Position numbers and translations under genes: made by a program. The notes below the pieces were generated by a model. It was not told the DNA's origin and searched no databases. It was given only the letters and a program-made list of their open reading frames with translations. A stretch of 64,000 bases of DNA from Pseudomonadota bacterium (GTDB lineage: Bacteria; Pseudomonadota; Gammaproteobacteria; Burkholderiales; Ferrovaceae). How positions within the stretch are numbered: position 1 is the first letter of the stretch; each line of letters starts with the position of its first letter. This document shows, one piece after another, positions 1-64,000 of the stretch. The stretch is taken from the NCBI GenBank assembly GCA_021796835.1, contig JAKABO010000007.1, forward strand, positions 1 to 64,000. The letters run 5' to 3'.

Positions 1-2138
1 TTGATTCTCAGCGGAAATTCGGTAATTTCGTAGGTTTCCAGCACCCGCACCATGCCATAGAAGGGGCGAGTCCAATCGTTCGTGTAGATGTTCTCGTTCA
101 TTTCCGCTGCGTAGATCTGGTAATTCTGGTCGCCCTTCCCCTTCGCGATCCCGGCCCCACTGATGTCCGTCCAGGAGCCATCGGGCTTGACAGGCAGGGT
201 GTCGCCCCCGTTGATGTTGTACACGCCCGCTTTCCATGCCTCCTCCAGGGCGGCCGCGGTAGGGTTCGCCGCCCCCGACCATTGCAGAACCCGCACTTTT
301 TTCCCGGGCGGGGCCAACCGGCTGTTGATGTAATCGATGGAGCCCTCGATCTCCCGTTTGAGATCGAAGGTGTAGCCCGGAATCTGCATGGACAACTGTT
401 CCTTCTGCTGACCATAGCTGGGATCGGCCAGGATCCAGTCGAGGGGATGAGAATAGGTATGGGAACCGATTTCAATGTTGGGCAGGGCAAAAATCTTGCG
501 CGCAATGGATTCCAGCGTAGGGGACAGGGCAGGATATTTCCCGGTGGGTCCTATTTCGCCTTCCACCACGGACACGGTCATCGGAATGGGGTATTTTTTG
601 AAAATCTGGTCATACAGGGCCTCAGCCCCGTAATCGTAACCGGGGAATTCTGCCCGTGATGGGAATCCGTCCCCATCCACCTGAACGAAAAGCAGGCGCC
701 GCCCGTTCTCCGAAGTGGTGTCGGGAACCGGCATCGCAGGCAACGACAGGGCCTGGCGCAGGAACTTGAGGGGGTCGATGACCCAGTAGTTCCGGTTCAA
801 TTCCCCCACGTATTCCAGGGAAAACGGCGCCAGGGCATAGCCCCCCCAGGGCAGGGTGGCCGCCATGTCCATGACCTTGTCGCCCACCTGGATCTGTGCC
901 AGGGATTGCCCCGAAGGGCCGATGGCCAGCCCCACGGCATCCTGTATCTCGACCTGCGGCGCATGTTCGAAACCAATCATGGGCGCGGTATGGAGAATCT
1001 TGACCGTGGCTCCGGGCAGATACCCGCTGGGCAGCACCTTGAGGTCCAGGGCCTGTGCAGTTTCAAGATCGATGTCAAAACCGAAACGATCAAACACGGC
1101 CACCGGGACGTGACGGCGCACCTCGTTCAGGAACCACAGACGCCATTTGTCCTGATCCTCCACATCCTTATCCAGGAAGACGGCGATACCGGCATAACGA
1201 TCCGGCGTGATGTCTTCCGGCAGTCCCTCGTTGACGTTCACATACCGGACGTCATAGCCCAGATAGTCCAGGGGGAGAGACAGAATCTTGGACCCCGTTC
1301 CTTCCTCGATGGCCACCCCCGGGTCCAGCGACTGAACCACCAGAATCTTTCTGGGCATGACGGTCAGTTTTCCAATGCCCACGATGTGTTCGTCAGGGCT
1401 GGTCACGTAGGGAATCAAACCGGCCTGGACAGACTTCCGGGCCAGGGCCTGCTGGCCTTCCCTGTCATACTTCTGGGCCAGTTCGAGGTCGATCAACGGA
1501 ACCTCGGGGTGTTTCTCCTGCCAACGATGCAACTGGCCCAACTGCTCCTCCAGGCGATGGGAATCCACGGTCAGAAACCAGCCCTGCTGGGGGTCGTAGG
1601 GCTGGAAGATCGATTCCACCACCCATCCAGCCAGAAGTCCGGCCTGGGCATCGGCCACAGGCGGATGGTTGCGCAGAAAGATCCGTGCCGCCCCGAATGC
1701 GCCATGGACCTCGGTCAGGGCCAGGGAAAGCCAGCGATCTTCGGCGCTGGGCGAAGCAGAAAAAAACGAGGTCCCGCCCGTTTCATTCGGAAAACCTCCG
1801 GCCGCATCGGTCAGATAGAAGTCGCGAAATCCTTTCGCCCACAACGGCGTGAGCGTCTTCTTCACCCAGGCTTCAGGCGCACCCTGGTAGTCTTGCGACG
1901 TGATTTCCACGCGAGCCGCCCAGCGGGTATGAGGGTACCGTTCCAGCGAGGGCAAGGCAAACACGGCCGGGTCGACGATCACCTCATCGAAGGCCTGGAG
2001 CAGATCCAGGGGCGCATCGCCCCCCAGATAAAACGCCACGTTGGGGAATGCCCTCTCCCCGGCAGCGACGGCGTCCCCCCCGAGGAGCAAACCCGTCCAC
2101 AGACAGGCCCATAGCCCCAAAACCCACGCCAACCTCAC
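1..2138 (-). CDS. pelA: PelA: Pel polysaccharide hydrolase/deacetylase (C-terminus cut by window edge)
   Basis: Periplasmic enzyme of Pel exopolysaccharide synthesis that trims and deacetylates the polymer. From a GTG at 2138 the frame stays open for 712 codons to the window edge; P. aeruginosa PelA is about 948 residues, so the last quarter is missing. Residues 1-26 form a signal peptide (hydrophobic core, then DAVAAGE). A GH114-like hydrolase domain follows; Glu175 in GWVVESIF is the likely catalytic acid. The deacetylase part has VDGDGFPSR (Asp488, Asp490) and SHTYSH (His560, His564). These keep the same spacing as the known P. aeruginosa residues D528, D530, H600 and H604, shifted by 40. 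The start overlaps the stop of the epimerase gene by 4 bases (GTGA), so the two are translationally coupled. pelB-pelG probably lie beyond the left edge. The family call is strong; the Glu175 assignment is inference. Confidence 0.9.
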   Translation of the reverse strand, partial: MRLAWVLGLWACLWTGLLLGGDAVAAGERAFPNVAFYLGGDAPLDLLQAFDEVIVDPAVFALPSLERYPHTRWAARVEITSQDYQGAPEAWVKKTLTPLWAKGFRDFYLTDAAGGFPNETGGTSFFSASPSAEDRWLSLALTEVHGAFGAARIFLRNHPPVADAQAGLLAGWVVESIFQPYDPQQGWFLTVDSHRLEEQLGQLHRWQEKHPEVPLIDLELAQKYDREGQQALARKSVQAGLIPYVTSPDEHIVGIGKLTVMPRKILVVQSLDPGVAIEEGTGSKILSLPLDYLGYDVRYVNVNEGLPEDITPDRYAGIAVFLDKDVEDQDKWRLWFLNEVRRHVPVAVFDRFGFDIDLETAQALDLKVLPSGYLPGATVKILHTAPMIGFEHAPQVEIQDAVGLAIGPSGQSLAQIQVGDKVMDMAATLPWGGYALAPFSLEYVGELNRNYWVIDPLKFLRQALSLPAMPVPDTTSENGRRLLFVQVDGDGFPSRAEFPGYDYGAEALYDQIFKKYPIPMTVSVVEGEIGPTGKYPALSPTLESIARKIFALPNIEIGSHTYSHPLDWILADPSYGQQKEQLSMQIPGYTFDLKREIEGSIDYINSRLAPPGKKVRVLQWSGAANPTAAALEEAWKAGVYNINGGDTLPVKPDGSWTDISGAGIAKGKGDQNYQIYAAEMNENIYTNDWTRPFYGMVRVLETYEITEFPLRI

Positions 2139-3154
2139 ACCCCGGCTTCCCGATATCGTTGCCAGGCCCAGGTGCTGGCGCACATGTCCTCCAGACTCCG
2201 CGTCGTCTTCCAGTTCAGTACGCGCAGGGCGCGTGCGGGATCGGCGATACAGGCGGCAATATCACCGGGACGGCGGTCCACGATCTGGTAGGGAATCGGC
2301 CGGCCGCTGGCTTTTTCGAAGGCGGCAACCATTTCCAGCACGCTATGCCCCTGCCCGCTGCCCAGATTGATGGCTTGCCAGCCGGGCTGGGTCGCCACGA
2401 ACTCGAGGGCAGAGCGGTGCCCTTCGGCCAGGTCCATGACATGGATATAGTCCCGCACCCCCGTGCCATCGGGCGTCGGGTAGTCGTTGCCAAAAATCTG
2501 CAGGATCGGACGTCGCCCCGAAGCCACCTGCGCCACGAAGGGCATCAGGTTGTTGGGGATGCCCGCCGGATCCTCCCCGATCGAGGCCGAGGGATGAGCA
2601 CCGACCGGATTGAAATAGCGCAGGCAGACGATTTTCCATTTGTCCGATGCGCGGGCCACATCGTGCAGCATTTCCTCGATGTGCAACTTGCTGCGTCCAT
2701 AGGGATTGGTGGCACTGGTCGGGTGCGTTTCGTCGATGGGCAGGGTTTGAGGGTCCCCATAAACGGTGGCGCTGGAACTGAAGACCAACTCATGCACCCC
2801 GCAGGCCTGCATCGCCTCCAGCAGGCTGAGGGTACCCTGGATGTTGCAGCCGTAGTATTCGATGGGCTTCGCCACCGATTCGCCCACGGCCTTGAGCCCC
2901 GCCAGATGGATGACCGAGGTGATCTGGTAATTGCGCAACGTGGAGACCACCGTGTCGTGGCTACGAAGATCCGCCTGAACGAAGGGAATGACCTGTCCGG
3001 TGATCTTTTCCAGGCGGTGCAGCACCGAAGGATCGCTGTTCGAAAAGTTATCCAGCACCACCACGGAAAAACCTGCCTGAATGAGCACCGTCACCACATG
3101 ACTGCCGATATAACCCGCACCACCCGCCACAAGAACATTCTTATTGTTATTCAA
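2135..3154 (-). CDS. pelX: UDP-glucose/UDP-GlcNAc 4-epimerase, PelX-like (GalE family)
   Basis: Short-chain dehydrogenase/reductase of the GalE family, 339 aa. It carries the NAD-binding GGAGYIGSH near the N-terminus, the serine motif SSSATVYG, the catalytic YGRSK, and the late GalE motifs DYIHVMDLA and RPGDIA. The start is taken as TTG at 3154 because GGGAGG sits seven bases before it and the protein then begins directly at the beta strand; an ATG at 3196 would add 14 residues unlike the family. The gene overlaps pelA by 4 bases. In Pseudomonas protegens, pelX lies directly upstream of the pel genes and makes UDP-GalNAc for Pel, so the position argues for the same role. A housekeeping GalE cannot be excluded from sequence alone. 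The enzyme class is sure; the PelX role is inferred from position. Confidence 0.85.
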   Translation of the reverse strand: MNNNKNVLVAGGAGYIGSHVVTVLIQAGFSVVVLDNFSNSDPSVLHRLEKITGQVIPFVQADLRSHDTVVSTLRNYQITSVIHLAGLKAVGESVAKPIEYYGCNIQGTLSLLEAMQACGVHELVFSSSATVYGDPQTLPIDETHPTSATNPYGRSKLHIEEMLHDVARASDKWKIVCLRYFNPVGAHPSASIGEDPAGIPNNLMPFVAQVASGRRPILQIFGNDYPTPDGTGVRDYIHVMDLAEGHRSALEFVATQPGWQAINLGSGQGHSVLEMVAAFEKASGRPIPYQIVDRRPGDIAACIADPARALRVLNWKTTRSLEDMCASTWAWQRYREAGV

Positions 3155-3223
3155 CCCTGGCCCTCCCAGCAGGAAATACACGGGGTAATTTCCCATTAAA
3201 AACCGATTGCTTCCGAAACACAA

Positions 3224-3321
3224 GGGCGCATGATAATCCAGAACTGCTACCTCATATCGTCATAAAGCAAAAAAACTTTACGATATTTTTTATCGTTTCT
3301 TGTTTGCAGTTTGCACTTTTT
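3224..3321. promoter_or_regulatory. AT-rich control region upstream of pelX-pelA with inverted repeats
   Basis: The only long spacer in this part of the window, and much richer in A/T than its surroundings. It contains a perfect 6-bp inverted repeat, ACGATA-TTTTT-TATCGT (3280-3296), and a second ATATCGT at 3255-3261. On the minus strand TATCAT near 3233-3238 could be a -10 box, but no good -35 is visible. It lies upstream of the pel-type operon, so these repeats may bind a regulator. The 3280-3296 hairpin with its U-rich loop could also help end transcription of the LOG gene. Confidence 0.4.
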
Positions 3322-4266
3322 TCAAAACAGCGCGCTGCCATTTTCCCGGTGCCAGTGCTGAATGCCTTCCCAAGCCTCGACTGCGGTCTCTGCGTACCAG
3401 TACAGATCCAGATCTTCCTCATCGATATGTCCCTGCTCCAGCATGTATTCCGTATCGAACACCCGGCGCCAGTAGGCTTCCCCCACGAGAACGACCGGAA
3501 TCGGCGGCACCTTTCGGGTCTGAATCAGGGTCAGAGCCCCAAATAGTTCGTCCAGCGTTCCATAACCCCCTGGCAGCGCCACAATCGCCGCCGCACGTTT
3601 CATGAAATGAAGTTTCCGCATGGAAAAATAATGAAACTGAAAACATAACCCCGGTGTGATATACGGATTGGGGAATTGCTCGCGTGGCAAAGTGATGTTC
3701 AGCCCGACGGTAGGCGCGCCCTCTTCAAAGGCGCCCCGATTGGCCGCTTCCATGGCACCGGGCCCTCCTCCGGTCATCACGACCAGACGGTCCCCGCGCG
3801 CGCTCTTGCCGACCTTCCCCACCAGTCGCCCCAATTCCCGCCCCACCTCGTAGTAGCGTGCAAGCGACAGGCGGTTTTCGGCCAGACGTCGTTCCCGCTG
3901 GAGTTGAGGGTCGTCCGGCGCCTGCAGGCACCGCGCCGTGACCCGCTTCAACTCCTCTTCCGCCACGGCGGGTTCGCGCAAACGGGTGCTGCCAAACACC
4001 ACGATGGACCGCTCGATGTTCTGCTCACGCATGCCCTGTTCCGCCTTGGCGTAATCCAGTTGAAGCCGGACTCCGCGCGCAGATTCGGACTGTATGAAAT
4101 CCGTATCCTCGTCCGGCTCCCGATAGGAGGGATGCTCGAGGATCGCTTTCAGACGTTGTTCCAGTTGAAGATCCCCAGGATCTTTCTTGGGGTGGGACCA
4201 GGGCAGGGGTTGCTTGCGACGCAGGGGATCGGGCGGAGAGGGAATGTAGGGATAAGGGCGTTTCAT
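3322..4266 (-). CDS. LOG-family nucleotide phosphoribohydrolase (TIGR00730-like)
   Basis: Protein of 314 aa of the LOG / lysine-decarboxylase-like family, which hydrolyses nucleoside 5'-monophosphates to base and ribose 5-phosphate; plant and some bacterial members release cytokinins. The signature PGGYGTLDE and the upstream GGGPGAMEAANRG are both present. An N-terminal extension of roughly 120 residues precedes the Rossmann core. The start is ATG at 4266, preceded by CTGGAG at a good distance; upstream in-frame sequence is only the antisense of trpE. It follows trpE by 25 bases on the same strand and probably shares its mRNA. Old annotations as lysine decarboxylase are wrong for this motif. 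The substrate here is not known. Confidence 0.85.
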   Translation of the reverse strand: MKRPYPYIPSPPDPLRRKQPLPWSHPKKDPGDLQLEQRLKAILEHPSYREPDEDTDFIQSESARGVRLQLDYAKAEQGMREQNIERSIVVFGSTRLREPAVAEEELKRVTARCLQAPDDPQLQRERRLAENRLSLARYYEVGRELGRLVGKVGKSARGDRLVVMTGGGPGAMEAANRGAFEEGAPTVGLNITLPREQFPNPYITPGLCFQFHYFSMRKLHFMKRAAAIVALPGGYGTLDELFGALTLIQTRKVPPIPVVLVGEAYWRRVFDTEYMLEQGHIDEEDLDLYWYAETAVEAWEGIQHWHRENGSALF

Positions 4267-4291
4267 CCAGGAACTCCAGGGGGTTACCAAT

Positions 4292-5770
4292 CTAACGATG
4301 TGAAGCAAATTCTCCCGACTGAACCAGTTCGGCCGCGCGCACCACGGCACGAGCCTTGTTGACCGTTTCCTGCCACTCCGCCTCGGGGACCGAATCCGCC
4401 ACGATGCCGCCGCCAGATTGAACCCAGAGTTGTCCCCGGGCAACGACTGCCGTGCGAATGGCGATGGCCATGTCCATGTTGCCGTCGAACCCCAGATACC
4501 CCACTGCACCGCCATAAATCCCGCGGCGCGTGGGTTCCAGTTCGTCGATGATCTCCATGGCCCGAACCTTGGGGGCGCCGGACAGGGTTCCTGCCGGAAA
4601 GGTGGCGCGCAACACATCCAGCGCCCGCATGCCCGGGCGCAGACGCCCCACCACATTGGAAACGATGTGCATGACATGGGAGTAGCGTTCGATGGCCATG
4701 TTTTCGGTCACCTCCACCGAACCTGTCTGGGCGATCCGCCCCACATCATTGCGCCCCAGGTCCATGAGCATGAGGTGCTCGGCAATTTCCTTGGGGTCCT
4801 GCAGGAGTTCCCGGGCCAGGGCTTCATCCTCGACGGGATCCTGACCGCGCGGACGCGTGCCCGCGATGGGACGGACCGTCACTTCGCCAGCCCACAGACG
4901 GACCAGGATCTCGGGCGAGGCACCGACCACCTGAAACTCTCCAAAATCATAGTAGAACAGGTAAGGCGAGGGATTCAGCCGACGCAACGAGCGATACAGG
5001 GACAGCGCCGAAGTCTCGAAGGATTGTCGCATCCGTCGGCTGAGCACCACCTGCATGACATCCCCCGCCTCGATATAGGCCTTGGCCCGCTCCACCATGT
5101 GCCGATGCTGTTCCGGAGACACATCCGACAAGGGCGTCATCAGGTTGTCCGGCGCCGGTTCCGGCAAACGGACCCCCGCCCGCAAGGCCTCCTGCAATTC
5201 CGTCAAACGCGCTTCTCCCCGGGCCCGTGCCTCCGGAAGAGCGGGGTCGACATACACGATGAGATGCAGCAGTCCCGACAGATTGTCGATGACCGCCAGT
5301 TCCGTGGTCAACAACAGCAGAATATCGGGGACTCCAATATCATCAGGCTTCCAGCCCCCCGCCAGGCGAGGTTCGATGTAACGCACGATATCGTAACCGA
5401 AATACCCGGCCAACCCGCCGTGAAAACGCGGCAGATCCGGCACGGGAACGGCCTTGTACCGGTCGATGAAGGCCTGGACGAAAACCAGCGGGTCCGGGCA
5501 TTCCGCGGTTTCCACCACGACCCCCTCCGTGATCACTTCGACCCGGTAACCGGTTACCTGCAGACGAGTCCGGGCGGGTAACCCCACGAAGGAGAAACGA
5601 CCGAAGCGCTCACCGCCCTGTACCGACTCCAGCAGGAAGGAGAAGGGACGGTTCGCCAACTTGGCATAGACGGCCAGCGGGGTATCGAGATCGGCAGGAA
5701 CCGTCCGCACCAGGGGCGTCAGGGTAAACCCGGCCGCGCCCCCTTCCGGAAATGCCGCTTCATCCGTCAT
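4292..5770 (-). CDS. trpE: Anthranilate synthase component I
   Basis: Makes anthranilate from chorismate, the first step of tryptophan synthesis, using ammonia supplied by TrpG. The 492-aa length is typical. The N-terminal LLESVQGG matches the LLES element involved in tryptophan feedback binding, so the enzyme is probably feedback-sensitive. The chorismate-binding domain shows [20 protein letters not shown] and [16 protein letters not shown]. It overlaps rpe by 4 bases (ATGA). In many betaproteobacteria the order is rpe-gph-trpE-trpG-trpD-trpC; here gph is absent between rpe and trpE, and a LOG gene rather than trpG follows. The glutamine amidotransferase subunit must be encoded elsewhere. 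Confidence 0.97.
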
Positions 5771-6426
5771 CGGGCCAGCTCGCCACGCATCGCGTCGATG
5801 GTGGCCTTGTAATCCTTGGTATTGAAAATGGCCGAACCTGCCACAAAAGTGTCTGCGCCCGCCTCGGCCACGGCACGAATGTTATCCACCTTGACCCCGC
5901 CATCGACTTCGAGCCAGATATCCCGTCCGCTGGCGGTAATGCGCTGACGCGCCTCGCGCAGTTTATCGAGCGCCGAAGAAATGAAGGATTGCCCGCCGAA
6001 CCCCGGGTTGACCGACATGATCAGGATCAGATCCACCTTGTCCATGACGTGATCCAGATAATTGAGCGGAGTCGCCGGATTGAAGACCAGCCCCGCCTTG
6101 CACCCCTGATCGCGAATCAATTGCAGGGTACGGTCCACATGCTCCGAAGCCTCCGGATGAAAACTGATGATATTGGCCCCCGCCTTGGCAAAGTCCGGAA
6201 TGATGCGGTCCACCGGCTTGACCATCAGATGGACATCGATGGGGGCCTGGGTATAGGGCCGGATGGCCGAACACACCAGTGGTCCGATGGTCAGGTTGGG
6301 CACATAGTGATTGTCCATGACATCGAAATGGACGATGTCTGCACCGGCTGCCATCACCTGGGCTATTTCCTCCCCCAAACGGGCAAAGTCGGCGGAAAGA
6401 ATACTGGGGGCAATACGAAAGGTCAT
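5767..6426 (-). CDS. rpe: Ribulose-phosphate 3-epimerase
   Basis: Interconverts ribulose 5-phosphate and xylulose 5-phosphate in the pentose phosphate and Calvin cycles. A TIM-barrel protein of 219 aa with the family motifs [22 protein letters not shown], the metal and catalytic residues in FDVMD and DGGV, and [10 protein letters not shown]. The start is ATG at 6426, with GGAG seven bases upstream; the ATG at 6453 would add nine residues not seen in the family. It is the first gene of a minus-strand unit with trpE, and its promoter must lie in the 82 bases shared with the divergent mltA. Confidence 0.97.
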
Positions 6427-6508
6427 GGCGGAACTCCTTGGAATCTGATTCACGAGAACGGGTTGATGGGTGACATTCTAACAGGCCGAAGCCCAGTAAT
6501 GGTACGCT

Positions 6509-7762
6509 ATGCGCATGACGCGCCTTCCAATTCCTGCCTGTATCCTGATTCCGCTCCTGCTGGCGGGCTGTGCCACCCCCCAGCCTGCCGCACCACCTGC
6601 CGCGCCGATGTTTCCCCGGCCCGGGGTCGGTGCGCCTGCCTCCCTGACCTGCCCCTCGCCGGCGGAAATCAGCCCGACGGTACCGGAGAACCTTGCGCCC
6701 CCTTCTCCGGGACACCTGGTTCGTACGGATTTCAGCCAGTTGCCCCACTGGGACCAGGGGCTCAGTCCGGCCACCTGGAATGCCTTCCTGGAAAGTTGCA
6801 CCCGCCTCTCCCAGAACACGCCCTGGTCCTCCCTCTGCCAGCAGGCTATTTCCCTGGGGGCCTTCGATGCCCTCACCATGCGTCGGTTCTTCGAACGCGC
6901 CTTCGACCCCTGGCAGGTCCTCAATCCGGACGAATCCGCTCAAGGGCTGATCACAGGCTATTACGAACCCCTTCTGCAGGGCAGTCTGACGCGTACGACC
7001 GTCTACCGCTTCCCCCTCTACGGTCCGCCGCCGGATCTGCTGACCATCGATCTGGGCGACCTGGCCCCCGACCTCAAGGGACGGCACCTGCGCGGACGAT
7101 TGGTGGGTAACCGGGTAGTCCCGTATTTCTCCCGGGCCGAAATCGAACTCGAAGATAGCCCCCTGACCGGCCATGAACTTCTCTGGGTCGACGACCCCAT
7201 CAAGTTGTTCTTCCTCCAGATCCAGGGATCCGGTGTGATCCAGTTGCAGGACGGACGGCGCCTGCACGTGGGGTATGCCGATCAGAACGGCCACCCGTTC
7301 CGCTCCATTGCCCGCTATCTGGTGCAACAGGGACAATTGTCCCTGTCCCAGGCCTCGATGCAGGGCATCGAGGCCTGGGCACGGGCGCACCCCCAGGATC
7401 TCCAGACCCTGCTGAACCAGAACCCCAGTTTCGTCTTTTTTCGTCTGCTTCCGCCGGATCTGCCCGGCCCCCTGGGAACGCTGGGCGTCCCCCTGACCGG
7501 GCAGGCCAGCCTGGCGGTGGATACCCGGGTCATTCCCCTGGGCGCTCCCGTTTTTCTGAGCACCACCTGGCCCGGCCGAAACCAGACCCTGGACCGACTG
7601 ATGATGGCCCAGGACACGGGGGGGGCCATTCGTGGGGCCGTCCGGGCGGATTTTTTCTGGGGCTTTGGTGTCGAAGCCGAAGAAGCCGCCGGACACATGA
7701 AACAGACGGGGCAACTCTGGTTGCTTTACCCGCGCGGCGTGCAACCGCCTACCGCGCACTGA
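6509..7762 (+). CDS. mltA: Membrane-bound lytic murein transglycosylase A
   Basis: Outer-membrane lipoprotein that cleaves peptidoglycan glycan strands and leaves 1,6-anhydromuramic ends. It is 417 aa, with an N-terminal lipoprotein signal and lipobox LLAGC (Cys near residue 20), a proline/alanine-rich linker, then the MltA domain with ITGYYEP and a 3D domain near the C-terminus containing AQDTGGAIRG, including the catalytic Asp region. ATG at 6509 or at 6515 both give a good signal peptide; neither has a clear ribosome site. Divergent from rpe. Confidence 0.95.
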   Translation: MRMTRLPIPACILIPLLLAGCATPQPAAPPAAPMFPRPGVGAPASLTCPSPAEISPTVPENLAPPSPGHLVRTDFSQLPHWDQGLSPATWNAFLESCTRLSQNTPWSSLCQQAISLGAFDALTMRRFFERAFDPWQVLNPDESAQGLITGYYEPLLQGSLTRTTVYRFPLYGPPPDLLTIDLGDLAPDLKGRHLRGRLVGNRVVPYFSRAEIELEDSPLTGHELLWVDDPIKLFFLQIQGSGVIQLQDGRRLHVGYADQNGHPFRSIARYLVQQGQLSLSQASMQGIEAWARAHPQDLQTLLNQNPSFVFFRLLPPDLPGPLGTLGVPLTGQASLAVDTRVIPLGAPVFLSTTWPGRNQTLDRLMMAQDTGGAIRGAVRADFFWGFGVEAEEAAGHMKQTGQLWLLYPRGVQPPTAH

Positions 7763-7787
7763 CCAGAAGATCGGGAACAGTTATAAT
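7759..7787 (+). promoter_or_regulatory. Putative sigma-70 promoter of hemA-prfA-prmC
   Basis: CTGACC (4 of 6 to the -35 consensus) and a perfect TATAAT at 7782-7787 are separated by 17 bases, 33 bases upstream of the hemA TTG start. The spacing is ideal, but the -35 box is imperfect and begins in the last codons of mltA. Seen by eye only. Confidence 0.5.
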
Positions 7788-7819
7788 GTTCGGCTATTAT
7801 CAGGATTCCGGGAAAACCC

Positions 7820-9088
7820 TTGTCTGATTCCTCTGCCCATCAGCTCCATGCCTTCGGTCTGAACCACCAGACCGCGCCGGTGGCGGTGCGCGAACGGGTG
7901 GCTTTCCCGCAGGAGCGCCTGCAGCCGGCCCTGAGTGCCTTGCTCTATGCCACGCCCGCCGAGGAGGCGGTGATCCTGTCCACCTGCAACCGTACGGAAA
8001 TCTACTGCAAAACCCCCCATCCGGAAACGGTAGCGGACTGGCTGGCCGATCATCATGAACTGACGGGGTTCGACCTGTCCCAATATCTGTACCATCTCGA
8101 CGGGAGTGCCGCGGCCCATCATGCCTTTCGTGTGGCTTCCGGCCTGGATTCCATGGTGCTGGGCGAAACCCAGATTCTGGGACAGGTCAAACAGGCCGTT
8201 CGCCTGGCCGACGAAGCCGGAACCCTGGGCCCCCTGCTCAACAAGATGTTCCAGAGCACCTTCTCCGTGGCCAAGGCGGTACGCAGTCAAACGGGCATCG
8301 GGGAACGGACCGTCTCCCTGGCCGCAGCGGCGCTCAAATTGAGCGCCGACGTGCTGGGCCCCATGAACGAGCAACAGGTCCTGTTCATCGGGGCAGGCGA
8401 GATGATCGAACTGGTGGCGACCTATTTTCTGGCGCGCCATCCCCGTACCGTCACCATCGCCAACCGTTCTCCCGAACGGGGCCAGGCCCTGGCCCAACAA
8501 CTCAGGGGGCATTACCTCCCCTTGAGCGAACTTCCCCTGGCCCTGGCCCACCATGATGTGATCGTGTCTTCCACCGCCAGTCACCTGCCCCTGATTGGCA
8601 AGGGCATGGTGGAACGGGCGCTGCGCGAGCGCAAACATCGACCCATGGTCATGATCGATCTGGCCGTCCCCCGCGACATCGAACCCGAAGTCGCGCGCCT
8701 GGAAGATGTCTTCCTGTATACGGTGGATGATCTGGGCAAGGTTACCCAGGAGAACAAGGATTCCCGCCAGTTGGCCGTCGAGGAAGCCGAATCCATCATT
8801 ACCCGGCATGTGGAAGATTTTCTGGGCTGGATTGCCGCCCGCAGCGTGGTGCCCACCATCCGCTCCCTGCGCGAACAGGCCGAACACTACCGCCAACTGG
8901 AACTGGAGAAGGCGCTGCGGGCCCTGAACCGGGGGGACGACCCCACCCGGATCATGGAACAGTTATCCCAGAGCCTGATGAACAAGTGGCTCCACCATCC
9001 GGTTCAGGCCCTCAATCAGACACGCGGCCCTACCCGCCAGTCGCTGGTGGATGCCATTCGTCATTTATTTCCCGAGAACCCCGCGTGA
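7820..9088 (+). CDS. hemA: Glutamyl-tRNA reductase
   Basis: First committed enzyme of tetrapyrrole synthesis by the C5 route; reduces Glu-tRNA(Glu) to glutamate-1-semialdehyde with NADPH. 422 aa, normal length. The catalytic cysteine is Cys56 in [11 protein letters not shown]. The catalytic domain has [17 protein letters not shown], the NADPH domain has [10 protein letters not shown] and VSSTASH, and a C-terminal dimerisation helix region follows. Translation starts at a TTG at 7820, giving [16 protein letters not shown] with the usual N-terminal GLNHQTAP. The stop overlaps the start of prfA by 4 bases. hemA-prfA-prmC is a classical proteobacterial operon. Confidence 0.97.
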
Positions 9089-10173
9089 AAGATTCGTTGC
9101 TGCACCGCCTGGAAACCCTGCGCACGCGCCTGATCGAACTGGATCATTGCCTTCTGGCCCCGGATGTCACACAACAACTGGACCAGTACCGCAAACTGAC
9201 GCGCGAACGTGCCGAACTGGTGCCGGTCGTCGAACTGTACGATGCCTACCGGCGTACCCTCGCGGACATGGAAGCCGCGGCAACGCTGGGGCAGGAAGAT
9301 CCCGAATGGCGTCACTTTGCCGATGAGGAAACCGAACAGGGCAAACGCCGTCTCGAAGAACTGGAAGCAGCCATTCAAACGGCCCTGTTGCCGCGCGACC
9401 CCAACGATGAACGGAATATCTTCCTGGAAATCCGGGCCGGGACCGGCGGCGACGAATCCGCGCTGTTTGCCGGCGACCTGTTTCGCATGTATTCCCGTTT
9501 TGCCGAACGACTGGGCTGGCGCACCGAAGTCATTTCCCACAACCCCGGAGAAATGGGCGGGTTCAAGGAAATCATCTTTCGCATCGAGGGGACGGGCGCC
9601 TATTCGCGCTTCAAGTTCGAGTCGGGGGGGCACCGCGTTCAACGGGTTCCTGCCACCGAAACCCAGGGACGCATCCACACCTCGGCCTGTACCGTCGCCG
9701 TTCTGCCGGAAGCCGACGAAGTGGGCGAGGTCACCCTCAACCCCGCGGAATTGCGCATCGATACCTTCCGGGCCAGCGGCGCGGGGGGACAACACATCAA
9801 CAAGACCGATTCGGCGGTGCGCATCACCCATCTGCCCACCGGGTTGGTGGTGGAATGCCAGGACGGCCGCAGCCAGCACAAGAACAAGGCCCAGGCCCTG
9901 GCCGTGCTGGCCGCACGCTTGCGGGACAAGCAGGAGCGTGAACAGCATGCCCGGGTCGCGGCCACCCGCCGTTCCCTGATCGGCAGCGGCGATCGGTCCG
10001 AACGCATTCGCACCTACAACTTTCCCCAGGGACGCATCACCGACCACCGCATCAACCTGACCCTCTACAAAATCGAAGCCCTGATGGACGGTGACCTGTT
10101 CGAATTGACCGAAACCCTGATGACCGAACATCAGGCTGATTTACTGGCCGGTCTGTCGGAATCCGCCGAATAG
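9085..10173 (+). CDS. prfA: Peptide chain release factor 1
   Basis: Reads UAA and UAG stop codons and triggers peptide release. 362 aa, with the RF1-type codon-reading PAT motif ([14 protein letters not shown]) rather than the SPF of RF2, and the universally conserved GGQ in [12 protein letters not shown]. The start is the GTG at 9085, which overlaps the hemA stop as GTGA and gives the normal N-terminus; in-frame sequence upstream is only the other frame of hemA. The glutamine of GGQ is the target of the PrmC product encoded next. Confidence 0.97.
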
Positions 10174-10176
10174 CCC

Positions 10177-11004
10177 ATGACCAGCGTGGCCAGTTTGCTG
10201 CTCGAAGGATCCCTGCCGCGCCTCGAGGTGCGTCTGCTCCTTCAGGCGGTGTTGCAGTGCTCCCTGACCACGCTGATCAGCGCCCCCGAACGCCGCCTCG
10301 ACGAGGCGGAAATCGCCCGGTTCCAGGCTTTGCAGGCGCGTCGCCAGCGCGGGGAACCCATGGCCTACCTGCTCGGGGAACGGGAATTCTACGGTCTCTC
10401 CTTCCTGACCACCCCTGCCGTCCTGATTCCCCGCCCCGAAACCGAAGGATTGGTGGACTGGGGACTGGAAAGTTCTGCTCCCCCGGCGTCCTTGCACTGC
10501 CTCGATCTGGGCACCGGAAGCGGCGCCCTCGCCCTGTCCCTGCAATACCACCGCCCGCACTGGCAAGTCAGTGCCACGGACCGTTCCGCCGCGGCCCTGG
10601 ACCTGGCCAAAAAAAACGCCGCCCGTCTGCTTCCGCCTGCAGGTCCGGTCCTGCGCTGGTATCAGGGAGACTGGTTCGGGGCCCTGCCCGAGGGAGAAAC
10701 CTTCGACCTGATCGTGTCCAACCCGCCCTACATCGCCGCTGCCGACCCCCATCTGGACCGGGGAGACCTGCGCTTTGAGCCCCGTCAGGCCCTGACTGCC
10801 GGACCGAACGGCACGGAAGACCTGGCCCGGATCATCGTCCAGGCCCCCCTCTGGCTGAAACCGGGCGGAAGACTGCGGGTCGAGCACGGCTACGATCAGG
10901 GAGAATTCTGCCGATCCTGCTTCCTTCGAGCCGGGTTCACCCAGGTCTCGACCCGCACCGATCTGGCCGGGTTGGAGCGTCTGACCGGCGGCCAGTGGCC
11001 ATGA
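10177..11004 (+). CDS. prmC: Release factor glutamine N5-methyltransferase
   Basis: Methylates the GGQ glutamine of RF1 and RF2 using S-adenosylmethionine. 275 aa, with an N-terminal helical release-factor-binding domain, LIPRPETE, the SAM-binding DLGTGSGALALSL and the catalytic NPPYI. The ATG lies three bases after prfA, consistent with co-expression with its substrate. Length and motifs are complete. Confidence 0.96.
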   Translation: MTSVASLLLEGSLPRLEVRLLLQAVLQCSLTTLISAPERRLDEAEIARFQALQARRQRGEPMAYLLGEREFYGLSFLTTPAVLIPRPETEGLVDWGLESSAPPASLHCLDLGTGSGALALSLQYHRPHWQVSATDRSAAALDLAKKNAARLLPPAGPVLRWYQGDWFGALPEGETFDLIVSNPPYIAAADPHLDRGDLRFEPRQALTAGPNGTEDLARIIVQAPLWLKPGGRLRVEHGYDQGEFCRSCFLRAGFTQVSTRTDLAGLERLTGGQWP

Positions 11005-11085
11005 GAACGGAACGGCCATTTCCTTTTTGATGGGGTCAGCGTTAGAATGCCGACTTCCATCGTCACCCCCAGAAAAGGTACTTTC

Positions 11086-12054
11086 ATGGAGCAGCCCGCG
11101 AACCTCTCTCTGGATACCGGCCGGGTTTCCCTGCTCCCAGGCACGCGCAAGATCATCGATGGCGTGGAACGGGTGTATTACGAAGGGTACTGGATCCGTT
11201 ACTATCAACCCCCGGAAAACACGCTGAGTACCAAGCGCCACCTGATCACCGCATTGACCCGGCGCCTGTTCAACCATGTCGAACATGGCATCAACATCCC
11301 CGGCGTACGTCTGAAACAGGCACGCCAGGCCTATGAGACGACACTGGACCCCGCCCTCAAACGGGTCAATGGCGCCATGCTGGCGGGGGCCCTGTTCAAC
11401 CGGGCCTCGGACATCATCGCCAAATTGGTTGAAATCCAGGAACTCGGCGTGGAAATTCGTTCAGACAATGCCTTGCTGCGGGAATGCGGAAGTTGTCTGC
11501 AGGAGGCCCTGGCCCTGGGACGTCTGGTTCTGCACCGGAGCGGTGAGGAAGGCATCGATGAACTCTGGGGCGAACCCCTGCACGCATTCTCCATTCCGGT
11601 GGAAGACTTTTTTGAAAGCCGCTATCTCAAAATCGCCTCCACGCTGCGCGACGTGGACCACATCGGTTCCGCCTTGACCTGCTGTTTTGAAGGGGATGCG
11701 GATTTTTCAGCGCTCGTGCCCCTCATCCAGGCCGCCATCGACGCCGCCCACCGCAAGGTGGAAACGCTTCAGACCGATGACCTGATCTTCACGGTCTGGC
11801 CGGAATTCGTGGTCGCGGGGGAGAACCTCACCCACTACCGCCCGCCACCGGCATCCGCCGCCGATATCGAGCGGGTTCGGCACCAGGAGCACGGATTGCA
11901 ACTGGTGGCGCAGGGCTGGACCATCCTGAACGACATTTCACGCGCCCGCACGCCCATGCCAAAAACCACTCAATCCTACATCCAGCGCCTGGAAGCCTTC
12001 CGCCAGAGCGGCACCTGCCCGGGTCTGCTGGTCCCGCTGGCCACTCCCGACTGA
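11086..12054 (+). CDS. Uncharacterised protein, 322 aa
   Basis: I do not recognise this protein. From ATG 11086 (AAAAGG seven bases upstream) it encodes 322 aa with no signal peptide and no clear membrane segment, so it looks cytoplasmic. It is rich in predicted helix; the middle (about residues 70-170) contains many Leu/Ala/Glu and two cysteines in a CGSCLQEA motif. Base composition matches its neighbours and the coding frame is clean, so it is a real gene. It stands between prmC and the convergent grxD, with a possible own promoter just after prmC. No function is proposed. Confidence 0.8.
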   Translation: MEQPANLSLDTGRVSLLPGTRKIIDGVERVYYEGYWIRYYQPPENTLSTKRHLITALTRRLFNHVEHGINIPGVRLKQARQAYETTLDPALKRVNGAMLAGALFNRASDIIAKLVEIQELGVEIRSDNALLRECGSCLQEALALGRLVLHRSGEEGIDELWGEPLHAFSIPVEDFFESRYLKIASTLRDVDHIGSALTCCFEGDADFSALVPLIQAAIDAAHRKVETLQTDDLIFTVWPEFVVAGENLTHYRPPPASAADIERVRHQEHGLQLVAQGWTILNDISRARTPMPKTTQSYIQRLEAFRQSGTCPGLLVPLATPD

Positions 12055-12073
12055 AGGAGCGGCCTTCCAACGC

Positions 12074-12382
12074 TCAGTCGGCCAGCAGCGACTTCAGTTC
12101 TCCGCTCTGGAACAGTTCGGCCATGATGTCCGACCCTCCGATGAACTCGCCTTTTACATACAATTGGGGGATGGTCGGCCAGTTGGCATAGGATTTGATC
12201 CCCTGACGAATTTCGGGGTCTTGCAGCACATCCACCGAAAAAAAGTCCTGCACCCCGCATTGACGGAGCAGACTGACCGCCTTGGCGGAAAACCCACATT
12301 GTGGAAAATCGGGACTGCCCTTCATATACAATACGACGGGATGACCTTTGACTTGTTGATCGATGATTTCTTGAATGGACAT
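12074..12382 (-). CDS. grxD: Monothiol glutaredoxin Grx4 type
   Basis: Single-domain monothiol glutaredoxin of 102 aa that carries [2Fe-2S] clusters and hands them to target proteins, often with BolA partners. The active site is CGFS at residues 29-32; the glutathione-binding WPTIPQLYVKGEFIGGSD is intact. Start at ATG 12382. It is divergent from the S1/P1 nuclease gene and convergent with the uncharacterised 11086 gene. A TATAAT on the minus strand at 12442-12447 could be its -10 box, about 60 bases upstream. Confidence 0.96.
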   Translation of the reverse strand: MSIQEIIDQQVKGHPVVLYMKGSPDFPQCGFSAKAVSLLRQCGVQDFFSVDVLQDPEIRQGIKSYANWPTIPQLYVKGEFIGGSDIMAELFQSGELKSLLAD

Positions 12383-12383
12383 G

Positions 12384-13328
12384 ATGACTCCTGTAGGAAC
12401 GAATACCCGTTGGACGAACCGCGCCGGGCTTGGCTTCTCCCATTATATTGGAATGATTCCAATCCTGCTTTGTCTGGTGGGTTCCTCCGCCGCCTGGGCC
12501 TGGGGAGAAGAAGGCCATGAGGTGGTGGCAGCCATTGCCCTGGATTTCATGGCCCCCGCCCAAAAGGCCCGGTTGCAGGCACTCCTGGCCAGCGATGACG
12601 ACCCGCTGACCGCCCATGATCCCATTTCCGTCGCCAGCTGGGCCGACCGCCTGCGCACCGGCTCCGGGCACCCCGTCACGTTTCAGCATTCCCGCGCGTG
12701 GCACTTCGTCGACATCGATCGACACCATCCTGACCTGACGCAGGCCTGCCGGGATTTTCCCCCCCTGAGCCGGGATACCCTGGCCTCTGCAGGCCCCGAG
12801 GAAGCCTGCGTGGTGGCCAAAATCGAGCAATTCAGCGCCGAACTGGCCCGCTACCGGCAGAGCGGGTTTCAGCCTGCCGATCGTCCCGAGGCCGTGCTGG
12901 CCCTCAAGTTCCTGATTCATCTGGTCGGGGACCTGCACCAACCCCTGCATGCCATCGATGACCACGACCATGGCGGCAACGAAATCAGGGTCAAATGGGA
13001 TCACGTCCACGCCGGAAGCCTGCACCATTACTGGGACACCGTCTTCATCGAACACATGGATCCGGATCCCGCCCGTCTGGCCCAACGCCTGAGCGCCCGC
13101 ATCACCCCGGACAACCTGCGGGAATGGCAACGGGGAACACCCCGTGCCTGGGCGATGGAATCCTTCGCCACCGCCCGCAGCCAGGCCTATGATCCCCTGC
13201 CGCCCCCGGACGGGAAGGGTCACTACGCCCTGACCGATGCCTACGCCCAGCAGGCCATGGCCATGATCGCCCTGCAACTGGAAGAAGCGGGGGTTCGTCT
13301 GGCCAAGACACTGGATGACTGTCTATGA
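12384..13328 (+). CDS. Secreted S1/P1-type nuclease
   Basis: Zinc-dependent nuclease of the S1/P1 / phospholipase C fold, cleaving single-stranded nucleic acids outside the cytoplasm. After a signal peptide ending AAWA, the mature protein begins WGEEGHE, where the Trp and His bind the trinuclear zinc centre. Further ligands are visible in SWAD, AWHFVDI, HLVGDLHQPLHA and HHYWD. I use ATG 12384 because it gives a signal peptide with two arginines before the hydrophobic core; ATG 12453 would leave a very short, uncharged leader. Neither has a clear ribosome site. The stop overlaps glrR by 4 bases, so the two may be co-translated. Such enzymes are rare next to glrR; any link is unclear. Confidence 0.88.
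   Translation: MTPVGTNTRWTNRAGLGFSHYIGMIPILLCLVGSSAAWAWGEEGHEVVAAIALDFMAPAQKARLQALLASDDDPLTAHDPISVASWADRLRTGSGHPVTFQHSRAWHFVDIDRHHPDLTQACRDFPPLSRDTLASAGPEEACVVAKIEQFSAELARYRQSGFQPADRPEAVLALKFLIHLVGDLHQPLHAIDDHDHGGNEIRVKWDHVHAGSLHHYWDTVFIEHMDPDPARLAQRLSARITPDNLREWQRGTPRAWAMESFATARSQAYDPLPPPDGKGHYALTDAYAQQAMAMIALQLEEAGVRLAKTLDDCL
12442..12463. promoter_or_regulatory. 17-bp inverted repeat overlapping a minus-strand -10 box
   Basis: ATTGGAA-TGA-TTCCAAT (12447-12463) is a perfect 7-bp inverted repeat with a 3-base centre. Its left end overlaps a TATAAT read on the minus strand (12442-12447), suitable as the -10 of grxD. The layout is that of a dimeric repressor operator over a promoter. The regulator is not identified, and the site lies inside the 5' part of the nuclease frame if that gene starts at 12384. 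Confidence 0.4.
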
Positions 13329-14674
13329 ATAGCCCGACCATCCTGCTGGTGGACGATGATGCGGATCTCCTCCATCTGCTCTCCCTGCGTCTGCGTGCGG
13401 CGGGTTACCGGGTCGTCAGCGCGGCCAGCGCCGAGGAAGCCCTGACCCGTCTGGCCACGGAACGCCCCGGGGTCGTCCTGAGCGACGTCCAGCTTCCCGG
13501 CATGGATGGACTCCGCCTGTTCGACGAAATTCATGGTCGGGACCCCACCCTGCCGGTCATCCTGCTCACTGCGCACGGCACGATTCCGGATGCGGTGGAA
13601 GCCACCGCCAAAGGCGTTTTCGGCTACCTCACCAAACCGTTCGATGCAGCGCTCCTGCTGGCCAAGGTGCAATCCGCCCTGGATCTGTCCACCCCCCCCC
13701 CGGAACCCGATCGCCCAGGGGAAGACTGGCGCGCGGAAATCCTCAGCCGCTCGCAGCGCATGGCCGAACTCCTGAACGAGGCCCGACTGGTGGCCCGCTC
13801 CGATGCCAGCGTATTGATTCGGGGCGAAAGCGGAACCGGCAAGGAATTGCTGGCCCGTGCCCTGCACCGCGCCAGTGTACGGGCCGAACATCCGTTCATC
13901 GCGCTGAACTGCAGTGCCATTCCGGAGGCCCTGCTCGAATCCGAATTATTCGGGCACGAAAGAGGGGCCTTTACCGGCGCCGTTCAAGCCCATCAAGGAC
14001 TTTTTCGCGCTGCCCAGGGGGGAACCCTTTTCCTCGACGAGATCGGTGACATGCCCCTCAACCTGCAGGCCAAATTGCTGCGGGTCCTGGAAGAGCGCAA
14101 GGTCCGCCCGGTGGGCTCGAATGTCCATCACGCCGTGGATGTTCGGGTTCTCTCTGCCACCCATCAAAACCTGGAAACGGCCATCGCCGCCGACCAGTTT
14201 CGGGAAGACCTCTACTACCGCCTGAATGTCGTCGAACTCGTCCTCCCGGCCCTGCGCGAGAGACGGGAAGACATTCCCCTGCTGGCCAAGCATTTTCTGA
14301 CCCGACTAGGGAAAAAATACGGAAAGCACCTCAACGGATTTTCTTCCGAAGCGCTGACTGCCTTGTCCGCCGCCCCCTGGCCGGGGAATATCCGCCAGTT
14401 GCATAATGTCATCGAACAGGTCTGCGCCCTCTCCACCACCCCCATCATTCCCCTGTCTCTGGTTCATCGGGCCCTGCGCCTGCCCACGGTGGAAATCCTC
14501 AGCCTGACCGAGGCCCGCGAACGTTTTGAACGGGAGTACCTGATCGGGCTGCTCAAACTGACCGAGGGGCAGGTAGCCGATGCCGCACGGCTGGCGCAGC
14601 GCAACCGTACCGAATTCTATCGCCTGCTTCAGAAGTACGGACTGACGCCCGACAGCTTTCGTCCTGTCTCTTGA
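13325..14674 (+). CDS. glrR: GlrR (QseF) sigma-54-dependent response regulator
   Basis: Response regulator of 449 aa that activates sigma-54 RNA polymerase. Residues 1-120 are the receiver domain, with acidic pocket DDD, phosphorylation Asp in LSDVQLPGMDG and TAHG. Residues about 135-370 are the AAA+ domain, with Walker A GESGTGKE, the sigma-54-contacting GAFTGA and Walker B LFLDEIGD. The C-terminus has an HTH helix pair (VADAARLAQRNRTEFYRLL). The partner kinase GlrK and lipoprotein QseG are encoded at 16.8-18.9 kb on the other strand; in enterobacteria the three genes form one operon. The linker is encoded by a run of ten C (13692-13701), a possible slip site. One GlrR box overlaps the stop codon. 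The identification rests on domain order and the QseG and GlrK genes nearby. Confidence 0.92.
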   Translation: MNSPTILLVDDDADLLHLLSLRLRAAGYRVVSAASAEEALTRLATERPGVVLSDVQLPGMDGLRLFDEIHGRDPTLPVILLTAHGTIPDAVEATAKGVFGYLTKPFDAALLLAKVQSALDLSTPPPEPDRPGEDWRAEILSRSQRMAELLNEARLVARSDASVLIRGESGTGKELLARALHRASVRAEHPFIALNCSAIPEALLESELFGHERGAFTGAVQAHQGLFRAAQGGTLFLDEIGDMPLNLQAKLLRVLEERKVRPVGSNVHHAVDVRVLSATHQNLETAIAADQFREDLYYRLNVVELVLPALRERREDIPLLAKHFLTRLGKKYGKHLNGFSSEALTALSAAPWPGNIRQLHNVIEQVCALSTTPIIPLSLVHRALRLPTVEILSLTEARERFEREYLIGLLKLTEGQVADAARLAQRNRTEFYRLLQKYGLTPDSFRPVS

Positions 14675-14682
14675 CAGCGACA
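14665..14682 (+). promoter_or_regulatory. GlrR binding box 1 (TGTC-N10-GACA)
   Basis: Perfect match to TGTC-N10-GACA, the operator reported for E. coli GlrR at glmY. It spans the glrR stop codon and lies at about -227 to -210 relative to the predicted opgH transcription start (14892). Its centre is 66 bp from box 2. Confidence 0.75.
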
Positions 14683-14698
14683 GGATCAAACCCATAAT

Positions 14699-14711
14699 TA
14701 TCAACAGGTTA
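14699..14711 (+). promoter_or_regulatory. IHF site between the GlrR boxes
   Basis: TATCAACAGGTTA matches the IHF consensus WATCAA-N4-TTR at every fixed position. It sits between the two GlrR boxes, where DNA bending would help the activator reach the sigma-54 promoter. Seen in sequence; binding not shown. Confidence 0.6.
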
Positions 14712-14730
14712 ACAAAATTCTCGTGCAACC

Positions 14731-14748
14731 TGTCGGTGAATGACGACA
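14731..14748 (+). promoter_or_regulatory. GlrR binding box 2 (TGTC-N10-GACA)
   Basis: Second perfect TGTC-N10-GACA box, centred about 128 bp upstream of the -24 element of the opgH promoter. Two perfect copies within 84 bp of non-coding sequence directly behind the gene for the cognate activator are very unlikely by chance. Confidence 0.78.
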
Positions 14749-14865
14749 ACTCTCCTGAAAAAACCCGGCCTCAGCGCCAGAAAGATCCGGACAGACGGCT
14801 TTCCTCCTCCATAAAAATAATAAATACCTTTTTATTTCATGGTATTGAGAAACACACCCGGATGA

Positions 14866-14881
14866 TGGCACAATCATTGCT
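14866..14881 (+). promoter_or_regulatory. Sigma-54 (-24/-12) promoter of opgH
   Basis: TGGCAC-N5-TTGCT is a perfect -24/-12 element. With GC at -13/-12 the transcript would start near 14892, two bases before the ATG at 14894. The region before it (14812-14846) is very AT-rich. Together with the two GlrR boxes and the IHF site it forms a complete enhancer-type promoter. Confidence 0.85.
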
Positions 14882-14893
14882 TGAGTCACCAGC

Positions 14894-16867
14894 ATGAATC
14901 CTTACGACCTCATGCCGCTGACACATCCTGACCTTCAGGCCCCCCCACTCAACCGGGGATCCATGGTCGCCCGACCGTGGTCCGGATTCTGGAGCGGATT
15001 TCTGCAGTCCCTCCGCGCGCTCCTGCCCTCCCCCCGCAGGAACCGCACGGAGCCCAGCCGTCAGGCTTGGGAAACGGCGGCTCGTCTCCGGCGCCGCACC
15101 CTGGGCGCAGGGATTCTTTTTTCTTCACTTTTGGCCGGCTGGTGTCAATGGCCCCAGAACCTCCACGGCCTGGGCGCATTGCTCGGCTGGACCCAATGGA
15201 CCCTGTTCGTCCTGCTGTTCGCCTGGGTCAGCGCCGGTTTCCTGACGGCGGTACTGGGGTTCTGGGTACAACTGCACCCCGATCCCCACGCCCTGGCGGT
15301 GCCCGCCCCCCATGCCGACCTGCCCCTGGACCCCAGCGCCCGCACCGCGCTCATCATGCCCATCTGTCACGAGCAGGTACGTAGCGTCTTCGCGGGGTTG
15401 CGTGCCACCTGTGAATCCCTGGCGGCCACCCGGGACGCCACCCTTTTCGACGTGTTCGTCCTGTCCGACAGTCGCGACCCCGCCATTCTGGCCGAAGAAC
15501 AGGCCGCCTGGAGGGAGTTGCGCGACCAACTGGGGCATCGCCTCAACCTGTTTTATCGGGTTCGCGCACGACGGGGACGGAAGAAAGCCGGCAATGTGGC
15601 GGACTTTTGTCGGCGTTGGGGCAAGGATTACCGGTACATGGTCGTCCTGGATGCCGACAGCGTAATGACCGGGAGTGCCCTGACGACCCTGGTGGGCCTG
15701 ATGGAACGAAACCCGAGCGCCGGCATCATTCAGACCTTGCCCCGCTCGGTGGGACTGGACACGGTTCATGCGCGCAGCCAACAATTCGCGGGGCGGGTCA
15801 CTGGCCAACTGTTTACGGCAGGCATGCAATACTGGCAACTGGGCGAATCCCACTACTGGGGACACAATGCCATCCTGCGGGTTGCCCCTTTCATGCGCCA
15901 CTGCGGACTGGCGCTGTTGCCCGGCAAGGGCAATCTGAGCGGGGAGATTCTTTCCCATGACTTCGTGGAGGCCGCCCTCCTGCGGCGCGCAGGTTACCAC
16001 ACCTGGATCGTCCCCGGCCTCGAGGGCAGTTACGAACAGCAGCCTGCCCATCTGCTGGAGGAATTACAACGGGATCGACGCTGGTGCCAGGGGAATCTCA
16101 AAAACTTCCGCCTGCTCTGGGAACCCGGATTTCATGCCGTTCATCGCGCCATGCTGCTCACCGGGGTGCTGGCCTATGCCTCGGCTCCCCTTTGGCTGGC
16201 GTACATTCTGGTCAGTCTGGGTCTGACCGCACTCGACCCTGACACCCCTCTCCTGCCCGTACTCTGGCCCGTGACCCTGAGCATGCTCTTCATTCCACGC
16301 GGTCTTGCCCTGCTGGCCCTTTTCAGACGAGGCGAACAAGCCAAATTCGGCGGAACGTCCACCCTCCTGGCCAGCGCCTTCACCGAAGCCACCCTCTCCG
16401 TGTTGCAAGCCCCCCTGCGCATGGTTGCCCATACGCTCTTCGTGCTCACCGCCCTGACCGGTTTCCGGCTGGAATGGAAATCCCCGGCACGGGAAGCCTC
16501 AGCCCTGGCCTGGGACAGCACCTGGCAACATTACCGTACCCTGTTTCTGGTGGCGGCTGGCGGCCTGGCGTTGGCCGCGTTGCGCGGACCGACCCTGATG
16601 GTCTACCTTCTGCCCATCACCTTGCCCTGGCTGCTGGCGGCCCCTCTGGCCGTCGCCACCAGTCATTCCACCCGTTTTCTCAAGATGCGCGGCCTTTCCC
16701 TGCTGGATATCCCCGAAGAACGCAGGATTCCCTCGGTTCTTCGTCGTGCCTGGCATTATGCAGGCATGCAACCGTTGCCCTCAGGGGTGAGTGCCCGCTT
16801 TGTCCGGCCCGGGACGGGAACTCAAATTGCGCTCGATCGCGCGCAATTCCTGAATCTGTCGCGCTAG
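14894..16867 (+). CDS. mdoH: Glucans biosynthesis glucosyltransferase H (OpgH/MdoH)
   Basis: Inner-membrane GT2 enzyme that builds the beta-1,2-linked backbone of osmoregulated periplasmic glucans from UDP-glucose. 657 aa against 847 in E. coli: it lacks most of the N-terminal cytoplasmic region and the C-terminal tail. Two membrane segments lie at about 70-90 and 100-125, then the catalytic domain with FVLSDSRDP, the DxD in VVLDADS, WQLGESHYWGHNA, SHDFVEAALLRRAG and RDRRWCQGN, then further membrane segments. These match E. coli MdoH almost word for word. opgG, its usual partner, is not adjacent. The 3' end overlaps the convergent qseG by 87 bp. Because the sigma-54 start falls at about 14892, the mRNA may be leaderless, or translation may begin at ATG 14963. 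Control by GlrR is strongly suggested. Confidence 0.93.
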   Translation: MNPYDLMPLTHPDLQAPPLNRGSMVARPWSGFWSGFLQSLRALLPSPRRNRTEPSRQAWETAARLRRRTLGAGILFSSLLAGWCQWPQNLHGLGALLGWTQWTLFVLLFAWVSAGFLTAVLGFWVQLHPDPHALAVPAPHADLPLDPSARTALIMPICHEQVRSVFAGLRATCESLAATRDATLFDVFVLSDSRDPAILAEEQAAWRELRDQLGHRLNLFYRVRARRGRKKAGNVADFCRRWGKDYRYMVVLDADSVMTGSALTTLVGLMERNPSAGIIQTLPRSVGLDTVHARSQQFAGRVTGQLFTAGMQYWQLGESHYWGHNAILRVAPFMRHCGLALLPGKGNLSGEILSHDFVEAALLRRAGYHTWIVPGLEGSYEQQPAHLLEELQRDRRWCQGNLKNFRLLWEPGFHAVHRAMLLTGVLAYASAPLWLAYILVSLGLTALDPDTPLLPVLWPVTLSMLFIPRGLALLALFRRGEQAKFGGTSTLLASAFTEATLSVLQAPLRMVAHTLFVLTALTGFRLEWKSPAREASALAWDSTWQHYRTLFLVAAGGLALAALRGPTLMVYLLPITLPWLLAAPLAVATSHSTRFLKMRGLSLLDIPEERRIPSVLRRAWHYAGMQPLPSGVSARFVRPGTGTQIALDRAQFLNLSR

Positions 16868-17410
16868 GTTGTCGGCCTTTCCCTGCAATTCCTGAGATTG
16901 ACGGGTCAGTTGATCGGTCTGGAGTTCCAACGATGCCTGGATGTCTGCCCACTGTCTCAACCAATGGGTCAGCGGAAGCAGTTCCGCGTGATCGCCCTTT
17001 TCTTCCCCGTTCACCAGGGCCTGCAACAGGGCCACGGCCTGCTGGGTGGTTCCCGTCTGATGTTGCAGCAACAACAACTGGGCCCGCCGTAACCGGTCCT
17101 GGGGCGTTTCCGGTGCGGGCTGCGCCACCAGGCTGGCCAGAACTTCGCTGCGCACCTCGGGAGACAGGGCCATGTCCTGATCCAGTTGGGCCAGAGCCAG
17201 GACGATATCCTCGCTCTCGGCAGGGCTCACATGATCCGGGAGGCGCTTCACCTCATCCACCACCCTGGAAGACACGGAGGGGGTGGGCGTTTTTGAAGTG
17301 ACGGGATGCGGCGCAGGCGCCGCACAACCCACCAGAAACGTTACCCCCATCATTCCCAGCAGCGCGGGGATCCTTTTCTCCTGCCTTTTGCCTTCAATTG
17401 CCATCTTCAT
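16781..17410 (-). CDS. qseG: QseG-like outer-membrane lipoprotein
   Basis: Lipoprotein of 209 aa encoded directly after glrK, overlapping it by 4 bases (ATGA). The signal sequence ends at lipobox FLVGC (Cys near residue 29). The mature part has a low-complexity Pro/Thr/Ser stretch, a helical core and a C-terminal heptad-like Gln/Leu/Glu-rich coiled coil (about residues 150-195). In E. coli QseG (YfhG) lies between glrK and glrR and stimulates the GlrK kinase from the periplasmic side. Here the match rests on position, lipoprotein signal and helical content, since these proteins diverge strongly. AAGGA precedes the ATG. Confidence 0.75.
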   Translation of the reverse strand: MKMAIEGKRQEKRIPALLGMMGVTFLVGCAAPAPHPVTSKTPTPSVSSRVVDEVKRLPDHVSPAESEDIVLALAQLDQDMALSPEVRSEVLASLVAQPAPETPQDRLRRAQLLLLQHQTGTTQQAVALLQALVNGEEKGDHAELLPLTHWLRQWADIQASLELQTDQLTRQSQELQGKADNLARQIQELRAIERNLSSRPGPDKAGTHP

Positions 17411-18921
17411 GCCTGATCCTTGCTTCCTTTGCTTCGTTGACTGCCCGCTTCTCCCGTGTCACGAGGCATTTCCACACAAAAAACAGCCCCGCCGCCCCCG
17501 TTCTCCTGAGGAATGAGCGAAACTCCACCGCCATGGGCCTGAACCAGTGCGCGGACAATGGAAAGCCCCACCCCACTGCCCTTGCGCGCGCCGGCAGGTT
17601 GACGTTTGCCTTGATAAAAGGGATCAAAGATGTGCGACGCATCCTGGGGATCAACACCGGGGCCCTGATCCTGAATCGTCAGTTTCCAGTTCTCTTTCCC
17701 TTCTGAAAGGGTCAACCGGATCAACCCGGACACCGGAGAGAAACGAATGGCATTGACCAGCAGATTCCCCGCCACGGTCTCCCATTTGTCTGGATCCAGC
17801 CAGACCCGTGCCAGCGTCCCCTCGATCCGGACCTGCAACGACTTGGCCTGAATCTGCAAACGCTGGCGCGTCACCAGATTTTCCAGGAGAGTCCGCACAT
17901 CCACCCAGCGTTTTTGCAGATACTGGGCGCCCGATGCTGCCGCATTGTACTGCAGGAGACCTTCGATCTGGTGTTGCAGCGCCAGGGAGTTTTCTCGCAG
18001 AATCACCAGAATTTCCCGTTGCGCTTCATTGACCGGGCCCGGCACCTGCTCTTCGAGCAGGGCCACACCCTCCCGAAGATTGGCCAGGGGCGTCTTCAGT
18101 TCGTGAGAAATATGCCGCATGAACTGGAGTTTATCCGATTCCAGATCCGCCAGTCGTTGTTGCACCCAACGCACCCGTTCCCCCAATTGACGAATATCCG
18201 TCGGCCCCCCCAGCGGTTTCAGGGGAATCTGCTGAGACTGTCCCAACTGGCGGATGGCGCGGTCCAACTGGGCAAAGGACCGTGACAGCCACGCCCCCAG
18301 CCCAAGAGCCAGCACCAGGGCCAGCGAAGAAGCCGTGACGCCCATGTTAATCAGAACTTGCCGTTGACGTTCAAACTCCAGCAACAAACTTTGATCCTGT
18401 TCTGCCAGACGGGTTTGCAGCATGCTGTCCAGTTGCTGGTCCAGTTGCCCCAACTGATGGAACACCGCATCCAGTTGCGCGGTGGGAATGCTCATTCGTT
18501 CACTGTGTTCCTCGAGCAAGGGAGGAATGTTGGCCGCCGCCAGTGCGCGCCATTGCTGGGTCAGGGGGACGAGATCCACCGGTCCCGCATCATCCAGTTT
18601 CTTCAGCACGGCCAGACTTTGCATCCAGCTATGGCGGATATCCGTGCGCAGGGAAGGATCGTGCAACACCAGGTATTGGCGGACCTGGCGTTCCAGGGCG
18701 ATGGTGGTTTCCTGCAATTCGCGCACCTGCCCGGAACGTTGCAGCGCCTTGGCCGGAAAGTCCCGGCTGTCCCGACTCAGCGTATCCACCGCCACCAGGG
18801 CACGTCCCAGCGCCCCGCCCAGCAGGATCAGGATCCCGGCAAAGGAAGCCCCCAGCAACTGTTTGAACGAGAAAGGGAAGGGGGCATGCATCACCAACCG
18901 TCTGAAACGTAACCAGCGCAC
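17407..18921 (-). CDS. glrK: GlrK (QseE) sensor histidine kinase
   Basis: Membrane sensor kinase of 504 aa, the expected partner of GlrR. The start is GTG 18921: GGGAGG lies seven bases upstream, and the G is shared with the clcA TAG. A first membrane helix at about residues 20-40, a helical periplasmic domain, a second helix near 195-215 and a HAMP-like linker precede the HisKA domain with phospho-His in MRHISHELKTPLANL. The ATPase domain has the N box NLLVNAIRFSP, DQGPGVDP, and GSGVGLSIV. Gene order is clcA-glrK-qseG, all overlapping. The split from glrR by opgH is unlike the enterobacterial glrK-qseG-glrR arrangement. Confidence 0.9.
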   Translation of the reverse strand: MRWLRFRRLVMHAPFPFSFKQLLGASFAGILILLGGALGRALVAVDTLSRDSRDFPAKALQRSGQVRELQETTIALERQVRQYLVLHDPSLRTDIRHSWMQSLAVLKKLDDAGPVDLVPLTQQWRALAAANIPPLLEEHSERMSIPTAQLDAVFHQLGQLDQQLDSMLQTRLAEQDQSLLLEFERQRQVLINMGVTASSLALVLALGLGAWLSRSFAQLDRAIRQLGQSQQIPLKPLGGPTDIRQLGERVRWVQQRLADLESDKLQFMRHISHELKTPLANLREGVALLEEQVPGPVNEAQREILVILRENSLALQHQIEGLLQYNAAASGAQYLQKRWVDVRTLLENLVTRQRLQIQAKSLQVRIEGTLARVWLDPDKWETVAGNLLVNAIRFSPVSGLIRLTLSEGKENWKLTIQDQGPGVDPQDASHIFDPFYQGKRQPAGARKGSGVGLSIVRALVQAHGGGVSLIPQENGGGGAVFCVEMPRDTGEAGSQRSKGSKDQA

Positions 18922-20264
18922 TATGCTGCCTCCCGGGAATCCGCCGGGCGAACCCCGGCATCGCGCCGGTCTTCGGCAAAGCGCAGGGCCAACTGCTGAT
19001 AGAGTTCCGGTCCAAAATAAGCGCTGATGGCACGCGCCAGAAAGGTCACCGCCATGAGGGGCAGGGCCATGCGATGCCCATCCACCATCTCGATCACGAT
19101 CAGGGCTGCCGTGATCGGCGCCTGGGTGACAGCCGCCAGAAAGCCGGCCATGCACAAGGTAACCCAGGGGACCAGGTCGTGGCTGCCCAGGGCGGGGGCC
19201 AGGGTTGCCCCCAGGGTACTGCCCACCGCAAGCGCCGGCGCAAAGATCCCGCCGGGAATTCCCGAATAATAACTGATCACGGTAGCCAGGAAACGGGCGG
19301 GGGAAGCATACCAGGGCACGCTCTGTGTCCCTCCATTCACCAGGGGCAGGGCAAGGGCATAACCACTCCCGAAGGAAAGCCCATGTGTCAGCAGGCCCAG
19401 CACGGCAATCAGCACCCCGCAGAGCCCGGCGAACAGGACCGGGTTTTTCTGGCGCCAGCGCCACACCCCCCAGGCCTGCCCATGTTGCGGCCACAACAAC
19501 AGGCGGCTGAAAAGCCCGCCCAGCAGGCCGCAAACCGTCCCACTCACCAGCACGGGCCCCGCGATCCGGTAATCCAGATCATGAAGGGTAATGCGTCCGA
19601 AATAATTGTAGTTTCCCAGGAACGCGATGGAGGTCAGTCCGGAAATGATGATCACCCCGAGCAACACGCCGCTGGTGCGGGTTTCCAGGCGGCGTCCCAA
19701 CTCTTCGATGGCAAAGACCACCCCGGCCAGAGGCGTATTGAAAGCAGCCGCCACCCCGGCGGCCCCGCCAGCCAGGATCAGGTCACTGGGGCGCAGAACC
19801 CGGGAACGGGGCAGATAGCGGTGGGCCAGAAACACCAGCGACGCCGACACCTGCACGGAAGGCCCCTCACGCCCCGCGGAAAACCCGCCGGTCAAGGCCA
19901 GCAATCCCACCAATACCTTGCCCACGGCAATCCGCAGGGATACCAGATGGTGAACGGGTTTCCCCTGGGCAATCAAACGGGTGGCGGCGATCACCTGGGG
20001 AATGCCGCTCCCCTGAATGCCGGGAAACACTTTCTGGGTCAGGGCCACGGACACCATCCCGATGAAAGGCGTCCAGATCAAGGGTAACCAGAACCAATGC
20101 CGATCCAGAGCAAAAAAGAACGCCAGGGCCAGATCGGCTCCCTTGGCAAACCCCGTCACCGCCAGACCCGACAAGGCCGCAAAACCCCACAGAACGAGGC
20201 GCAAACGCCAGCGTGCCCGACGCCATGGGTTGAGAGAGCGCTTCAGATGAAAAAATAAAGGCAT
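18921..20264 (-). CDS. clcA: ClC-type chloride channel / H+/Cl- exchanger
   Basis: Inner-membrane ClC family protein of 447 aa with about ten or more membrane helices. The selectivity-filter motifs GSGIPQ and GREGPSVQ are present, the Glu of GREGP being the gating/proton glutamate; FAIEELGRR holds the position of the inner proton glutamate of E. coli ClcA, so an H+/Cl- antiporter is more likely than a channel. GIPGGIFAP is the third filter motif. In enteric bacteria ClcA supports extreme acid resistance. Here its last base is shared with the glrK start codon, which ties it to the GlrK/QseG unit. Confidence 0.94.
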   Translation of the reverse strand: MPLFFHLKRSLNPWRRARWRLRLVLWGFAALSGLAVTGFAKGADLALAFFFALDRHWFWLPLIWTPFIGMVSVALTQKVFPGIQGSGIPQVIAATRLIAQGKPVHHLVSLRIAVGKVLVGLLALTGGFSAGREGPSVQVSASLVFLAHRYLPRSRVLRPSDLILAGGAAGVAAAFNTPLAGVVFAIEELGRRLETRTSGVLLGVIIISGLTSIAFLGNYNYFGRITLHDLDYRIAGPVLVSGTVCGLLGGLFSRLLLWPQHGQAWGVWRWRQKNPVLFAGLCGVLIAVLGLLTHGLSFGSGYALALPLVNGGTQSVPWYASPARFLATVISYYSGIPGGIFAPALAVGSTLGATLAPALGSHDLVPWVTLCMAGFLAAVTQAPITAALIVIEMVDGHRMALPLMAVTFLARAISAYFGPELYQQLALRFAEDRRDAGVRPADSREAA

Positions 20265-20341
20265 GGCCGGAGTCTAACCCAGGTTCGCCCCACCAGAGCA
20301 ATACCTTTCGTTTTGAATCCTCTCCCCCCACCCAACGCAGA

Positions 20342-21544
20342 TTACAGTTCCTTTGCCCCGGACTCGGCAAACGCCAGGAACGCGTCCAGACTCATCGGCT
20401 TGGCGATGAAATAGCCCTGTGCGATATCGCAGTCCAGACTTTTCAGCGTGTCCCAATCCTGCCGTGTCTCCACCCCCTCGGCCACGCTCTTGACCCGCAG
20501 TTTGCGCGCCAGGCTGATGCTCGATTCCACCACGATGCGCAAGGCTTCGTTATGAGCGATGTCCTTTACGAAAGACTGGTCGATTTTCAGTTCGCTGAAG
20601 GCAATCCGCATCAACTGCTGCATGCTGGCATAGCCGGTGCCGAAATCATCGATGGAAAGGCCGAAGCCATGCATGCGCAGACGCGCCAGATTTTCCAGGG
20701 CGTGGGCCACATCGGTCATGGCTGCCGACTCGGTCACTTCAAGGACAATGCTGTGGGGATCCACCCCCGCATCGAGCACCAATTGGGTGACCCGATCGGC
20801 CAGCGTGATGTCGGTGAGCGAGGTCAGGGACAAATTGACCGATATGACCAGGGAATGTCCCCTATCCTGCAGGGTGCGGCAGGCGGCCACCGACTTTTCC
20901 AGCATCATGAAAGTCAGTTCGTCCATCTCCTTCGCCCGCTCCAGGAGCGGGATGAAGGCATAGGGAGCGATCACGCCATACTCGGGATGAACCCAGCGCG
21001 CCAGCGCCTCTGCCCCCATCAATCGTCCTGTTTTCATGTCTGTTTTGGGCTGGAAATAGGGTTCGAACTGTCTCGCCTTCATTCCCTGCCGGATTTCCTC
21101 GAGCGTGAATACCTGTACCGCGCCACTGAGTTGCCGTGCCCTGCTGCTGCCCCGCTTGTAACGGAGGATCAACCCCTCGAGTTGAGCCAGCGTGAGGGGT
21201 TTTTCGACAGACCCCAGCAACTTGACCCCGTAGGCCTCGGACATTTTTTCCACCGACACCAGCAACACCCGTTCCAGCATGCTGAGAATGATGACCGCAG
21301 CCGCGTTATTTTCCTGCCCCAGGTGACGCAGGAATTCCATGCCATCCATTTCCGGCATGTCCATGTCGCAAAGCACGATGTCCACCGGCCTTGCGTGCCC
21401 CGCATGCAGCATCTCGAGCGCCTGCCTGCCATTGCCGGCTTCCTGCACCTCGGTGGCCCCCAGGGAGCGCAACATGGAAACAACCATCCGGCGCTGAAAA
21501 TCATCATCTTCAACCACCAGAAAATTCAGTTCGCTCGCAGTCAT
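20342..21544 (-). CDS. REC-EAL response regulator, predicted c-di-GMP phosphodiesterase
   Basis: 400 aa. Residues 1-125 are a receiver domain with acidic pair VVEDDD and phospho-Asp in LCDMDMPEMDG. Residues about 150-395 are an EAL domain with all catalytic elements: EAL in GAEALARW, SVNLS, LEVTES, DDFGTGYAS, ELKIDQSF, AEGVET and the final AQGYF. It should therefore hydrolyse c-di-GMP to pGpG. The ATG at 21544 overlaps the stop of the hybrid kinase by 4 bases, so the pair very likely works as kinase and output. The window also carries Pel genes, whose product is normally made at high c-di-GMP; a link is possible but not shown. Confidence 0.93.
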   Translation of the reverse strand: MTASELNFLVVEDDDFQRRMVVSMLRSLGATEVQEAGNGRQALEMLHAGHARPVDIVLCDMDMPEMDGMEFLRHLGQENNAAAVIILSMLERVLLVSVEKMSEAYGVKLLGSVEKPLTLAQLEGLILRYKRGSSRARQLSGAVQVFTLEEIRQGMKARQFEPYFQPKTDMKTGRLMGAEALARWVHPEYGVIAPYAFIPLLERAKEMDELTFMMLEKSVAACRTLQDRGHSLVISVNLSLTSLTDITLADRVTQLVLDAGVDPHSIVLEVTESAAMTDVAHALENLARLRMHGFGLSIDDFGTGYASMQQLMRIAFSELKIDQSFVKDIAHNEALRIVVESSISLARKLRVKSVAEGVETRQDWDTLKSLDCDIAQGYFIAKPMSLDAFLAFAESGAKEL

Positions 21545-24500
21545 CTGCTTTCCCCGTTCGAATCCTTCAACGCCGCGCAATGTGCTTCCAGCCGCTCGAT
21601 GGCCGCATCCAGTCCGGCCAAGGCCAGGTGCGCCTCGGTCAGTTTCCCCTCCCGCACCGCCTGCTCGATGACGGCGCAGGCGGTACCGATGTCCGTGGCA
21701 CCCACCATCCGGCTCGATCCTTTCATGCGGTGCGCCGTGCGCTCACCATCGAGGTGATCCCCCTGTTCCAGCATTTCGCCCAAATGGATGCGGTCCGCGC
21801 AAAGATGTGCCTGAAAATCACGCAGCACCCGAACCTGATCGGCCTGCTCCGGCACCACCCGACTCAGCGCGGCATAATCGATGGGGGCCGGGGTCTGTCC
21901 GCCCTCCCCCGCGGGCAACGGGGCGGCAGGTTCACGGCGGTCCGTCCCGGCAAGGTGCAGCCATTCTTTCAGCACCTCCTTCAGTTGCGACAGATCCGCA
22001 GGTTTGACCAACAACGCATCCATGCCGGCGTTCTGGCAACGTTCCTTTTCTTCGGCAAGCGCATTGGCCGTCCAGGCGATGACAGGCGTGCGCGTCAATC
22101 TTTTCTCCGCCTCGATCCGACGTATCTCCTGCGTGAGCACATACCCGTCCATCTCCGGCATATGGCAGTCGGTGATCACCAGCGCGAAACGCCCCTCCTG
22201 CCACAGAGACAGGGCGACTTGCCCATTCTCTGCGGTTTCGGCCCGCAAACCGAGCAACTTGATCTGACGCACCAGCAAGTCGCGGTTGATCGGATGATCA
22301 TCCACCGCCAACACCAGCGGCGCCTCCGCACCCTCCTCCAGAAGCGGTTGAACATGCTTTCGGGTCACCTCGGGCAAGGCGGTCATCCCCATATCTCCCG
22401 GCGTCGCGGAAATCGGCAGGCTGAGGGTCACGCTGAACGTGGAACCTTGCCCGGGTTCACTCACCAGTTCGAGTTGGCCATCCATCAAATCCGCCAGACG
22501 GCGGCAGATCGACAGCCCAAGCCCGGTTCCGCCATACATGCGGGCCGTATCAGCACTCTCCTGGCGGTAGCGCTGAAACAGGTGCTGCTGGACTTCCCGG
22601 TCGATACCGATACCGGTGTCCCTGACCGAGAAGCGTATGCGCTCACAACTGTCGAGCCGTTCGAGGCGTTCGGCGCGCAGTTCGATCTCTCCGCTTCGGG
22701 TGAATCTGAGCGCATTGCTGACAAAGTTGTTGAGTACCTGCGAGAGGCGCAGCGGATCGACGATATGTGCCGCGGCAAGCCGGGCATCGGCATGGTGCCA
22801 CAGCAGCAGGGACTTGGAACTGGCCACCCGCGAATAGGTGTTGACGACCTCCTGCAGCAGGCGGGGAATCGAAATGGATCGAGGGGAGAGCGTCAATTTG
22901 CCCGCCTCGATTTTCGACCAGTCCAGAATGTCGTTGACGATGCGCAGCAAACTCCGCCCAGACTCCCACACGGCCTTCAATGTCTCATCCTGGTCATGGT
23001 CGAGGGAGGTCAGTGAAAGCACCTCCAGCATGCCCAGCATCCCGGTGAGCGGCGTACGGATTTCATGGCTCATGGTGGCAAGGAACGAATCCTTCGCGCG
23101 GTTGGCCAGTTCTGCGGCTTCCTTTGCAACAAAGAGTTTCTGTTCGGCCTGTTTGCGCTCGGTGATGTCATGCACGACGCCGATGAAGTGACGCTCACCT
23201 TCCAGCCGCATCTCGCTCACGGCCAGATACATCGGAAAAATGCTACCGTCCTTGCGCTGTCCCACCACTTCGCGCCCGCTGCCAAGGATATGCGCCTCAC
23301 CCGTCGTCCGATAACGCTCGAGGTAGCCATCATGCTGACTGCGATACGGTTCCGACATCAACATGCGGATGTTCTGCCCGACGATCTCGGCGACGTCATA
23401 ACCAAACATGGTTTTTACGGCCAGGTTGGCCGTCCAGACGGTACCGCGCTCATCGATGGTGATGATGACATCCGCTACCGTATTCAGAATGACCTGGATA
23501 CGCGTGGCGCTGTCGCGCAATGCGGCCTGGGTTGCGTATTCCCTGCTCACATCGCGGAACACCAGCACCGTTCCGACCACATCGCCCGCACGATTGCGAA
23601 TGGGGGCACAACTGTCGGCGATGGCGCACTCGCTCCCATCGCGGGCAATCAACACGGTATCGTTGGCCAGGCCATAAATGGCACCTTGCGCCAGGGTTTC
23701 CGCCACGGGAAGAAGGGCAGGCCGACGGGTCTTCTGGTTGATGATGTGAAAAACATCTTCTGCCGGTCGGCCGATCGCTTCCGTCCTGGACCAGCCGGTG
23801 AGTCGCTCTGCAACGGTGTTCAGGCGCGTCACCCGACCCTCGGCATCCGTGGTCAGAACCCCGTCGCCGATGGAGTTGAGCGTGACGGACAGATTTTCCT
23901 CGCTGGCGCGCAACACGTCATGCGCCGCGCTCAGTGCCGTGTTCGCCTCTTCACTGACCCGCAGCCGCAGCCGCGTTTCGCGGTACACGATGTAGACAGA
24001 GATCAGGGTCAGCCCCATCGCCAACACGTTGGCGATGGTCATCGACACCAGCAACAGGCTCAGATCCTGGTGAAATCGAGCCGCACGCTGTTCCAGCAAG
24101 GTATTTTCCTGCCGGTTGAACTCGTTCAACTCGGCGCGAATTTCGTCCATCAACTGCCTGCCCGAACCACTGCGTAATATTTTCAGGGCATCTTCGGCAT
24201 GTTGGTTGCCATATAACGCCAATACCTCTCTCATTTCCAGCAACTTTGCCTGGACTAGGGGGGCCAGCACGTCCAACCGACGTTTCTGGGCCGGGTTATC
24301 CTGGGTGAGTCGGCGCAACTCAGCCACCTGGGACGGGATGGTATCGCGTACGGCCAGATAAGGCTTCAGAAAGGCGTTATCCCCCGTCAGCAGATACCCG
24401 CGCTGGCCCACCTCGGTATCCTTCAGGCTGGAAAGCAACAGATTCGCCTTGTTCAGGACCTGCAACGTATGCTCCTGCCATCGGTCAGCGTCTTCGCTCT

Positions 24501-24591
24501 GCCGGAACAGCCAAAACGACAGCAACGCCACCAGAACGATCAAAAAACCCGCACTGCCGAACCAGACCGCTATTTTAGAAGTAGTTTTCAA
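21541..24591 (-). CDS. CHASE3-PAS-PAS hybrid sensor histidine kinase with REC and HPt
   Basis: Large membrane sensor of 1016 aa. A membrane helix at about 8-28, a CHASE3-type extracytoplasmic domain (about 35-175, with DTEVGQRGYLLTG), a second helix near 184-206, and two PAS domains (about 240-355 and 365-485, the latter with a PAC-type VHDITERKQ). HisKA has phospho-His in ATMSHEIRTPL, the ATPase domain has NNFVSNALRFT, DTGIGID and GTGLGLSI, a receiver follows with CHMPEMDG, and a C-terminal HPt carries AHRMKGSS. A full internal phosphorelay that should feed the coupled REC-EAL protein. The signal is unknown. Confidence 0.93.
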   Translation of the reverse strand: MKTTSKIAVWFGSAGFLIVLVALLSFWLFRQSEDADRWQEHTLQVLNKANLLLSSLKDTEVGQRGYLLTGDNAFLKPYLAVRDTIPSQVAELRRLTQDNPAQKRRLDVLAPLVQAKLLEMREVLALYGNQHAEDALKILRSGSGRQLMDEIRAELNEFNRQENTLLEQRAARFHQDLSLLLVSMTIANVLAMGLTLISVYIVYRETRLRLRVSEEANTALSAAHDVLRASEENLSVTLNSIGDGVLTTDAEGRVTRLNTVAERLTGWSRTEAIGRPAEDVFHIINQKTRRPALLPVAETLAQGAIYGLANDTVLIARDGSECAIADSCAPIRNRAGDVVGTVLVFRDVSREYATQAALRDSATRIQVILNTVADVIITIDERGTVWTANLAVKTMFGYDVAEIVGQNIRMLMSEPYRSQHDGYLERYRTTGEAHILGSGREVVGQRKDGSIFPMYLAVSEMRLEGERHFIGVVHDITERKQAEQKLFVAKEAAELANRAKDSFLATMSHEIRTPLTGMLGMLEVLSLTSLDHDQDETLKAVWESGRSLLRIVNDILDWSKIEAGKLTLSPRSISIPRLLQEVVNTYSRVASSKSLLLWHHADARLAAAHIVDPLRLSQVLNNFVSNALRFTRSGEIELRAERLERLDSCERIRFSVRDTGIGIDREVQQHLFQRYRQESADTARMYGGTGLGLSICRRLADLMDGQLELVSEPGQGSTFSVTLSLPISATPGDMGMTALPEVTRKHVQPLLEEGAEAPLVLAVDDHPINRDLLVRQIKLLGLRAETAENGQVALSLWQEGRFALVITDCHMPEMDGYVLTQEIRRIEAEKRLTRTPVIAWTANALAEEKERCQNAGMDALLVKPADLSQLKEVLKEWLHLAGTDRREPAAPLPAGEGGQTPAPIDYAALSRVVPEQADQVRVLRDFQAHLCADRIHLGEMLEQGDHLDGERTAHRMKGSSRMVGATDIGTACAVIEQAVREGKLTEAHLALAGLDAAIERLEAHCAALKDSNGESR

Positions 24592-24725
24592 AGAATCATT
24601 CTCCTTTGAATCTCTTGCAAAAAAATTTCGTCCCCCCCCAGGGTATTGGCATTGTAACCGCTAACCGGACGACGGATTGTTTCCGTTCGAACTATACTAT
24701 GATTCAGGATGGGTCCATGGTGTAA

Positions 24726-24785
24726 TGTAAATTTAGTTGACAAATACCCGCAAAAGGTTGATAAACGTCTTTAATTATATTTACA
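24726..24785 (+). promoter_or_regulatory. Promoter of the HTH-HATPase-STAS gene, framed by an inverted repeat
   Basis: A perfect TTGACA (24737-24742), 17-base spacer and GATAAA (24760-24765) form a good sigma-70 promoter. It is bracketed by TGTAAAT (24726-24732) and its exact inverse ATTTACA (24779-24785), 46 bases apart. The encoded protein has a DNA-binding domain, so self-control through these half-sites is plausible. The rest of the 223-bp spacer shared with the hybrid kinase holds no gene I can see. Confidence 0.55.
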
Positions 24786-24814
24786 AACAAACCACATAAG
24801 ATTGATAATCAGCC

Positions 24815-25819
24815 ATGAACCAGCAACAAATTACAGCCTTGAAACTGATTGCCGAAAGCGGCTACAACGTAGGCACACGCCTTGGCAACCTCCTGGGAAT
24901 CACAAGGCAGGCAGCCAGCGCCAGGCTAAAAAGGCTCCTAAAGGATGGCCTGGTTGAGGTCTCGGGTACCTCGCGTGCGCGCTTTTACCGCTTAAAGGTT
25001 GTAGGCCAGACTTCCGCAAGTTACCCCATTCTTGGACTCAACGAAGACTTGGTATGGCGCGGTCTATGCCTTCCATTTATCGCCGGTCTGCCGGAAAACC
25101 TCAAGAATATTTGGCACTACGGAATAACCGAAATGGTGAACAACGCCATAGACCATTCTGGGTCGAATGTGCTTACTGTCGGCATGGAGAGAACCGCTAT
25201 CTACACAACAGCCTGGGTATCAGATGACGGCGAAGGGATTTTTCTCAAAATTCAGAAGGCGTTGGGTTTATATGACCCTCGCGAGTCGATCTTGGAACTG
25301 GCCAAAGGAAAATTCACAACCGATCCAGCAAATCACTCCGGCGAAGGGATTTTTTTCTCCAGCAAGATGTTTGATATGTATGACATCCGGTCAGGGAATC
25401 TGCACTTCATGCACGATGACGGGTTGCGAGATGTGTTGACTGAGCGCGATTCCGAAAGCGCAGGGACTGTTGTGCTAATGCGGTTGAACAATGACAGCGC
25501 AAGAACCTCGAAGGAGGTGTTTGATCGATTTTCCAGCCCAGATGAATACACCTTTGACCGTACGATTGTGCCGGTACGTTTGGCAGCTTATGAGGGGGAA
25601 AATTTAGTATCCAGATCCCAGGCCAAACGGCTCACGATGCGATTTGAGCGATTCAGGCACGTGATACTGGATTTTGAAGAAGTACATGAAATTGGGCAGG
25701 CTTTTGCCGATGAAGTGTTTCGAGTATTCAGGAACGCACATCCGAGCACAGAAATGATTCCGAGAAATATGTCAAAAGCGGTTTCGGAAATGATTATGAG
25801 AGCCCAGTCCAAGGAATAG
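24815..25819 (+). CDS. Single-chain regulator: winged HTH, GHKL ATPase, STAS-like DUF4325
   Basis: 334 aa in three parts. Residues 1-64 are a winged helix (RLGNLLGITRQAASARLKRLL). Residues about 95-235 are a GHKL/HATPase fold with N box HYGITEMVNNAIDHS, G1 DDGEGI and G2 HSGEGIFF, like anti-sigma kinases of the SpoIIAB/RsbW kind but with no HisKA domain. Residues about 250-334 are the STAS-like DUF4325 domain with ILDFEEVHEIGQAFADE. Kinase and STAS partners, normally separate proteins in partner-switching systems, are thus fused to a DNA-binding head. The gene is clearly richer in A/T than its neighbours and stands 88 bases from tRNA-Met, which suggests acquisition by transfer. Target genes are unknown; no partner gene is adjacent. 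Confidence 0.85.
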   Translation: MNQQQITALKLIAESGYNVGTRLGNLLGITRQAASARLKRLLKDGLVEVSGTSRARFYRLKVVGQTSASYPILGLNEDLVWRGLCLPFIAGLPENLKNIWHYGITEMVNNAIDHSGSNVLTVGMERTAIYTTAWVSDDGEGIFLKIQKALGLYDPRESILELAKGKFTTDPANHSGEGIFFSSKMFDMYDIRSGNLHFMHDDGLRDVLTERDSESAGTVVLMRLNNDSARTSKEVFDRFSSPDEYTFDRTIVPVRLAAYEGENLVSRSQAKRLTMRFERFRHVILDFEEVHEIGQAFADEVFRVFRNAHPSTEMIPRNMSKAVSEMIMRAQSKE

Positions 25820-25907
25820 CGCCACAGAGTTCAATAGTATCGGCACCACCGCCTGATGGTCTCGGGCATAGAAGTCAGCTCGGTTAACGACCGTCGCCTA
25901 GATGTGA

Positions 25908-25984
25908 TGGTGGCGAATCAGGGATTCGAACCCCGGACCTTCGGATTATGATTCCGTCGCTCTAACCGGCTGAGCTAATTCGCC
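25908..25984 (-). tRNA. tRNA-Met (anticodon CAT)
   Basis: Cloverleaf of 77 nt including an encoded CCA. The acceptor stem GGCGAAT/ATTCGCC is perfect, the D arm has AGCTCAGCCGGTTAGAGC, the anticodon loop is A-T-CAT-A-A, and the T arm has GGGGTTCGAATCCC. The base pair 27-43 is A-A. CAT can be elongator Met or lysidine-modified Ile2; I cannot separate them by eye. The initiator type is unlikely because the acceptor 1-72 pair is G-C. Confidence 0.93.
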
Positions 25985-26090
25985 ACAAGCGGGGCATTCT
26001 AACCCTTGACCGGACTTTACTCAAGCCCCTGAGCCAATATTTTTGGTATGATGGCCCCTGTTGCCCCATAAAACCCCAAGGACAGACCCC

Positions 26091-26660
26091 ATGATCAACC
26101 GTTCTCTGGTGCGCCTCTGGTTCGTGTTGTTCGGTTTTTTCCCGCTGCTGGCCAGCGCAACTCCTCCCCAGGGAGAGGAAACCTTCGATCAGGACGCCAT
26201 CGTCAAGGATGCCAACCAGTTTTTTGGTCAAACCACGGAGGGATTGGCCAAACTGATCGAAAAGGCCTTTCGTGAGAAAGGGCGCCCCAATGGCTACATC
26301 AAGGGGGAAGAAGTCGCCGGCGCGATTGGAGTCGGACTGCGTTACGGGAGCGGCGACCTGATCATGAAGGAAGGAGCCGCGCGCAAGGTCTACTGGACCG
26401 GTCCGTCCGTTGGCTTTGACCTGGGCGGGGATGCCACCAAGGTATTCGTTCTGGTCTATCACCTCTCCTCCGCCAATGCCATCTTCCAGCGCTACCCAGG
26501 TGTCGACGGCAGCCTCTACTTTATCGGCGGCGCCGGCATCAACTACCAGCAACTGGGCGATGTCATCCTGGCTCCGATCCGGCTGGGCGTGGGTCTGCGT
26601 GAAGGCGCCAGCGTCGGTTACATGCATTACACCCCAGAAAAAACCTGGAACCCGTTCTGA
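26091..26660 (+). CDS. DUF1134 / EipA-type periplasmic protein
   Basis: 189 aa with a cleavable signal peptide ending LLASA. The mature protein carries the DUF1134 pattern: [46 protein letters not shown] and [10 protein letters not shown]. Brucella EipA, of the same family, is a periplasmic protein needed for envelope integrity. The ATG at 26091 has AAGGA eight bases upstream; the earlier ATG would add ten residues before the charged start of the signal peptide. Next to miaB but with its own upstream region. The family is clear; its role here is inferred. Confidence 0.85.
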
Positions 26661-26695
26661 ACTTTCTCCATTTCACAGGTCACGCCGCCGTTTCA

Positions 26696-28054
26696 ATGAA
26701 TTCCACCGTCTCGCTCCCACCTCCGGGCCGAAAGGTCCATATCAAGACCTTCGGCTGTCAGATGAATGTCTATGACTCGGAGAAAATACTCGCTTTGCTC
26801 CAACAATCCCATGCCATGGAACCTACCGAGGACATGGCGAGTGCCGACCTGATCATCTTCAACACCTGTTCAGTGCGCGAAAAAGCCGAGGAAAAGTTTT
26901 TTTCCGAACTGGGGCGAGCCCACGAATTCAAGTTGGCCCAACCCGGCGTAGTGATTGCCGTCGGCGGGTGTGTGGCCAGCCAGGAGGGTCAGGCCCTGCT
27001 GGACCGCGCCCCCTATGTGGATGTGGTATTCGGGCCGCAGACTCTCCATCGCCTGCCCGAACTGATGCGCCAGCGCCAGCGTTCCGGGCGAAACCAACTC
27101 GACATTTCCTTTCCGGAAATCGAAAAATTCGACGCCCTGCCAGCCGCCCGGGTTGAAGGCCCCACCGCCTTCGTTTCCATCATGGAAGGGTGCAGCAAGT
27201 ACTGCAGTTTTTGTGTCGTTCCCTATACGCGCGGCGAAGAGTTCTCCCGCCCCATCGAGGCCGTTCTGGAGGAAATCCGCCTCCTGGCCCGCCGGGGGGT
27301 TCGGGAAGTCACGCTGCTCGGACAAAACGTCAATGCCTGGCTGAACCTGCAAAACTCCGGCACGGATCTGGACTTCGCGCACCTTTTGACCGAGGTCTGT
27401 ACCCTCGAAGGCATCGAACGGGTCCGATACACCACCAGCCACCCGCTGGAAGTGACCCCTGGCCTGATCGCCGCCCACGAACGGCTGCCCAAACTGGCCA
27501 GCCAGATCCACCTGCCCGTACAATCGGGCTCCAACCGTATTCTGGCGGCCATGAAGCGGGGCTATACCGTGGAATCCTACAAGGAAATCGTGACCGCCCT
27601 GCGCCAGGCCAAACCCGGTTTGTCCCTGACCAGCGACTTCATCATCGGTTTTCCCGGCGAAACCGACGAGGATTTTGCCGCCACTCTCCAGTTGATCGAA
27701 GAAGTGGGGTTCGATGGCAGTTACGGCTTCATGTACAGCCCTCGCCCCGGCACCCCGGCAGCCGATCTGCCGGATACCGTCCCGTTGGAGGTCAAACGGA
27801 CCCGGCTCCAGGCCCTGCTGGCCCGAACCGATGCCCACGCCTTCAAAATCAGTACCGCCATGGTAGGCACCCAGCAGCGCATCCTGGTGGATGGACATGC
27901 GCGCCGCCATACGCTGGAGATGCGGGGGCGAACGGACAACAATCGCGTCGTGAACTTTCCTGGCGGGGAACGACTGGTGGGGCATTTCGTCGATGTGCGC
28001 ATCACGGCCACCGCCCCCCACACCCTGCGTGGCGAGTTGGTTGATTTGCTCTGA
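26696..28054 (+). CDS. miaB: tRNA-2-methylthio-N6-dimethylallyladenosine synthase
   Basis: Radical-SAM enzyme adding the methylthio group to i6A37 of tRNAs that read UNN codons. 452 aa. The N-terminal UPF0004 domain has the three cysteines of the auxiliary cluster ([25 protein letters not shown]). The radical SAM motif CSKYCSFC lies near residue 165, with a C-terminal TRAM domain. Its last base is the first base of phoH. First gene of the run miaB-phoH-ybeY-corC-lnt, a conserved proteobacterial order. Confidence 0.97.
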
Positions 28055-29025
28055 TGCCCGTCCCCGTTCTCGAGCAATGCGAATTCGTCCCCACCCCCCT
28101 GGACAATGTTCGGCTGGCCAATCTGTGTGGGGTACTCGATGAAAATCTGGCCATCATGGCCCGTCATCTGGAGATCGGCCTGCATCGACGGGGAGACGTC
28201 TTCACCCTGACCGGGCAACCCCGGGACCTGAAGCGGGCCAAGGCAATACTGGACACGTTATACCAGGAGGCCGCCGCCCCCCTGGATCCCACCCTTCTGT
28301 TCCAGAAACTGACCCATTTACGTCTGCAACAGGCCGAAGAACCCGCCCAGGCACCGACCACGCAGATATTGCAGACGCGCCGTGGCCAGGTGGAAGCCCG
28401 TTCCCCCCGCCAAATCCAGTACCTGCAACAAATGCGCGAATATATCCTGTGCTTCGGCGTAGGACCTGCTGGCACGGGAAAAACCTATCTGGCCGTGGCA
28501 GCCGCCGTGGATGCCCTGGAACGGGAAGAAGTCAAACGCATCATCCTGGTGCGTCCGGCCGTGGAAGCGGGCGAACGCCTGGGCTTTCTGCCGGGCGATC
28601 TCCAACAGAAAATCGACCCCTACCTGCGCCCCCTGTATGATGCGCTCTATGATCTACTGGGCCATGACCGGGTCGGACGCCTCTTCGAGCGCGGGGTCAT
28701 CGAGGTGGCGCCGCTGGCCTACATGCGGGGACGCACCCTCAACCATAGCTTCATCATTCTGGACGAAGCACAAAACACGACGCCAGAGCAGATGAAAATG
28801 TTTCTCACCCGGATCGGCTTTGGCACCCGCGCCGTGATCACGGGCGATGTCACCCAGATCGACCTGCACCGCACCCAGAAAAGCGGACTGATCGACGCCC
28901 GCAACGTCCTGCAACGGGTGGAAGGCGTTGCCTTCACCATCTTTCAGACGGAGGATGTGGTTCGCCACCCCCTGGTTCAACGCATCGTCAACGCTTATGA
29001 AACCCAGCACGCCCCCCATGGCTGA
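28054..29025 (+). CDS. phoH: PhoH-like ATPase (PhoL/YbeZ)
   Basis: P-loop NTPase of 323 aa, related to helicase motor domains and coupled to the RNase YbeY. An N-terminal KH-like segment is followed by Walker A GPAGTGKT and Walker B FIILDEAQNTT, then ITGDVTQIDL as sensor region. It overlaps ybeY by 8 bases. The conserved pairing with ybeY points to a shared job in rRNA maturation and ribosome quality control. Confidence 0.95.
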   Translation: MPVPVLEQCEFVPTPLDNVRLANLCGVLDENLAIMARHLEIGLHRRGDVFTLTGQPRDLKRAKAILDTLYQEAAAPLDPTLLFQKLTHLRLQQAEEPAQAPTTQILQTRRGQVEARSPRQIQYLQQMREYILCFGVGPAGTGKTYLAVAAAVDALEREEVKRIILVRPAVEAGERLGFLPGDLQQKIDPYLRPLYDALYDLLGHDRVGRLFERGVIEVAPLAYMRGRTLNHSFIILDEAQNTTPEQMKMFLTRIGFGTRAVITGDVTQIDLHRTQKSGLIDARNVLQRVEGVAFTIFQTEDVVRHPLVQRIVNAYETQHAPHG

Positions 29026-29497
29026 GCCGCATCGCTTCCACCTGGACCTGACGGTTCAGCGCGCCAGCCGTTCCTCCCCCCTCCCCTCCGAACGGCAGAT
29101 CCGCCGCTGGCTGCGTCATGCGCTGCGCCGTTCCGCCGTGATCACCGTGCGCCTGGTGGACCGCCCGGAGGGACGGTCCCTGAATCAAGCCTTTCGTCAC
29201 AAGGATTACCCCACCAATGTTCTGACGTTCTCCTATCCCGACGAAAATCCGCGCGCCTCTGCACGCCTGCACGGAGACCTGGTACTCTGTGCCCCCGTGG
29301 TCAAGGCTGAAGCCCGGCAGCAACATAAACCGCTCCTGGATCATTATGCCCATCTGCTCATTCACGGAACACTTCATTTGCAGGGCTACGATCACGAAAA
29401 CGAGCGGGAGGCCGCCCTCATGGAGACCCTCGAAATCGACCTGTTGACCCAACTATCCATTCCCAACCCTTATCTGGACCGTCCTGCCCATGGTTGA
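29018..29497 (+). CDS. ybeY: Endoribonuclease YbeY
   Basis: Metal-dependent RNase acting in 16S rRNA 3' end maturation and 70S quality control. 159 aa, with the metal site in HGTLHLQGYDH followed by EREAALMETLE. The start ATG 29018 overlaps phoH by 8 bases; an in-frame ATG at 28997 would add seven residues, and neither has a strong ribosome site. It overlaps corC by 8 bases. Confidence 0.95.
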   Translation: MAEPHRFHLDLTVQRASRSSPLPSERQIRRWLRHALRRSAVITVRLVDRPEGRSLNQAFRHKDYPTNVLTFSYPDENPRASARLHGDLVLCAPVVKAEARQQHKPLLDHYAHLLIHGTLHLQGYDHENEREAALMETLEIDLLTQLSIPNPYLDRPAHG

Positions 29498-30335
29498 AGA
29501 CCCCCCCAACAAACCCTCGCTGCTCGAACGTCTGACCCACTGGTTGCACCATGAGCCCGAGAACCGCGAAGAACTCATCGCCATCCTGCACCAGGCACTG
29601 GAACGAAACCTGCTCGACACCGACGCCCTGAGCATGATGGAGGGCGTTCTGGGGGTAGCCGACATGCAGGTTCGGGATGTCATGATTCCCCGGGCCCAGA
29701 TGGACGTCATCGATCTCCAGTCCTCACCGGAACAGGTCATTCCGTTTCTCATCGAAACTGCTCATTCCCGTTTTCCCGCCATCGACGGCAGCAAGGACAA
29801 CGTGGTGGGCATCCTGCTGGCCAAGGACATGCTGCGCTTCACCGCCGGGCTGCCCTTTCAGATCCGCGACATGCTGCGCCCCGCCATCTTCGTCCCCGAA
29901 TCCAAACGGCTCAATGTCCTGCTCCGCGAATTCCGTACCAACCGGAACCACATGGCGATGGTGGTGGACGAATACGGGGGGGTCTCGGGCCTGGTGACCA
30001 TCGAGGACGTCCTGGAACAGATCGTGGGCGACATCGAGGATGAATACGATTTTGACGAAACCGAGGACAATATCGTCCCGGAAGGCGAAGGTCAGTTTCG
30101 CGTCAAGGCCACCACCGAACTGGAAGATTTCAACAGTTTCATGGGAACGCATCTCCATGGCAACGGCATCGAAACCCTGGGCGGGCTGGTCCTGAATCAG
30201 TTCGGACGCATGCCCAAGCGCGGTGAACAGATCATCTTCTCCGGGCTCAAGGTCAAAGTCCTGAGGGCCGACAGCCGCCGCCTCCATTCCGTCTCGGTGA
30301 CGAAAGTCAACCATGAGGATCCCTCGTCTTCATGA
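29490..30335 (+). CDS. corC: CorC/YbeX CBS-domain protein
   Basis: Cytoplasmic protein of 281 aa with two CBS domains (about residues 60-190, including RDVMIPRAQMDV and MAMVVDEYGG) and a C-terminal CorC_HlyC transporter-associated domain (LGGLVLNQFGRMPKRGE). Historically linked to Mg/Co efflux with CorA; its YbeX relatives are now tied to ribosome metabolism, which fits the ybeY-phoH context. No membrane segment. Overlaps lnt by 4 bases. Confidence 0.95.
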   Translation: MVEDPPNKPSLLERLTHWLHHEPENREELIAILHQALERNLLDTDALSMMEGVLGVADMQVRDVMIPRAQMDVIDLQSSPEQVIPFLIETAHSRFPAIDGSKDNVVGILLAKDMLRFTAGLPFQIRDMLRPAIFVPESKRLNVLLREFRTNRNHMAMVVDEYGGVSGLVTIEDVLEQIVGDIEDEYDFDETEDNIVPEGEGQFRVKATTELEDFNSFMGTHLHGNGIETLGGLVLNQFGRMPKRGEQIIFSGLKVKVLRADSRRLHSVSVTKVNHEDPSSS

Positions 30336-31825
30336 AAGGAAAACTCTGGGCCGGCCTCTTTGCCCTTCTGGCTGGAGCCCTGGCCATCACCGGTTTCGCG
30401 CCTTACCATGTCTGGCCTGCGCCCCTCCTGTCCCTCTCGGTTCTGGGGTTGCTCTGGCATGGCTGCCGTCATGACCGGGGCGCTGGCTGGATCGGATGGT
30501 TTTGGGGTCTGGGTTTTTTCGGCGCCGGGATCCACTGGATCGAGATCAGCCTGCACGAATTTGGCGGCATGTCCCTGCCCCTGGCCTACGCCCTCATTTT
30601 CCTCTTCAGCGCCTTTCTCGCCCTCTTTCCCGCCTTGGTCGGACGCTGGAGCTGGCGTTTCCATGATCGCCCCACCAGCCGCTGGCTGCTGGTCACTCCG
30701 GCACTCTGGACGCTCTCCGAATGGGTGCGCAGCTGGTTTCTGACCGGATTTCCCTGGCTGTCCCTGGGCTATGCCGCCACCCCCAAGGGCCCACTGGCCG
30801 GGTTCACGCCCCTGCTCGGGGTATTTGGCACCTCGGCAGCCACCGTCCTTGGTGCAGGACTGCTGACGCTCGCCCTTCTTTCGCTACGACACCATCGTTC
30901 TGCCCTCACCCTGCTCCTCGCCCTGGGCATGCTCCTCGCCAGCGGGCAGGCCCTCAGGCGATTGCCCTGGGTTCACCCCGTGGGCCAGCCCATCGCCGTC
31001 AACCTGCTGCAGGGAAACATTCCCCAGGACATGAAGTTCGTGGCCGAAAGCCGGGGGCTGATCGTGCAACGCTACAACACCCTGCTCTTCAACAGTACCG
31101 GACGCCTGATTCTCCTGCCTGAAAGTGCCTTGCCCTACCTGCGCCAGCGGATGCCGGAGGGGTATAGCGAAGCGCTCGAGACGTTTGGCTATGAAAACAA
31201 CAGCGACATTCTGGTGGGCCTGTTTTCCGAACCGGAACGCGGTCAGTATTACAACAGCGTCTTCAGTTTCGGCCACTCTCCCATGCAGGCCTACCACAAG
31301 GTCCACCTCGTCCCCTTTGGCGAATTCATCCCGTTTGGCGATCTGCTGGCGCCCCTGATCCATGCCGTTCTGAATATTCCCCTGGACGATCAGCAGCGCG
31401 GCAATCCCGATCAACCGCCCCTGCGTGTGGGCGGGCAGTGGGTCGGGGTGGACATCTGCTACGAAGATGCCTTTGGCGATGAGATCCGTCGGGCCTTGCC
31501 CCAGGCAACCCTGTTGGCAAACTTCACCAATGATGCCTGGTTCGGGTCCTCCATCGGTCCCGAACAGCACCTTCAAATGGCCCAGACTCGCGCCCTGGAA
31601 ACGGGGCGCCCCATGCTGCGTGTCACCAATACGGGCGTCACCGCCCTGATCGGTGCCCGGGGGGAGATCCTGGAACGCGCGCCCCGTGGAGAAATCTTCA
31701 ACCTCAGCGGGAATATTTCAGGCTACGGGGGCGTGACACCTTTCGTGCTGGTCGGAAATTACGGTATCCTTGCGCTTTGCGTGCTTGCCCTGATTCTTTC
31801 CTTACGTTGGCGACCCTTGCGATGA
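30332..31825 (+). CDS. lnt: Apolipoprotein N-acyltransferase
   Basis: Inner-membrane enzyme that adds the third acyl chain to the N-terminal cysteine of lipoproteins. 497 aa: about six or seven N-terminal membrane helices, then a nitrilase-like domain with the catalytic Glu in LPESALPY, Lys in YHKVHLVPFGE and Cys in VDICYEDAFG. A final membrane helix closes the protein. ATGA overlap on both sides (corC, dsbB). The window encodes several lipoproteins that would be its substrates (MltA, QseG and the one at 62.1 kb). Confidence 0.96.
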   Translation: MKGKLWAGLFALLAGALAITGFAPYHVWPAPLLSLSVLGLLWHGCRHDRGAGWIGWFWGLGFFGAGIHWIEISLHEFGGMSLPLAYALIFLFSAFLALFPALVGRWSWRFHDRPTSRWLLVTPALWTLSEWVRSWFLTGFPWLSLGYAATPKGPLAGFTPLLGVFGTSAATVLGAGLLTLALLSLRHHRSALTLLLALGMLLASGQALRRLPWVHPVGQPIAVNLLQGNIPQDMKFVAESRGLIVQRYNTLLFNSTGRLILLPESALPYLRQRMPEGYSEALETFGYENNSDILVGLFSEPERGQYYNSVFSFGHSPMQAYHKVHLVPFGEFIPFGDLLAPLIHAVLNIPLDDQQRGNPDQPPLRVGGQWVGVDICYEDAFGDEIRRALPQATLLANFTNDAWFGSSIGPEQHLQMAQTRALETGRPMLRVTNTGVTALIGARGEILERAPRGEIFNLSGNISGYGGVTPFVLVGNYGILALCVLALILSLRWRPLR

Positions 31826-32322
31826 ATTTTCCATTTTCGCGCCGCCTCTGCCACGGCTTTGGTTTTGTGGCGGCCAGCGGCCTGATCTTTTTTGCCCTCT
31901 ATCTGCAGCATGGTCTGGGTGAAGAACCCTGTCCCCTGTGTATCCTCCAGCGCGTCCTGATGATGGGGCTGGGTGTTATCTTTCTCATCGCAGCCATTCA
32001 TGACCCCGCCCAGGGATTTTTTGTGCGCGTCTATGCGCGCCTGGGGGGAGCCCTGGCCCTTCTGGGCTCAGCCATCGCGGCACGCCAGATCTGGCTGCAG
32101 CATCTTCCCCCCGACCAGGTCCCCAGTTGTGGCCCGGGACTGAATTACATCCTCAAGGCCCATCCTTTCTTCAACGCACTGGCCATCGTCCTCAAGGGTT
32201 CGGGGGAATGTGCCAGCGTAGGCTGGACCTTTGCCGGTCTGGCCATTTCGGAATGGTCCCTGCTCTGGTTCATCGTCCTCGGACTGTGGATTTCCCTGCA
32301 ACCCCTGAACAAACGATCCTGA
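31822..32322 (+). CDS. dsbB: Disulfide bond formation protein B
   Basis: Inner-membrane quinone-linked oxidase that re-oxidises DsbA. 166 aa with four membrane helices. The first cysteine pair is CPLC in EEPCPLCILQR, and the second pair is in PSCGPGLNYI and GSGECASV. The start at ATG 31822 overlaps the lnt stop. Its place between lnt and glyQ is uncommon as far as I recall; in many betaproteobacteria lnt is followed directly by glyQ. Confidence 0.95.
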   Translation: MNFPFSRRLCHGFGFVAASGLIFFALYLQHGLGEEPCPLCILQRVLMMGLGVIFLIAAIHDPAQGFFVRVYARLGGALALLGSAIAARQIWLQHLPPDQVPSCGPGLNYILKAHPFFNALAIVLKGSGECASVGWTFAGLAISEWSLLWFIVLGLWISLQPLNKRS

Positions 32323-32325
32323 CCC

Positions 32326-33216
32326 ATGCTTACTTTCCAAGCCATGCTGCTGCGCTTGCAACACTACTGGAACGATCAGGGCTGTGCCCTGCTGCAACCC
32401 TTTGACATGGAAGTGGGCGCGGGCACCTCCCACCCGGCCACCTTCCTGCGCGCCCTCGGCCCCGAACCCTGGAAGGCCGCCTTTGTCCAACCCTCGCGAC
32501 GCCCCAGGGATGGACGCTATGGCGAGAACCCCAACCGTTTGCAGCATTATTACCAGTTTCAGGTGGTCCTGAAGCCCTCTCCGGACAATATCCAGTCTCT
32601 CTATCTGGATTCTCTCATCGCTCTGGGCATCGACCCCCGGAACAATGACATCCGTTTCGTGGAAGACGATTGGGAAAACCCGACGTTGGGCGCCTGGGGA
32701 CTGGGCTGGGAAGTCTGGCTCAACGGCATGGAAGTCACGCAGTTCACCTATTTTCAGGAAGTGGGGGGACTGACCTGCGCCCCCGTACTGGGAGAAATCA
32801 CCTATGGGACGGAACGTCTCGCCATGTACCTGCAAGGCTGCGACAACGTCTACGACCTGGTCTGGACGGAAGGCCTGCGGTACGGGGACATCTACCATCA
32901 AAACGAGGTGGAACAGTCCCGTTACAACTTCGAGGCCAGCGATCCCGCCTGGCTGTTCGAACAGTTTGCGGGTTTTGAGCGCGAGTCCAAACGTCTGATC
33001 GAGGCGGGCCTGCCCCTCCCCGCCTACGACATGGCCCTCAAGTGTTCGCACACCTTCAACCTGCTGGATGCCCGTGGCGCCATTTCGGTCACGGAACGCG
33101 CCGGTTATATCGGGCGCATCCGCGCCCTGTCGCGGCAGGTGGCTCTGGCCTACCACGAGGCCCGGGCAGCCCTCGGTTTTCCTCTGCTGAGCGCGCACCC
33201 CGGAGAACCCAAATGA
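32326..33216 (+). CDS. glyQ: Glycyl-tRNA synthetase alpha subunit
   Basis: Catalytic subunit of the alpha2beta2 bacterial glycyl-tRNA synthetase, 296 aa. Begins [15 protein letters not shown] with class II motifs in [29 protein letters not shown] and [13 protein letters not shown]. Full length. Overlaps glyS by 4 bases. Confidence 0.97.
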
Positions 33217-35282
33217 CCTCTGCGCCTCTGCTGATCGAATTGCGCACCGAAGAACTGCCCCCCAGATCCCTGCTGAAACTGTCCACCAGTTTTGCCCAGG
33301 GCGTGCATCAGGGACTGGTGAACCAGCACCTCGCCCCGACCCATGCTTCCGTCCAGATCTTCGCAACGCCACGCCGTCTGGCGGTGTTGATCGAGGACGT
33401 CGAGGGCATGCAACCCGAACGTCCGGTGGAACGCAAGGGCCCCAGCCGCAAGGCCGGACAGGCAGCCGATGGCACGGCGACCCCGGCCCTGCAGGGTTTT
33501 GCCCGATCCTGTGGGGTTGCCGTGGAGGAACTGGAACTGCGCACGGATGACAAGGGGATGGAATATTATGTCCACCCGTCCCTGCAACGGGGCATCCCTC
33601 TGGAGGAAGTGCTCCCCGTCCTGCTCGACCAGGTCGTGCGCCAACTGCCCGTGGCCAAGGTGATGCGCTGGGGCTCGGGCAACTCTGAATTTGTCCGCCC
33701 GGTCCATGGACTGATGGTCCTGCATGGAGATCGATTGATCCCCCTGAGCCTGCTCGGGCAATCGAGCAGTCGCCAGACCCTGGGGCACCGTTTTCTGGGC
33801 GCAGGTCTGCTCACCCTCGACCATGCCTCATCCTATGCCGCACTCCTGGAACGGGAAGGCAAGGTGATCGCTTCCTTTGCCGAGCGACGCCAGCGTATCC
33901 AGCAGGCCTTGAACGCCCTGGCCCTGCCCCACCATGTCCTGGCCGGACCGGAACTGCTCGACGAAGTGACGGCCCTGGTGGAATGGCCCACCGTCCTGGA
34001 AGGAAGGTTCGACCCCGCATTCCTGGAAATCCCCCAGGAATGCCTGATTCTGTCCATGCAACAACACCAGAAGTATTTCCCGCTGGGCGATGCCCGGAAT
34101 CAGTTGCAGCCCCGCTTTCTGCTGGTCAGCAACCTGGAAACAGCCACCCCGGCGGCCATCGTCCAGGGCAATGAACGCGTCCTGCGGGCGCGCCTGGCAG
34201 ATGCCCGCTTCTTCTATCAGCAGGATCGCAAGGTCCCCCTCGGCGAACGGCGCGCCCATCTGGATCAGGTGGTTTACCACCAGCGTCTGGGCAGTCTGGG
34301 CGCACGCGTCGAACGTCTGTCCCAATTGGCCGAAAGGATGGCCAGCGCCCTGCATTTGCCCGGCGCGCAGGCCCGACGGGCTGCGCAGTTGCTGAAGGCC
34401 GATCTGGGTACGGACATGGTGGGCGAATTCCCCGAACTGCAGGGGTTCATGGGACGGGACTATGCCCGCCACGATCAGGAAGATGAAGAGGTGGCGCTGG
34501 CCATCGAGGCCCACTACCGTCCCCGTTTCGCCGGAGATTCCCTGCCGACCACCCCGCTGGGCACGGTCATGGCCCTGGCCGACAAACTGGAAACGCTGGT
34601 GGGCATTTATGGCATCGGCCAGATTCCGACGGGAGACCGGGATCCTTACGGGTTACGCCGCGCCACCCTGGGAATCCTGCGCCTGCTGATGGACAAGGCA
34701 CCGGCGCTGGAACTGCCAACGCTCCTCGCCTGGACCGAGGCCACTTTTCCTCAGGGGGTGCTGGACACCGTGGCGTTGGGGTCTCTGCCCGCCTTCATCC
34801 AGGATCGTCTGCGCGGCCTGTTGCGCGACCAGGGATTCGATCAGGCCCTGGTGGAAGCGGTCGTTTCTCCCTTGCCCGCTCGTCTGGACCAGTTGCCCGC
34901 ACACCTCCAGGCGCTCGCCTCTTTCCGCAACCGCCCTGAAGCCATCGGGCTGAGTGCCGCACATAAACGCATCCGAAACCTGCTCAAAAAGTCCGGCCCG
35001 ACACAGTCCGTGCCCCCCGCGCCCCTGCAGGAACCGGCGGAACTCGACTTGCAGGAAAGGTTGCAGGCCCTGCAACCCCGTATCGCCTCTTTCGTGCGCC
35101 AGGCCGACTTTTCCGCCGCCCTGAGCGCGCTGGCAGAGTTGCATGCCCCCGTGGACCGGTTTTTTACCGACCTCATGGTGATGTGTGAGGATCCCGGACT
35201 GCGGGCGGCACGCCTGGCTTTGTTGCAAAACCTGGAATCGCTCATGAATCAGGTAGGCGACCTGTCCTGCCTGAGCAGTTGA
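33213..35282 (+). CDS. glyS: Glycyl-tRNA synthetase beta subunit
   Basis: tRNA-binding partner of GlyQ, 689 aa, beginning [15 protein letters not shown], the standard N-terminus. The central HD-like region shows [19 protein letters not shown], and [20 protein letters not shown], then [15 protein letters not shown]. The C-terminal part holds the anticodon-binding DALR domain. The start ATG 33213 overlaps the glyQ stop. Confidence 0.97.
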
Positions 35283-35315
35283 AGCGTTTCCTCACTGGCA
35301 AGGAACCCTACGCTC

Positions 35316-35855
35316 ATGTCTCTCGTCATTCTCGACCGCGATGGCGTCATCAATGCCGATAGCGACCGCTTCATCAAAAGCCCCGAAGAATGGCACCCCA
35401 TTCCCGGCAGTCTGGCGGCCATCGCCCGCCTCAACCATGCCGGTTATCGGGTCGTGGTCGCCACCAACCAGTCGGGGATCGCACGGGGACTGTTCGACCT
35501 GGCAGCCCTCAATGCCATTCACCAGAAGATGATCGATGCCCTGGCCCAGCAGGGCGGCATGATCGAGGCCATTTTCTTCTGCCCCCATGCCCGCGAATCA
35601 CGTTGCCATTGCCGCAAGCCGGCACCCGGACTGTTTGAGGAAATCAGCCAGCGCTACCACCTCCCGCTTCAGGGCGTTCCCGCCATCGGCGATTCCCTGC
35701 GCGACCTGATCGCTGCAGAACGGGCCGGAGCCCAACCCCTGCTGGTCCTCACCGGCAAAGGTCAAAAAACCCTCGAGGCGGGCAATTTGCCGCCCGGAAC
35801 CCAGGTTCACGACAACCTTCAGGAGGCCGTGCGCACCCTGCTGGCCAAACGTTGA
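35316..35855 (+). CDS. gmhB: D-glycero-beta-D-manno-heptose 1,7-bisphosphate 7-phosphatase
   Basis: HAD phosphatase in the ADP-heptose route for the lipopolysaccharide inner core. 179 aa, with DRDGVIN as HAD motif I, TNQSG as motif II, a zinc-binding CPHARESRCHC and the final GDSLRDL. It sits in the typical betaproteobacterial order glyS-gmhB-plsC. Confidence 0.95.
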   Translation: MSLVILDRDGVINADSDRFIKSPEEWHPIPGSLAAIARLNHAGYRVVVATNQSGIARGLFDLAALNAIHQKMIDALAQQGGMIEAIFFCPHARESRCHCRKPAPGLFEEISQRYHLPLQGVPAIGDSLRDLIAAERAGAQPLLVLTGKGQKTLEAGNLPPGTQVHDNLQEAVRTLLAKR

Positions 35856-35857
35856 TC

Positions 35858-36616
35858 ATGCGAATCCTGCGCGCGCTGATTTTTGCCCTGGCCCAGGGAT
35901 TGGCCACCCCCCTGTACGCCCTGCTCATGATCCTGTCTGCACCCTTCGGCGTGCGCGGCCCCCGCTATTTTTCCGGGGCCTGGTCGCGCCTGATGCTGGG
36001 CCTGGCCCGCTGGATTTGCGGCATCCGCCACGAACTCAGCGGCTGGGAGCACCTGCCCACCGGCCCCTTCGTCCTGATCGCCAAACATCAATCGGCCTGG
36101 GAGACGATTTTTTTTCCGGCCTTTCTCCCTCCCCACGTCTTCGTATTGAAGCAGGAAATTCTCTCCATCCCTTTCTTCGGCTGGGGGATGCGCCTGCTCG
36201 AACCCATCGCCATCGATCGTGAGCAACGGCGCGAAGCTTTTCAGCAGGTACTCAGTCAGGGACGGGAACGCCTGAGCCGAGGACTGATCGTGATCATTTT
36301 TCCGGAAGGGACGCGCGTGCCCTATGGTTACCGGGGCCGCTATGCCCCTGGCGGCGGCTTGCTGGCCGCCCAGGCAGGGGTTCCCGTGGTGCCCCTGGCC
36401 CACGATGCAGGCCGGTTATGGAAAAAGGGGGTGCTGGGTAAATACCCAGGCACCATTCATCTGGCTCTGGGCCCCATCCTCTCCACCGTGGGACGGGACG
36501 GGCTCGAGGTCAATCGGGAAGCCGAAGCCTGGATCGAAGCCGAACTGGAACGCTGGAGCCACCAACCCGCCCGTCCCTGGCGGCGCAAATCCGGAACCCG
36601 CTCCCTTCCCCAATGA
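35858..36616 (+). CDS. plsC: 1-acyl-sn-glycerol-3-phosphate acyltransferase
   Basis: Makes phosphatidic acid from lysophosphatidic acid at the inner membrane. 252 aa with an N-terminal membrane helix, block I KHQSAWET (HxxxxE where the classical motif is HxxxxD; I recall this variant from betaproteobacteria) and block III FPEGTRVP. The start ATG 35858 is preferred; a TTG at 35852 would overlap the gmhB stop. Overlaps ygjP by 4 bases. Confidence 0.92.
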   Translation: MRILRALIFALAQGLATPLYALLMILSAPFGVRGPRYFSGAWSRLMLGLARWICGIRHELSGWEHLPTGPFVLIAKHQSAWETIFFPAFLPPHVFVLKQEILSIPFFGWGMRLLEPIAIDREQRREAFQQVLSQGRERLSRGLIVIIFPEGTRVPYGYRGRYAPGGGLLAAQAGVPVVPLAHDAGRLWKKGVLGKYPGTIHLALGPILSTVGRDGLEVNREAEAWIEAELERWSHQPARPWRRKSGTRSLPQ

Positions 36617-37314
36617 GCCGTCCTGCACTGCCCCAACCACCGCTCACCTGCGCGGGTCAGACTCTCCCTTACTGGCTGGTGAGAAGCCCGCGCCGCAGGA
36701 CGATTGGCCTCAAGGTCGATGAACGGGGTTTGACAGTCTTTGCGCCCGCCAACCTGCCCGTGGCACACCTCGAAACCCTGATCCAGACCCGTGCCGCCTG
36801 GATCCGCACCAAATGGACCGAGTGCTGCCAAAAATCGGCGCTGCGCGTCGCCCCCCGGGAAGGCGCCTTGCTCCCTTATCTGGGACGCGCGGTGCGCCTG
36901 TCCCTGGATTCCGGCCCCACCCGCCTGGAGGGCGAGGTGCTGTACCTCAACCCCGGTCGGGACGATATCCCGGGAACCCTCCGGCGTTGGTACCAGGCCC
37001 AGGCCCTGCCCTTCTTTTTGCCCCGCGTTGCACAGTACGCCGAGCGACTGGGCGTGCCCCTGCCCGCCGTGGCCCTGTCCAATGCCCGTCGCCGCTGGGG
37101 CAGTTGTCATGCGCGCGGGGTGATTCGCCTCAACTGGCGTTTGCTCAAGGCCAGCCCGACAGAAATGGATTATGTCATCGCCCATGAAGTGACCCATCTG
37201 CGACACATGAACCATGGCCCGGAATTCCGGAAAACCCTGCAACACCTGTATCCCGATCACGCAGAAGCACACCGCACATTACGTGAACGGGGCTTCCTGT
37301 ACCAGGCTTTCTGA
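36613..37314 (+). CDS. ygjP: YgjP-type metallopeptidase-like protein (DUF45)
   Basis: Zincin-like protein of 233 aa with HEVTHLRHMNHGPEF (HExxH plus downstream His) and the family N-terminus RRTIGLKVDERGLTVFAP. E. coli YgjP belongs to the same family; the substrate is unknown. Ends the run that began at glyQ. It follows plsC with a 4-base overlap. Confidence 0.9.
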   Translation: MSRPALPQPPLTCAGQTLPYWLVRSPRRRTIGLKVDERGLTVFAPANLPVAHLETLIQTRAAWIRTKWTECCQKSALRVAPREGALLPYLGRAVRLSLDSGPTRLEGEVLYLNPGRDDIPGTLRRWYQAQALPFFLPRVAQYAERLGVPLPAVALSNARRRWGSCHARGVIRLNWRLLKASPTEMDYVIAHEVTHLRHMNHGPEFRKTLQHLYPDHAEAHRTLRERGFLYQAF

Positions 37315-37363
37315 CCCATGACCGACAGATCATCATCCCTTGAATTTTATCCCCCGGAGTGCT

Positions 37364-37392
37364 TTGACAGCCTATTCAAAGCGTGCGATGAT
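37364..37392 (+). promoter_or_regulatory. Putative sigma-70 promoter of fadD
   Basis: A perfect TTGACA, 17-base spacer and GATGAT (4 of 6 to the -10 consensus) lie 59 bases before the chosen fadD start. It supports a start at or after 37.4 kb rather than the upstream in-frame ATG at 37340, which would lie upstream of the promoter. Confidence 0.5.
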
Positions 37393-37450
37393 GGGCCTCT
37401 GGAGGCCTACTTTTCAACCCTGTGAAGCCAAGGGAGCGAGTCGTCATTTC

Positions 37451-39094
37451 ATGGAAACATCTTCACTCTCGCCCTCGGACCGTTGCTTCGAAACCGCCTC
37501 CCGGGAGACCCTGGACCGCATGCTGGGGCAAGCCTGCCGCACCTTTGCGCAGCATGATGCCTTCCAGTGTCTGGGGCACACCTTCACCTACGCAATGATC
37601 GAACGGTGGTCCCTGAATTTCGCCAGTTGGCTGCAGGATCAGGGTTTGACCGTCGGCACGCGGGTGGCGGTCATGCTCCCCAATCTGCCCCAGTATCCCG
37701 TTGCCGTGTATGGCATCCTGCGCGCCGGCGGCGTGGTGGTCAATTGCAACCCGCTTTATACCTCCCGGGAACTGGAATTCCAGTTGCGCGATGCCGAAGC
37801 CGAATATCTCGTGGTTCTGGAAAATTTTGCCCATACAGTGGCCCAGGCCCGTGTCCCCAGTCTGCGCCACGTGATCGTGACTCAGGTGGGTGATCTGATG
37901 GGGCTGCGCGGAACCTTCCTGAACCTGGTTCTGCGCTACTGGAAAAAAGCCATTCCTGCCTGGCACATGGACGCGGTACTTCCCTTTCCCGCCGTTCTGG
38001 AACAGGGGCAGAGCCGACCTTTCACCTGCCCTTCCCTGACGCCGGAACATCTGGCTTTTTTGCAATATACCGGCGGAACGACCGGACGCGCAAAAGGCGC
38101 CATGCTCAGCCATCGCAACATCATGGCCAACCTGGACCAGGTAGGAATCTGGCATGGCCAGCATCTGATCCCCGGCCAGGAAAAAATCGTTACGGCCTTG
38201 CCGTTTTATCATATCTTTGCTCTGACCGCCAATTGCCTGCTGTTTTGGAAATTGGGCGCCACCAACCTGCTGATCCCCAACCCGCGCGACATCCCCGCAT
38301 TGGTTCGCGCCCTGAAGTCCTACCCCATGAGCGTCTTTACCGGAGTCAATACCCTGTTTGCCGCTCTGCTGTCCCATCCGGCCTTTGCCCAACTGGACTT
38401 CTCTCACCTCAAATCCACCTTGGGCGGAGGCATGGCCGTCAAGAGTGAAGTGGCCCAACGCTGGCAAATCGTCACGGGATGCTGCATCAATCAGGCCTAT
38501 GGGTTGACCGAAACCTCTCCCGGGGTCTGTCTGAACCCCTTTGACGTCCAGGAATTTGATGGCAGCGTGGGGTACCCTCTACCGTGCACCGAGATCTCCC
38601 TGCGCAATGACGAAGGCAACGAAGTCCCCCCCCAAGCCAGCGGTGAAGTCTGCATCCGCGGACCTCAGGTCATGTCTGGCTACTGGCAGCAACCGGAAGA
38701 AACCAGCCAGGCTTTCTGGCCCGACGGGTATTTTCGCAGCGGCGATATCGGGCGCTGGAACCCGACCGGGACACTGACCCTGCTGGACCGTAAAAAGGAC
38801 ATGATCAAAGTCTCCGGGTTCAACGTCTACCCCAATGAAATCGAGGAAATTCTCTCTCACCACCCGGGGATTGCCGAAGTCGCTGCCATCGGCGTCGAGG
38901 ATATTCATTCGGGCGAAGCCATCACGGTGTTTGTGGTGCGTCGCGACCCCAACCTTACGGAACAGGAACTTCTTGCCTGGTGCCATCAGGAATTGACGGG
39001 TTACAAGGTCCCGCGCCACATCGAATTCCGGACCGAACTTCCCCATTCCACCGTGGGCAAGGTCCTGCGCCGGGCACTCAGGGAAAAGGCCTGA
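37451..39094 (+). CDS. fadD: Long-chain fatty-acid-CoA ligase
   Basis: AMP-forming acyl-CoA synthetase, 547 aa. The P-loop-like A3 motif is YTGGTTGRAKGAM, A5 is YGLTETSP, A7/A8 are YFRSGDIG and DRKKDMIKVSGFNVYP, and A10 has the catalytic Lys in HSTVGKVLRRAL. The FadD-type GGAMAVKSEVAQRW region appears as GGGMAVKSEVAQRW. The start at ATG 37451 is the best fit to length, although the purine-rich GGGAG lies farther upstream than usual. Confidence 0.93.
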   Translation: METSSLSPSDRCFETASRETLDRMLGQACRTFAQHDAFQCLGHTFTYAMIERWSLNFASWLQDQGLTVGTRVAVMLPNLPQYPVAVYGILRAGGVVVNCNPLYTSRELEFQLRDAEAEYLVVLENFAHTVAQARVPSLRHVIVTQVGDLMGLRGTFLNLVLRYWKKAIPAWHMDAVLPFPAVLEQGQSRPFTCPSLTPEHLAFLQYTGGTTGRAKGAMLSHRNIMANLDQVGIWHGQHLIPGQEKIVTALPFYHIFALTANCLLFWKLGATNLLIPNPRDIPALVRALKSYPMSVFTGVNTLFAALLSHPAFAQLDFSHLKSTLGGGMAVKSEVAQRWQIVTGCCINQAYGLTETSPGVCLNPFDVQEFDGSVGYPLPCTEISLRNDEGNEVPPQASGEVCIRGPQVMSGYWQQPEETSQAFWPDGYFRSGDIGRWNPTGTLTLLDRKKDMIKVSGFNVYPNEIEEILSHHPGIAEVAAIGVEDIHSGEAITVFVVRRDPNLTEQELLAWCHQELTGYKVPRHIEFRTELPHSTVGKVLRRALREKA

Positions 39095-39189
39095 TCCTCC
39101 CTACCTGACACAGGATTTCTTCAAGTCCGACAGGCCTCCTCCCCCGGCAACCTATTCATCCTTTCATTTTTTTGCGCTTTCTGTTATCA

Positions 39190-39366
39190 TGCCGGCACTG
39201 CATGCGACAGGTAGTGCAGTGTCCCTGACCTTATCCATTCATTTCTGAATGTCTTTTGCCGGTTAGTGACTTACGCCGGCGGTTCTCCGCTGTTTTTTCA
39301 TCTGAGGCTCGTGTGAACCCTCCCGGGTTCCCTTTACCTGTCGCTTCGCCCTCGAGGATTAGTACA
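39190..39366 (+). ncRNA. Structured 5' leader of rhlE (four predicted hairpins)
   Basis: The 272-base gap between fadD and rhlE holds no gene, but contains four perfect inverted repeats: CACTGC (39196) with GCAGTG (39216), CATTCA-TTTC-TGAATG (39236-39251), GCCGG (39258) with CCGGC (39276), and GAACCC-TCCC-GGGTTC (39315-39330). A possible -10 TATCAT lies at 39185-39190. If transcribed from there, the leader is about 170 nt and would fold in front of a GAGG ribosome site and a TTG start. RNA helicase genes often have such self-regulated or cold-responsive leaders; this one is not of a class I know. Confidence 0.45.
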
Positions 39367-40671
39367 TTGACTACCCCCATGTTGTTTGAACACTTGAATC
39401 TGGACCCCCGCCTGCTCAGCGCTGTTACCGAAGCCGGCTACACCGAACCCACCCCCGTCCAGGCCCAGGCCATTCCGGCCCTGCTGACGGGCTCCGACCT
39501 GATGGTCACCTCACGCACCGGATCGGGCAAAACTGCCGCCTTCATGTTGCCAGCCCTGCATCGTCTGGCCACTCGCCCCTTGAGCGGAAAAGGCCCGCGC
39601 CTGCTGATCTTGTCCCCCACCCGGGAACTGGCCAGCCAGATCACCGAAGCCGCCAAAATCTACGGGAAAAACCTGAAACAGGTTCGCACCGTGACCTTGC
39701 TGGGCGGAACGCCCTATCCGGTCCAGAACCGCAATCTGGCACGCCCCTATGATATTTTGGTGGCCACACCGGGACGTTTGCTCGACCAGATGGACAGTCG
39801 ACGGGTCGATCTGTCCCAAGTCGAAATGTTGGTCCTGGATGAAGCCGACCGCATGCTCGACATGGGGTTCATCGACGATGTCAAACGCATCGCCAGCGCC
39901 ACCCCGATCACCCGTCAGACCCTGATGTTTTCTGCCACCTTCGACAAACCCATTGCGCGCCTGGCCGAAACCCTCTTGCGGGACCCCGTGCGCATCGAGG
40001 CCACCTCCCTCAAGGCCGCCCATGAAAACATCGACCAGCGCCTCCACTACGTGGACAATCTGGCCCATAAGAATCGTCTGCTGGCCCACCTGCTGGCCGA
40101 CGTCGACCTCAACCAGGCCATCATTTTCACCGCCACCAAGCGCGATGCCGACCTGCTGGCCGACGACCTGAGCGGACAAGGCCACTCTGCGGCCGCACTT
40201 CACGGCGACATGCATCAGGGGGCCCGTAACCGCACCCTGGACGGTCTGCGCCACGGACGTTTGCGCGTTCTGGTGGCGACCGATGTGGCTGCGCGTGGAA
40301 TCGATGTCCCTGGCATCAGTCACGTCATCAACTATGATCTGCCCAAAGTGGCCGAAGACTATGTCCACCGGATTGGCCGTACCGGCCGCGCCGGCAACAA
40401 GGGAATCGCCATTTCCCTGGCCAGCAGCCGCGATTTCCTGCAACTGCAGCGCATCGAACGCTTCACCGGGAAATCCATCGATGTTCATACCATCGCCGGA
40501 TTCGAGCCGCGCATGCCCATTCGCCCCCCCTCCCGGTCTGCCCGCCCTGGTCCTGCCAGCAAGGGACGCAGCAATCCTGCGCAGGATCGGCCCCAGCACC
40601 GTGAAGCACGCACCCCCTGGTCGGCAGAACCACGCCAGAACAAGGCGCCCATTCGCAAACGCGCTGGCTGA
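39367..40671 (+). CDS. rhlE: DEAD-box ATP-dependent RNA helicase, RhlE type
   Basis: 434 aa. Q motif VQAQAIPALL, motif I SRTGSGKT, Ia PTRELASQ, II DEAD (LVLDEADRMLDMGF), III SAT, then DVAARGIDVPGI and HRIGRTGR in the second RecA domain. The C-terminal tail from about residue 380 is basic and rich in Pro, Arg and Ser, as in RhlE proteins that act on ribosome assembly and RNA decay. The start is placed at TTG 39367 because GAGG lies nine bases upstream; ATG 39379 is the alternative. Confidence 0.93.
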   Translation: MTTPMLFEHLNLDPRLLSAVTEAGYTEPTPVQAQAIPALLTGSDLMVTSRTGSGKTAAFMLPALHRLATRPLSGKGPRLLILSPTRELASQITEAAKIYGKNLKQVRTVTLLGGTPYPVQNRNLARPYDILVATPGRLLDQMDSRRVDLSQVEMLVLDEADRMLDMGFIDDVKRIASATPITRQTLMFSATFDKPIARLAETLLRDPVRIEATSLKAAHENIDQRLHYVDNLAHKNRLLAHLLADVDLNQAIIFTATKRDADLLADDLSGQGHSAAALHGDMHQGARNRTLDGLRHGRLRVLVATDVAARGIDVPGISHVINYDLPKVAEDYVHRIGRTGRAGNKGIAISLASSRDFLQLQRIERFTGKSIDVHTIAGFEPRMPIRPPSRSARPGPASKGRSNPAQDRPQHREARTPWSAEPRQNKAPIRKRAG

Positions 40672-40690
40672 AACTTGCTGAAGGCGGTTC

Positions 40691-42247
40691 ATGTCCGACT
40701 TGGTGCGCAGACTGAAAGGCTTGTGGATCCTGGCCCTACTGACCACCTGGTTGGCCCTGGTCCAGTTGCCCCTGTTTGACGAGGACGAAGGAGAGTACGG
40801 AGAAGTCGCTGTGGAAATGGCCCGCAGCGGCGACTTCATCACCCCGACCCTGAACGGTCAGCCTTTTTTTGAAAAGCCCATCCTGGCTTTTTGGCTCGAG
40901 GCCCCGCTGGTCAAGGTATTCGGCGTCCATGCCTGGGTTTTCCGCTTGCCCTCACTGCTGGCTTGTCTGCTCTGGATGCTCATTCTGGGCCGCTTTGCCC
41001 GCCGACACTGGGGGCCTGAAGCCGGGGCGCTGGCCGCCCTGCTCTGTGCCACCTCTCTGGGCGTCACGGTATCGGCCCACGCCGCAGCAATGGACGGGGT
41101 TCTCTGTCTCCTCATCACCCTGGCCCAACTGGATCTCTATCGAGCCTGGAAAACGCAGGATCCCTGGGCTGAACGGCGTACCTGGCTGTGGATGGCACTC
41201 GGCTTTCTGGCCAAGGGGCCGGTGGCCGTGGTGGTCCCCGCACTCACCAGTTTCCTGTTCTACGGACTCCACAAAGAATGGAAGCGCTGGTTCCGCAGCG
41301 CCTTCAATGGCTGGGGATGGCTCATTTTTTGTACGCTGGCCCTGCCCTGGTACGTCGTCCAGTACCACTTGATGGGGCCCCGCTTCATCGAATATTTCCT
41401 GTGGCGGGAAAACCTCGGACGTCTCACCGGCACCCTGCAGGGGCATGGGGGAAGCGTTCTGTATTACCTGCCCGTGCTGCTGGTGATTGCCTGGCCACAT
41501 ACACCCCTGTTATTGAAATCGCTGGGAGAAGGCTGGCGCGATCGCGCCAGCCCCCTGACCCAGTTCCTGTTGCTTTGGTTTGCCACGGTTTTTGCCCTGT
41601 TTTCCCTGGCGCATACCAAGTTGCCCCACTATCTGCTGATCGGGTTACCCCCCCTCTTCCTGCTCATGGCCCAGCACCGCCACGCCCTCAAGCATTCCTG
41701 GAGCCTCTGGCTCCCATGGTTCCTCATGCCCGCCCTGGTCATCAGCTTACCTTTCATCGTCCAATCCCAGGCGCGGTCCACCCCCAACCCCTACCTGCGC
41801 GCCCTGCTTCTCCAGGGCCCGGACATTTTCACCACAGGCTGGTGGACAGGCGTGACCGGCCTGCTGCTGCTCTGTGCCCTGCTGGGGTTCGTGGTCATCC
41901 GTGTCCATCCGATCCCTGAAAATCTTTCTGCGCGCAGCCTGGCTCTGGGGGCCACCGGCGTGATGAGCACCCTGATCCTGACCACGATACTCATGCCAGT
42001 GGCCGCCCGCTTGCAGCAAACCCCGGTGCGCATCCTGGCCCAGTGGAGTCGTCAGCACCCGGGGCCGATCGTGGCAGACGATCGCATGCCCAGTTTTGCC
42101 GTGTACAGTGGCAGAGCCACCGTCAACCGACCGGCCCATCCCGGAGATTGGGTTTTCATCCGGGCAGACCACCTTTCCAACCTCCCCCCTCATGTCGTCC
42201 TGTACGCCATGGGCGGTCTCTATCTGGTTCAAATTCTGCCCCAATGA
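40691..42247 (+). CDS. GT83-type polyprenyl-phosphate sugar transferase (ArnT-like)
   Basis: Integral membrane glycosyltransferase of 518 aa with a dozen or so predicted membrane helices. The first periplasmic loop has the acidic motif DEDEGEYGEVAVEMA, typical of ArnT/PMT-like enzymes, which transfer a sugar from undecaprenyl phosphate to lipid A or another acceptor; GLAKGP appears here as LGFLAKGPVAVV. It overlaps a PAP2 phosphatase gene by 4 bases, which would suit recycling of the lipid carrier or lipid A dephosphorylation. The sugar and acceptor are not known; no arnBCA genes are in the window. Confidence 0.87.
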   Translation: MSDLVRRLKGLWILALLTTWLALVQLPLFDEDEGEYGEVAVEMARSGDFITPTLNGQPFFEKPILAFWLEAPLVKVFGVHAWVFRLPSLLACLLWMLILGRFARRHWGPEAGALAALLCATSLGVTVSAHAAAMDGVLCLLITLAQLDLYRAWKTQDPWAERRTWLWMALGFLAKGPVAVVVPALTSFLFYGLHKEWKRWFRSAFNGWGWLIFCTLALPWYVVQYHLMGPRFIEYFLWRENLGRLTGTLQGHGGSVLYYLPVLLVIAWPHTPLLLKSLGEGWRDRASPLTQFLLLWFATVFALFSLAHTKLPHYLLIGLPPLFLLMAQHRHALKHSWSLWLPWFLMPALVISLPFIVQSQARSTPNPYLRALLLQGPDIFTTGWWTGVTGLLLLCALLGFVVIRVHPIPENLSARSLALGATGVMSTLILTTILMPVAARLQQTPVRILAQWSRQHPGPIVADDRMPSFAVYSGRATVNRPAHPGDWVFIRADHLSNLPPHVVLYAMGGLYLVQILPQ

Positions 42248-43020
42248 CTCCGCCGCTCCTCTCTACTCGAACACTCTGGCGCTGGACCTTCCCTCTGGTG
42301 TGCCTGGGACTGGCCCTCGAAGTTGCCTTGACCTGCACCAATCTGCCCCTGTTCGAGGTATTGCATCGGCTTTTCTCCTACCTGCCTCCCCTGCTGTGGA
42401 CCCACTGGACGGCACTGGGGGATTCCGCACTGGTCCCCCTGCTCCTGTTTCCCTGGTGGCGACGGCGCCCGGATCTGTTATGGGCTGCCCTGCTGGCCGC
42501 CCTGCTGGCCTTCCTTTTTTCCCATGGCTTGAAGCACTGGATAGACGCGCCGCGCCCCCCCGCCGTTCTGACGGTGACGGTCATCGGCCCCCGCCTGTTG
42601 CATGGGTCCTTCCCCTCGGGACATACCACCGCCATCTTCACCCTGATCGCCCTTCTCATCCACGGTCTCCCACTCCGCACCCCTGGCACACGCTGGGCCT
42701 TGATTCTCGCGGGATCCGCCGTGGCTGCCTCCCGTATTGCCCTCGGCGTACACTGGCCTCTGGATGTGCTGGTAGGGGCAGCTGGCGGATGGCTCTGCGC
42801 CCTCGCTGGACTGGCCTGGGCGCAACGCTGGACCTGGGGGACGACCCGGGGGCGCTGGCTGCCCCTGCTGGTATTGGTCGCGCTCGCAGCCTTTGCCCTG
42901 TTCCGGAAATCCGAAGGTCTGCCGGGTGTCTTCTGGTCTGAGAAGGCACTGGTGCTGACCATGCTGATCCTCGGCTGGCGCGCAGGCTTGCATGCCCCGC
43001 CCGCGAAAACCCTGGACTAA
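42244..43020 (+). CDS. PAP2-family membrane phosphatase
   Basis: 258 aa with six or more membrane helices. The three-part acid phosphatase signature is complete: KHWIDAPRPP (KxxxxxxRP), PSGHTT, and SRIALGVHWPLD (SRxxxxxHxxxD). Substrates of this family include undecaprenyl diphosphate, phosphatidylglycerol phosphate and lipid A 1-phosphate. Co-translated with the ArnT-like gene, so a role in lipid A or lipid-carrier metabolism is the best guess. The ATG at 42244 overlaps the upstream stop. Confidence 0.9.
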   Translation: MTPPLLSTRTLWRWTFPLVCLGLALEVALTCTNLPLFEVLHRLFSYLPPLLWTHWTALGDSALVPLLLFPWWRRRPDLLWAALLAALLAFLFSHGLKHWIDAPRPPAVLTVTVIGPRLLHGSFPSGHTTAIFTLIALLIHGLPLRTPGTRWALILAGSAVAASRIALGVHWPLDVLVGAAGGWLCALAGLAWAQRWTWGTTRGRWLPLLVLVALAAFALFRKSEGLPGVFWSEKALVLTMLILGWRAGLHAPPAKTLD

Positions 43021-43077
43021 TCAGGGTATACTTCGGTACCTCGCGGGCCGCCCTGATTCAACAAAGGATTTCAACGC

Positions 43078-43770
43078 ATGACGGTTTCTCCCCATCCCCT
43101 GCAACACCTCTTTGACAATAACCGCCTTTGGGTGGACTCCATGCTGGCCGAGGACCCCAACTTCTTCAAGGCACTGGCCACCCAACAGGCCCCTGAATAC
43201 CTCTGGATCGGTTGTTCCGACTCCCGTGTCCCGGCCAATCAGATCACCGGCCTGGCCCCTGGAGAGGTCTTCGTACACCGTAACGTGGCCAATGTCGTGG
43301 TGCACAGCGACCTCAATTCCCTGTCGGTCCTGCAGTTTGCCGTGGACCAGTTGAAGGTGCGTCATATCATGGTGGTGGGTCACTATGGCTGCTCGGGCGT
43401 GCGCACGGCCCTGACCGGAATGCGCGTCGGGATTGCCGATAACTGGTTACGGCACGTCCGGGATGTCCATGAGAAGCATGAGGGCCTCATCGAGCGGTGC
43501 CCCGCCAACCTGCGTCATGACCGCCTGTGCGAATTGAATGCCATGGAACAGGCCCTCACCGTCTGCCAGACCACCGTGGTCCAGGATGCCTGGGAACGCC
43601 GGCAACCCGTCACCGTCCACGCCTGGGTCTATGGGGTGGACAATGGCCAACTGCACGACCTCGGCTTTACCGTTTCCTCCCCCCAGGAGTTGCGGACCCG
43701 CTACGCCACCACCCTGGAACTCATCTCAGCGCGGATCAGTTGCGCTGGCAGCGCGGACAATACCAGGTAG
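43078..43770 (+). CDS. can: Beta-class carbonic anhydrase
   Basis: Interconverts CO2 and bicarbonate in the cytoplasm. 230 aa, with zinc ligands Cys46, His102 and Cys105 and the Asp48/Arg50 dyad in CSDSRVPA and HYGCSGV. Its 3' end overlaps the convergent mutM by 35 bp. Full length for the Can (YadF) type. Confidence 0.96.
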   Translation: MTVSPHPLQHLFDNNRLWVDSMLAEDPNFFKALATQQAPEYLWIGCSDSRVPANQITGLAPGEVFVHRNVANVVVHSDLNSLSVLQFAVDQLKVRHIMVVGHYGCSGVRTALTGMRVGIADNWLRHVRDVHEKHEGLIERCPANLRHDRLCELNAMEQALTVCQTTVVQDAWERRQPVTVHAWVYGVDNGQLHDLGFTVSSPQELRTRYATTLELISARISCAGSADNTR

Positions 43771-44575
43771 AGCGTTGCCCCTGACGAATCTGACGGATGG
43801 GCGTTGCGCAGCGCACACAGGGTTGTCCCGTGCGACCGTAAACCTGGTGTTGCTGCTGAAAATACCCACCCTCCCCCGTGACCCCCACAAAATCGCGCAG
43901 GGTGCTCCCACCGGCCCGAATGGCCTGTTCCAGAACCTGACGCACCGCCTGGGCCAGGCGATGGTAGCGCTCCAGGCCAATCCGGCCCGCCGCGCGACGC
44001 GGGTCGATCCCGGCCAGGAAGAGACTTTCGCAGGCATAGATATTGCCGGCCCCCACCACCAACCGACCTTCCAGCAACAAGGGTTTGATGGCGACCTTCA
44101 GGCCGCGCGTGGCGCGATGAAACCAGGCCCCGTCAAACCCTGCTTCCAGGGGTTCCCGCCCCATCCTGGAAAAACAGGGGTGAGCCTGCCAGAAAGACGT
44201 TTGAGGGGCTTCCGCAGGACGGGGAACCCAGAGCAGCGCGCCAAACCGGCGGGGGTCACGATAGCGCACCAGGCTTCCGTCCGCGAACAGCAGATCCACA
44301 TGCTCATGCCGTTGCGCAGGCACTGACTGGGTCAGGTAGCGCAGGGTGCCACTCATGCCCAGATGAATGATCAGCGCCCCGTGACTCATTTCCAGCACCA
44401 GATATTTTCCCCGTCGTCGCACCTGCAGAACCTGCTGGGGTTCGGGACTCGCCAACGCCGAAGGAACGGGATGACGCAAGCGGCTCTCCCGAATCACGGC
44501 ACCCACCCAGATCCGACCGGTCACGTGGGCGCTGAGCGCCTGGCGGGTGACTTCGACTTCAGGCAATTCCGGCAT
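43736..44575 (-). CDS. mutM: Formamidopyrimidine-DNA glycosylase
   Basis: Removes 8-oxoguanine and Fapy lesions and nicks the abasic site. 279 aa. Catalytic Pro-Glu follows the initiator Met (MPELPEVEVTRQ), the catalytic Lys is in RRGKYLVLEM, and the C-terminal zinc finger is CVRCATPI...YCPRCQRN. Full length. Tail-to-tail overlap with can. Confidence 0.97.
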   Translation of the reverse strand: MPELPEVEVTRQALSAHVTGRIWVGAVIRESRLRHPVPSALASPEPQQVLQVRRRGKYLVLEMSHGALIIHLGMSGTLRYLTQSVPAQRHEHVDLLFADGSLVRYRDPRRFGALLWVPRPAEAPQTSFWQAHPCFSRMGREPLEAGFDGAWFHRATRGLKVAIKPLLLEGRLVVGAGNIYACESLFLAGIDPRRAAGRIGLERYHRLAQAVRQVLEQAIRAGGSTLRDFVGVTGEGGYFQQQHQVYGRTGQPCVRCATPIRQIRQGQRSTWYCPRCQRN

Positions 44576-44578
44576 GCT

Positions 44579-45301
44579 TCAGGGCTCGATGGAAAATGGG
44601 TTGAAATGGGTATGCTCGTCGTAAAAATCTTCCTGTTCCGCCCGTTTCAGGAAATTGACCAGCGCATAGGTGAGGGGCGTGGCCAGGGCTTCCCAGAAGA
44701 CCTTGATGCCATACTCCAGGATCGCCACCTCGATCAAATCCCGGGTCTCCCATATTCCGTAAAAAGCAATCCCGTAAAAAAGCAGTGAATCCAGGCCCTC
44801 CCCAACCGCCGTCGAAAGAATGGCACGCATCCACAGCCATCGTCCGCGCATCTTCACCTTGAGACGGGCCAGGACGTAACTGTTGGAAAAACTGCCGCAC
44901 CAGTAAGCCAGCATGGAGCCGGCAGCAATTCGCCAGGTATTTCCGAATACCCCCTCCAGTTGCCCCTGAAAGGTCGCCATGAAAACATTGGGCGCGGGTG
45001 GGAGGGAAACGATCACCCAAGCCATGAGGGAGGCAAAGGCCAGAGCCGTGAATCCCGCCCAGACGACCCGGCGGTCGCGGGCATAGCCATAGACCTCGGT
45101 TAGAACATCCCCGAAAAAGTAGGAAATGGGAAAGAACAACACCCCTGCACCCACGGTAAAAGTCCTGAATCCCGGCACGCTGAGCGTCGTCTGTTTGGCT
45201 GCCCCGATCAGGTTGGTACACAGCAGAATGCAGATGAAAGCCGCCATGATCAGATCATAATAGCGGTAGTGCCTGTCCCGGGCCTGGGTCTGGACAGTCA
45301 T
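44579..45301 (-). CDS. yhhQ: Queuosine precursor transporter (YhhQ / VUT family)
   Basis: Inner-membrane protein of 240 aa with about six helices, of the family that imports preQ0/preQ1. Recognisable motifs are ICTNLIGAK-like CTNLIGAAKQTT, FFPISYFFGDVLTEVYGY, and GEGLDSLLFYGIAF. The ATG at 45301 overlaps the selO stop (ATGA); a TTG at 45310 is possible. tgt and queA in the same window use the imported base. Confidence 0.9.
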   Translation of the reverse strand: MTVQTQARDRHYRYYDLIMAAFICILLCTNLIGAAKQTTLSVPGFRTFTVGAGVLFFPISYFFGDVLTEVYGYARDRRVVWAGFTALAFASLMAWVIVSLPPAPNVFMATFQGQLEGVFGNTWRIAAGSMLAYWCGSFSNSYVLARLKVKMRGRWLWMRAILSTAVGEGLDSLLFYGIAFYGIWETRDLIEVAILEYGIKVFWEALATPLTYALVNFLKRAEQEDFYDEHTHFNPFSIEP

Positions 45302-46752
45302 GAGGAGCAACTCAGGGTCAAAGCCCCGGCCCAGTCCGGGGGCGCGAGAGCCCAGGCAGAAAATTCGGGATGCTCATCCCAGGGCGTTCGCAGCACGGTT
45401 TCCAGATCGCGAGCCATGGCAAAGTCTCCCTGTTGGGCCTGACGAATCGCCAATTCTGCCAGATAGGTACGCAAAACATATTTGGGGTTGGCGACGCGCA
45501 TCCCCTGTGCCCTGACCCCTGTGGAACTTTCTTCCCGAGCACTTCGTTCCCGATAGGCGCTTACCCACTCGGTCCAGGAGGACGGGCCCTGAAATTCGGC
45601 TTCATCCTCCAGACGCGCAGGTTCTGCCTGTACGGCATCCTGGGCCAGAAAGCGAAAGAAACGGGTAAAATCCACCTGGTTCCGGTGCAGGAGAGACAGC
45701 AGGGACTCTATCAGGGACGGGTCCTCGGGCAAAGGTTTCCGCCATCCCAACTTGCGGCGAAAACGGCTCAGCAAGGATGTGGAAAATTGCGGTTCATACC
45801 GTCCCAGCACGGTCTGGATGCCTTCTTCATCGTCGATCAGCACACTCAATGCACTGCCCAGGACGGCACAATTCCAGGCCCCGATCCCGGGTTGTTGATC
45901 ATAGGCATAACGCCCCTCCTGATCGGAATGATTACCAATGAACTGCGGGTCGTAACGGTCCAGAAAGGCAAAGGGCCCATAATCAAGCGTCAGTCCCAGC
46001 AGAGACATGTTATCGGTATTCATGACCCCATGGCAAAACCCCACCGATTGCCAGGCCGCCATGAGGTGCGCGGTACGTTCCACCACTGCCTCCAGTACGC
46101 TCAATACCGGATTGGGCTGATGTCTGGCCGCAGGATAATGAAACGTCATCAACAAATCGAGCAGTCGTTTCAATTCGGTAGGAAAGCCGTGCCAGGCCAG
46201 ATGTTCCACATGACCAAAACGCAGGAAACTGGGGGCCACCCGTGCCACGATGGCAGCCGTTTCACGGGTTTCACGCCGTACGGGCAGGGAGGAAGTCAGC
46301 AGAGCCAGCGCACGGGTGGTGGGAATCCCCAATCCTGCCATGGCTTCTGACCCCAGATATTCACGCAGGGAAGAGCGCAGCACAGCGCGCCCGTCTCCAC
46401 GCCGTGAATAAGGGGTCATGCCTGCCCCCTTGAGCTGGATTTCCTGATTTCCTGCCGGATCTCGTCCCAGGGTATGGGCCCGTCCATCACCCAGCAACCC
46501 TGCCCACTGGCCAAACTGATGCCCTGCGTAAGCGCTGCACCAGGGCACCTGTGGGCCATTTCCGGAGAAGTGGACACTGGCTTCCTGGGCAGGAATTTCG
46601 GACAACCCCAGTTCCTGCGCCAGCGTTGAATTCCATATTCCCCATTGAGGGTCAGGCAAACCTTCACAGCGCGTTTGGCACACGAAACCCGCCCCCCAAT
46701 CATGCCAGATGGGCGGTCGAAAAAAATCCCGGAGGAACGGTGAGGTACTCAT
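45298..46752 (-). CDS. selO: Protein adenylyltransferase SelO (YdiU)
   Basis: Pseudokinase-fold enzyme that moves AMP onto Ser/Thr/Tyr of proteins in redox stress. 484 aa, with family motifs YAGHQFGQWAGLLGDGRA, QLKGAGMTPYSRRGDGRAVL, SLREYLGSEAM and GVMNTDNMSLLG with the metal-binding DYGPFAFLD. Full length. Divergent from marR and overlapping the queuosine-precursor transporter. Confidence 0.95.
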   Translation of the reverse strand: MSTSPFLRDFFRPPIWHDWGAGFVCQTRCEGLPDPQWGIWNSTLAQELGLSEIPAQEASVHFSGNGPQVPWCSAYAGHQFGQWAGLLGDGRAHTLGRDPAGNQEIQLKGAGMTPYSRRGDGRAVLRSSLREYLGSEAMAGLGIPTTRALALLTSSLPVRRETRETAAIVARVAPSFLRFGHVEHLAWHGFPTELKRLLDLLMTFHYPAARHQPNPVLSVLEAVVERTAHLMAAWQSVGFCHGVMNTDNMSLLGLTLDYGPFAFLDRYDPQFIGNHSDQEGRYAYDQQPGIGAWNCAVLGSALSVLIDDEEGIQTVLGRYEPQFSTSLLSRFRRKLGWRKPLPEDPSLIESLLSLLHRNQVDFTRFFRFLAQDAVQAEPARLEDEAEFQGPSSWTEWVSAYRERSAREESSTGVRAQGMRVANPKYVLRTYLAELAIRQAQQGDFAMARDLETVLRTPWDEHPEFSAWALAPPDWAGALTLSCSS

Positions 46753-46894
46753 CTTGGGATTCTAACGCGATTTAGACTTAAAATAAACTATTGGGGCTCT
46801 TTCCACAAACACAGAGCCGATATTCCGGTCCTTTCCCGACTTGTACGGCATGAGGCATGATGTTTTCCGATACAATGAAGCGGTTTCCGGAAAT

Positions 46895-46914
46895 TACAAT
46901 GTACGCGTTCGTAC
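46895..46914 (+). promoter_or_regulatory. marR promoter -10 box and adjoining operator-like inverted repeat
   Basis: TACAAT (46895-46900) is directly followed by the perfect inverted repeat GTACG-CGTT-CGTAC (46901-46914), which would cover the transcription start of marR at 46934. This is the usual layout of MarR autorepression. A similar TACAAT occurs at 46871-46876. No good -35 box is seen. Confidence 0.45.
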
Positions 46915-46933
46915 TAAATACGCAAACCCCTTT

Positions 46934-47416
46934 ATGCCGACCGCTTGTTTAGAATTCCTCCCCACGTTGCGCGAATTGGTGCGCACCTATCAGGCTTTTG
47001 ATGCCTTTTCGAGCGCCCATATCCGAACGCTGGGGCTGACCTCGCCCCAGTTCGATGTCATTGCCACCCTGGGGAATACGCAGGGGATGAGTTGTCGGGA
47101 TATCGGCCAAAACACCCTGATGGTCAAGGGAACCCTGACGGGTGTACTCGACCGCCTGGAGCAAAAGGGCCTGATTTTCAGGATCTCCCACCCCACCGAC
47201 GGGCGCAGCACTCTGGTCAGGCTGAGTCCGGCAGGTGAAGACCTGTTTGCCCGGATATTTTCCGCCCATCTGGCCTACCTGGAACCGGTCTTCGCCGAAC
47301 TGGGCAAGGAGACTCTGGAGACCTTGCGCCAACAACTCGAACAGTTGCGCCACAGTCTGGAAAATCAGTCTACCCCCCCCTCCGGTCAGGAAGATTTCAG
47401 CCGGGCGCGGCGTTGA
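46934..47416 (+). CDS. MarR-family transcriptional regulator
   Basis: 160 aa from ATG 46934. The winged helix is clear: GLTSPQFDVIATLG, then MSCRDIGQNTLMVKGTLTGVLDRLEQKGLI as the HTH pair, and HPTDGRSTLVRLSPAGEDL as the wing. In-frame ATGs farther upstream would place the operator-like repeat inside the coding region. The effector is unknown. The last codons include a C8 run and overlap the convergent rnfH by 31 bp. selO is divergent and could be a target. Confidence 0.9.
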   Translation: MPTACLEFLPTLRELVRTYQAFDAFSSAHIRTLGLTSPQFDVIATLGNTQGMSCRDIGQNTLMVKGTLTGVLDRLEQKGLIFRISHPTDGRSTLVRLSPAGEDLFARIFSAHLAYLEPVFAELGKETLETLRQQLEQLRHSLENQSTPPSGQEDFSRARR

Positions 47417-47655
47417 GCCTTGGGGTCCACCTGGCGAGGCCGATAAATTTCCACGCGGTCCCCCGAATGCAAGGGAGTGGTCAGACTGCGGACCCGCCCC
47501 CACACCCCGATCGCCATCTGCGCCCAGTCGATCTCCGGATACGCCTCCAGCACACCCGAGGCCGTCAGGGCATCCGCAACGAGCGCCGTGTCGGCAACCC
47601 TTACCTTCCGGATGAACTGGTGTTCAGGCAAGGCGTAGACGACCGTCACTTCCAC
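47386..47655 (-). CDS. rnfH: RnfH family protein (ubiquitin-like fold)
   Basis: 89-aa protein of the RnfH/UPF0125 family, beginning VTVVYALPEHQFIRKVRV and containing IGVWGRV and DRVEIYRPRQVDPKAQRR. The function is not settled; it is nearly always encoded after ratA, as here, three bases away. Co-transcribed with ratA. Confidence 0.93.
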   Translation of the reverse strand: MEVTVVYALPEHQFIRKVRVADTALVADALTASGVLEAYPEIDWAQMAIGVWGRVRSLTTPLHSGDRVEIYRPRQVDPKAQRRARLKSS

Positions 47656-47658
47656 GCC

Positions 47659-48093
47659 TCACCCTCCATACAGGTCATCTGCACGCTTGACGAAGGCGTC
47701 GACCATGGTGTTGGCAATGGTGTGAAAAACCGGTCCGACCATTTTTTCCAGCAGGAAACTGGCGAAGCGCCATTCCAGGACAAACTGGATTCGGCAGGCC
47801 TCCGTTCCCAGCGGAACGAAACGAAATTCCCCTTGCAAGTGCTGAAAGGGGCCTTTCTCCAGCACCATGACCATGGATTGGGGAGGGGTTCCCTGATTGC
47901 GCGTCGTAAAACTCTGACGAATGCCATGAAAATTGATGTGCAAGGTCGCAACCGTCAGGTGCCCTTCCTGTTCATGGACCTCTGCCGCACTGCACCAAGG
48001 CAGGAAATGGGGGTATTGAGGAATATCTTCCACCAGTCCATACATCTTTTCGGCGGAATACATCACCAATACCGACTTTTCTACACGCGTCAC
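47659..48093 (-). CDS. ratA: RatA/Coq10-type START-fold protein
   Basis: 144 aa, polyketide-cyclase/START fold, with MYGLVEDIPQYPHFLPWCS and the C-terminal SFLLEKMVGPVFHTIAN. E. coli RatA was reported as a toxin blocking 70S formation, but Coq10 relatives bind ubiquinone, and that is the more likely role. ratA-rnfH divergent from smpB is a conserved proteobacterial arrangement. Confidence 0.93.
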   Translation of the reverse strand: MTRVEKSVLVMYSAEKMYGLVEDIPQYPHFLPWCSAAEVHEQEGHLTVATLHINFHGIRQSFTTRNQGTPPQSMVMVLEKGPFQHLQGEFRFVPLGTEACRIQFVLEWRFASFLLEKMVGPVFHTIANTMVDAFVKRADDLYGG

Positions 48094-48141
48094 GGAGCCA
48101 CCCTAGGGTAAAATACAGGATTCTGCACAAGATACCCCATC

Positions 48142-48585
48142 ATGAGCCTGATCGACAACCGTAAAGCCTTTCACGATTACTTCATCGAAGAACGCCATGA
48201 AGCGGGGATTGTCCTGGAAGGATGGGAGGTGAAGGCCATCCGGGCCGGCAGGGGACAAATCAAGGAAGCCTATGTGGTGATCCTGGAGGGCGAACTGTAT
48301 CTGTTGGGCGCTCACATCAGTCCCTTGCCCACCGCCTCCACCCATATCCACCCGGACCCGACCCGGACCCGCAAGTTGCTCCTGCATGCTGCAGAGATCG
48401 CCAAACTCATCGGCAAGGTAGAGCGGGCGGGCTATACCCTGATCCCCCTCAACCTGCATTACAGCAAAGGACGGATCAAGGTCGACATCGGGTTGGCCAA
48501 GGGCAAAAAACAACATGACAAGCGCGAGGCAGAAAAAGAAAAAGACTGGGAACGGGAAAAACAGCGCTGGCTGAAACAGCGCTGA
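48142..48585 (+). CDS. smpB: SsrA-binding protein SmpB
   Basis: Binds tmRNA and brings it to stalled ribosomes. 147 aa, with N-terminal [31 protein letters not shown], and a basic C-terminal tail ending KQRWLKQR that folds in the decoding site. Divergent from ratA. tmRNA itself is not in the window. Confidence 0.97.
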
Positions 48586-48633
48586 GAAATGAGGGGGACA
48601 AAGGCAGGGCGGGATTTCAACCCCCCCCTTGCC

Positions 48634-48696
48634 TCAGGTGAACATCACGAAGGCAACCGCAGCAAGGAAAAGGATGATGGTAATGGTTTCAAGCAT
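48634..48696 (-). CDS. Possible 20-residue membrane peptide downstream of icd
   Basis: ATG at 48696 opens a 20-codon frame, MLETITIILFLAAVAFVMFT, which is almost one perfect membrane helix. It lies 47 bases after icd on the same strand, with GAAGG about 12 bases before the ATG. A second frame starts at ATG 48703 but encodes no such helix. The gap between smpB and icd holds nothing else. Small hydrophobic peptides like this are real in many bacteria, but a chance frame is possible. Confidence 0.3.
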   Translation of the reverse strand: MLETITIILFLAAVAFVMFT

Positions 48697-48743
48697 GGGT
48701 TCATGCTACCTTCATCCCCGCTGCCCTGTCAACGCCTTTCGGG

Positions 48744-49985
48744 TCAGGCCAGATTGGCGATCAGCGCGGCACCGAATCCCGAACAGGAAACCTGTTGGGC
48801 ACCGTCCATCAAGCGCGCAAAATCGTAGGTCACGGTTTTGGCCTTGATGGTTTTTTCCATGGTGCGAACCAGGGCATCTGCCGCTTCCACCCAACCCATA
48901 TGGCGTAACATCATCTCGGCGGACAAAATCAGCGAACCGGGGTTCACATAGTCCTTGCCCGCATACTTGGGGGCCGTCCCGTGGGTGGCTTCAAACAGGG
49001 CCACCGTATCGGACAGGTTGGCACCCGGGGCGATTCCGATGCCCCCCACCTGAGCCGCCAGAGCATCGGAGATGTAGTCCCCGTTCAGGTTGAGGGTCGC
49101 AATGACATCGTATTCGGCGGGGCGCAGGAGAATTTGCTGGAGGAAAGCATCGGCGATCACATCCTTGATGACAATGCCGTTGGGCAAACGCATCCAGGGA
49201 CCGCCATCCAGCAATTCGGCGCCAAACTCCCGGCGGCACAGGTCATAGCCCCAACTTTTGAACGCGCCTTCGGTGTACTTCATGATATTTCCCTTGTGCA
49301 CCAGGGTCACCGAACGACGCTGGTTGTCCAGGGCGTACTGAACGGCCTTGCGCACCAACCGTTCCGTCCCTTCACGGGAGACGGCCTTGATCCCGATGCC
49401 GGAAGTCTCCGGGAAACGGATGGACGTCACGTTCATTTCCTGCTGCAGGAACGCAATCAACTTGCGCGCCTCGGAGGATTCTGCCGGCCATTCGATGCCC
49501 GCATAAATATCCTCCGAATTTTCCCGAAAAATCACCATGTCGGTCTTATGGGGTTCACGCACCGGACTGGGTACCCCTGTAAACCAGCGCACGGGACGCA
49601 GGCACACATACAGGTCGAGTTGCTGGCGCATGGCCACGTTGATGGAGCGAATCCCCCCGCCCACCGGCGTGGTCAGCGGTCCCTTGATGGACACGACGTA
49701 ATCGCGCAAGACCTGCAAGGTTTCTTCCGGCAGCCAGACATCCGGACCATACATCCGCACCGATTTCTCCCCGGCATACACCTCCATCCAGGAAATCTTG
49801 CGTCGACCGGCGTAACACTGCGCCACCACCGCATCCACCACGTCCTTCATGACGGGAGTGATGTCCACCCCGGTCCCATCCCCCTCGATGAAAGGAATGA
49901 TGGGCTGGTCCGGAACATCGAGCCTGCCATTGGCATCGACCAGAATTTTTTCCCCTGTCACAGGGACCACGATATGCTGATACAT
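48744..49985 (-). CDS. icd: NADP-dependent isocitrate dehydrogenase
   Basis: TCA cycle enzyme making 2-oxoglutarate, 413 aa, close to the 416 of E. coli. Substrate motifs are [13 protein letters not shown] (the Ser of the AceK-type regulatory site), [13 protein letters not shown] and [24 protein letters not shown] helps NADP binding. The start ATG 49985 has GAGG six bases upstream; the longer ATG at 50018 would add an unlikely 11 residues. Confidence 0.96.
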
Positions 49986-50196
49986 AAGGGACCTCAACAA
50001 TAAACCCGAGCCGGGCATGATCGAAACGATTTCCCACGATTATACGACCCTTATCTCTCCCGCGTGAAAACCCATCCCCCCACTTTCACTCATGCCGGTC
50101 AACGATTTTCTCCAGTCCTGCGTTAAACTGTGCATGGGAAGCGGCGATCCTTCAACCGCCCGACCCGTCTCCAACTGATCTTTTTGAGGTAACTTC

Positions 50197-53033
<2,837 letters not shown>

Positions 53034-53089
53034 TTTTATCCGTTCCATCCAATAACAAGCCGGCCTGACCGACCGGGGGAGGTACTATT

Positions 53090-53767
53090 ATGTCGGCTGC
53101 TGATGAGATACAAAAAGATATCGAGATACTATCCGAAGTCTTAACTTGCATCCCGTTTGAGTGGGAAGGAAAACAGTGCATCACAGAAATGAAACAGGCG
53201 GGTAGCCGCCATTGGAAACAGATGGAATGGATTGGCTTCTATGCGGAATTTCTAATCCGAGGAGTACTTGCCAACCGCCCTGAAAACTCACGGATTTGTC
53301 CAGAGGGGGATATGTATGGGAACGTTTCCTTCGATCTTAAACGGGCAATCAACTGGGACATAAAAACCCATCCAAATACTGCTCATGGTGCCATTCTCAA
53401 TGACTGTGAGGCCATGGACATCTCATTGAAAAACCATGGACATCATGGAATCCTGATGATCTGCGCTGATTGCCAATACGACACAACCAGCGAGTTCAAG
53501 GCTTGGCATGATACATTGAAAGGCGGGACCAGTCCGTATGAACAGGATAGAAAACAAAGAGGCGCCCCGAGTCGTCGAAGAAAAGTCTCAGCACACTTAA
53601 CAGAGGCTCGCTTTATCGTGTTTGATTCGACAACCATCCAAATTCTTTCAAAAAAGCAAAAAGGCTGGCGAAACGCCGATGGAAGTCCAAGAAGAGAAAA
53701 ATATTCCATATCCAACGCCCAAATCAAAAATCTCACTTCGACGCAACATGATTTTCCATCAAAATAA
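53090..53767 (+). CDS. Putative Type II restriction endonuclease
   Basis: 225-aa protein paired tail-to-tail with a C5 methyltransferase, 15 bases away. I do not recognise the exact family. A PD-(D/E)xK-like centre is visible: GDMYGNVSFD then INWDIKTHPN, with DIK as the D-x-K part. It has no signal peptide or membrane helix. Very strong ribosome site (GGGGGAGG, seven bases before the ATG) for a toxic enzyme. A/T content is clearly higher than in purB and gst, a sign of transfer. The call rests mainly on its methyltransferase neighbour and the DIK motif. Confidence 0.65.
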   Translation: MSAADEIQKDIEILSEVLTCIPFEWEGKQCITEMKQAGSRHWKQMEWIGFYAEFLIRGVLANRPENSRICPEGDMYGNVSFDLKRAINWDIKTHPNTAHGAILNDCEAMDISLKNHGHHGILMICADCQYDTTSEFKAWHDTLKGGTSPYEQDRKQRGAPSRRRKVSAHLTEARFIVFDSTTIQILSKKQKGWRNADGSPRREKYSISNAQIKNLTSTQHDFPSK

Positions 53768-53782
53768 CCCGCTGATCCCCAA

Positions 53783-55168
53783 TCAAAAAAGCAAAGCCAA
53801 TTGAGGTTCTCTATCAAACACCGTTGGATAAACTCCCAACAAAATCCCCGCCACCCTCTGGATCGTACCGACATTTACCGCATTCCCCAACTGTTTATAA
53901 GCAGCTTGTGGGGAAACAGACTTTTTTTGATAGATGTGATCAGGCAATCCCTGCAACCGACCCGCTTCCACCAACGTTAATTTTCGGTAAGTCTTTGCAT
54001 GTTTTCTCAACATCGGCCCCACCACCGAAGTCTGGGTGATCGCCACCAACGCCGGCAGATAGGTAGGGGGTTTGACCCGAATACCACTGGGACGAAACTG
54101 GATCACCAAGTCTTTCAAGGTTCGACCTTTCCGCCCCGGATGCTTTTTCCTGGCCTGCCATTCGAATTTTTGCCGCGAAACCGAAAACTCTGGCACGGTC
54201 AATTGTGCTGTTCCCCATTTCATCTGTTTCCACTGGTCGATAAAATCCTTATTCTCGATATAAAACCGTGAATTCTTGATACGAAAATCCACTTCCCAGG
54301 AGGCCATATCCGCAGTCAATTGTGGCTCTGGCTGAAACGCAAACGCCCAAATTGGAAAACCCGGCAGCAGATCCTGTTCAATGGTTTCTACGAAATAGTT
54401 CCACGCTTCCAGATACATTTCCTCATTCTGACTGACTTCATGATCTTGAATATTTTCTAGGGTTTCATCATCCTCGAGATAGTCCGCAATTCGCCACTGG
54501 TCTGGGTCCCATAACTTCTTTCCCTGCATCCCCTGATTGAACAGGATCAGATTCTCGATCTGTCCCTTTTCCACATCTTCCCGGACCCCCAGAATAAAAA
54601 CTCTCTCCCTGACCTGTGGAGCCCCCCCGAATTTGGGAGGCAACAAGTGGGGACTGAAGATGAGGGGATCTGAAGCCACCACATAACCCAAGTCCCGCAG
54701 TGAAGAAACAATGGTCTGCCAAGTATCGGCATGACGAGGGCCAGCCAGATTCCGAACATTTTCCAAAAATAGGTAGGAAGGACGTTTGGCTTCAATGATT
54801 TGAAGGATATCGAAAAACAAGGTTCCTCGGGTTTTATCTTTAATTCCTTGTTGCCCCCCTGATTTGGAAAAAGGTTGGCAGGGGAAACCGCCACAAAGCA
54901 CCTCGTGATCAGGGACCAGGCGGCTTATGTCTTCGGGGGATAAAAGAGTTTTTTCGTCATCGATGACAGAACGGGTCAAGTGACGAATATTGTCTATGAA
55001 CGGAAATTTTTCTTGAGCAGGGTCAAAGATCTCACGATAAATTTTGCGTGCATCGCCATCGATTTCACACGCCAGCACACACTCCCCCCCCAAAGACCGC
55101 AGAGCGTGATGAAACCCCCCAATCCCGGAAAACAAATCCAAGAACCTGAAGGATGATGCGTTATTCAT
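53783..55168 (-). CDS. DNA (cytosine-5) methyltransferase, Type II
   Basis: 461 aa from ATG 55168 (GAGGG seven bases upstream). Ordered m5C motifs: I LDLFSGIGGFHHAL, IV CGGFPCQPFSKSGGQ with catalytic Cys97, VI ENVRNL, VIII QVRERVFILG, IX TLVEAGRLQGLPD and X YKQLGNAVNVG. The target recognition region between VIII and IX is unusually long (roughly 190 residues), so the site is hard to guess. It is convergent with the putative endonuclease and A/T-rich. No Vsr nicking enzyme or controller gene is next to it. Confidence 0.93.
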   Translation of the reverse strand: MNNASSFRFLDLFSGIGGFHHALRSLGGECVLACEIDGDARKIYREIFDPAQEKFPFIDNIRHLTRSVIDDEKTLLSPEDISRLVPDHEVLCGGFPCQPFSKSGGQQGIKDKTRGTLFFDILQIIEAKRPSYLFLENVRNLAGPRHADTWQTIVSSLRDLGYVVASDPLIFSPHLLPPKFGGAPQVRERVFILGVREDVEKGQIENLILFNQGMQGKKLWDPDQWRIADYLEDDETLENIQDHEVSQNEEMYLEAWNYFVETIEQDLLPGFPIWAFAFQPEPQLTADMASWEVDFRIKNSRFYIENKDFIDQWKQMKWGTAQLTVPEFSVSRQKFEWQARKKHPGRKGRTLKDLVIQFRPSGIRVKPPTYLPALVAITQTSVVGPMLRKHAKTYRKLTLVEAGRLQGLPDHIYQKKSVSPQAAYKQLGNAVNVGTIQRVAGILLGVYPTVFDREPQLALLF

Positions 55169-55360
55169 TGAGCCACCCTCTGTAGTAGAACACTTTGATG
55201 TGCCTATCATAACTCCAAACGAGCCGATCTTTGACACGACAAATGCCACTATTTTTGCCTTTATAAGCACCGCGCACCGTACCGATGTCAGGGCGAATCG
55301 GTTTGAGGAAAAGACTCCCGTGTATAATTCCCCAACTCTTCCATCACAGGATCATTCGTC

Positions 55361-55969
55361 ATGAAACTTCTGGGTTCCGTCACCAGCCCCTTCGTCCGCA
55401 AGGTGCGCGTCGTCCTGATTGAAAAACATATCGATTTTGAGTTGGTGGGCGACGCCATGACAGGAGAGGCGCCCCTGATCGAAAAACATAATCCCCTGGG
55501 CAAAATTCCTGCCCTGGTACTGGATGACGGACTGACCCTGTTCGATTCCCAGGTCATCACGGAATATCTCGACGCCATCAGCCCGGTGGGCCACCTGATC
55601 CCGGATAACCCGCGCGAGCGTGCGGTGGTCAAACGTTGGGAGGCCATGGCCGATGGCATCCTGGATGCCGGAGTCGCCATCGTCCTGGAAAAACGTCGCC
55701 CGGAAACGGAACAAAGTCCCGCCTGGATGGAAAGGCAGCGCGGCAAGATGGAACGGGGGCTTGCCCAGATGTCCAAAGAACTGGGGACCCGCGCCTGGTG
55801 TACCGCCGATGCTCTCAATCTGTCCGATCTGGCCACCGGAAGCCTTCTGTTCTGGCTGGATTTCCGTTTTCCCGAATGGCTCTGGCGTCAGCAATACCCA
55901 AACCTGAACGCGCTGGCGAACAAGTTGGGGCAACGAAAGTCATTCAAGGAAACGCTTCCGAATCCTTAG
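55361..55969 (+). CDS. Glutathione S-transferase family protein (YibF-like)
   Basis: 202 aa. N-terminal thioredoxin fold beginning MKLLGSVTSPFVRKVRVVL, with Ser9-Pro10 in the active-site region and the cis-Pro and glutathione site GKIPALVLDDG...FDSQVITEYL; a helical C-terminal domain follows. The substrate is unknown. A perfect TATAAT at 55323-55328 lies 32 bases before the ATG. The restriction-modification genes stand between it and purB. Its stop overlaps the convergent dedA by 4 bases. Confidence 0.92.
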   Translation: MKLLGSVTSPFVRKVRVVLIEKHIDFELVGDAMTGEAPLIEKHNPLGKIPALVLDDGLTLFDSQVITEYLDAISPVGHLIPDNPRERAVVKRWEAMADGILDAGVAIVLEKRRPETEQSPAWMERQRGKMERGLAQMSKELGTRAWCTADALNLSDLATGSLLFWLDFRFPEWLWRQQYPNLNALANKLGQRKSFKETLPNP

Positions 55970-56613
55970 CGGGAACGGCGCAGGGTGTGGTGCAAGGTGG
56001 CCAGCCCGATGGGGAGCAGGGTCAGCGCCACGATGCCCAGAATCATTTCCGTGAGGTGACCCTTGACAAAGGGAACATTCCCGAACCAGTGACCGGCCAG
56101 CAACAAGGACCCTACCCACGCAACGGCGCCAATGAAATTGAACAGGGCGAACCGCGTGTGGGCCATGTCGCCCACCCCGGCCACGAAAGGCGCATAGGTA
56201 CGCACGATGGGGATGAAGCGGGCCATGACAATGGTTTTTCCGCCGTGATGCTCGTAAAAGGCATGGGCTTCAGCCAGATGCCTGGGATTGAAAAGTACGG
56301 AACGTTCCCAGTGAAATACTTTGGGGCCGATCCAGCGTCCAATCTGGAAATTCAGTTGGTTGCCCAGAAAAGCGCCTGCAGACAGTACCACCCACAACAG
56401 GGGAAGATTGAACGGGCCGGGAGTCAGGGCATTTCCAGCCGCGACGGCCCCTGCCACAAACAGCAGGGAATCTCCCGGCAGCAGGGGTGCAATCACCAAC
56501 CCCGTCTCGCTGAAGATGATCAAGAATAAAATCAGATCGGAGGCATACCCATACTGCTGGCTCAAGGCCACCAGATGATCGTCCAGGTGCGCCAACAAAT
56601 GAAGGATATCCAC
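55966..56613 (-). CDS. dedA: DedA-family membrane protein
   Basis: 215 aa from GTG 56613, giving VDILHLLAHLDDHL, the usual DedA start. Family motifs are ETGLVIAPLLPGDSLLF, GNQLNFQIGRWIG and the conserved FIPIVRTYAPFVAGVG with the arginine needed in E. coli DedA/YghB. Likely acts on lipid-carrier (undecaprenyl phosphate) flipping and membrane potential. It follows secF by five bases and may share its mRNA. Confidence 0.93.
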   Translation of the reverse strand: MDILHLLAHLDDHLVALSQQYGYASDLILFLIIFSETGLVIAPLLPGDSLLFVAGAVAAGNALTPGPFNLPLLWVVLSAGAFLGNQLNFQIGRWIGPKVFHWERSVLFNPRHLAEAHAFYEHHGGKTIVMARFIPIVRTYAPFVAGVGDMAHTRFALFNFIGAVAWVGSLLLAGHWFGNVPFVKGHLTEMILGIVALTLLPIGLATLHHTLRRSR

Positions 56614-56618
56614 GGAAA

Positions 56619-57554
56619 TTACGGGGTATCCGGAAGTTGGCTGGTTTTCCGGTCGCTCACCAGAAAATCGGCACGGGTCATGCCCAGTGCCATGGCAATG
56701 GGGCTGGCCACCAACACGGAGGAGTAGATCCCGAAAAGAATTCCAATGGTCAACGCCAATGCAAAGTAGTGCAGGGCTTCTCCCCCGAAGAAAAGCATGG
56801 AAGTGACCATCAACTGGGTGCATCCATGGGTAATGATGGTCCGACTCATGGTCCGTGTGATGGCATTGTCAATGACCTGAGCCACCGAGGCCCCACGCAT
56901 CTTGCGAAAGTTCTCCCGCACCCGGTCGAACACCACCACGGATTCATTCACCGAATACCCCAGAATAGCCAATACTGCAGCCAGGACGGAGAGGGAAAAC
57001 TCCCACTGAAAGAAAGCAAAAAAGCCCAGGATGATCACCACATCGTGCAGGTTGGCCACGATCGTGGCCACCGCCGGTCGCCATTTGAAACGCAGGGAAA
57101 GGTAGATGACGATGCCCAGGGAAACGAACAAAAGGGCTGCAGAGCCATCCTTGACCAACTCGTCGCCGACCTGGGGGCCGACAAACTCCACCCGCCGCAC
57201 CTGCAAGGAGGCATCCTGTTGCCACAGGGCCTGACGCACCTTTTCCGAAAGAGCGCCACTGCTGACCCCGTGACGCAGGGGCAGACGAATCAATACATCG
57301 TGGGAACTTCCGAAGTTCTGAACATTCGCATCGTTCAGCCCCAACTGCTTCAGGCTCCGACGCATGCCCGTCAAATCTGCTTGACCCGCCGTATGGACTT
57401 CCATGACGGTGCCACCCGTGAAATCCACTGAAAAATTCAGCCCCTTGCTGTACAGAAAAAACACCGCCAACAAAAAGGTGATGAGCGATACCGAAGTGGT
57501 GTATTTCCCCCAACTCATGAAGGGAATGTCACGTTTCATCCGAAAAAATTCCAT
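56619..57554 (-). CDS. secF: Protein translocase subunit SecF
   Basis: 311 aa, six membrane helices with the large periplasmic domain after the first (SVDFTGGTVMEV). Works with SecD to pull exported proteins using the proton gradient. C-terminal RND motifs include GYSVNESVVVFDRVREN and TRTMSRTI. Start ATG 57554 with GAGG five bases upstream. Confidence 0.96.
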   Translation of the reverse strand: MEFFRMKRDIPFMSWGKYTTSVSLITFLLAVFFLYSKGLNFSVDFTGGTVMEVHTAGQADLTGMRRSLKQLGLNDANVQNFGSSHDVLIRLPLRHGVSSGALSEKVRQALWQQDASLQVRRVEFVGPQVGDELVKDGSAALLFVSLGIVIYLSLRFKWRPAVATIVANLHDVVIILGFFAFFQWEFSLSVLAAVLAILGYSVNESVVVFDRVRENFRKMRGASVAQVIDNAITRTMSRTIITHGCTQLMVTSMLFFGGEALHYFALALTIGILFGIYSSVLVASPIAMALGMTRADFLVSDRKTSQLPDTP

Positions 57555-57566
57555 AGCGTCCTCAGG

Positions 57567-59387
57567 TCACATGCCGATGGAAAGATGATCGATCTTGCGG
57601 CGGCGTCCGTAGATCAGGTTGATCAAAGCGCGAGACACCAATACGGAACTGAACATGGAGGTCAGTATTCCAAGCACCAACACCACGGCAAACCCCTTGA
57701 CCGGCCCCGAGCCGAAGGCAAACAGCGCCAGGCCGGCAATCCCCGTTGTCACATTCGAATCCAGGATGGTCCCAAAGGCCCGGTCATAACCCGCATGAAT
57801 GGCAGCCCCCGGCGAATTACCATTGCGCAACTCTTCCCGAATACGCTCGTTGATCAGCACGTTGGCATCGATGGCCATCCCCACGGTCAACGCAATCGCT
57901 GCCATGCCCGGCAGGGTGAGCGTGGCTTGCAGCAAGGATAACAACCCCACCAGCAAAAGGACATTGGCCGCCAGGGCCACCACCGATACGGTCCCGAACA
58001 GGGCGTAATAAACCACCATGAAAACCGCAATGGCAGCAAATCCGATCCAGGTGGAATGAAACCCCCGGGCAATGTTTTCCGCCCCCAGACTGGGTCCCAC
58101 GGTCCGCTCTTCCAGAAAATCCATGGGGGCCGCCAAGGCTCCGGCGCGCAGCAATAACGCCAGATCATTGGCCTCCTTGGAACTTTGCAGCCCGGTAATC
58201 TGAAAACGCGCCCCCAGTTCATCCTGTATGGTGGCCACACTGATGGCTTCGGTCTTGCTCTTTTCCAGAAGCAGGATGGCCATGCGTTTTTTGAGATTGT
58301 CGCGCGAGACCTGACGGATGATGCGCGCACCCTTGGCATCCATGCTGATGTTCACGGTGGGACGATTGTTCTGGGAATCAAAGCCGGCACCGGCATCGGT
58401 AATGACATCCCCGCTCAACACCACGGCCTTGCGCACGAATACCGGAATCCCCTGGCGATCGAGCACCAGCAGATCGCCAGCGGGCGGCACCTGGGTCACC
58501 GAAACCGGGTTGGGATGATCTTCATCCACCAGATGGATTTCCAGAGAGGCCGTTCGACCGATGATGTCCTTGGCCTTGGCCGTATCCTGCACGCCGGGGA
58601 GTTGAACGATGATGCGGTCTGCGCCCTGCTGCTGGATGATCGGTTCCTTGGCGCCCAACTCGTTGACCCGGTTACGCAAGGCCAGAATATTCTGCTTGAC
58701 GGCCTGATCCTGGATAGCCGTGCGGGTTTCCGGCTTCAAAGACAACACCAGATCGTCCCCTTCGGCCTTCAGATTCATATCATGGTGCGTGTTTTCCAGA
58801 ACTTGCTGGGCGGAAGACAAGGAGGTCCCATCATGAAAATGCACCACCAGACTTTCCCCGTCCCGGTTCAGTCCGTCGTAGTAAATCTGTTTGTCCTGCA
58901 ACTCCGACCGAACTTCCGCCGCATCCCCTTCCAGTCGCTTGGTCAGCGCGGCCTGCTGATCCACCTGGAGCAGAAAATGCACCCCGCCCGACAGATCCAG
59001 CCCCAGATACATGGGCAATGCACCAATCTCCGACAGCCAGGACGGAGAATTGGGCACCAGGTTGAGCGCCACCACATAGCGCTGAGGCTGTCCCTCGGGG
59101 TTCAGCGCACGATCGATGATGTCCCGCGCCTTCAATTGAGTATCCGTATCGGCAAAGCGCACCCGCAATCCAGTCCCATCGAGGGAAGCACGGGTCTCGA
59201 CCAACTGGGCCGCCCTCAGGGCCTGTTCCACCTGATTTTGCATCCCCGGCCCCAGGGGAGGGGTGGTTCCCAGCGGGGAGATCTGGACGGCAGGCGACTG
59301 GCCGAAAAAATTGGGCAGCGTATACAGTGCGCCCAGAGCAATCACACAAAAGACCAGCAAATTCTTCCAGAGCGGAAAACGGTTCAT
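57567..59387 (-). CDS. secD: Protein translocase subunit SecD
   Basis: 606 aa. N-terminal helix, large periplasmic P1 domain with LGLDLSGGVHFLLQVD, and a C-terminal membrane domain with GMAIDANVLINERIREE carrying the Asp of the proton path. Start ATG 59387 with AGGA seven bases upstream (a TTG lies directly before). Twelve bases from secF. Confidence 0.96.
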   Translation of the reverse strand: MNRFPLWKNLLVFCVIALGALYTLPNFFGQSPAVQISPLGTTPPLGPGMQNQVEQALRAAQLVETRASLDGTGLRVRFADTDTQLKARDIIDRALNPEGQPQRYVVALNLVPNSPSWLSEIGALPMYLGLDLSGGVHFLLQVDQQAALTKRLEGDAAEVRSELQDKQIYYDGLNRDGESLVVHFHDGTSLSSAQQVLENTHHDMNLKAEGDDLVLSLKPETRTAIQDQAVKQNILALRNRVNELGAKEPIIQQQGADRIIVQLPGVQDTAKAKDIIGRTASLEIHLVDEDHPNPVSVTQVPPAGDLLVLDRQGIPVFVRKAVVLSGDVITDAGAGFDSQNNRPTVNISMDAKGARIIRQVSRDNLKKRMAILLLEKSKTEAISVATIQDELGARFQITGLQSSKEANDLALLLRAGALAAPMDFLEERTVGPSLGAENIARGFHSTWIGFAAIAVFMVVYYALFGTVSVVALAANVLLLVGLLSLLQATLTLPGMAAIALTVGMAIDANVLINERIREELRNGNSPGAAIHAGYDRAFGTILDSNVTTGIAGLALFAFGSGPVKGFAVVLVLGILTSMFSSVLVSRALINLIYGRRRKIDHLSIGM

Positions 59388-59418
59388 CAATATTCCTGGT
59401 GCGGCCTCCGAGGCCGGT

Positions 59419-59736
59419 TTATTTGAGACTTCCCTTAGGCAGCAGATTGCTTACGGCAGAGCGCTGAACCTGTATCACGGTACCCTTGGCCACTTCGAGT
59501 CGGACAAAATTGGCATCGATTTCGACAATCTTGCCGACAATCCCGCCCACCACCACCTCATCCCCCTTACTCAGGGACTCCAGCAAGGCTTTCTGCTCTT
59601 TCTGACGCTTCAACTGGGGGCGGATGATCATGAAATAAAGCGCCAGAAACATGAACGCGATGAAAAACAGGTTGATCCCCATATCAGGGGCGGATCCACC
59701 ACCGGACAGATCGGCAAAGGCATTTTCAATCAGCAT
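59419..59736 (-). CDS. yajC: Sec translocon accessory protein YajC
   Basis: 105 aa with one membrane helix (FFIAFMFLALYFMIIRPQLKRQKE) and a small cytoplasmic domain with GDEVVVGGIVGKI. Member of the SecDF-YajC complex. Start ATG 59736 with GGAGGG upstream. Standard order tgt-yajC-secD-secF. Confidence 0.96.
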   Translation of the reverse strand: MLIENAFADLSGGGSAPDMGINLFFIAFMFLALYFMIIRPQLKRQKEQKALLESLSKGDEVVVGGIVGKIVEIDANFVRLEVAKGTVIQVQRSAVSNLLPKGSLK

Positions 59737-59777
59737 GAGTCCCTCCAAAAAAACTTCACGATTCTAACACGATAGGA

Positions 59778-61920
<2,143 letters not shown>

Positions 61921-61925
61921 GAAGC

Positions 61926-61937
61926 GCATTATAATGC
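61926..61937. promoter_or_regulatory. Palindromic -10 element shared by queA and tRNA-Leu
   Basis: GCATTATAATGC is a perfect 12-bp palindrome that gives TATAAT on both strands (61930-61935 plus; 61928-61933 minus). Plus-strand use would start a transcript a few bases before tRNA-Leu; minus-strand use would start at the queA ATG. No clear -35 box is seen on either side. Confidence 0.5.
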
Positions 61938-61946
61938 ACGGCTGCT

Positions 61947-62033
61947 GCCCGGGTGGCGAAATTGGTAGACGCATCAGACTCAAAATCTGACGCTGGCGAC
62001 AGTGTGCCGGTTCGAGTCCGGCCCCGGGCACCA
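61947..62033 (+). tRNA. tRNA-Leu (anticodon CAA)
   Basis: 87 nt including an encoded CCA. Perfect acceptor stem GCCCGGG/CCCGGGC, D arm TGGCGAAATTGGTAGACGC, anticodon stem TCAGA/TCTGA with loop C-T-CAA-A-A, a long class II variable arm and T loop TTCGAGT. Reads UUG. Confidence 0.97.
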
Positions 62034-62140
62034 TCAGACAGTCCAGAGACCTCCGCGCTCACATCCAGATTTGATACAACACCAGAACCGAAAGAAAGCG
62101 ACAATAGGGCGAGATTTTCCTGGAAGACAGAAGGAACCCG

Positions 62141-62920
62141 GTGCGCAAATCAAGATTCGTGGCAGTTTTTTCACTCGTATTTGCAGGATGTTCGACTGTC
62201 TCTGTACACGACCCCCTGCCCCTGAAACAGAGCGATTCCATTTCGATCTATTATTGTGTCGAGTCGACGGCACAGATGAACATTCTGGATAAAGCGCTCA
62301 CCAAGGAAAAAAACAAGAACAGGTTTGACGAAGAAAACGCGGCGGCTCTTGAAGCCGTCAACGATTACCTGAACAGGAACATGATCAAATCGCCGCGCCT
62401 GAACGTCACGAAACTGCCCTCCTGCCAGGAGTTGGCCGCAGTACCGCACAACCCGACCGCGTTATACCTGACCGTTACCCTGAGTGGCTACGGGAGTCTG
62501 AATGAAAGGTGGAAAAAACTGTTCATCGGTTCCGGAATCATAGAAGGGACTGTTCAGGGCATCGTTGTCGGAACGGCCACTCAAAATCCGTGGCTGGGCC
62601 TTGCGATGGCATCGGAAGAATTTGGACAGGAATATTTGACCTGGAACGGCATTGACTGGCTGATGGGGGAAACTTATGCCCCGGTAACTTTGGAAGGTGC
62701 CCTGGTATCGTCGACGGACCGGCAGACGATCTGGAAGGACAGTTCGTTCATCACGGACAACAGCGACGAACTGGAAAAGATGAGCAAGGACGAAAAAAAG
62801 AAGAAGGAAGTGCAATTGAAAGCCAGCCTGCATAAAGCCGAAGAGGAACTGGGGACCTCTCTCAACGCTTATCTGACGAAAGAAATCCTGAAGGATGAGC
62901 CCTTGCCGGTTTCAAAATGA
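62141..62920 (+). CDS. Predicted lipoprotein of unknown function
   Basis: 259 aa from GTG 62141 (AAGGA five bases upstream). The signal sequence ends in lipobox VFAGC (Cys near residue 17). The middle has a glycine-rich hydrophobic patch (GSGIIEGTVQGIVVGTA, about 125-142) that could touch the membrane; the C-terminal third is charged, with KMSKDEKKKKEV. I do not recognise the family. It is richer in A/T than nearby genes and stands 107 bases after tRNA-Leu, which suggests a transferred gene. It is convergent with the patatin-like gene. Confidence 0.75.
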   Translation: MRKSRFVAVFSLVFAGCSTVSVHDPLPLKQSDSISIYYCVESTAQMNILDKALTKEKNKNRFDEENAAALEAVNDYLNRNMIKSPRLNVTKLPSCQELAAVPHNPTALYLTVTLSGYGSLNERWKKLFIGSGIIEGTVQGIVVGTATQNPWLGLAMASEEFGQEYLTWNGIDWLMGETYAPVTLEGALVSSTDRQTIWKDSSFITDNSDELEKMSKDEKKKKEVQLKASLHKAEEELGTSLNAYLTKEILKDEPLPVSK

Positions 62921-62965
62921 CCGATTTGGCGAAAACTCAGACAGCAGGCAGAAGTACTCACGCGC

Positions 62966-63814
62966 TCAACGAAGTCCCTGCAAAGCAGGCAGAACTCCGG
63001 CCACGCTCTTGTACCCCACCTCGATGGCCTCTACCCCGCGATGAAAATCGAAAAAGCCCACATGGCCCACCTTGGGGGTAATGAGCACGTCCGCCGGGTC
63101 TCCCGCCAACCGCCCGCGCGCAATACGTAATTGCATGATATTGATACTATTACTCAAAATTTCCCGTAACGAGGGCTTGGTCATTTCCGGACGCATCCAG
63201 GGCTGAAGAAGGTCCGTGTTCAAATCCACGGCAATGACGAACTCGGCGCCCATCGCTCTTGCCAGGGACACGGGAACGGGGTTGACCAACCCCCCATCCA
63301 CCAGAAATCTCTCGTCTCGCCGTACCGGCGTAAACAGCGCAGGAAAAGCAATGGAAGCCCTCATGGCTTCGATTGCCGAACCTTCGCGCAGCCAGACCTC
63401 CATTCCCGAATGCAGACACGTTGCCACCGCCCCATAAGGCAAAGCCAATTGTTCTATGGGACGATCCACGAAGTGAACCCGAAAGTACTCGATCAGCTTT
63501 TCTCCCTTGAGCATTCCTCCCTTCATACTGACGTCCAGCAATGAAAAGATATTTCTCATATTCATCTCCATCAGCCACTGTTCAAACCGACCCAGTTCGC
63601 CAGCCGCATACACCGCGCCGACCAAGGCCCCGATGGAGGTTCCACAGACCAGGTCAGGATGAATGCCGGCATCTTCCAGGGCTTTGATCACCCCCACATG
63701 CGCCCAGCCCCGGGCAGCTCCCCCACCCAGCACCAGTCCGATCCGGGGTTTTTTCGGAACCACCGGCGCAGAGACCTTGCTCGCTTCGGCATCAAATCTC
63801 TTCAGAAAATGCAT
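62966..63814 (-). CDS. Patatin-like phospholipase, RssA type
   Basis: 282 aa with the patatin acid hydrolase signature: oxyanion GGGAARGWAHVGV, nucleophile Ser in GTSIG and catalytic Asp in VDGGLVNPVP. Close in layout to bacterial RssA/YchK. Probably hydrolyses lysophospholipid or another acyl ester in the cytoplasm or at the membrane. GGGG purine tract precedes the ATG. Confidence 0.93.
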   Translation of the reverse strand: MHFLKRFDAEASKVSAPVVPKKPRIGLVLGGGAARGWAHVGVIKALEDAGIHPDLVCGTSIGALVGAVYAAGELGRFEQWLMEMNMRNIFSLLDVSMKGGMLKGEKLIEYFRVHFVDRPIEQLALPYGAVATCLHSGMEVWLREGSAIEAMRASIAFPALFTPVRRDERFLVDGGLVNPVPVSLARAMGAEFVIAVDLNTDLLQPWMRPEMTKPSLREILSNSINIMQLRIARGRLAGDPADVLITPKVGHVGFFDFHRGVEAIEVGYKSVAGVLPALQGLR

Positions 63815-63880
63815 TTCCCTACCCCTCAGTCAAGCGTCAAACGCAGCCCCCCTGCCGGTCTCGGCTGGCGAATCTGTCCC

Positions 63881-64000
63881 TCAGGCCCGCCAACGCGCAC
63901 ATTGCCTTTGCACCACTTCGGCCAGAGACTTTGTCTGTGCATGCTGTCGACGCAGCCAATCCACATCACTGCGGGCGGTCAACACTTCACGACGCAGGGC
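63881..64000 (-). CDS. C-terminal end of an unidentified protein (cut by window edge)
   Basis: From the right edge a minus-strand frame is open for 39 codons to a TGA at 63881-63883, reading DVDWLRRQHAQTKSLAEVV near the middle. It has strong coding character (Arg/Leu/Gln-rich helix) and would lie upstream of the patatin-like gene on the same strand. Too short to identify. Confidence 0.45.
   Translation of the reverse strand, partial: ALRREVLTARSDVDWLRRQHAQTKSLAEVVQRQCARWRA

Follow-up and report, generated by a model that had tools for sequence, protein, structure and literature searches.

A solitary, apparently mobile wHTH–GHKL–STAS gene with a direct-repeat array at its own promoter: a probable self-regulating switch

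The window analysed here (the whole stretch of DNA, 64,000 nucleotides) carries an open reading frame whose 334-residue product joins a winged helix (wHTH), a GHKL domain and a STAS-like domain in one chain. Four direct repeats precede the gene, and a tRNA-Met gene lies beyond its 3′ end on the other strand. The features, in window coordinates, are the following.

24737–24744, plus strand: repeat 1, TTGACAAA; also a −35-like hexamer as read from the sequence
24758–24765, plus strand: repeat 2, TTGATAAA, 21 bp past repeat 1
24780–24787, plus strand: repeat 3, TTTACAAA, 22 bp past repeat 2; overlaps the ATTTACA of an earlier note on this DNA
24802–24809, plus strand: repeat 4, TTGATAAT, 22 bp past repeat 3; contains GATAAT
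24815–25819, plus strand: open reading frame of the wHTH–GHKL–STAS (DUF4325) protein, 334 amino acids, aligned with 34 relatives
24815–25000, plus strand: wHTH domain, residues 1–62, from Pfam and the predicted model
24998–25498, plus strand: GHKL domain, residues 62–228, from the predicted model and residue conservation
25550–25816, plus strand: STAS-like (DUF4325) domain, about residues 246–334, from Pfam and a separately predicted piece
25697–25699, plus strand: codon of Gln295, which aligns with the phospho-acceptor Ser/Thr of CapS/VapS (acceptor from PMC13373217)
25908–25984, minus strand: tRNA-Met(CAT), whose 3′ end is the right boundary of a variable segment with its left boundary at about 24684

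The gene is AT-rich, as the earlier note had remarked (G+C 0.493 against 0.595 for the window), and is the only DUF4325 gene detected in its own genome. The same note had read HTH, GHKL kinase-like and STAS-like parts in a single protein, and this architecture is right, since Pfam and structural matches agree on it. DUF4325 (PF14213) is found at residues 269–323 (E 2.5e-13, 49.9 bits against a gathering score of 23), whereas MarR_2/HTH_24 at residues 2–49 (MarR_2 25.7 bits, gathering score 27) and HATPase_c_2 at residues 90–194 stay below their Pfam cut-offs. The structure prediction that the note had suggested as a check gave a winged helix, a SpoIIAB-like GHKL domain and an RsbS/SpoIIAA-like C-terminal piece. 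In the full-length AlphaFold2 model, made from eight sequences (mean pLDDT 79.9, pTM 0.66), residues 62–227 superpose on SpoIIAB (Z 14.7, rmsd 2.9, 126 aligned) and the first 62 residues or so match winged-helix chains, MarR/ArsR included (Z about 8.4 to 9.4). The matches listed for the whole model were all to GHKL or wHTH chains, and the STAS piece was therefore predicted and searched alone; this moderate model (pLDDT 73.7) resembles RsbS (Z 8.2, rmsd 2.7, 82 aligned) and SpoIIAA (Z 7.7, rmsd 2.3, 80 aligned), nearly all the structural matches among those listed being STAS-bearing chains, and its best Foldseek E value is 0.013. Given the pTM of 0.66 and a GHKL–STAS linker with pLDDT below 50, the full-length model is silent on domain–domain contacts. 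The SpoIIAB-type ATP-binding motifs E..NN..H, DxGxG and GxG are present in all 35 family sequences, with E106, N109, N110, H114, D137, G139, G141, G176 and G178 identical throughout (the 35-sequence residue counts keep L006, a near duplicate of L005). Pfam and NCBIfam/PADLOC scans found no nuclease or other effector domain in the protein, the PADLOC and NCBIfam models giving weak matches only, and PHROG 3364, of unknown function, weakly matches the GHKL part.

The place of the phospho-acceptor, two residues before a conserved aromatic, was mapped by alignment to relatives with Ser there. In the family it holds Gln in 33 of 35 sequences, His in one and Pro in one, and Ser or Thr in none. Among stand-alone DUF4325 proteins, Ser or Thr occupies it in 10 of 13 (Gln in L100 and L101, Pro in L124), with Ser in L106 and L109, both of which adjoin a PIN gene. 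A kinase-side STAS domain is also absent, residue 1 of SpoIIAB aligning at model residue 62. These two absences make control of the protein by phosphorylation, which the earlier note had proposed, unlikely as far as its sequence tells. Elsewhere in the STAS part, T250 is conserved in 35/35 and position 266 is Ser or Thr in 35/35, and either residue could be another acceptor.

The relatives of the STAS part have neighbours of their own. Ten genes beside stand-alone DUF4325 genes were compared with Pfam: eight match a GHKL model (two over the cut-off) and two match STAS_2 (both below it), and by eye more of the ten resemble STAS–GHKL proteins. In addition, the GHKL profile of the present family matches the gene beside DUF4325 in L101, L114 and L116. 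Together with the PIN genes of two loci, such neighbours suggest that VapS-like proteins are probably among those with DUF4325. GHKL and DUF4325 are also fused in one chain, in this order, at L113:366–1565, L119:1447–2721 and L126:445–1716, with no detected HTH in the protein and no 21/22-bp array upstream; these are a second one-protein form of a VapK/VapS-like pair. In L103, L105, L108, L117 and L120, DUF4325 is followed by third genes of 147–219 amino acids with no Pfam family over the cut-off; the gene upstream of DUF4325 was checked in four of these five and matches a GHKL model in three, and such loci may be VapKSC-like operons with effectors other than PIN.

The gene appears to be solitary. 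In an all-against-all comparison of the neighbours at 36 loci, no neighbour family recurred in more than three, in agreement with the lack of a partner gene seen earlier in the window, and no shared neighbour gene could be a sigma factor. The sole widely common family was the gene itself, with 32 loci and four more (L007, L038, L040 and L043) in which the ORF picker had missed it. A histidine-kinase cluster lies directly upstream in three of the 36 loci (the window, L028 and L030); in congeners the same histidine kinase stands in that place with the gene absent, so this pairing is read as chance. Of 31 loci, 18 have their downstream neighbour on the other strand, and in 10 it follows in the same direction within 100 bp, a count that leaves out the four loci in which the ORF picker failed and the fragment L037. 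Pfam found no family in more than two of 84 neighbours. PADLOC models match at most 39 of these 84, a raw count obtained among housekeeping genes and probably far above the true one because several models match one protein.

The gene occurs in six of 61 near genomes, its own included, and in none of seven congeners (three of them only 73–86% complete). At the level of the order, matches at E 0.001 came from 38 of 399 genomes: 26 extend over about 300 residues or more (again with its own), two are fragments and the rest are weak or partial; in a sample of the phylum, 7 of 398 genomes match. A maximum-likelihood tree of 34 proteins places each of the four members from f1, the family of the window's host, beside a protein from another host, and the two members from genus g7 fall in two clades. 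Searches of viral contigs, plasmids and phages found no relatives there, one of them, by exact short peptide patterns, being suited to close relatives only. The gene tree disregards host families, and the solitary and mobile state of the gene is well supported by these sequence comparisons; we read it as a gene that passes from host to host as a single unit.

The tRNA-Met next to the gene, to which the earlier note had drawn attention, marks one edge of a variable interval. In congeners, the space between the sensor-kinase gene and tRNA-Met holds other contents. The right-hand match starts exactly at the tRNA 3′ end (25908) in G005, G006, G001 and G003, the four stretches that match past the tRNA at high identity; it starts at 25904 in G002, and little beyond the tRNA matches in G004 and G007. 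The left boundary falls at 24684 in G005 and G006, at 24686 in G003, whose flanks lie on two different contigs, and at 24627 in G001. As for the contents, G005 has a PIN gene and a Phd/YefM-like gene, and G006 has BrnT, a BrnA/CopG-type antitoxin and a Phd-like gene (Phd being just under the Pfam cut-off in both). The interval of G003 contains Phd and PIN, a TacA-like antitoxin with a GNAT gene, and a 49-base copy of the 3′ part of the tRNA, with an integrase fragment on its other contig; that of G001 holds 271 bp. The tRNA-Met-flanked interval (window 24684–25908; L061, L062, L064 and L065) is an insertion hotspot, with toxin–antitoxin genes in three of the seven congeners. Adjacency to a tRNA is not a rule for the gene, a tRNA lying within about 200 bp in only three of 33 other loci (L009, L022 and L036). 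In L009 and L022 gene and tRNA point their 3′ ends at each other, 25–34 bp apart, the orientation seen in the window at 88 bp.

Upstream of the gene, four direct repeats of TTKAYAAW start at 24737, 24758, 24780 and 24802, in steps of 21, 22 and 22 bp. The whole 64 kb contains seven matches to this pattern on the plus strand and two on the minus strand; four of the seven make up the array, which is the sole chain of the window. The layout is nearly that of L002, a relative with 69% identity, with repeats at −78, −57, −35 and −13 in the window and at −79, −58, −36 and −14 in L002. Repeats 3 and 4 coincide with the first and second hexamers of the only plus-strand sigma-70-like match in 24600–26100, a region with two such matches in all against 1.5 in shuffles. 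The earlier note had seen a promoter framed by TGTAAAT and ATTTACA. As an inverted operator these words are at chance level, two being present in the window, at 24726 (plus) and 24779 (minus), against 2.17 expected, and ATTTACA is part of repeat 3. Repeated sites at the gene's own promoter are retained from that proposal and the inverted frame is not, the signal being the array of direct repeats at 21–22 bp.

The array recurs among the relatives. The upstream regions of 34 loci, the window included, were compared, with start codons of the relatives picked by script; the set leaves out L026 (a duplicate of L008), L006 (the near duplicate of L005), the fragmentary or partial L037, L040 and L041, and L042, which gave no match, and counts the identical loci L003/L012 and L009/L014 once each. 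In a motif-free test, which scored a locus at a given lag if some stretch of 10 bases recurred there with 9 of 10 positions kept, peaks appeared at lag 21 (9 of 34 loci), 22 (16), 43 (4) and 44 (10). Dinucleotide shuffles gave means of 0.08 to 0.16 at these four lags and never more than two loci, and the next highest lag was 27, with two loci; the array of the window itself does not register at this strict setting. In a chain test with TTKACRWW (at most one mismatch, steps of 21 or 22), a pattern picked after the sequences had been viewed, chains of at least two repeats were found in 30 of 34 loci, at least three in 22 and at least four in 10, the window again included, against shuffle expectations of 0.69 loci for at least two and 0.01 for at least three. 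Chains were found in 0/30 far-upstream regions, 3/34 gene interiors and 6/34 reverse strands, while other step lengths gave chains in one to four loci (steps of 32/33 in 4/34). Copy number varies from two to five in the 30 loci, with TTKACAAT-like words. No chain is present in L038, L039 and L043, and L033 has only a different repeated word. In that locus the word is wholly changed (AATTTCCTAA) and the 21-bp lag is retained, as if operator and HTH had co-evolved. The arrays of L004 and L018–L021 are patterned, the outer repeats being TTTACRTTT and one inner repeat TTTACAATT, which might reflect unequal affinity along the row. In L022, L023, L024 and L034, the last repeat lies within the coding sequence, at +7 from the script-chosen start codon.

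Two comparisons link the array to the winged helix of this protein. In partial Mantel tests over the 30 loci with a chain, which can overstate significance, repeat distances correlate with HTH distances once the remainder of the chain is allowed for (partial r 0.43, permutation p 0.0002), as they do with those of the recognition helix alone (r 0.22, p 0.0006); with the HTH allowed for, they show no such correlation with the remainder of the chain (r −0.19, p 0.998). That the repeat sequence tracks the HTH rather than the remainder of the chain is well supported by this comparison. For comparison, no 21/22-bp chain was found upstream of 14 DUF4325-linked genes without a detected wHTH (0/14), as judged by the HTH profile of the family and, for 13 of them, also by Pfam.

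A sequence-only model of three repeats, built from 17 loci, was used to look for further arrays. In the gene's own genome it gave E 0.0013 for the own array, 0.11 for the first half of that array and 0.64 for the next place elsewhere. Across 30 gene-carrying genomes, each of the 19 scored matches with E below 0.01 sits immediately 5′ of the gene; six of these are outside the 17 training loci (G415, G414, G163, G318, G023 and G087), and the remaining 13 are partly so by construction. The best match elsewhere, among the scored candidates, had E 0.0116. With the threshold relaxed to E 1, the model recovered the own array in 22 of the 30 genomes, a match only elsewhere in two and none in six. The model is blunt and in 13 of the 30 genomes its scoring covered just 150 first-look candidates, so that short, two-repeat or single target sites could escape it. 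At this sensitivity, the defence or mobile genes that the earlier note had offered as targets lose ground, the model pointing to the gene's own promoter only and no neighbour being conserved. The link with defence is solely through the related two-chain systems CapKS and VapKSC (PMC13373217) and the toxin–antitoxin genes of congeners. Autoregulation of the gene by its own protein is what these sequence matches indicate.

Taken together, the locus is best read as a solitary, horizontally spread gene for a self-regulating DNA-binding protein that represses its own transcription through the repeats over its own promoter, a reading to which we give a probability of about 0.6. Its elements (the domains, the array, the reading of the array by this HTH, the lack of a detected second array, the solitary state and the mobility) are well supported by the sequence data, and the protein probably turns its own gene on and off with no need of a partner gene. 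Of the autonomous phosphorylation-controlled repressor imagined earlier, the solitary state and a sequence-indicated autoregulation hold, and the phosphorylation, with Gln at the acceptor place, is unlikely.

The mechanism that we favour for this probable self-regulating repressor is a cooperative, nucleotide-gated, head-to-tail binding along the repeats. The winged helix would read the row at one repeat per two helical turns, which would put all sites on one face of the DNA, and since the repeats all point the same way the subunits would be expected to line up head to tail. Docking would be between the STAS domain of each subunit and the GHKL domain of its neighbour, on the pattern of the SpoIIAA–SpoIIAB contact. 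The Gln at the phospho-site would hold STAS in its binding form, and the nucleotide of the GHKL domain or another ligand, instead of phosphorylation, would make or break the row. Once bound, the row would cover the promoter and repress transcription, its occupancy presumably blocking the sigma-70-like match under repeats 3 and 4. A more specific version is tentative and less likely than not: an ancestral phosphorylation switch would have become a phosphorylation-free, nucleotide-gated filament, templated by DNA through STAS-to-GHKL docking along the 22-bp repeats, that counts its own concentration at its own promoter and travels among bacteria as a single gene.

Other explanations have been considered. 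The gene might be a one-gene defence or abortive-infection factor, kept low by the array until infection or damage releases a burst of protein, itself harmful or phage-blocking. The solitary and mobile nature of the gene, the toxin–antitoxin genes held at the same spot by three of seven congeners, the defence models matched by some neighbours of relatives, and the protection that VapKSC gives against one phage (PMC13373217) all speak for it; but no nuclease or other effector domain was found in the protein, and the PADLOC matches are probably far fewer than the nominal 39 of 84 and lie among housekeeping genes, so that we regard this explanation as rather improbable. Still less probable is a one-chain equivalent of CapK/CapS, in which DNA damage would be followed by phosphorylation of STAS by GHKL, on the same chain or an adjacent one; this would break the DNA-bound oligomer and derepress the gene. 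The domains are of the same kinds as in CapK/CapS, which has been shown to work in this way (PMC13373217), the N-box Glu and Asn are identical in 35/35, and T250 and S266 are conserved Ser/Thr positions. However, the acceptor equivalent is Gln, His or Pro in every member, compared with Ser in L106 and L109, and the N-terminal STAS, half of the predicted ssDNA groove of CapK, is missing.

A third explanation, that some protein of the host binds the repeats, the gene being a bystander, is very unlikely. Bacterial hosts have many other HTH proteins, and the repeats are promoter-proximal; nevertheless, their sequence follows the HTH of this protein and not the rest of its chain, and they accompany the gene across many host families and do not precede the 14 relatives lacking a detected wHTH. 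Finally, it is hardly tenable that the repeats are overlapping sigma-70 promoters instead of operators (a pitch of 21–22 bp being a spacer of 17–18 bp). TTGACA-17-GATAAA in repeats 1–2, as read from the sequence, and TTTACA-18-GATAAT in repeats 3–4 do resemble −35/−10 pairs, but several relatives keep the same pitch with poor hexamers (TTTACGTTTA, TTGTCGA and, in L033, the changed word), promoter matches are at chance (2 against 1.5), and an overlap with a promoter is compatible with operator function.

Pairs of GHKL and STAS proteins are classical switches of sporulation and stress. Their control of immune operons and of a toxin was shown in 2026 (PMC13373217). The probably self-regulating gene described here places all parts of such a switch, together with a DNA reader, in one mobile gene with an operator array recognisable by eye. 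Its phospho-acceptor is missing and every checked ATP-binding residue is kept, which raises the question of whether a partner switch can run on nucleotide binding and DNA-templated assembly alone. An array at its own promoter only raises another, namely what a gene that seems to regulate mainly itself does for its host.

Among known systems, the closest is CapK/CapS, in which CapK (HTH–STAS–GHKL) is activated by ssDNA, whose predicted place is between the STAS and GHKL parts of CapK, and transfers phosphate to a conserved Ser of CapS (STAS–wHTH), so that immune operons are derepressed (PMC13373217, EMBO J 2026). GHKL, STAS and wHTH functions come together in both, as do promoter sites for self-control, demonstrated for CapS and probable here. 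In contrast with the two genes of CapK/CapS, the window protein is one chain in the order wHTH–GHKL–STAS. It lacks the kinase-side STAS of CapK, half of the predicted groove, so that activation by ssDNA in that way is not expected, and it has no Ser/Thr at the CapS acceptor place (Q 33, H 1, P 1 of 35). The CapS sites are TTAA palindromes, whereas the window gene has direct repeats; and an immune operon lies downstream of CapK/CapS in 348 of 443 cases (PMC13373217), whereas the window gene has tRNA-Met downstream on the other strand. Another example is VapKSC, composed of a STAS–GHKL protein, a STAS antitoxin and a PIN toxin (PMC13373217). The DUF4325 genes adjoining PIN in L106 and L109 resemble VapS as described there, but the window gene has neither PIN toxin nor separate genes, carries an N-terminal wHTH and lacks the acceptor Ser/Thr. 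In the open-licence literature no paper on the fused wHTH–GHKL–STAS architecture was found, the only relevant one being PMC13373217, in whose main text the words fusion, single polypeptide, direct repeat, tandem and glutamine are absent.

The pairs SpoIIAB/SpoIIAA and RsbW/RsbV share the predicted folds of both domains, but the window protein is fused to a wHTH, has Gln in place of the expected acceptor Ser and no sigma-factor candidate among shared neighbours. As to the DNA-bound form, BldC builds head-to-tail wHTH multimers on direct repeats, with one 9-bp site per subunit (PMC5859096), and RdfS is a precedent for a wHTH multimer built head to tail (PMC11963761). The window gene is like BldC in its direct repeats of variable number and in the head-to-tail binding that they imply; on the other hand, BldC multimerises through its wHTH at 9 bp per subunit, whereas the array here has a pitch of 21–22 bp and the protein two extra domains. 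By its sequence, then, the protein resembles the CapK/CapS and VapKSC switches but departs from them in its acceptor and its gene order.
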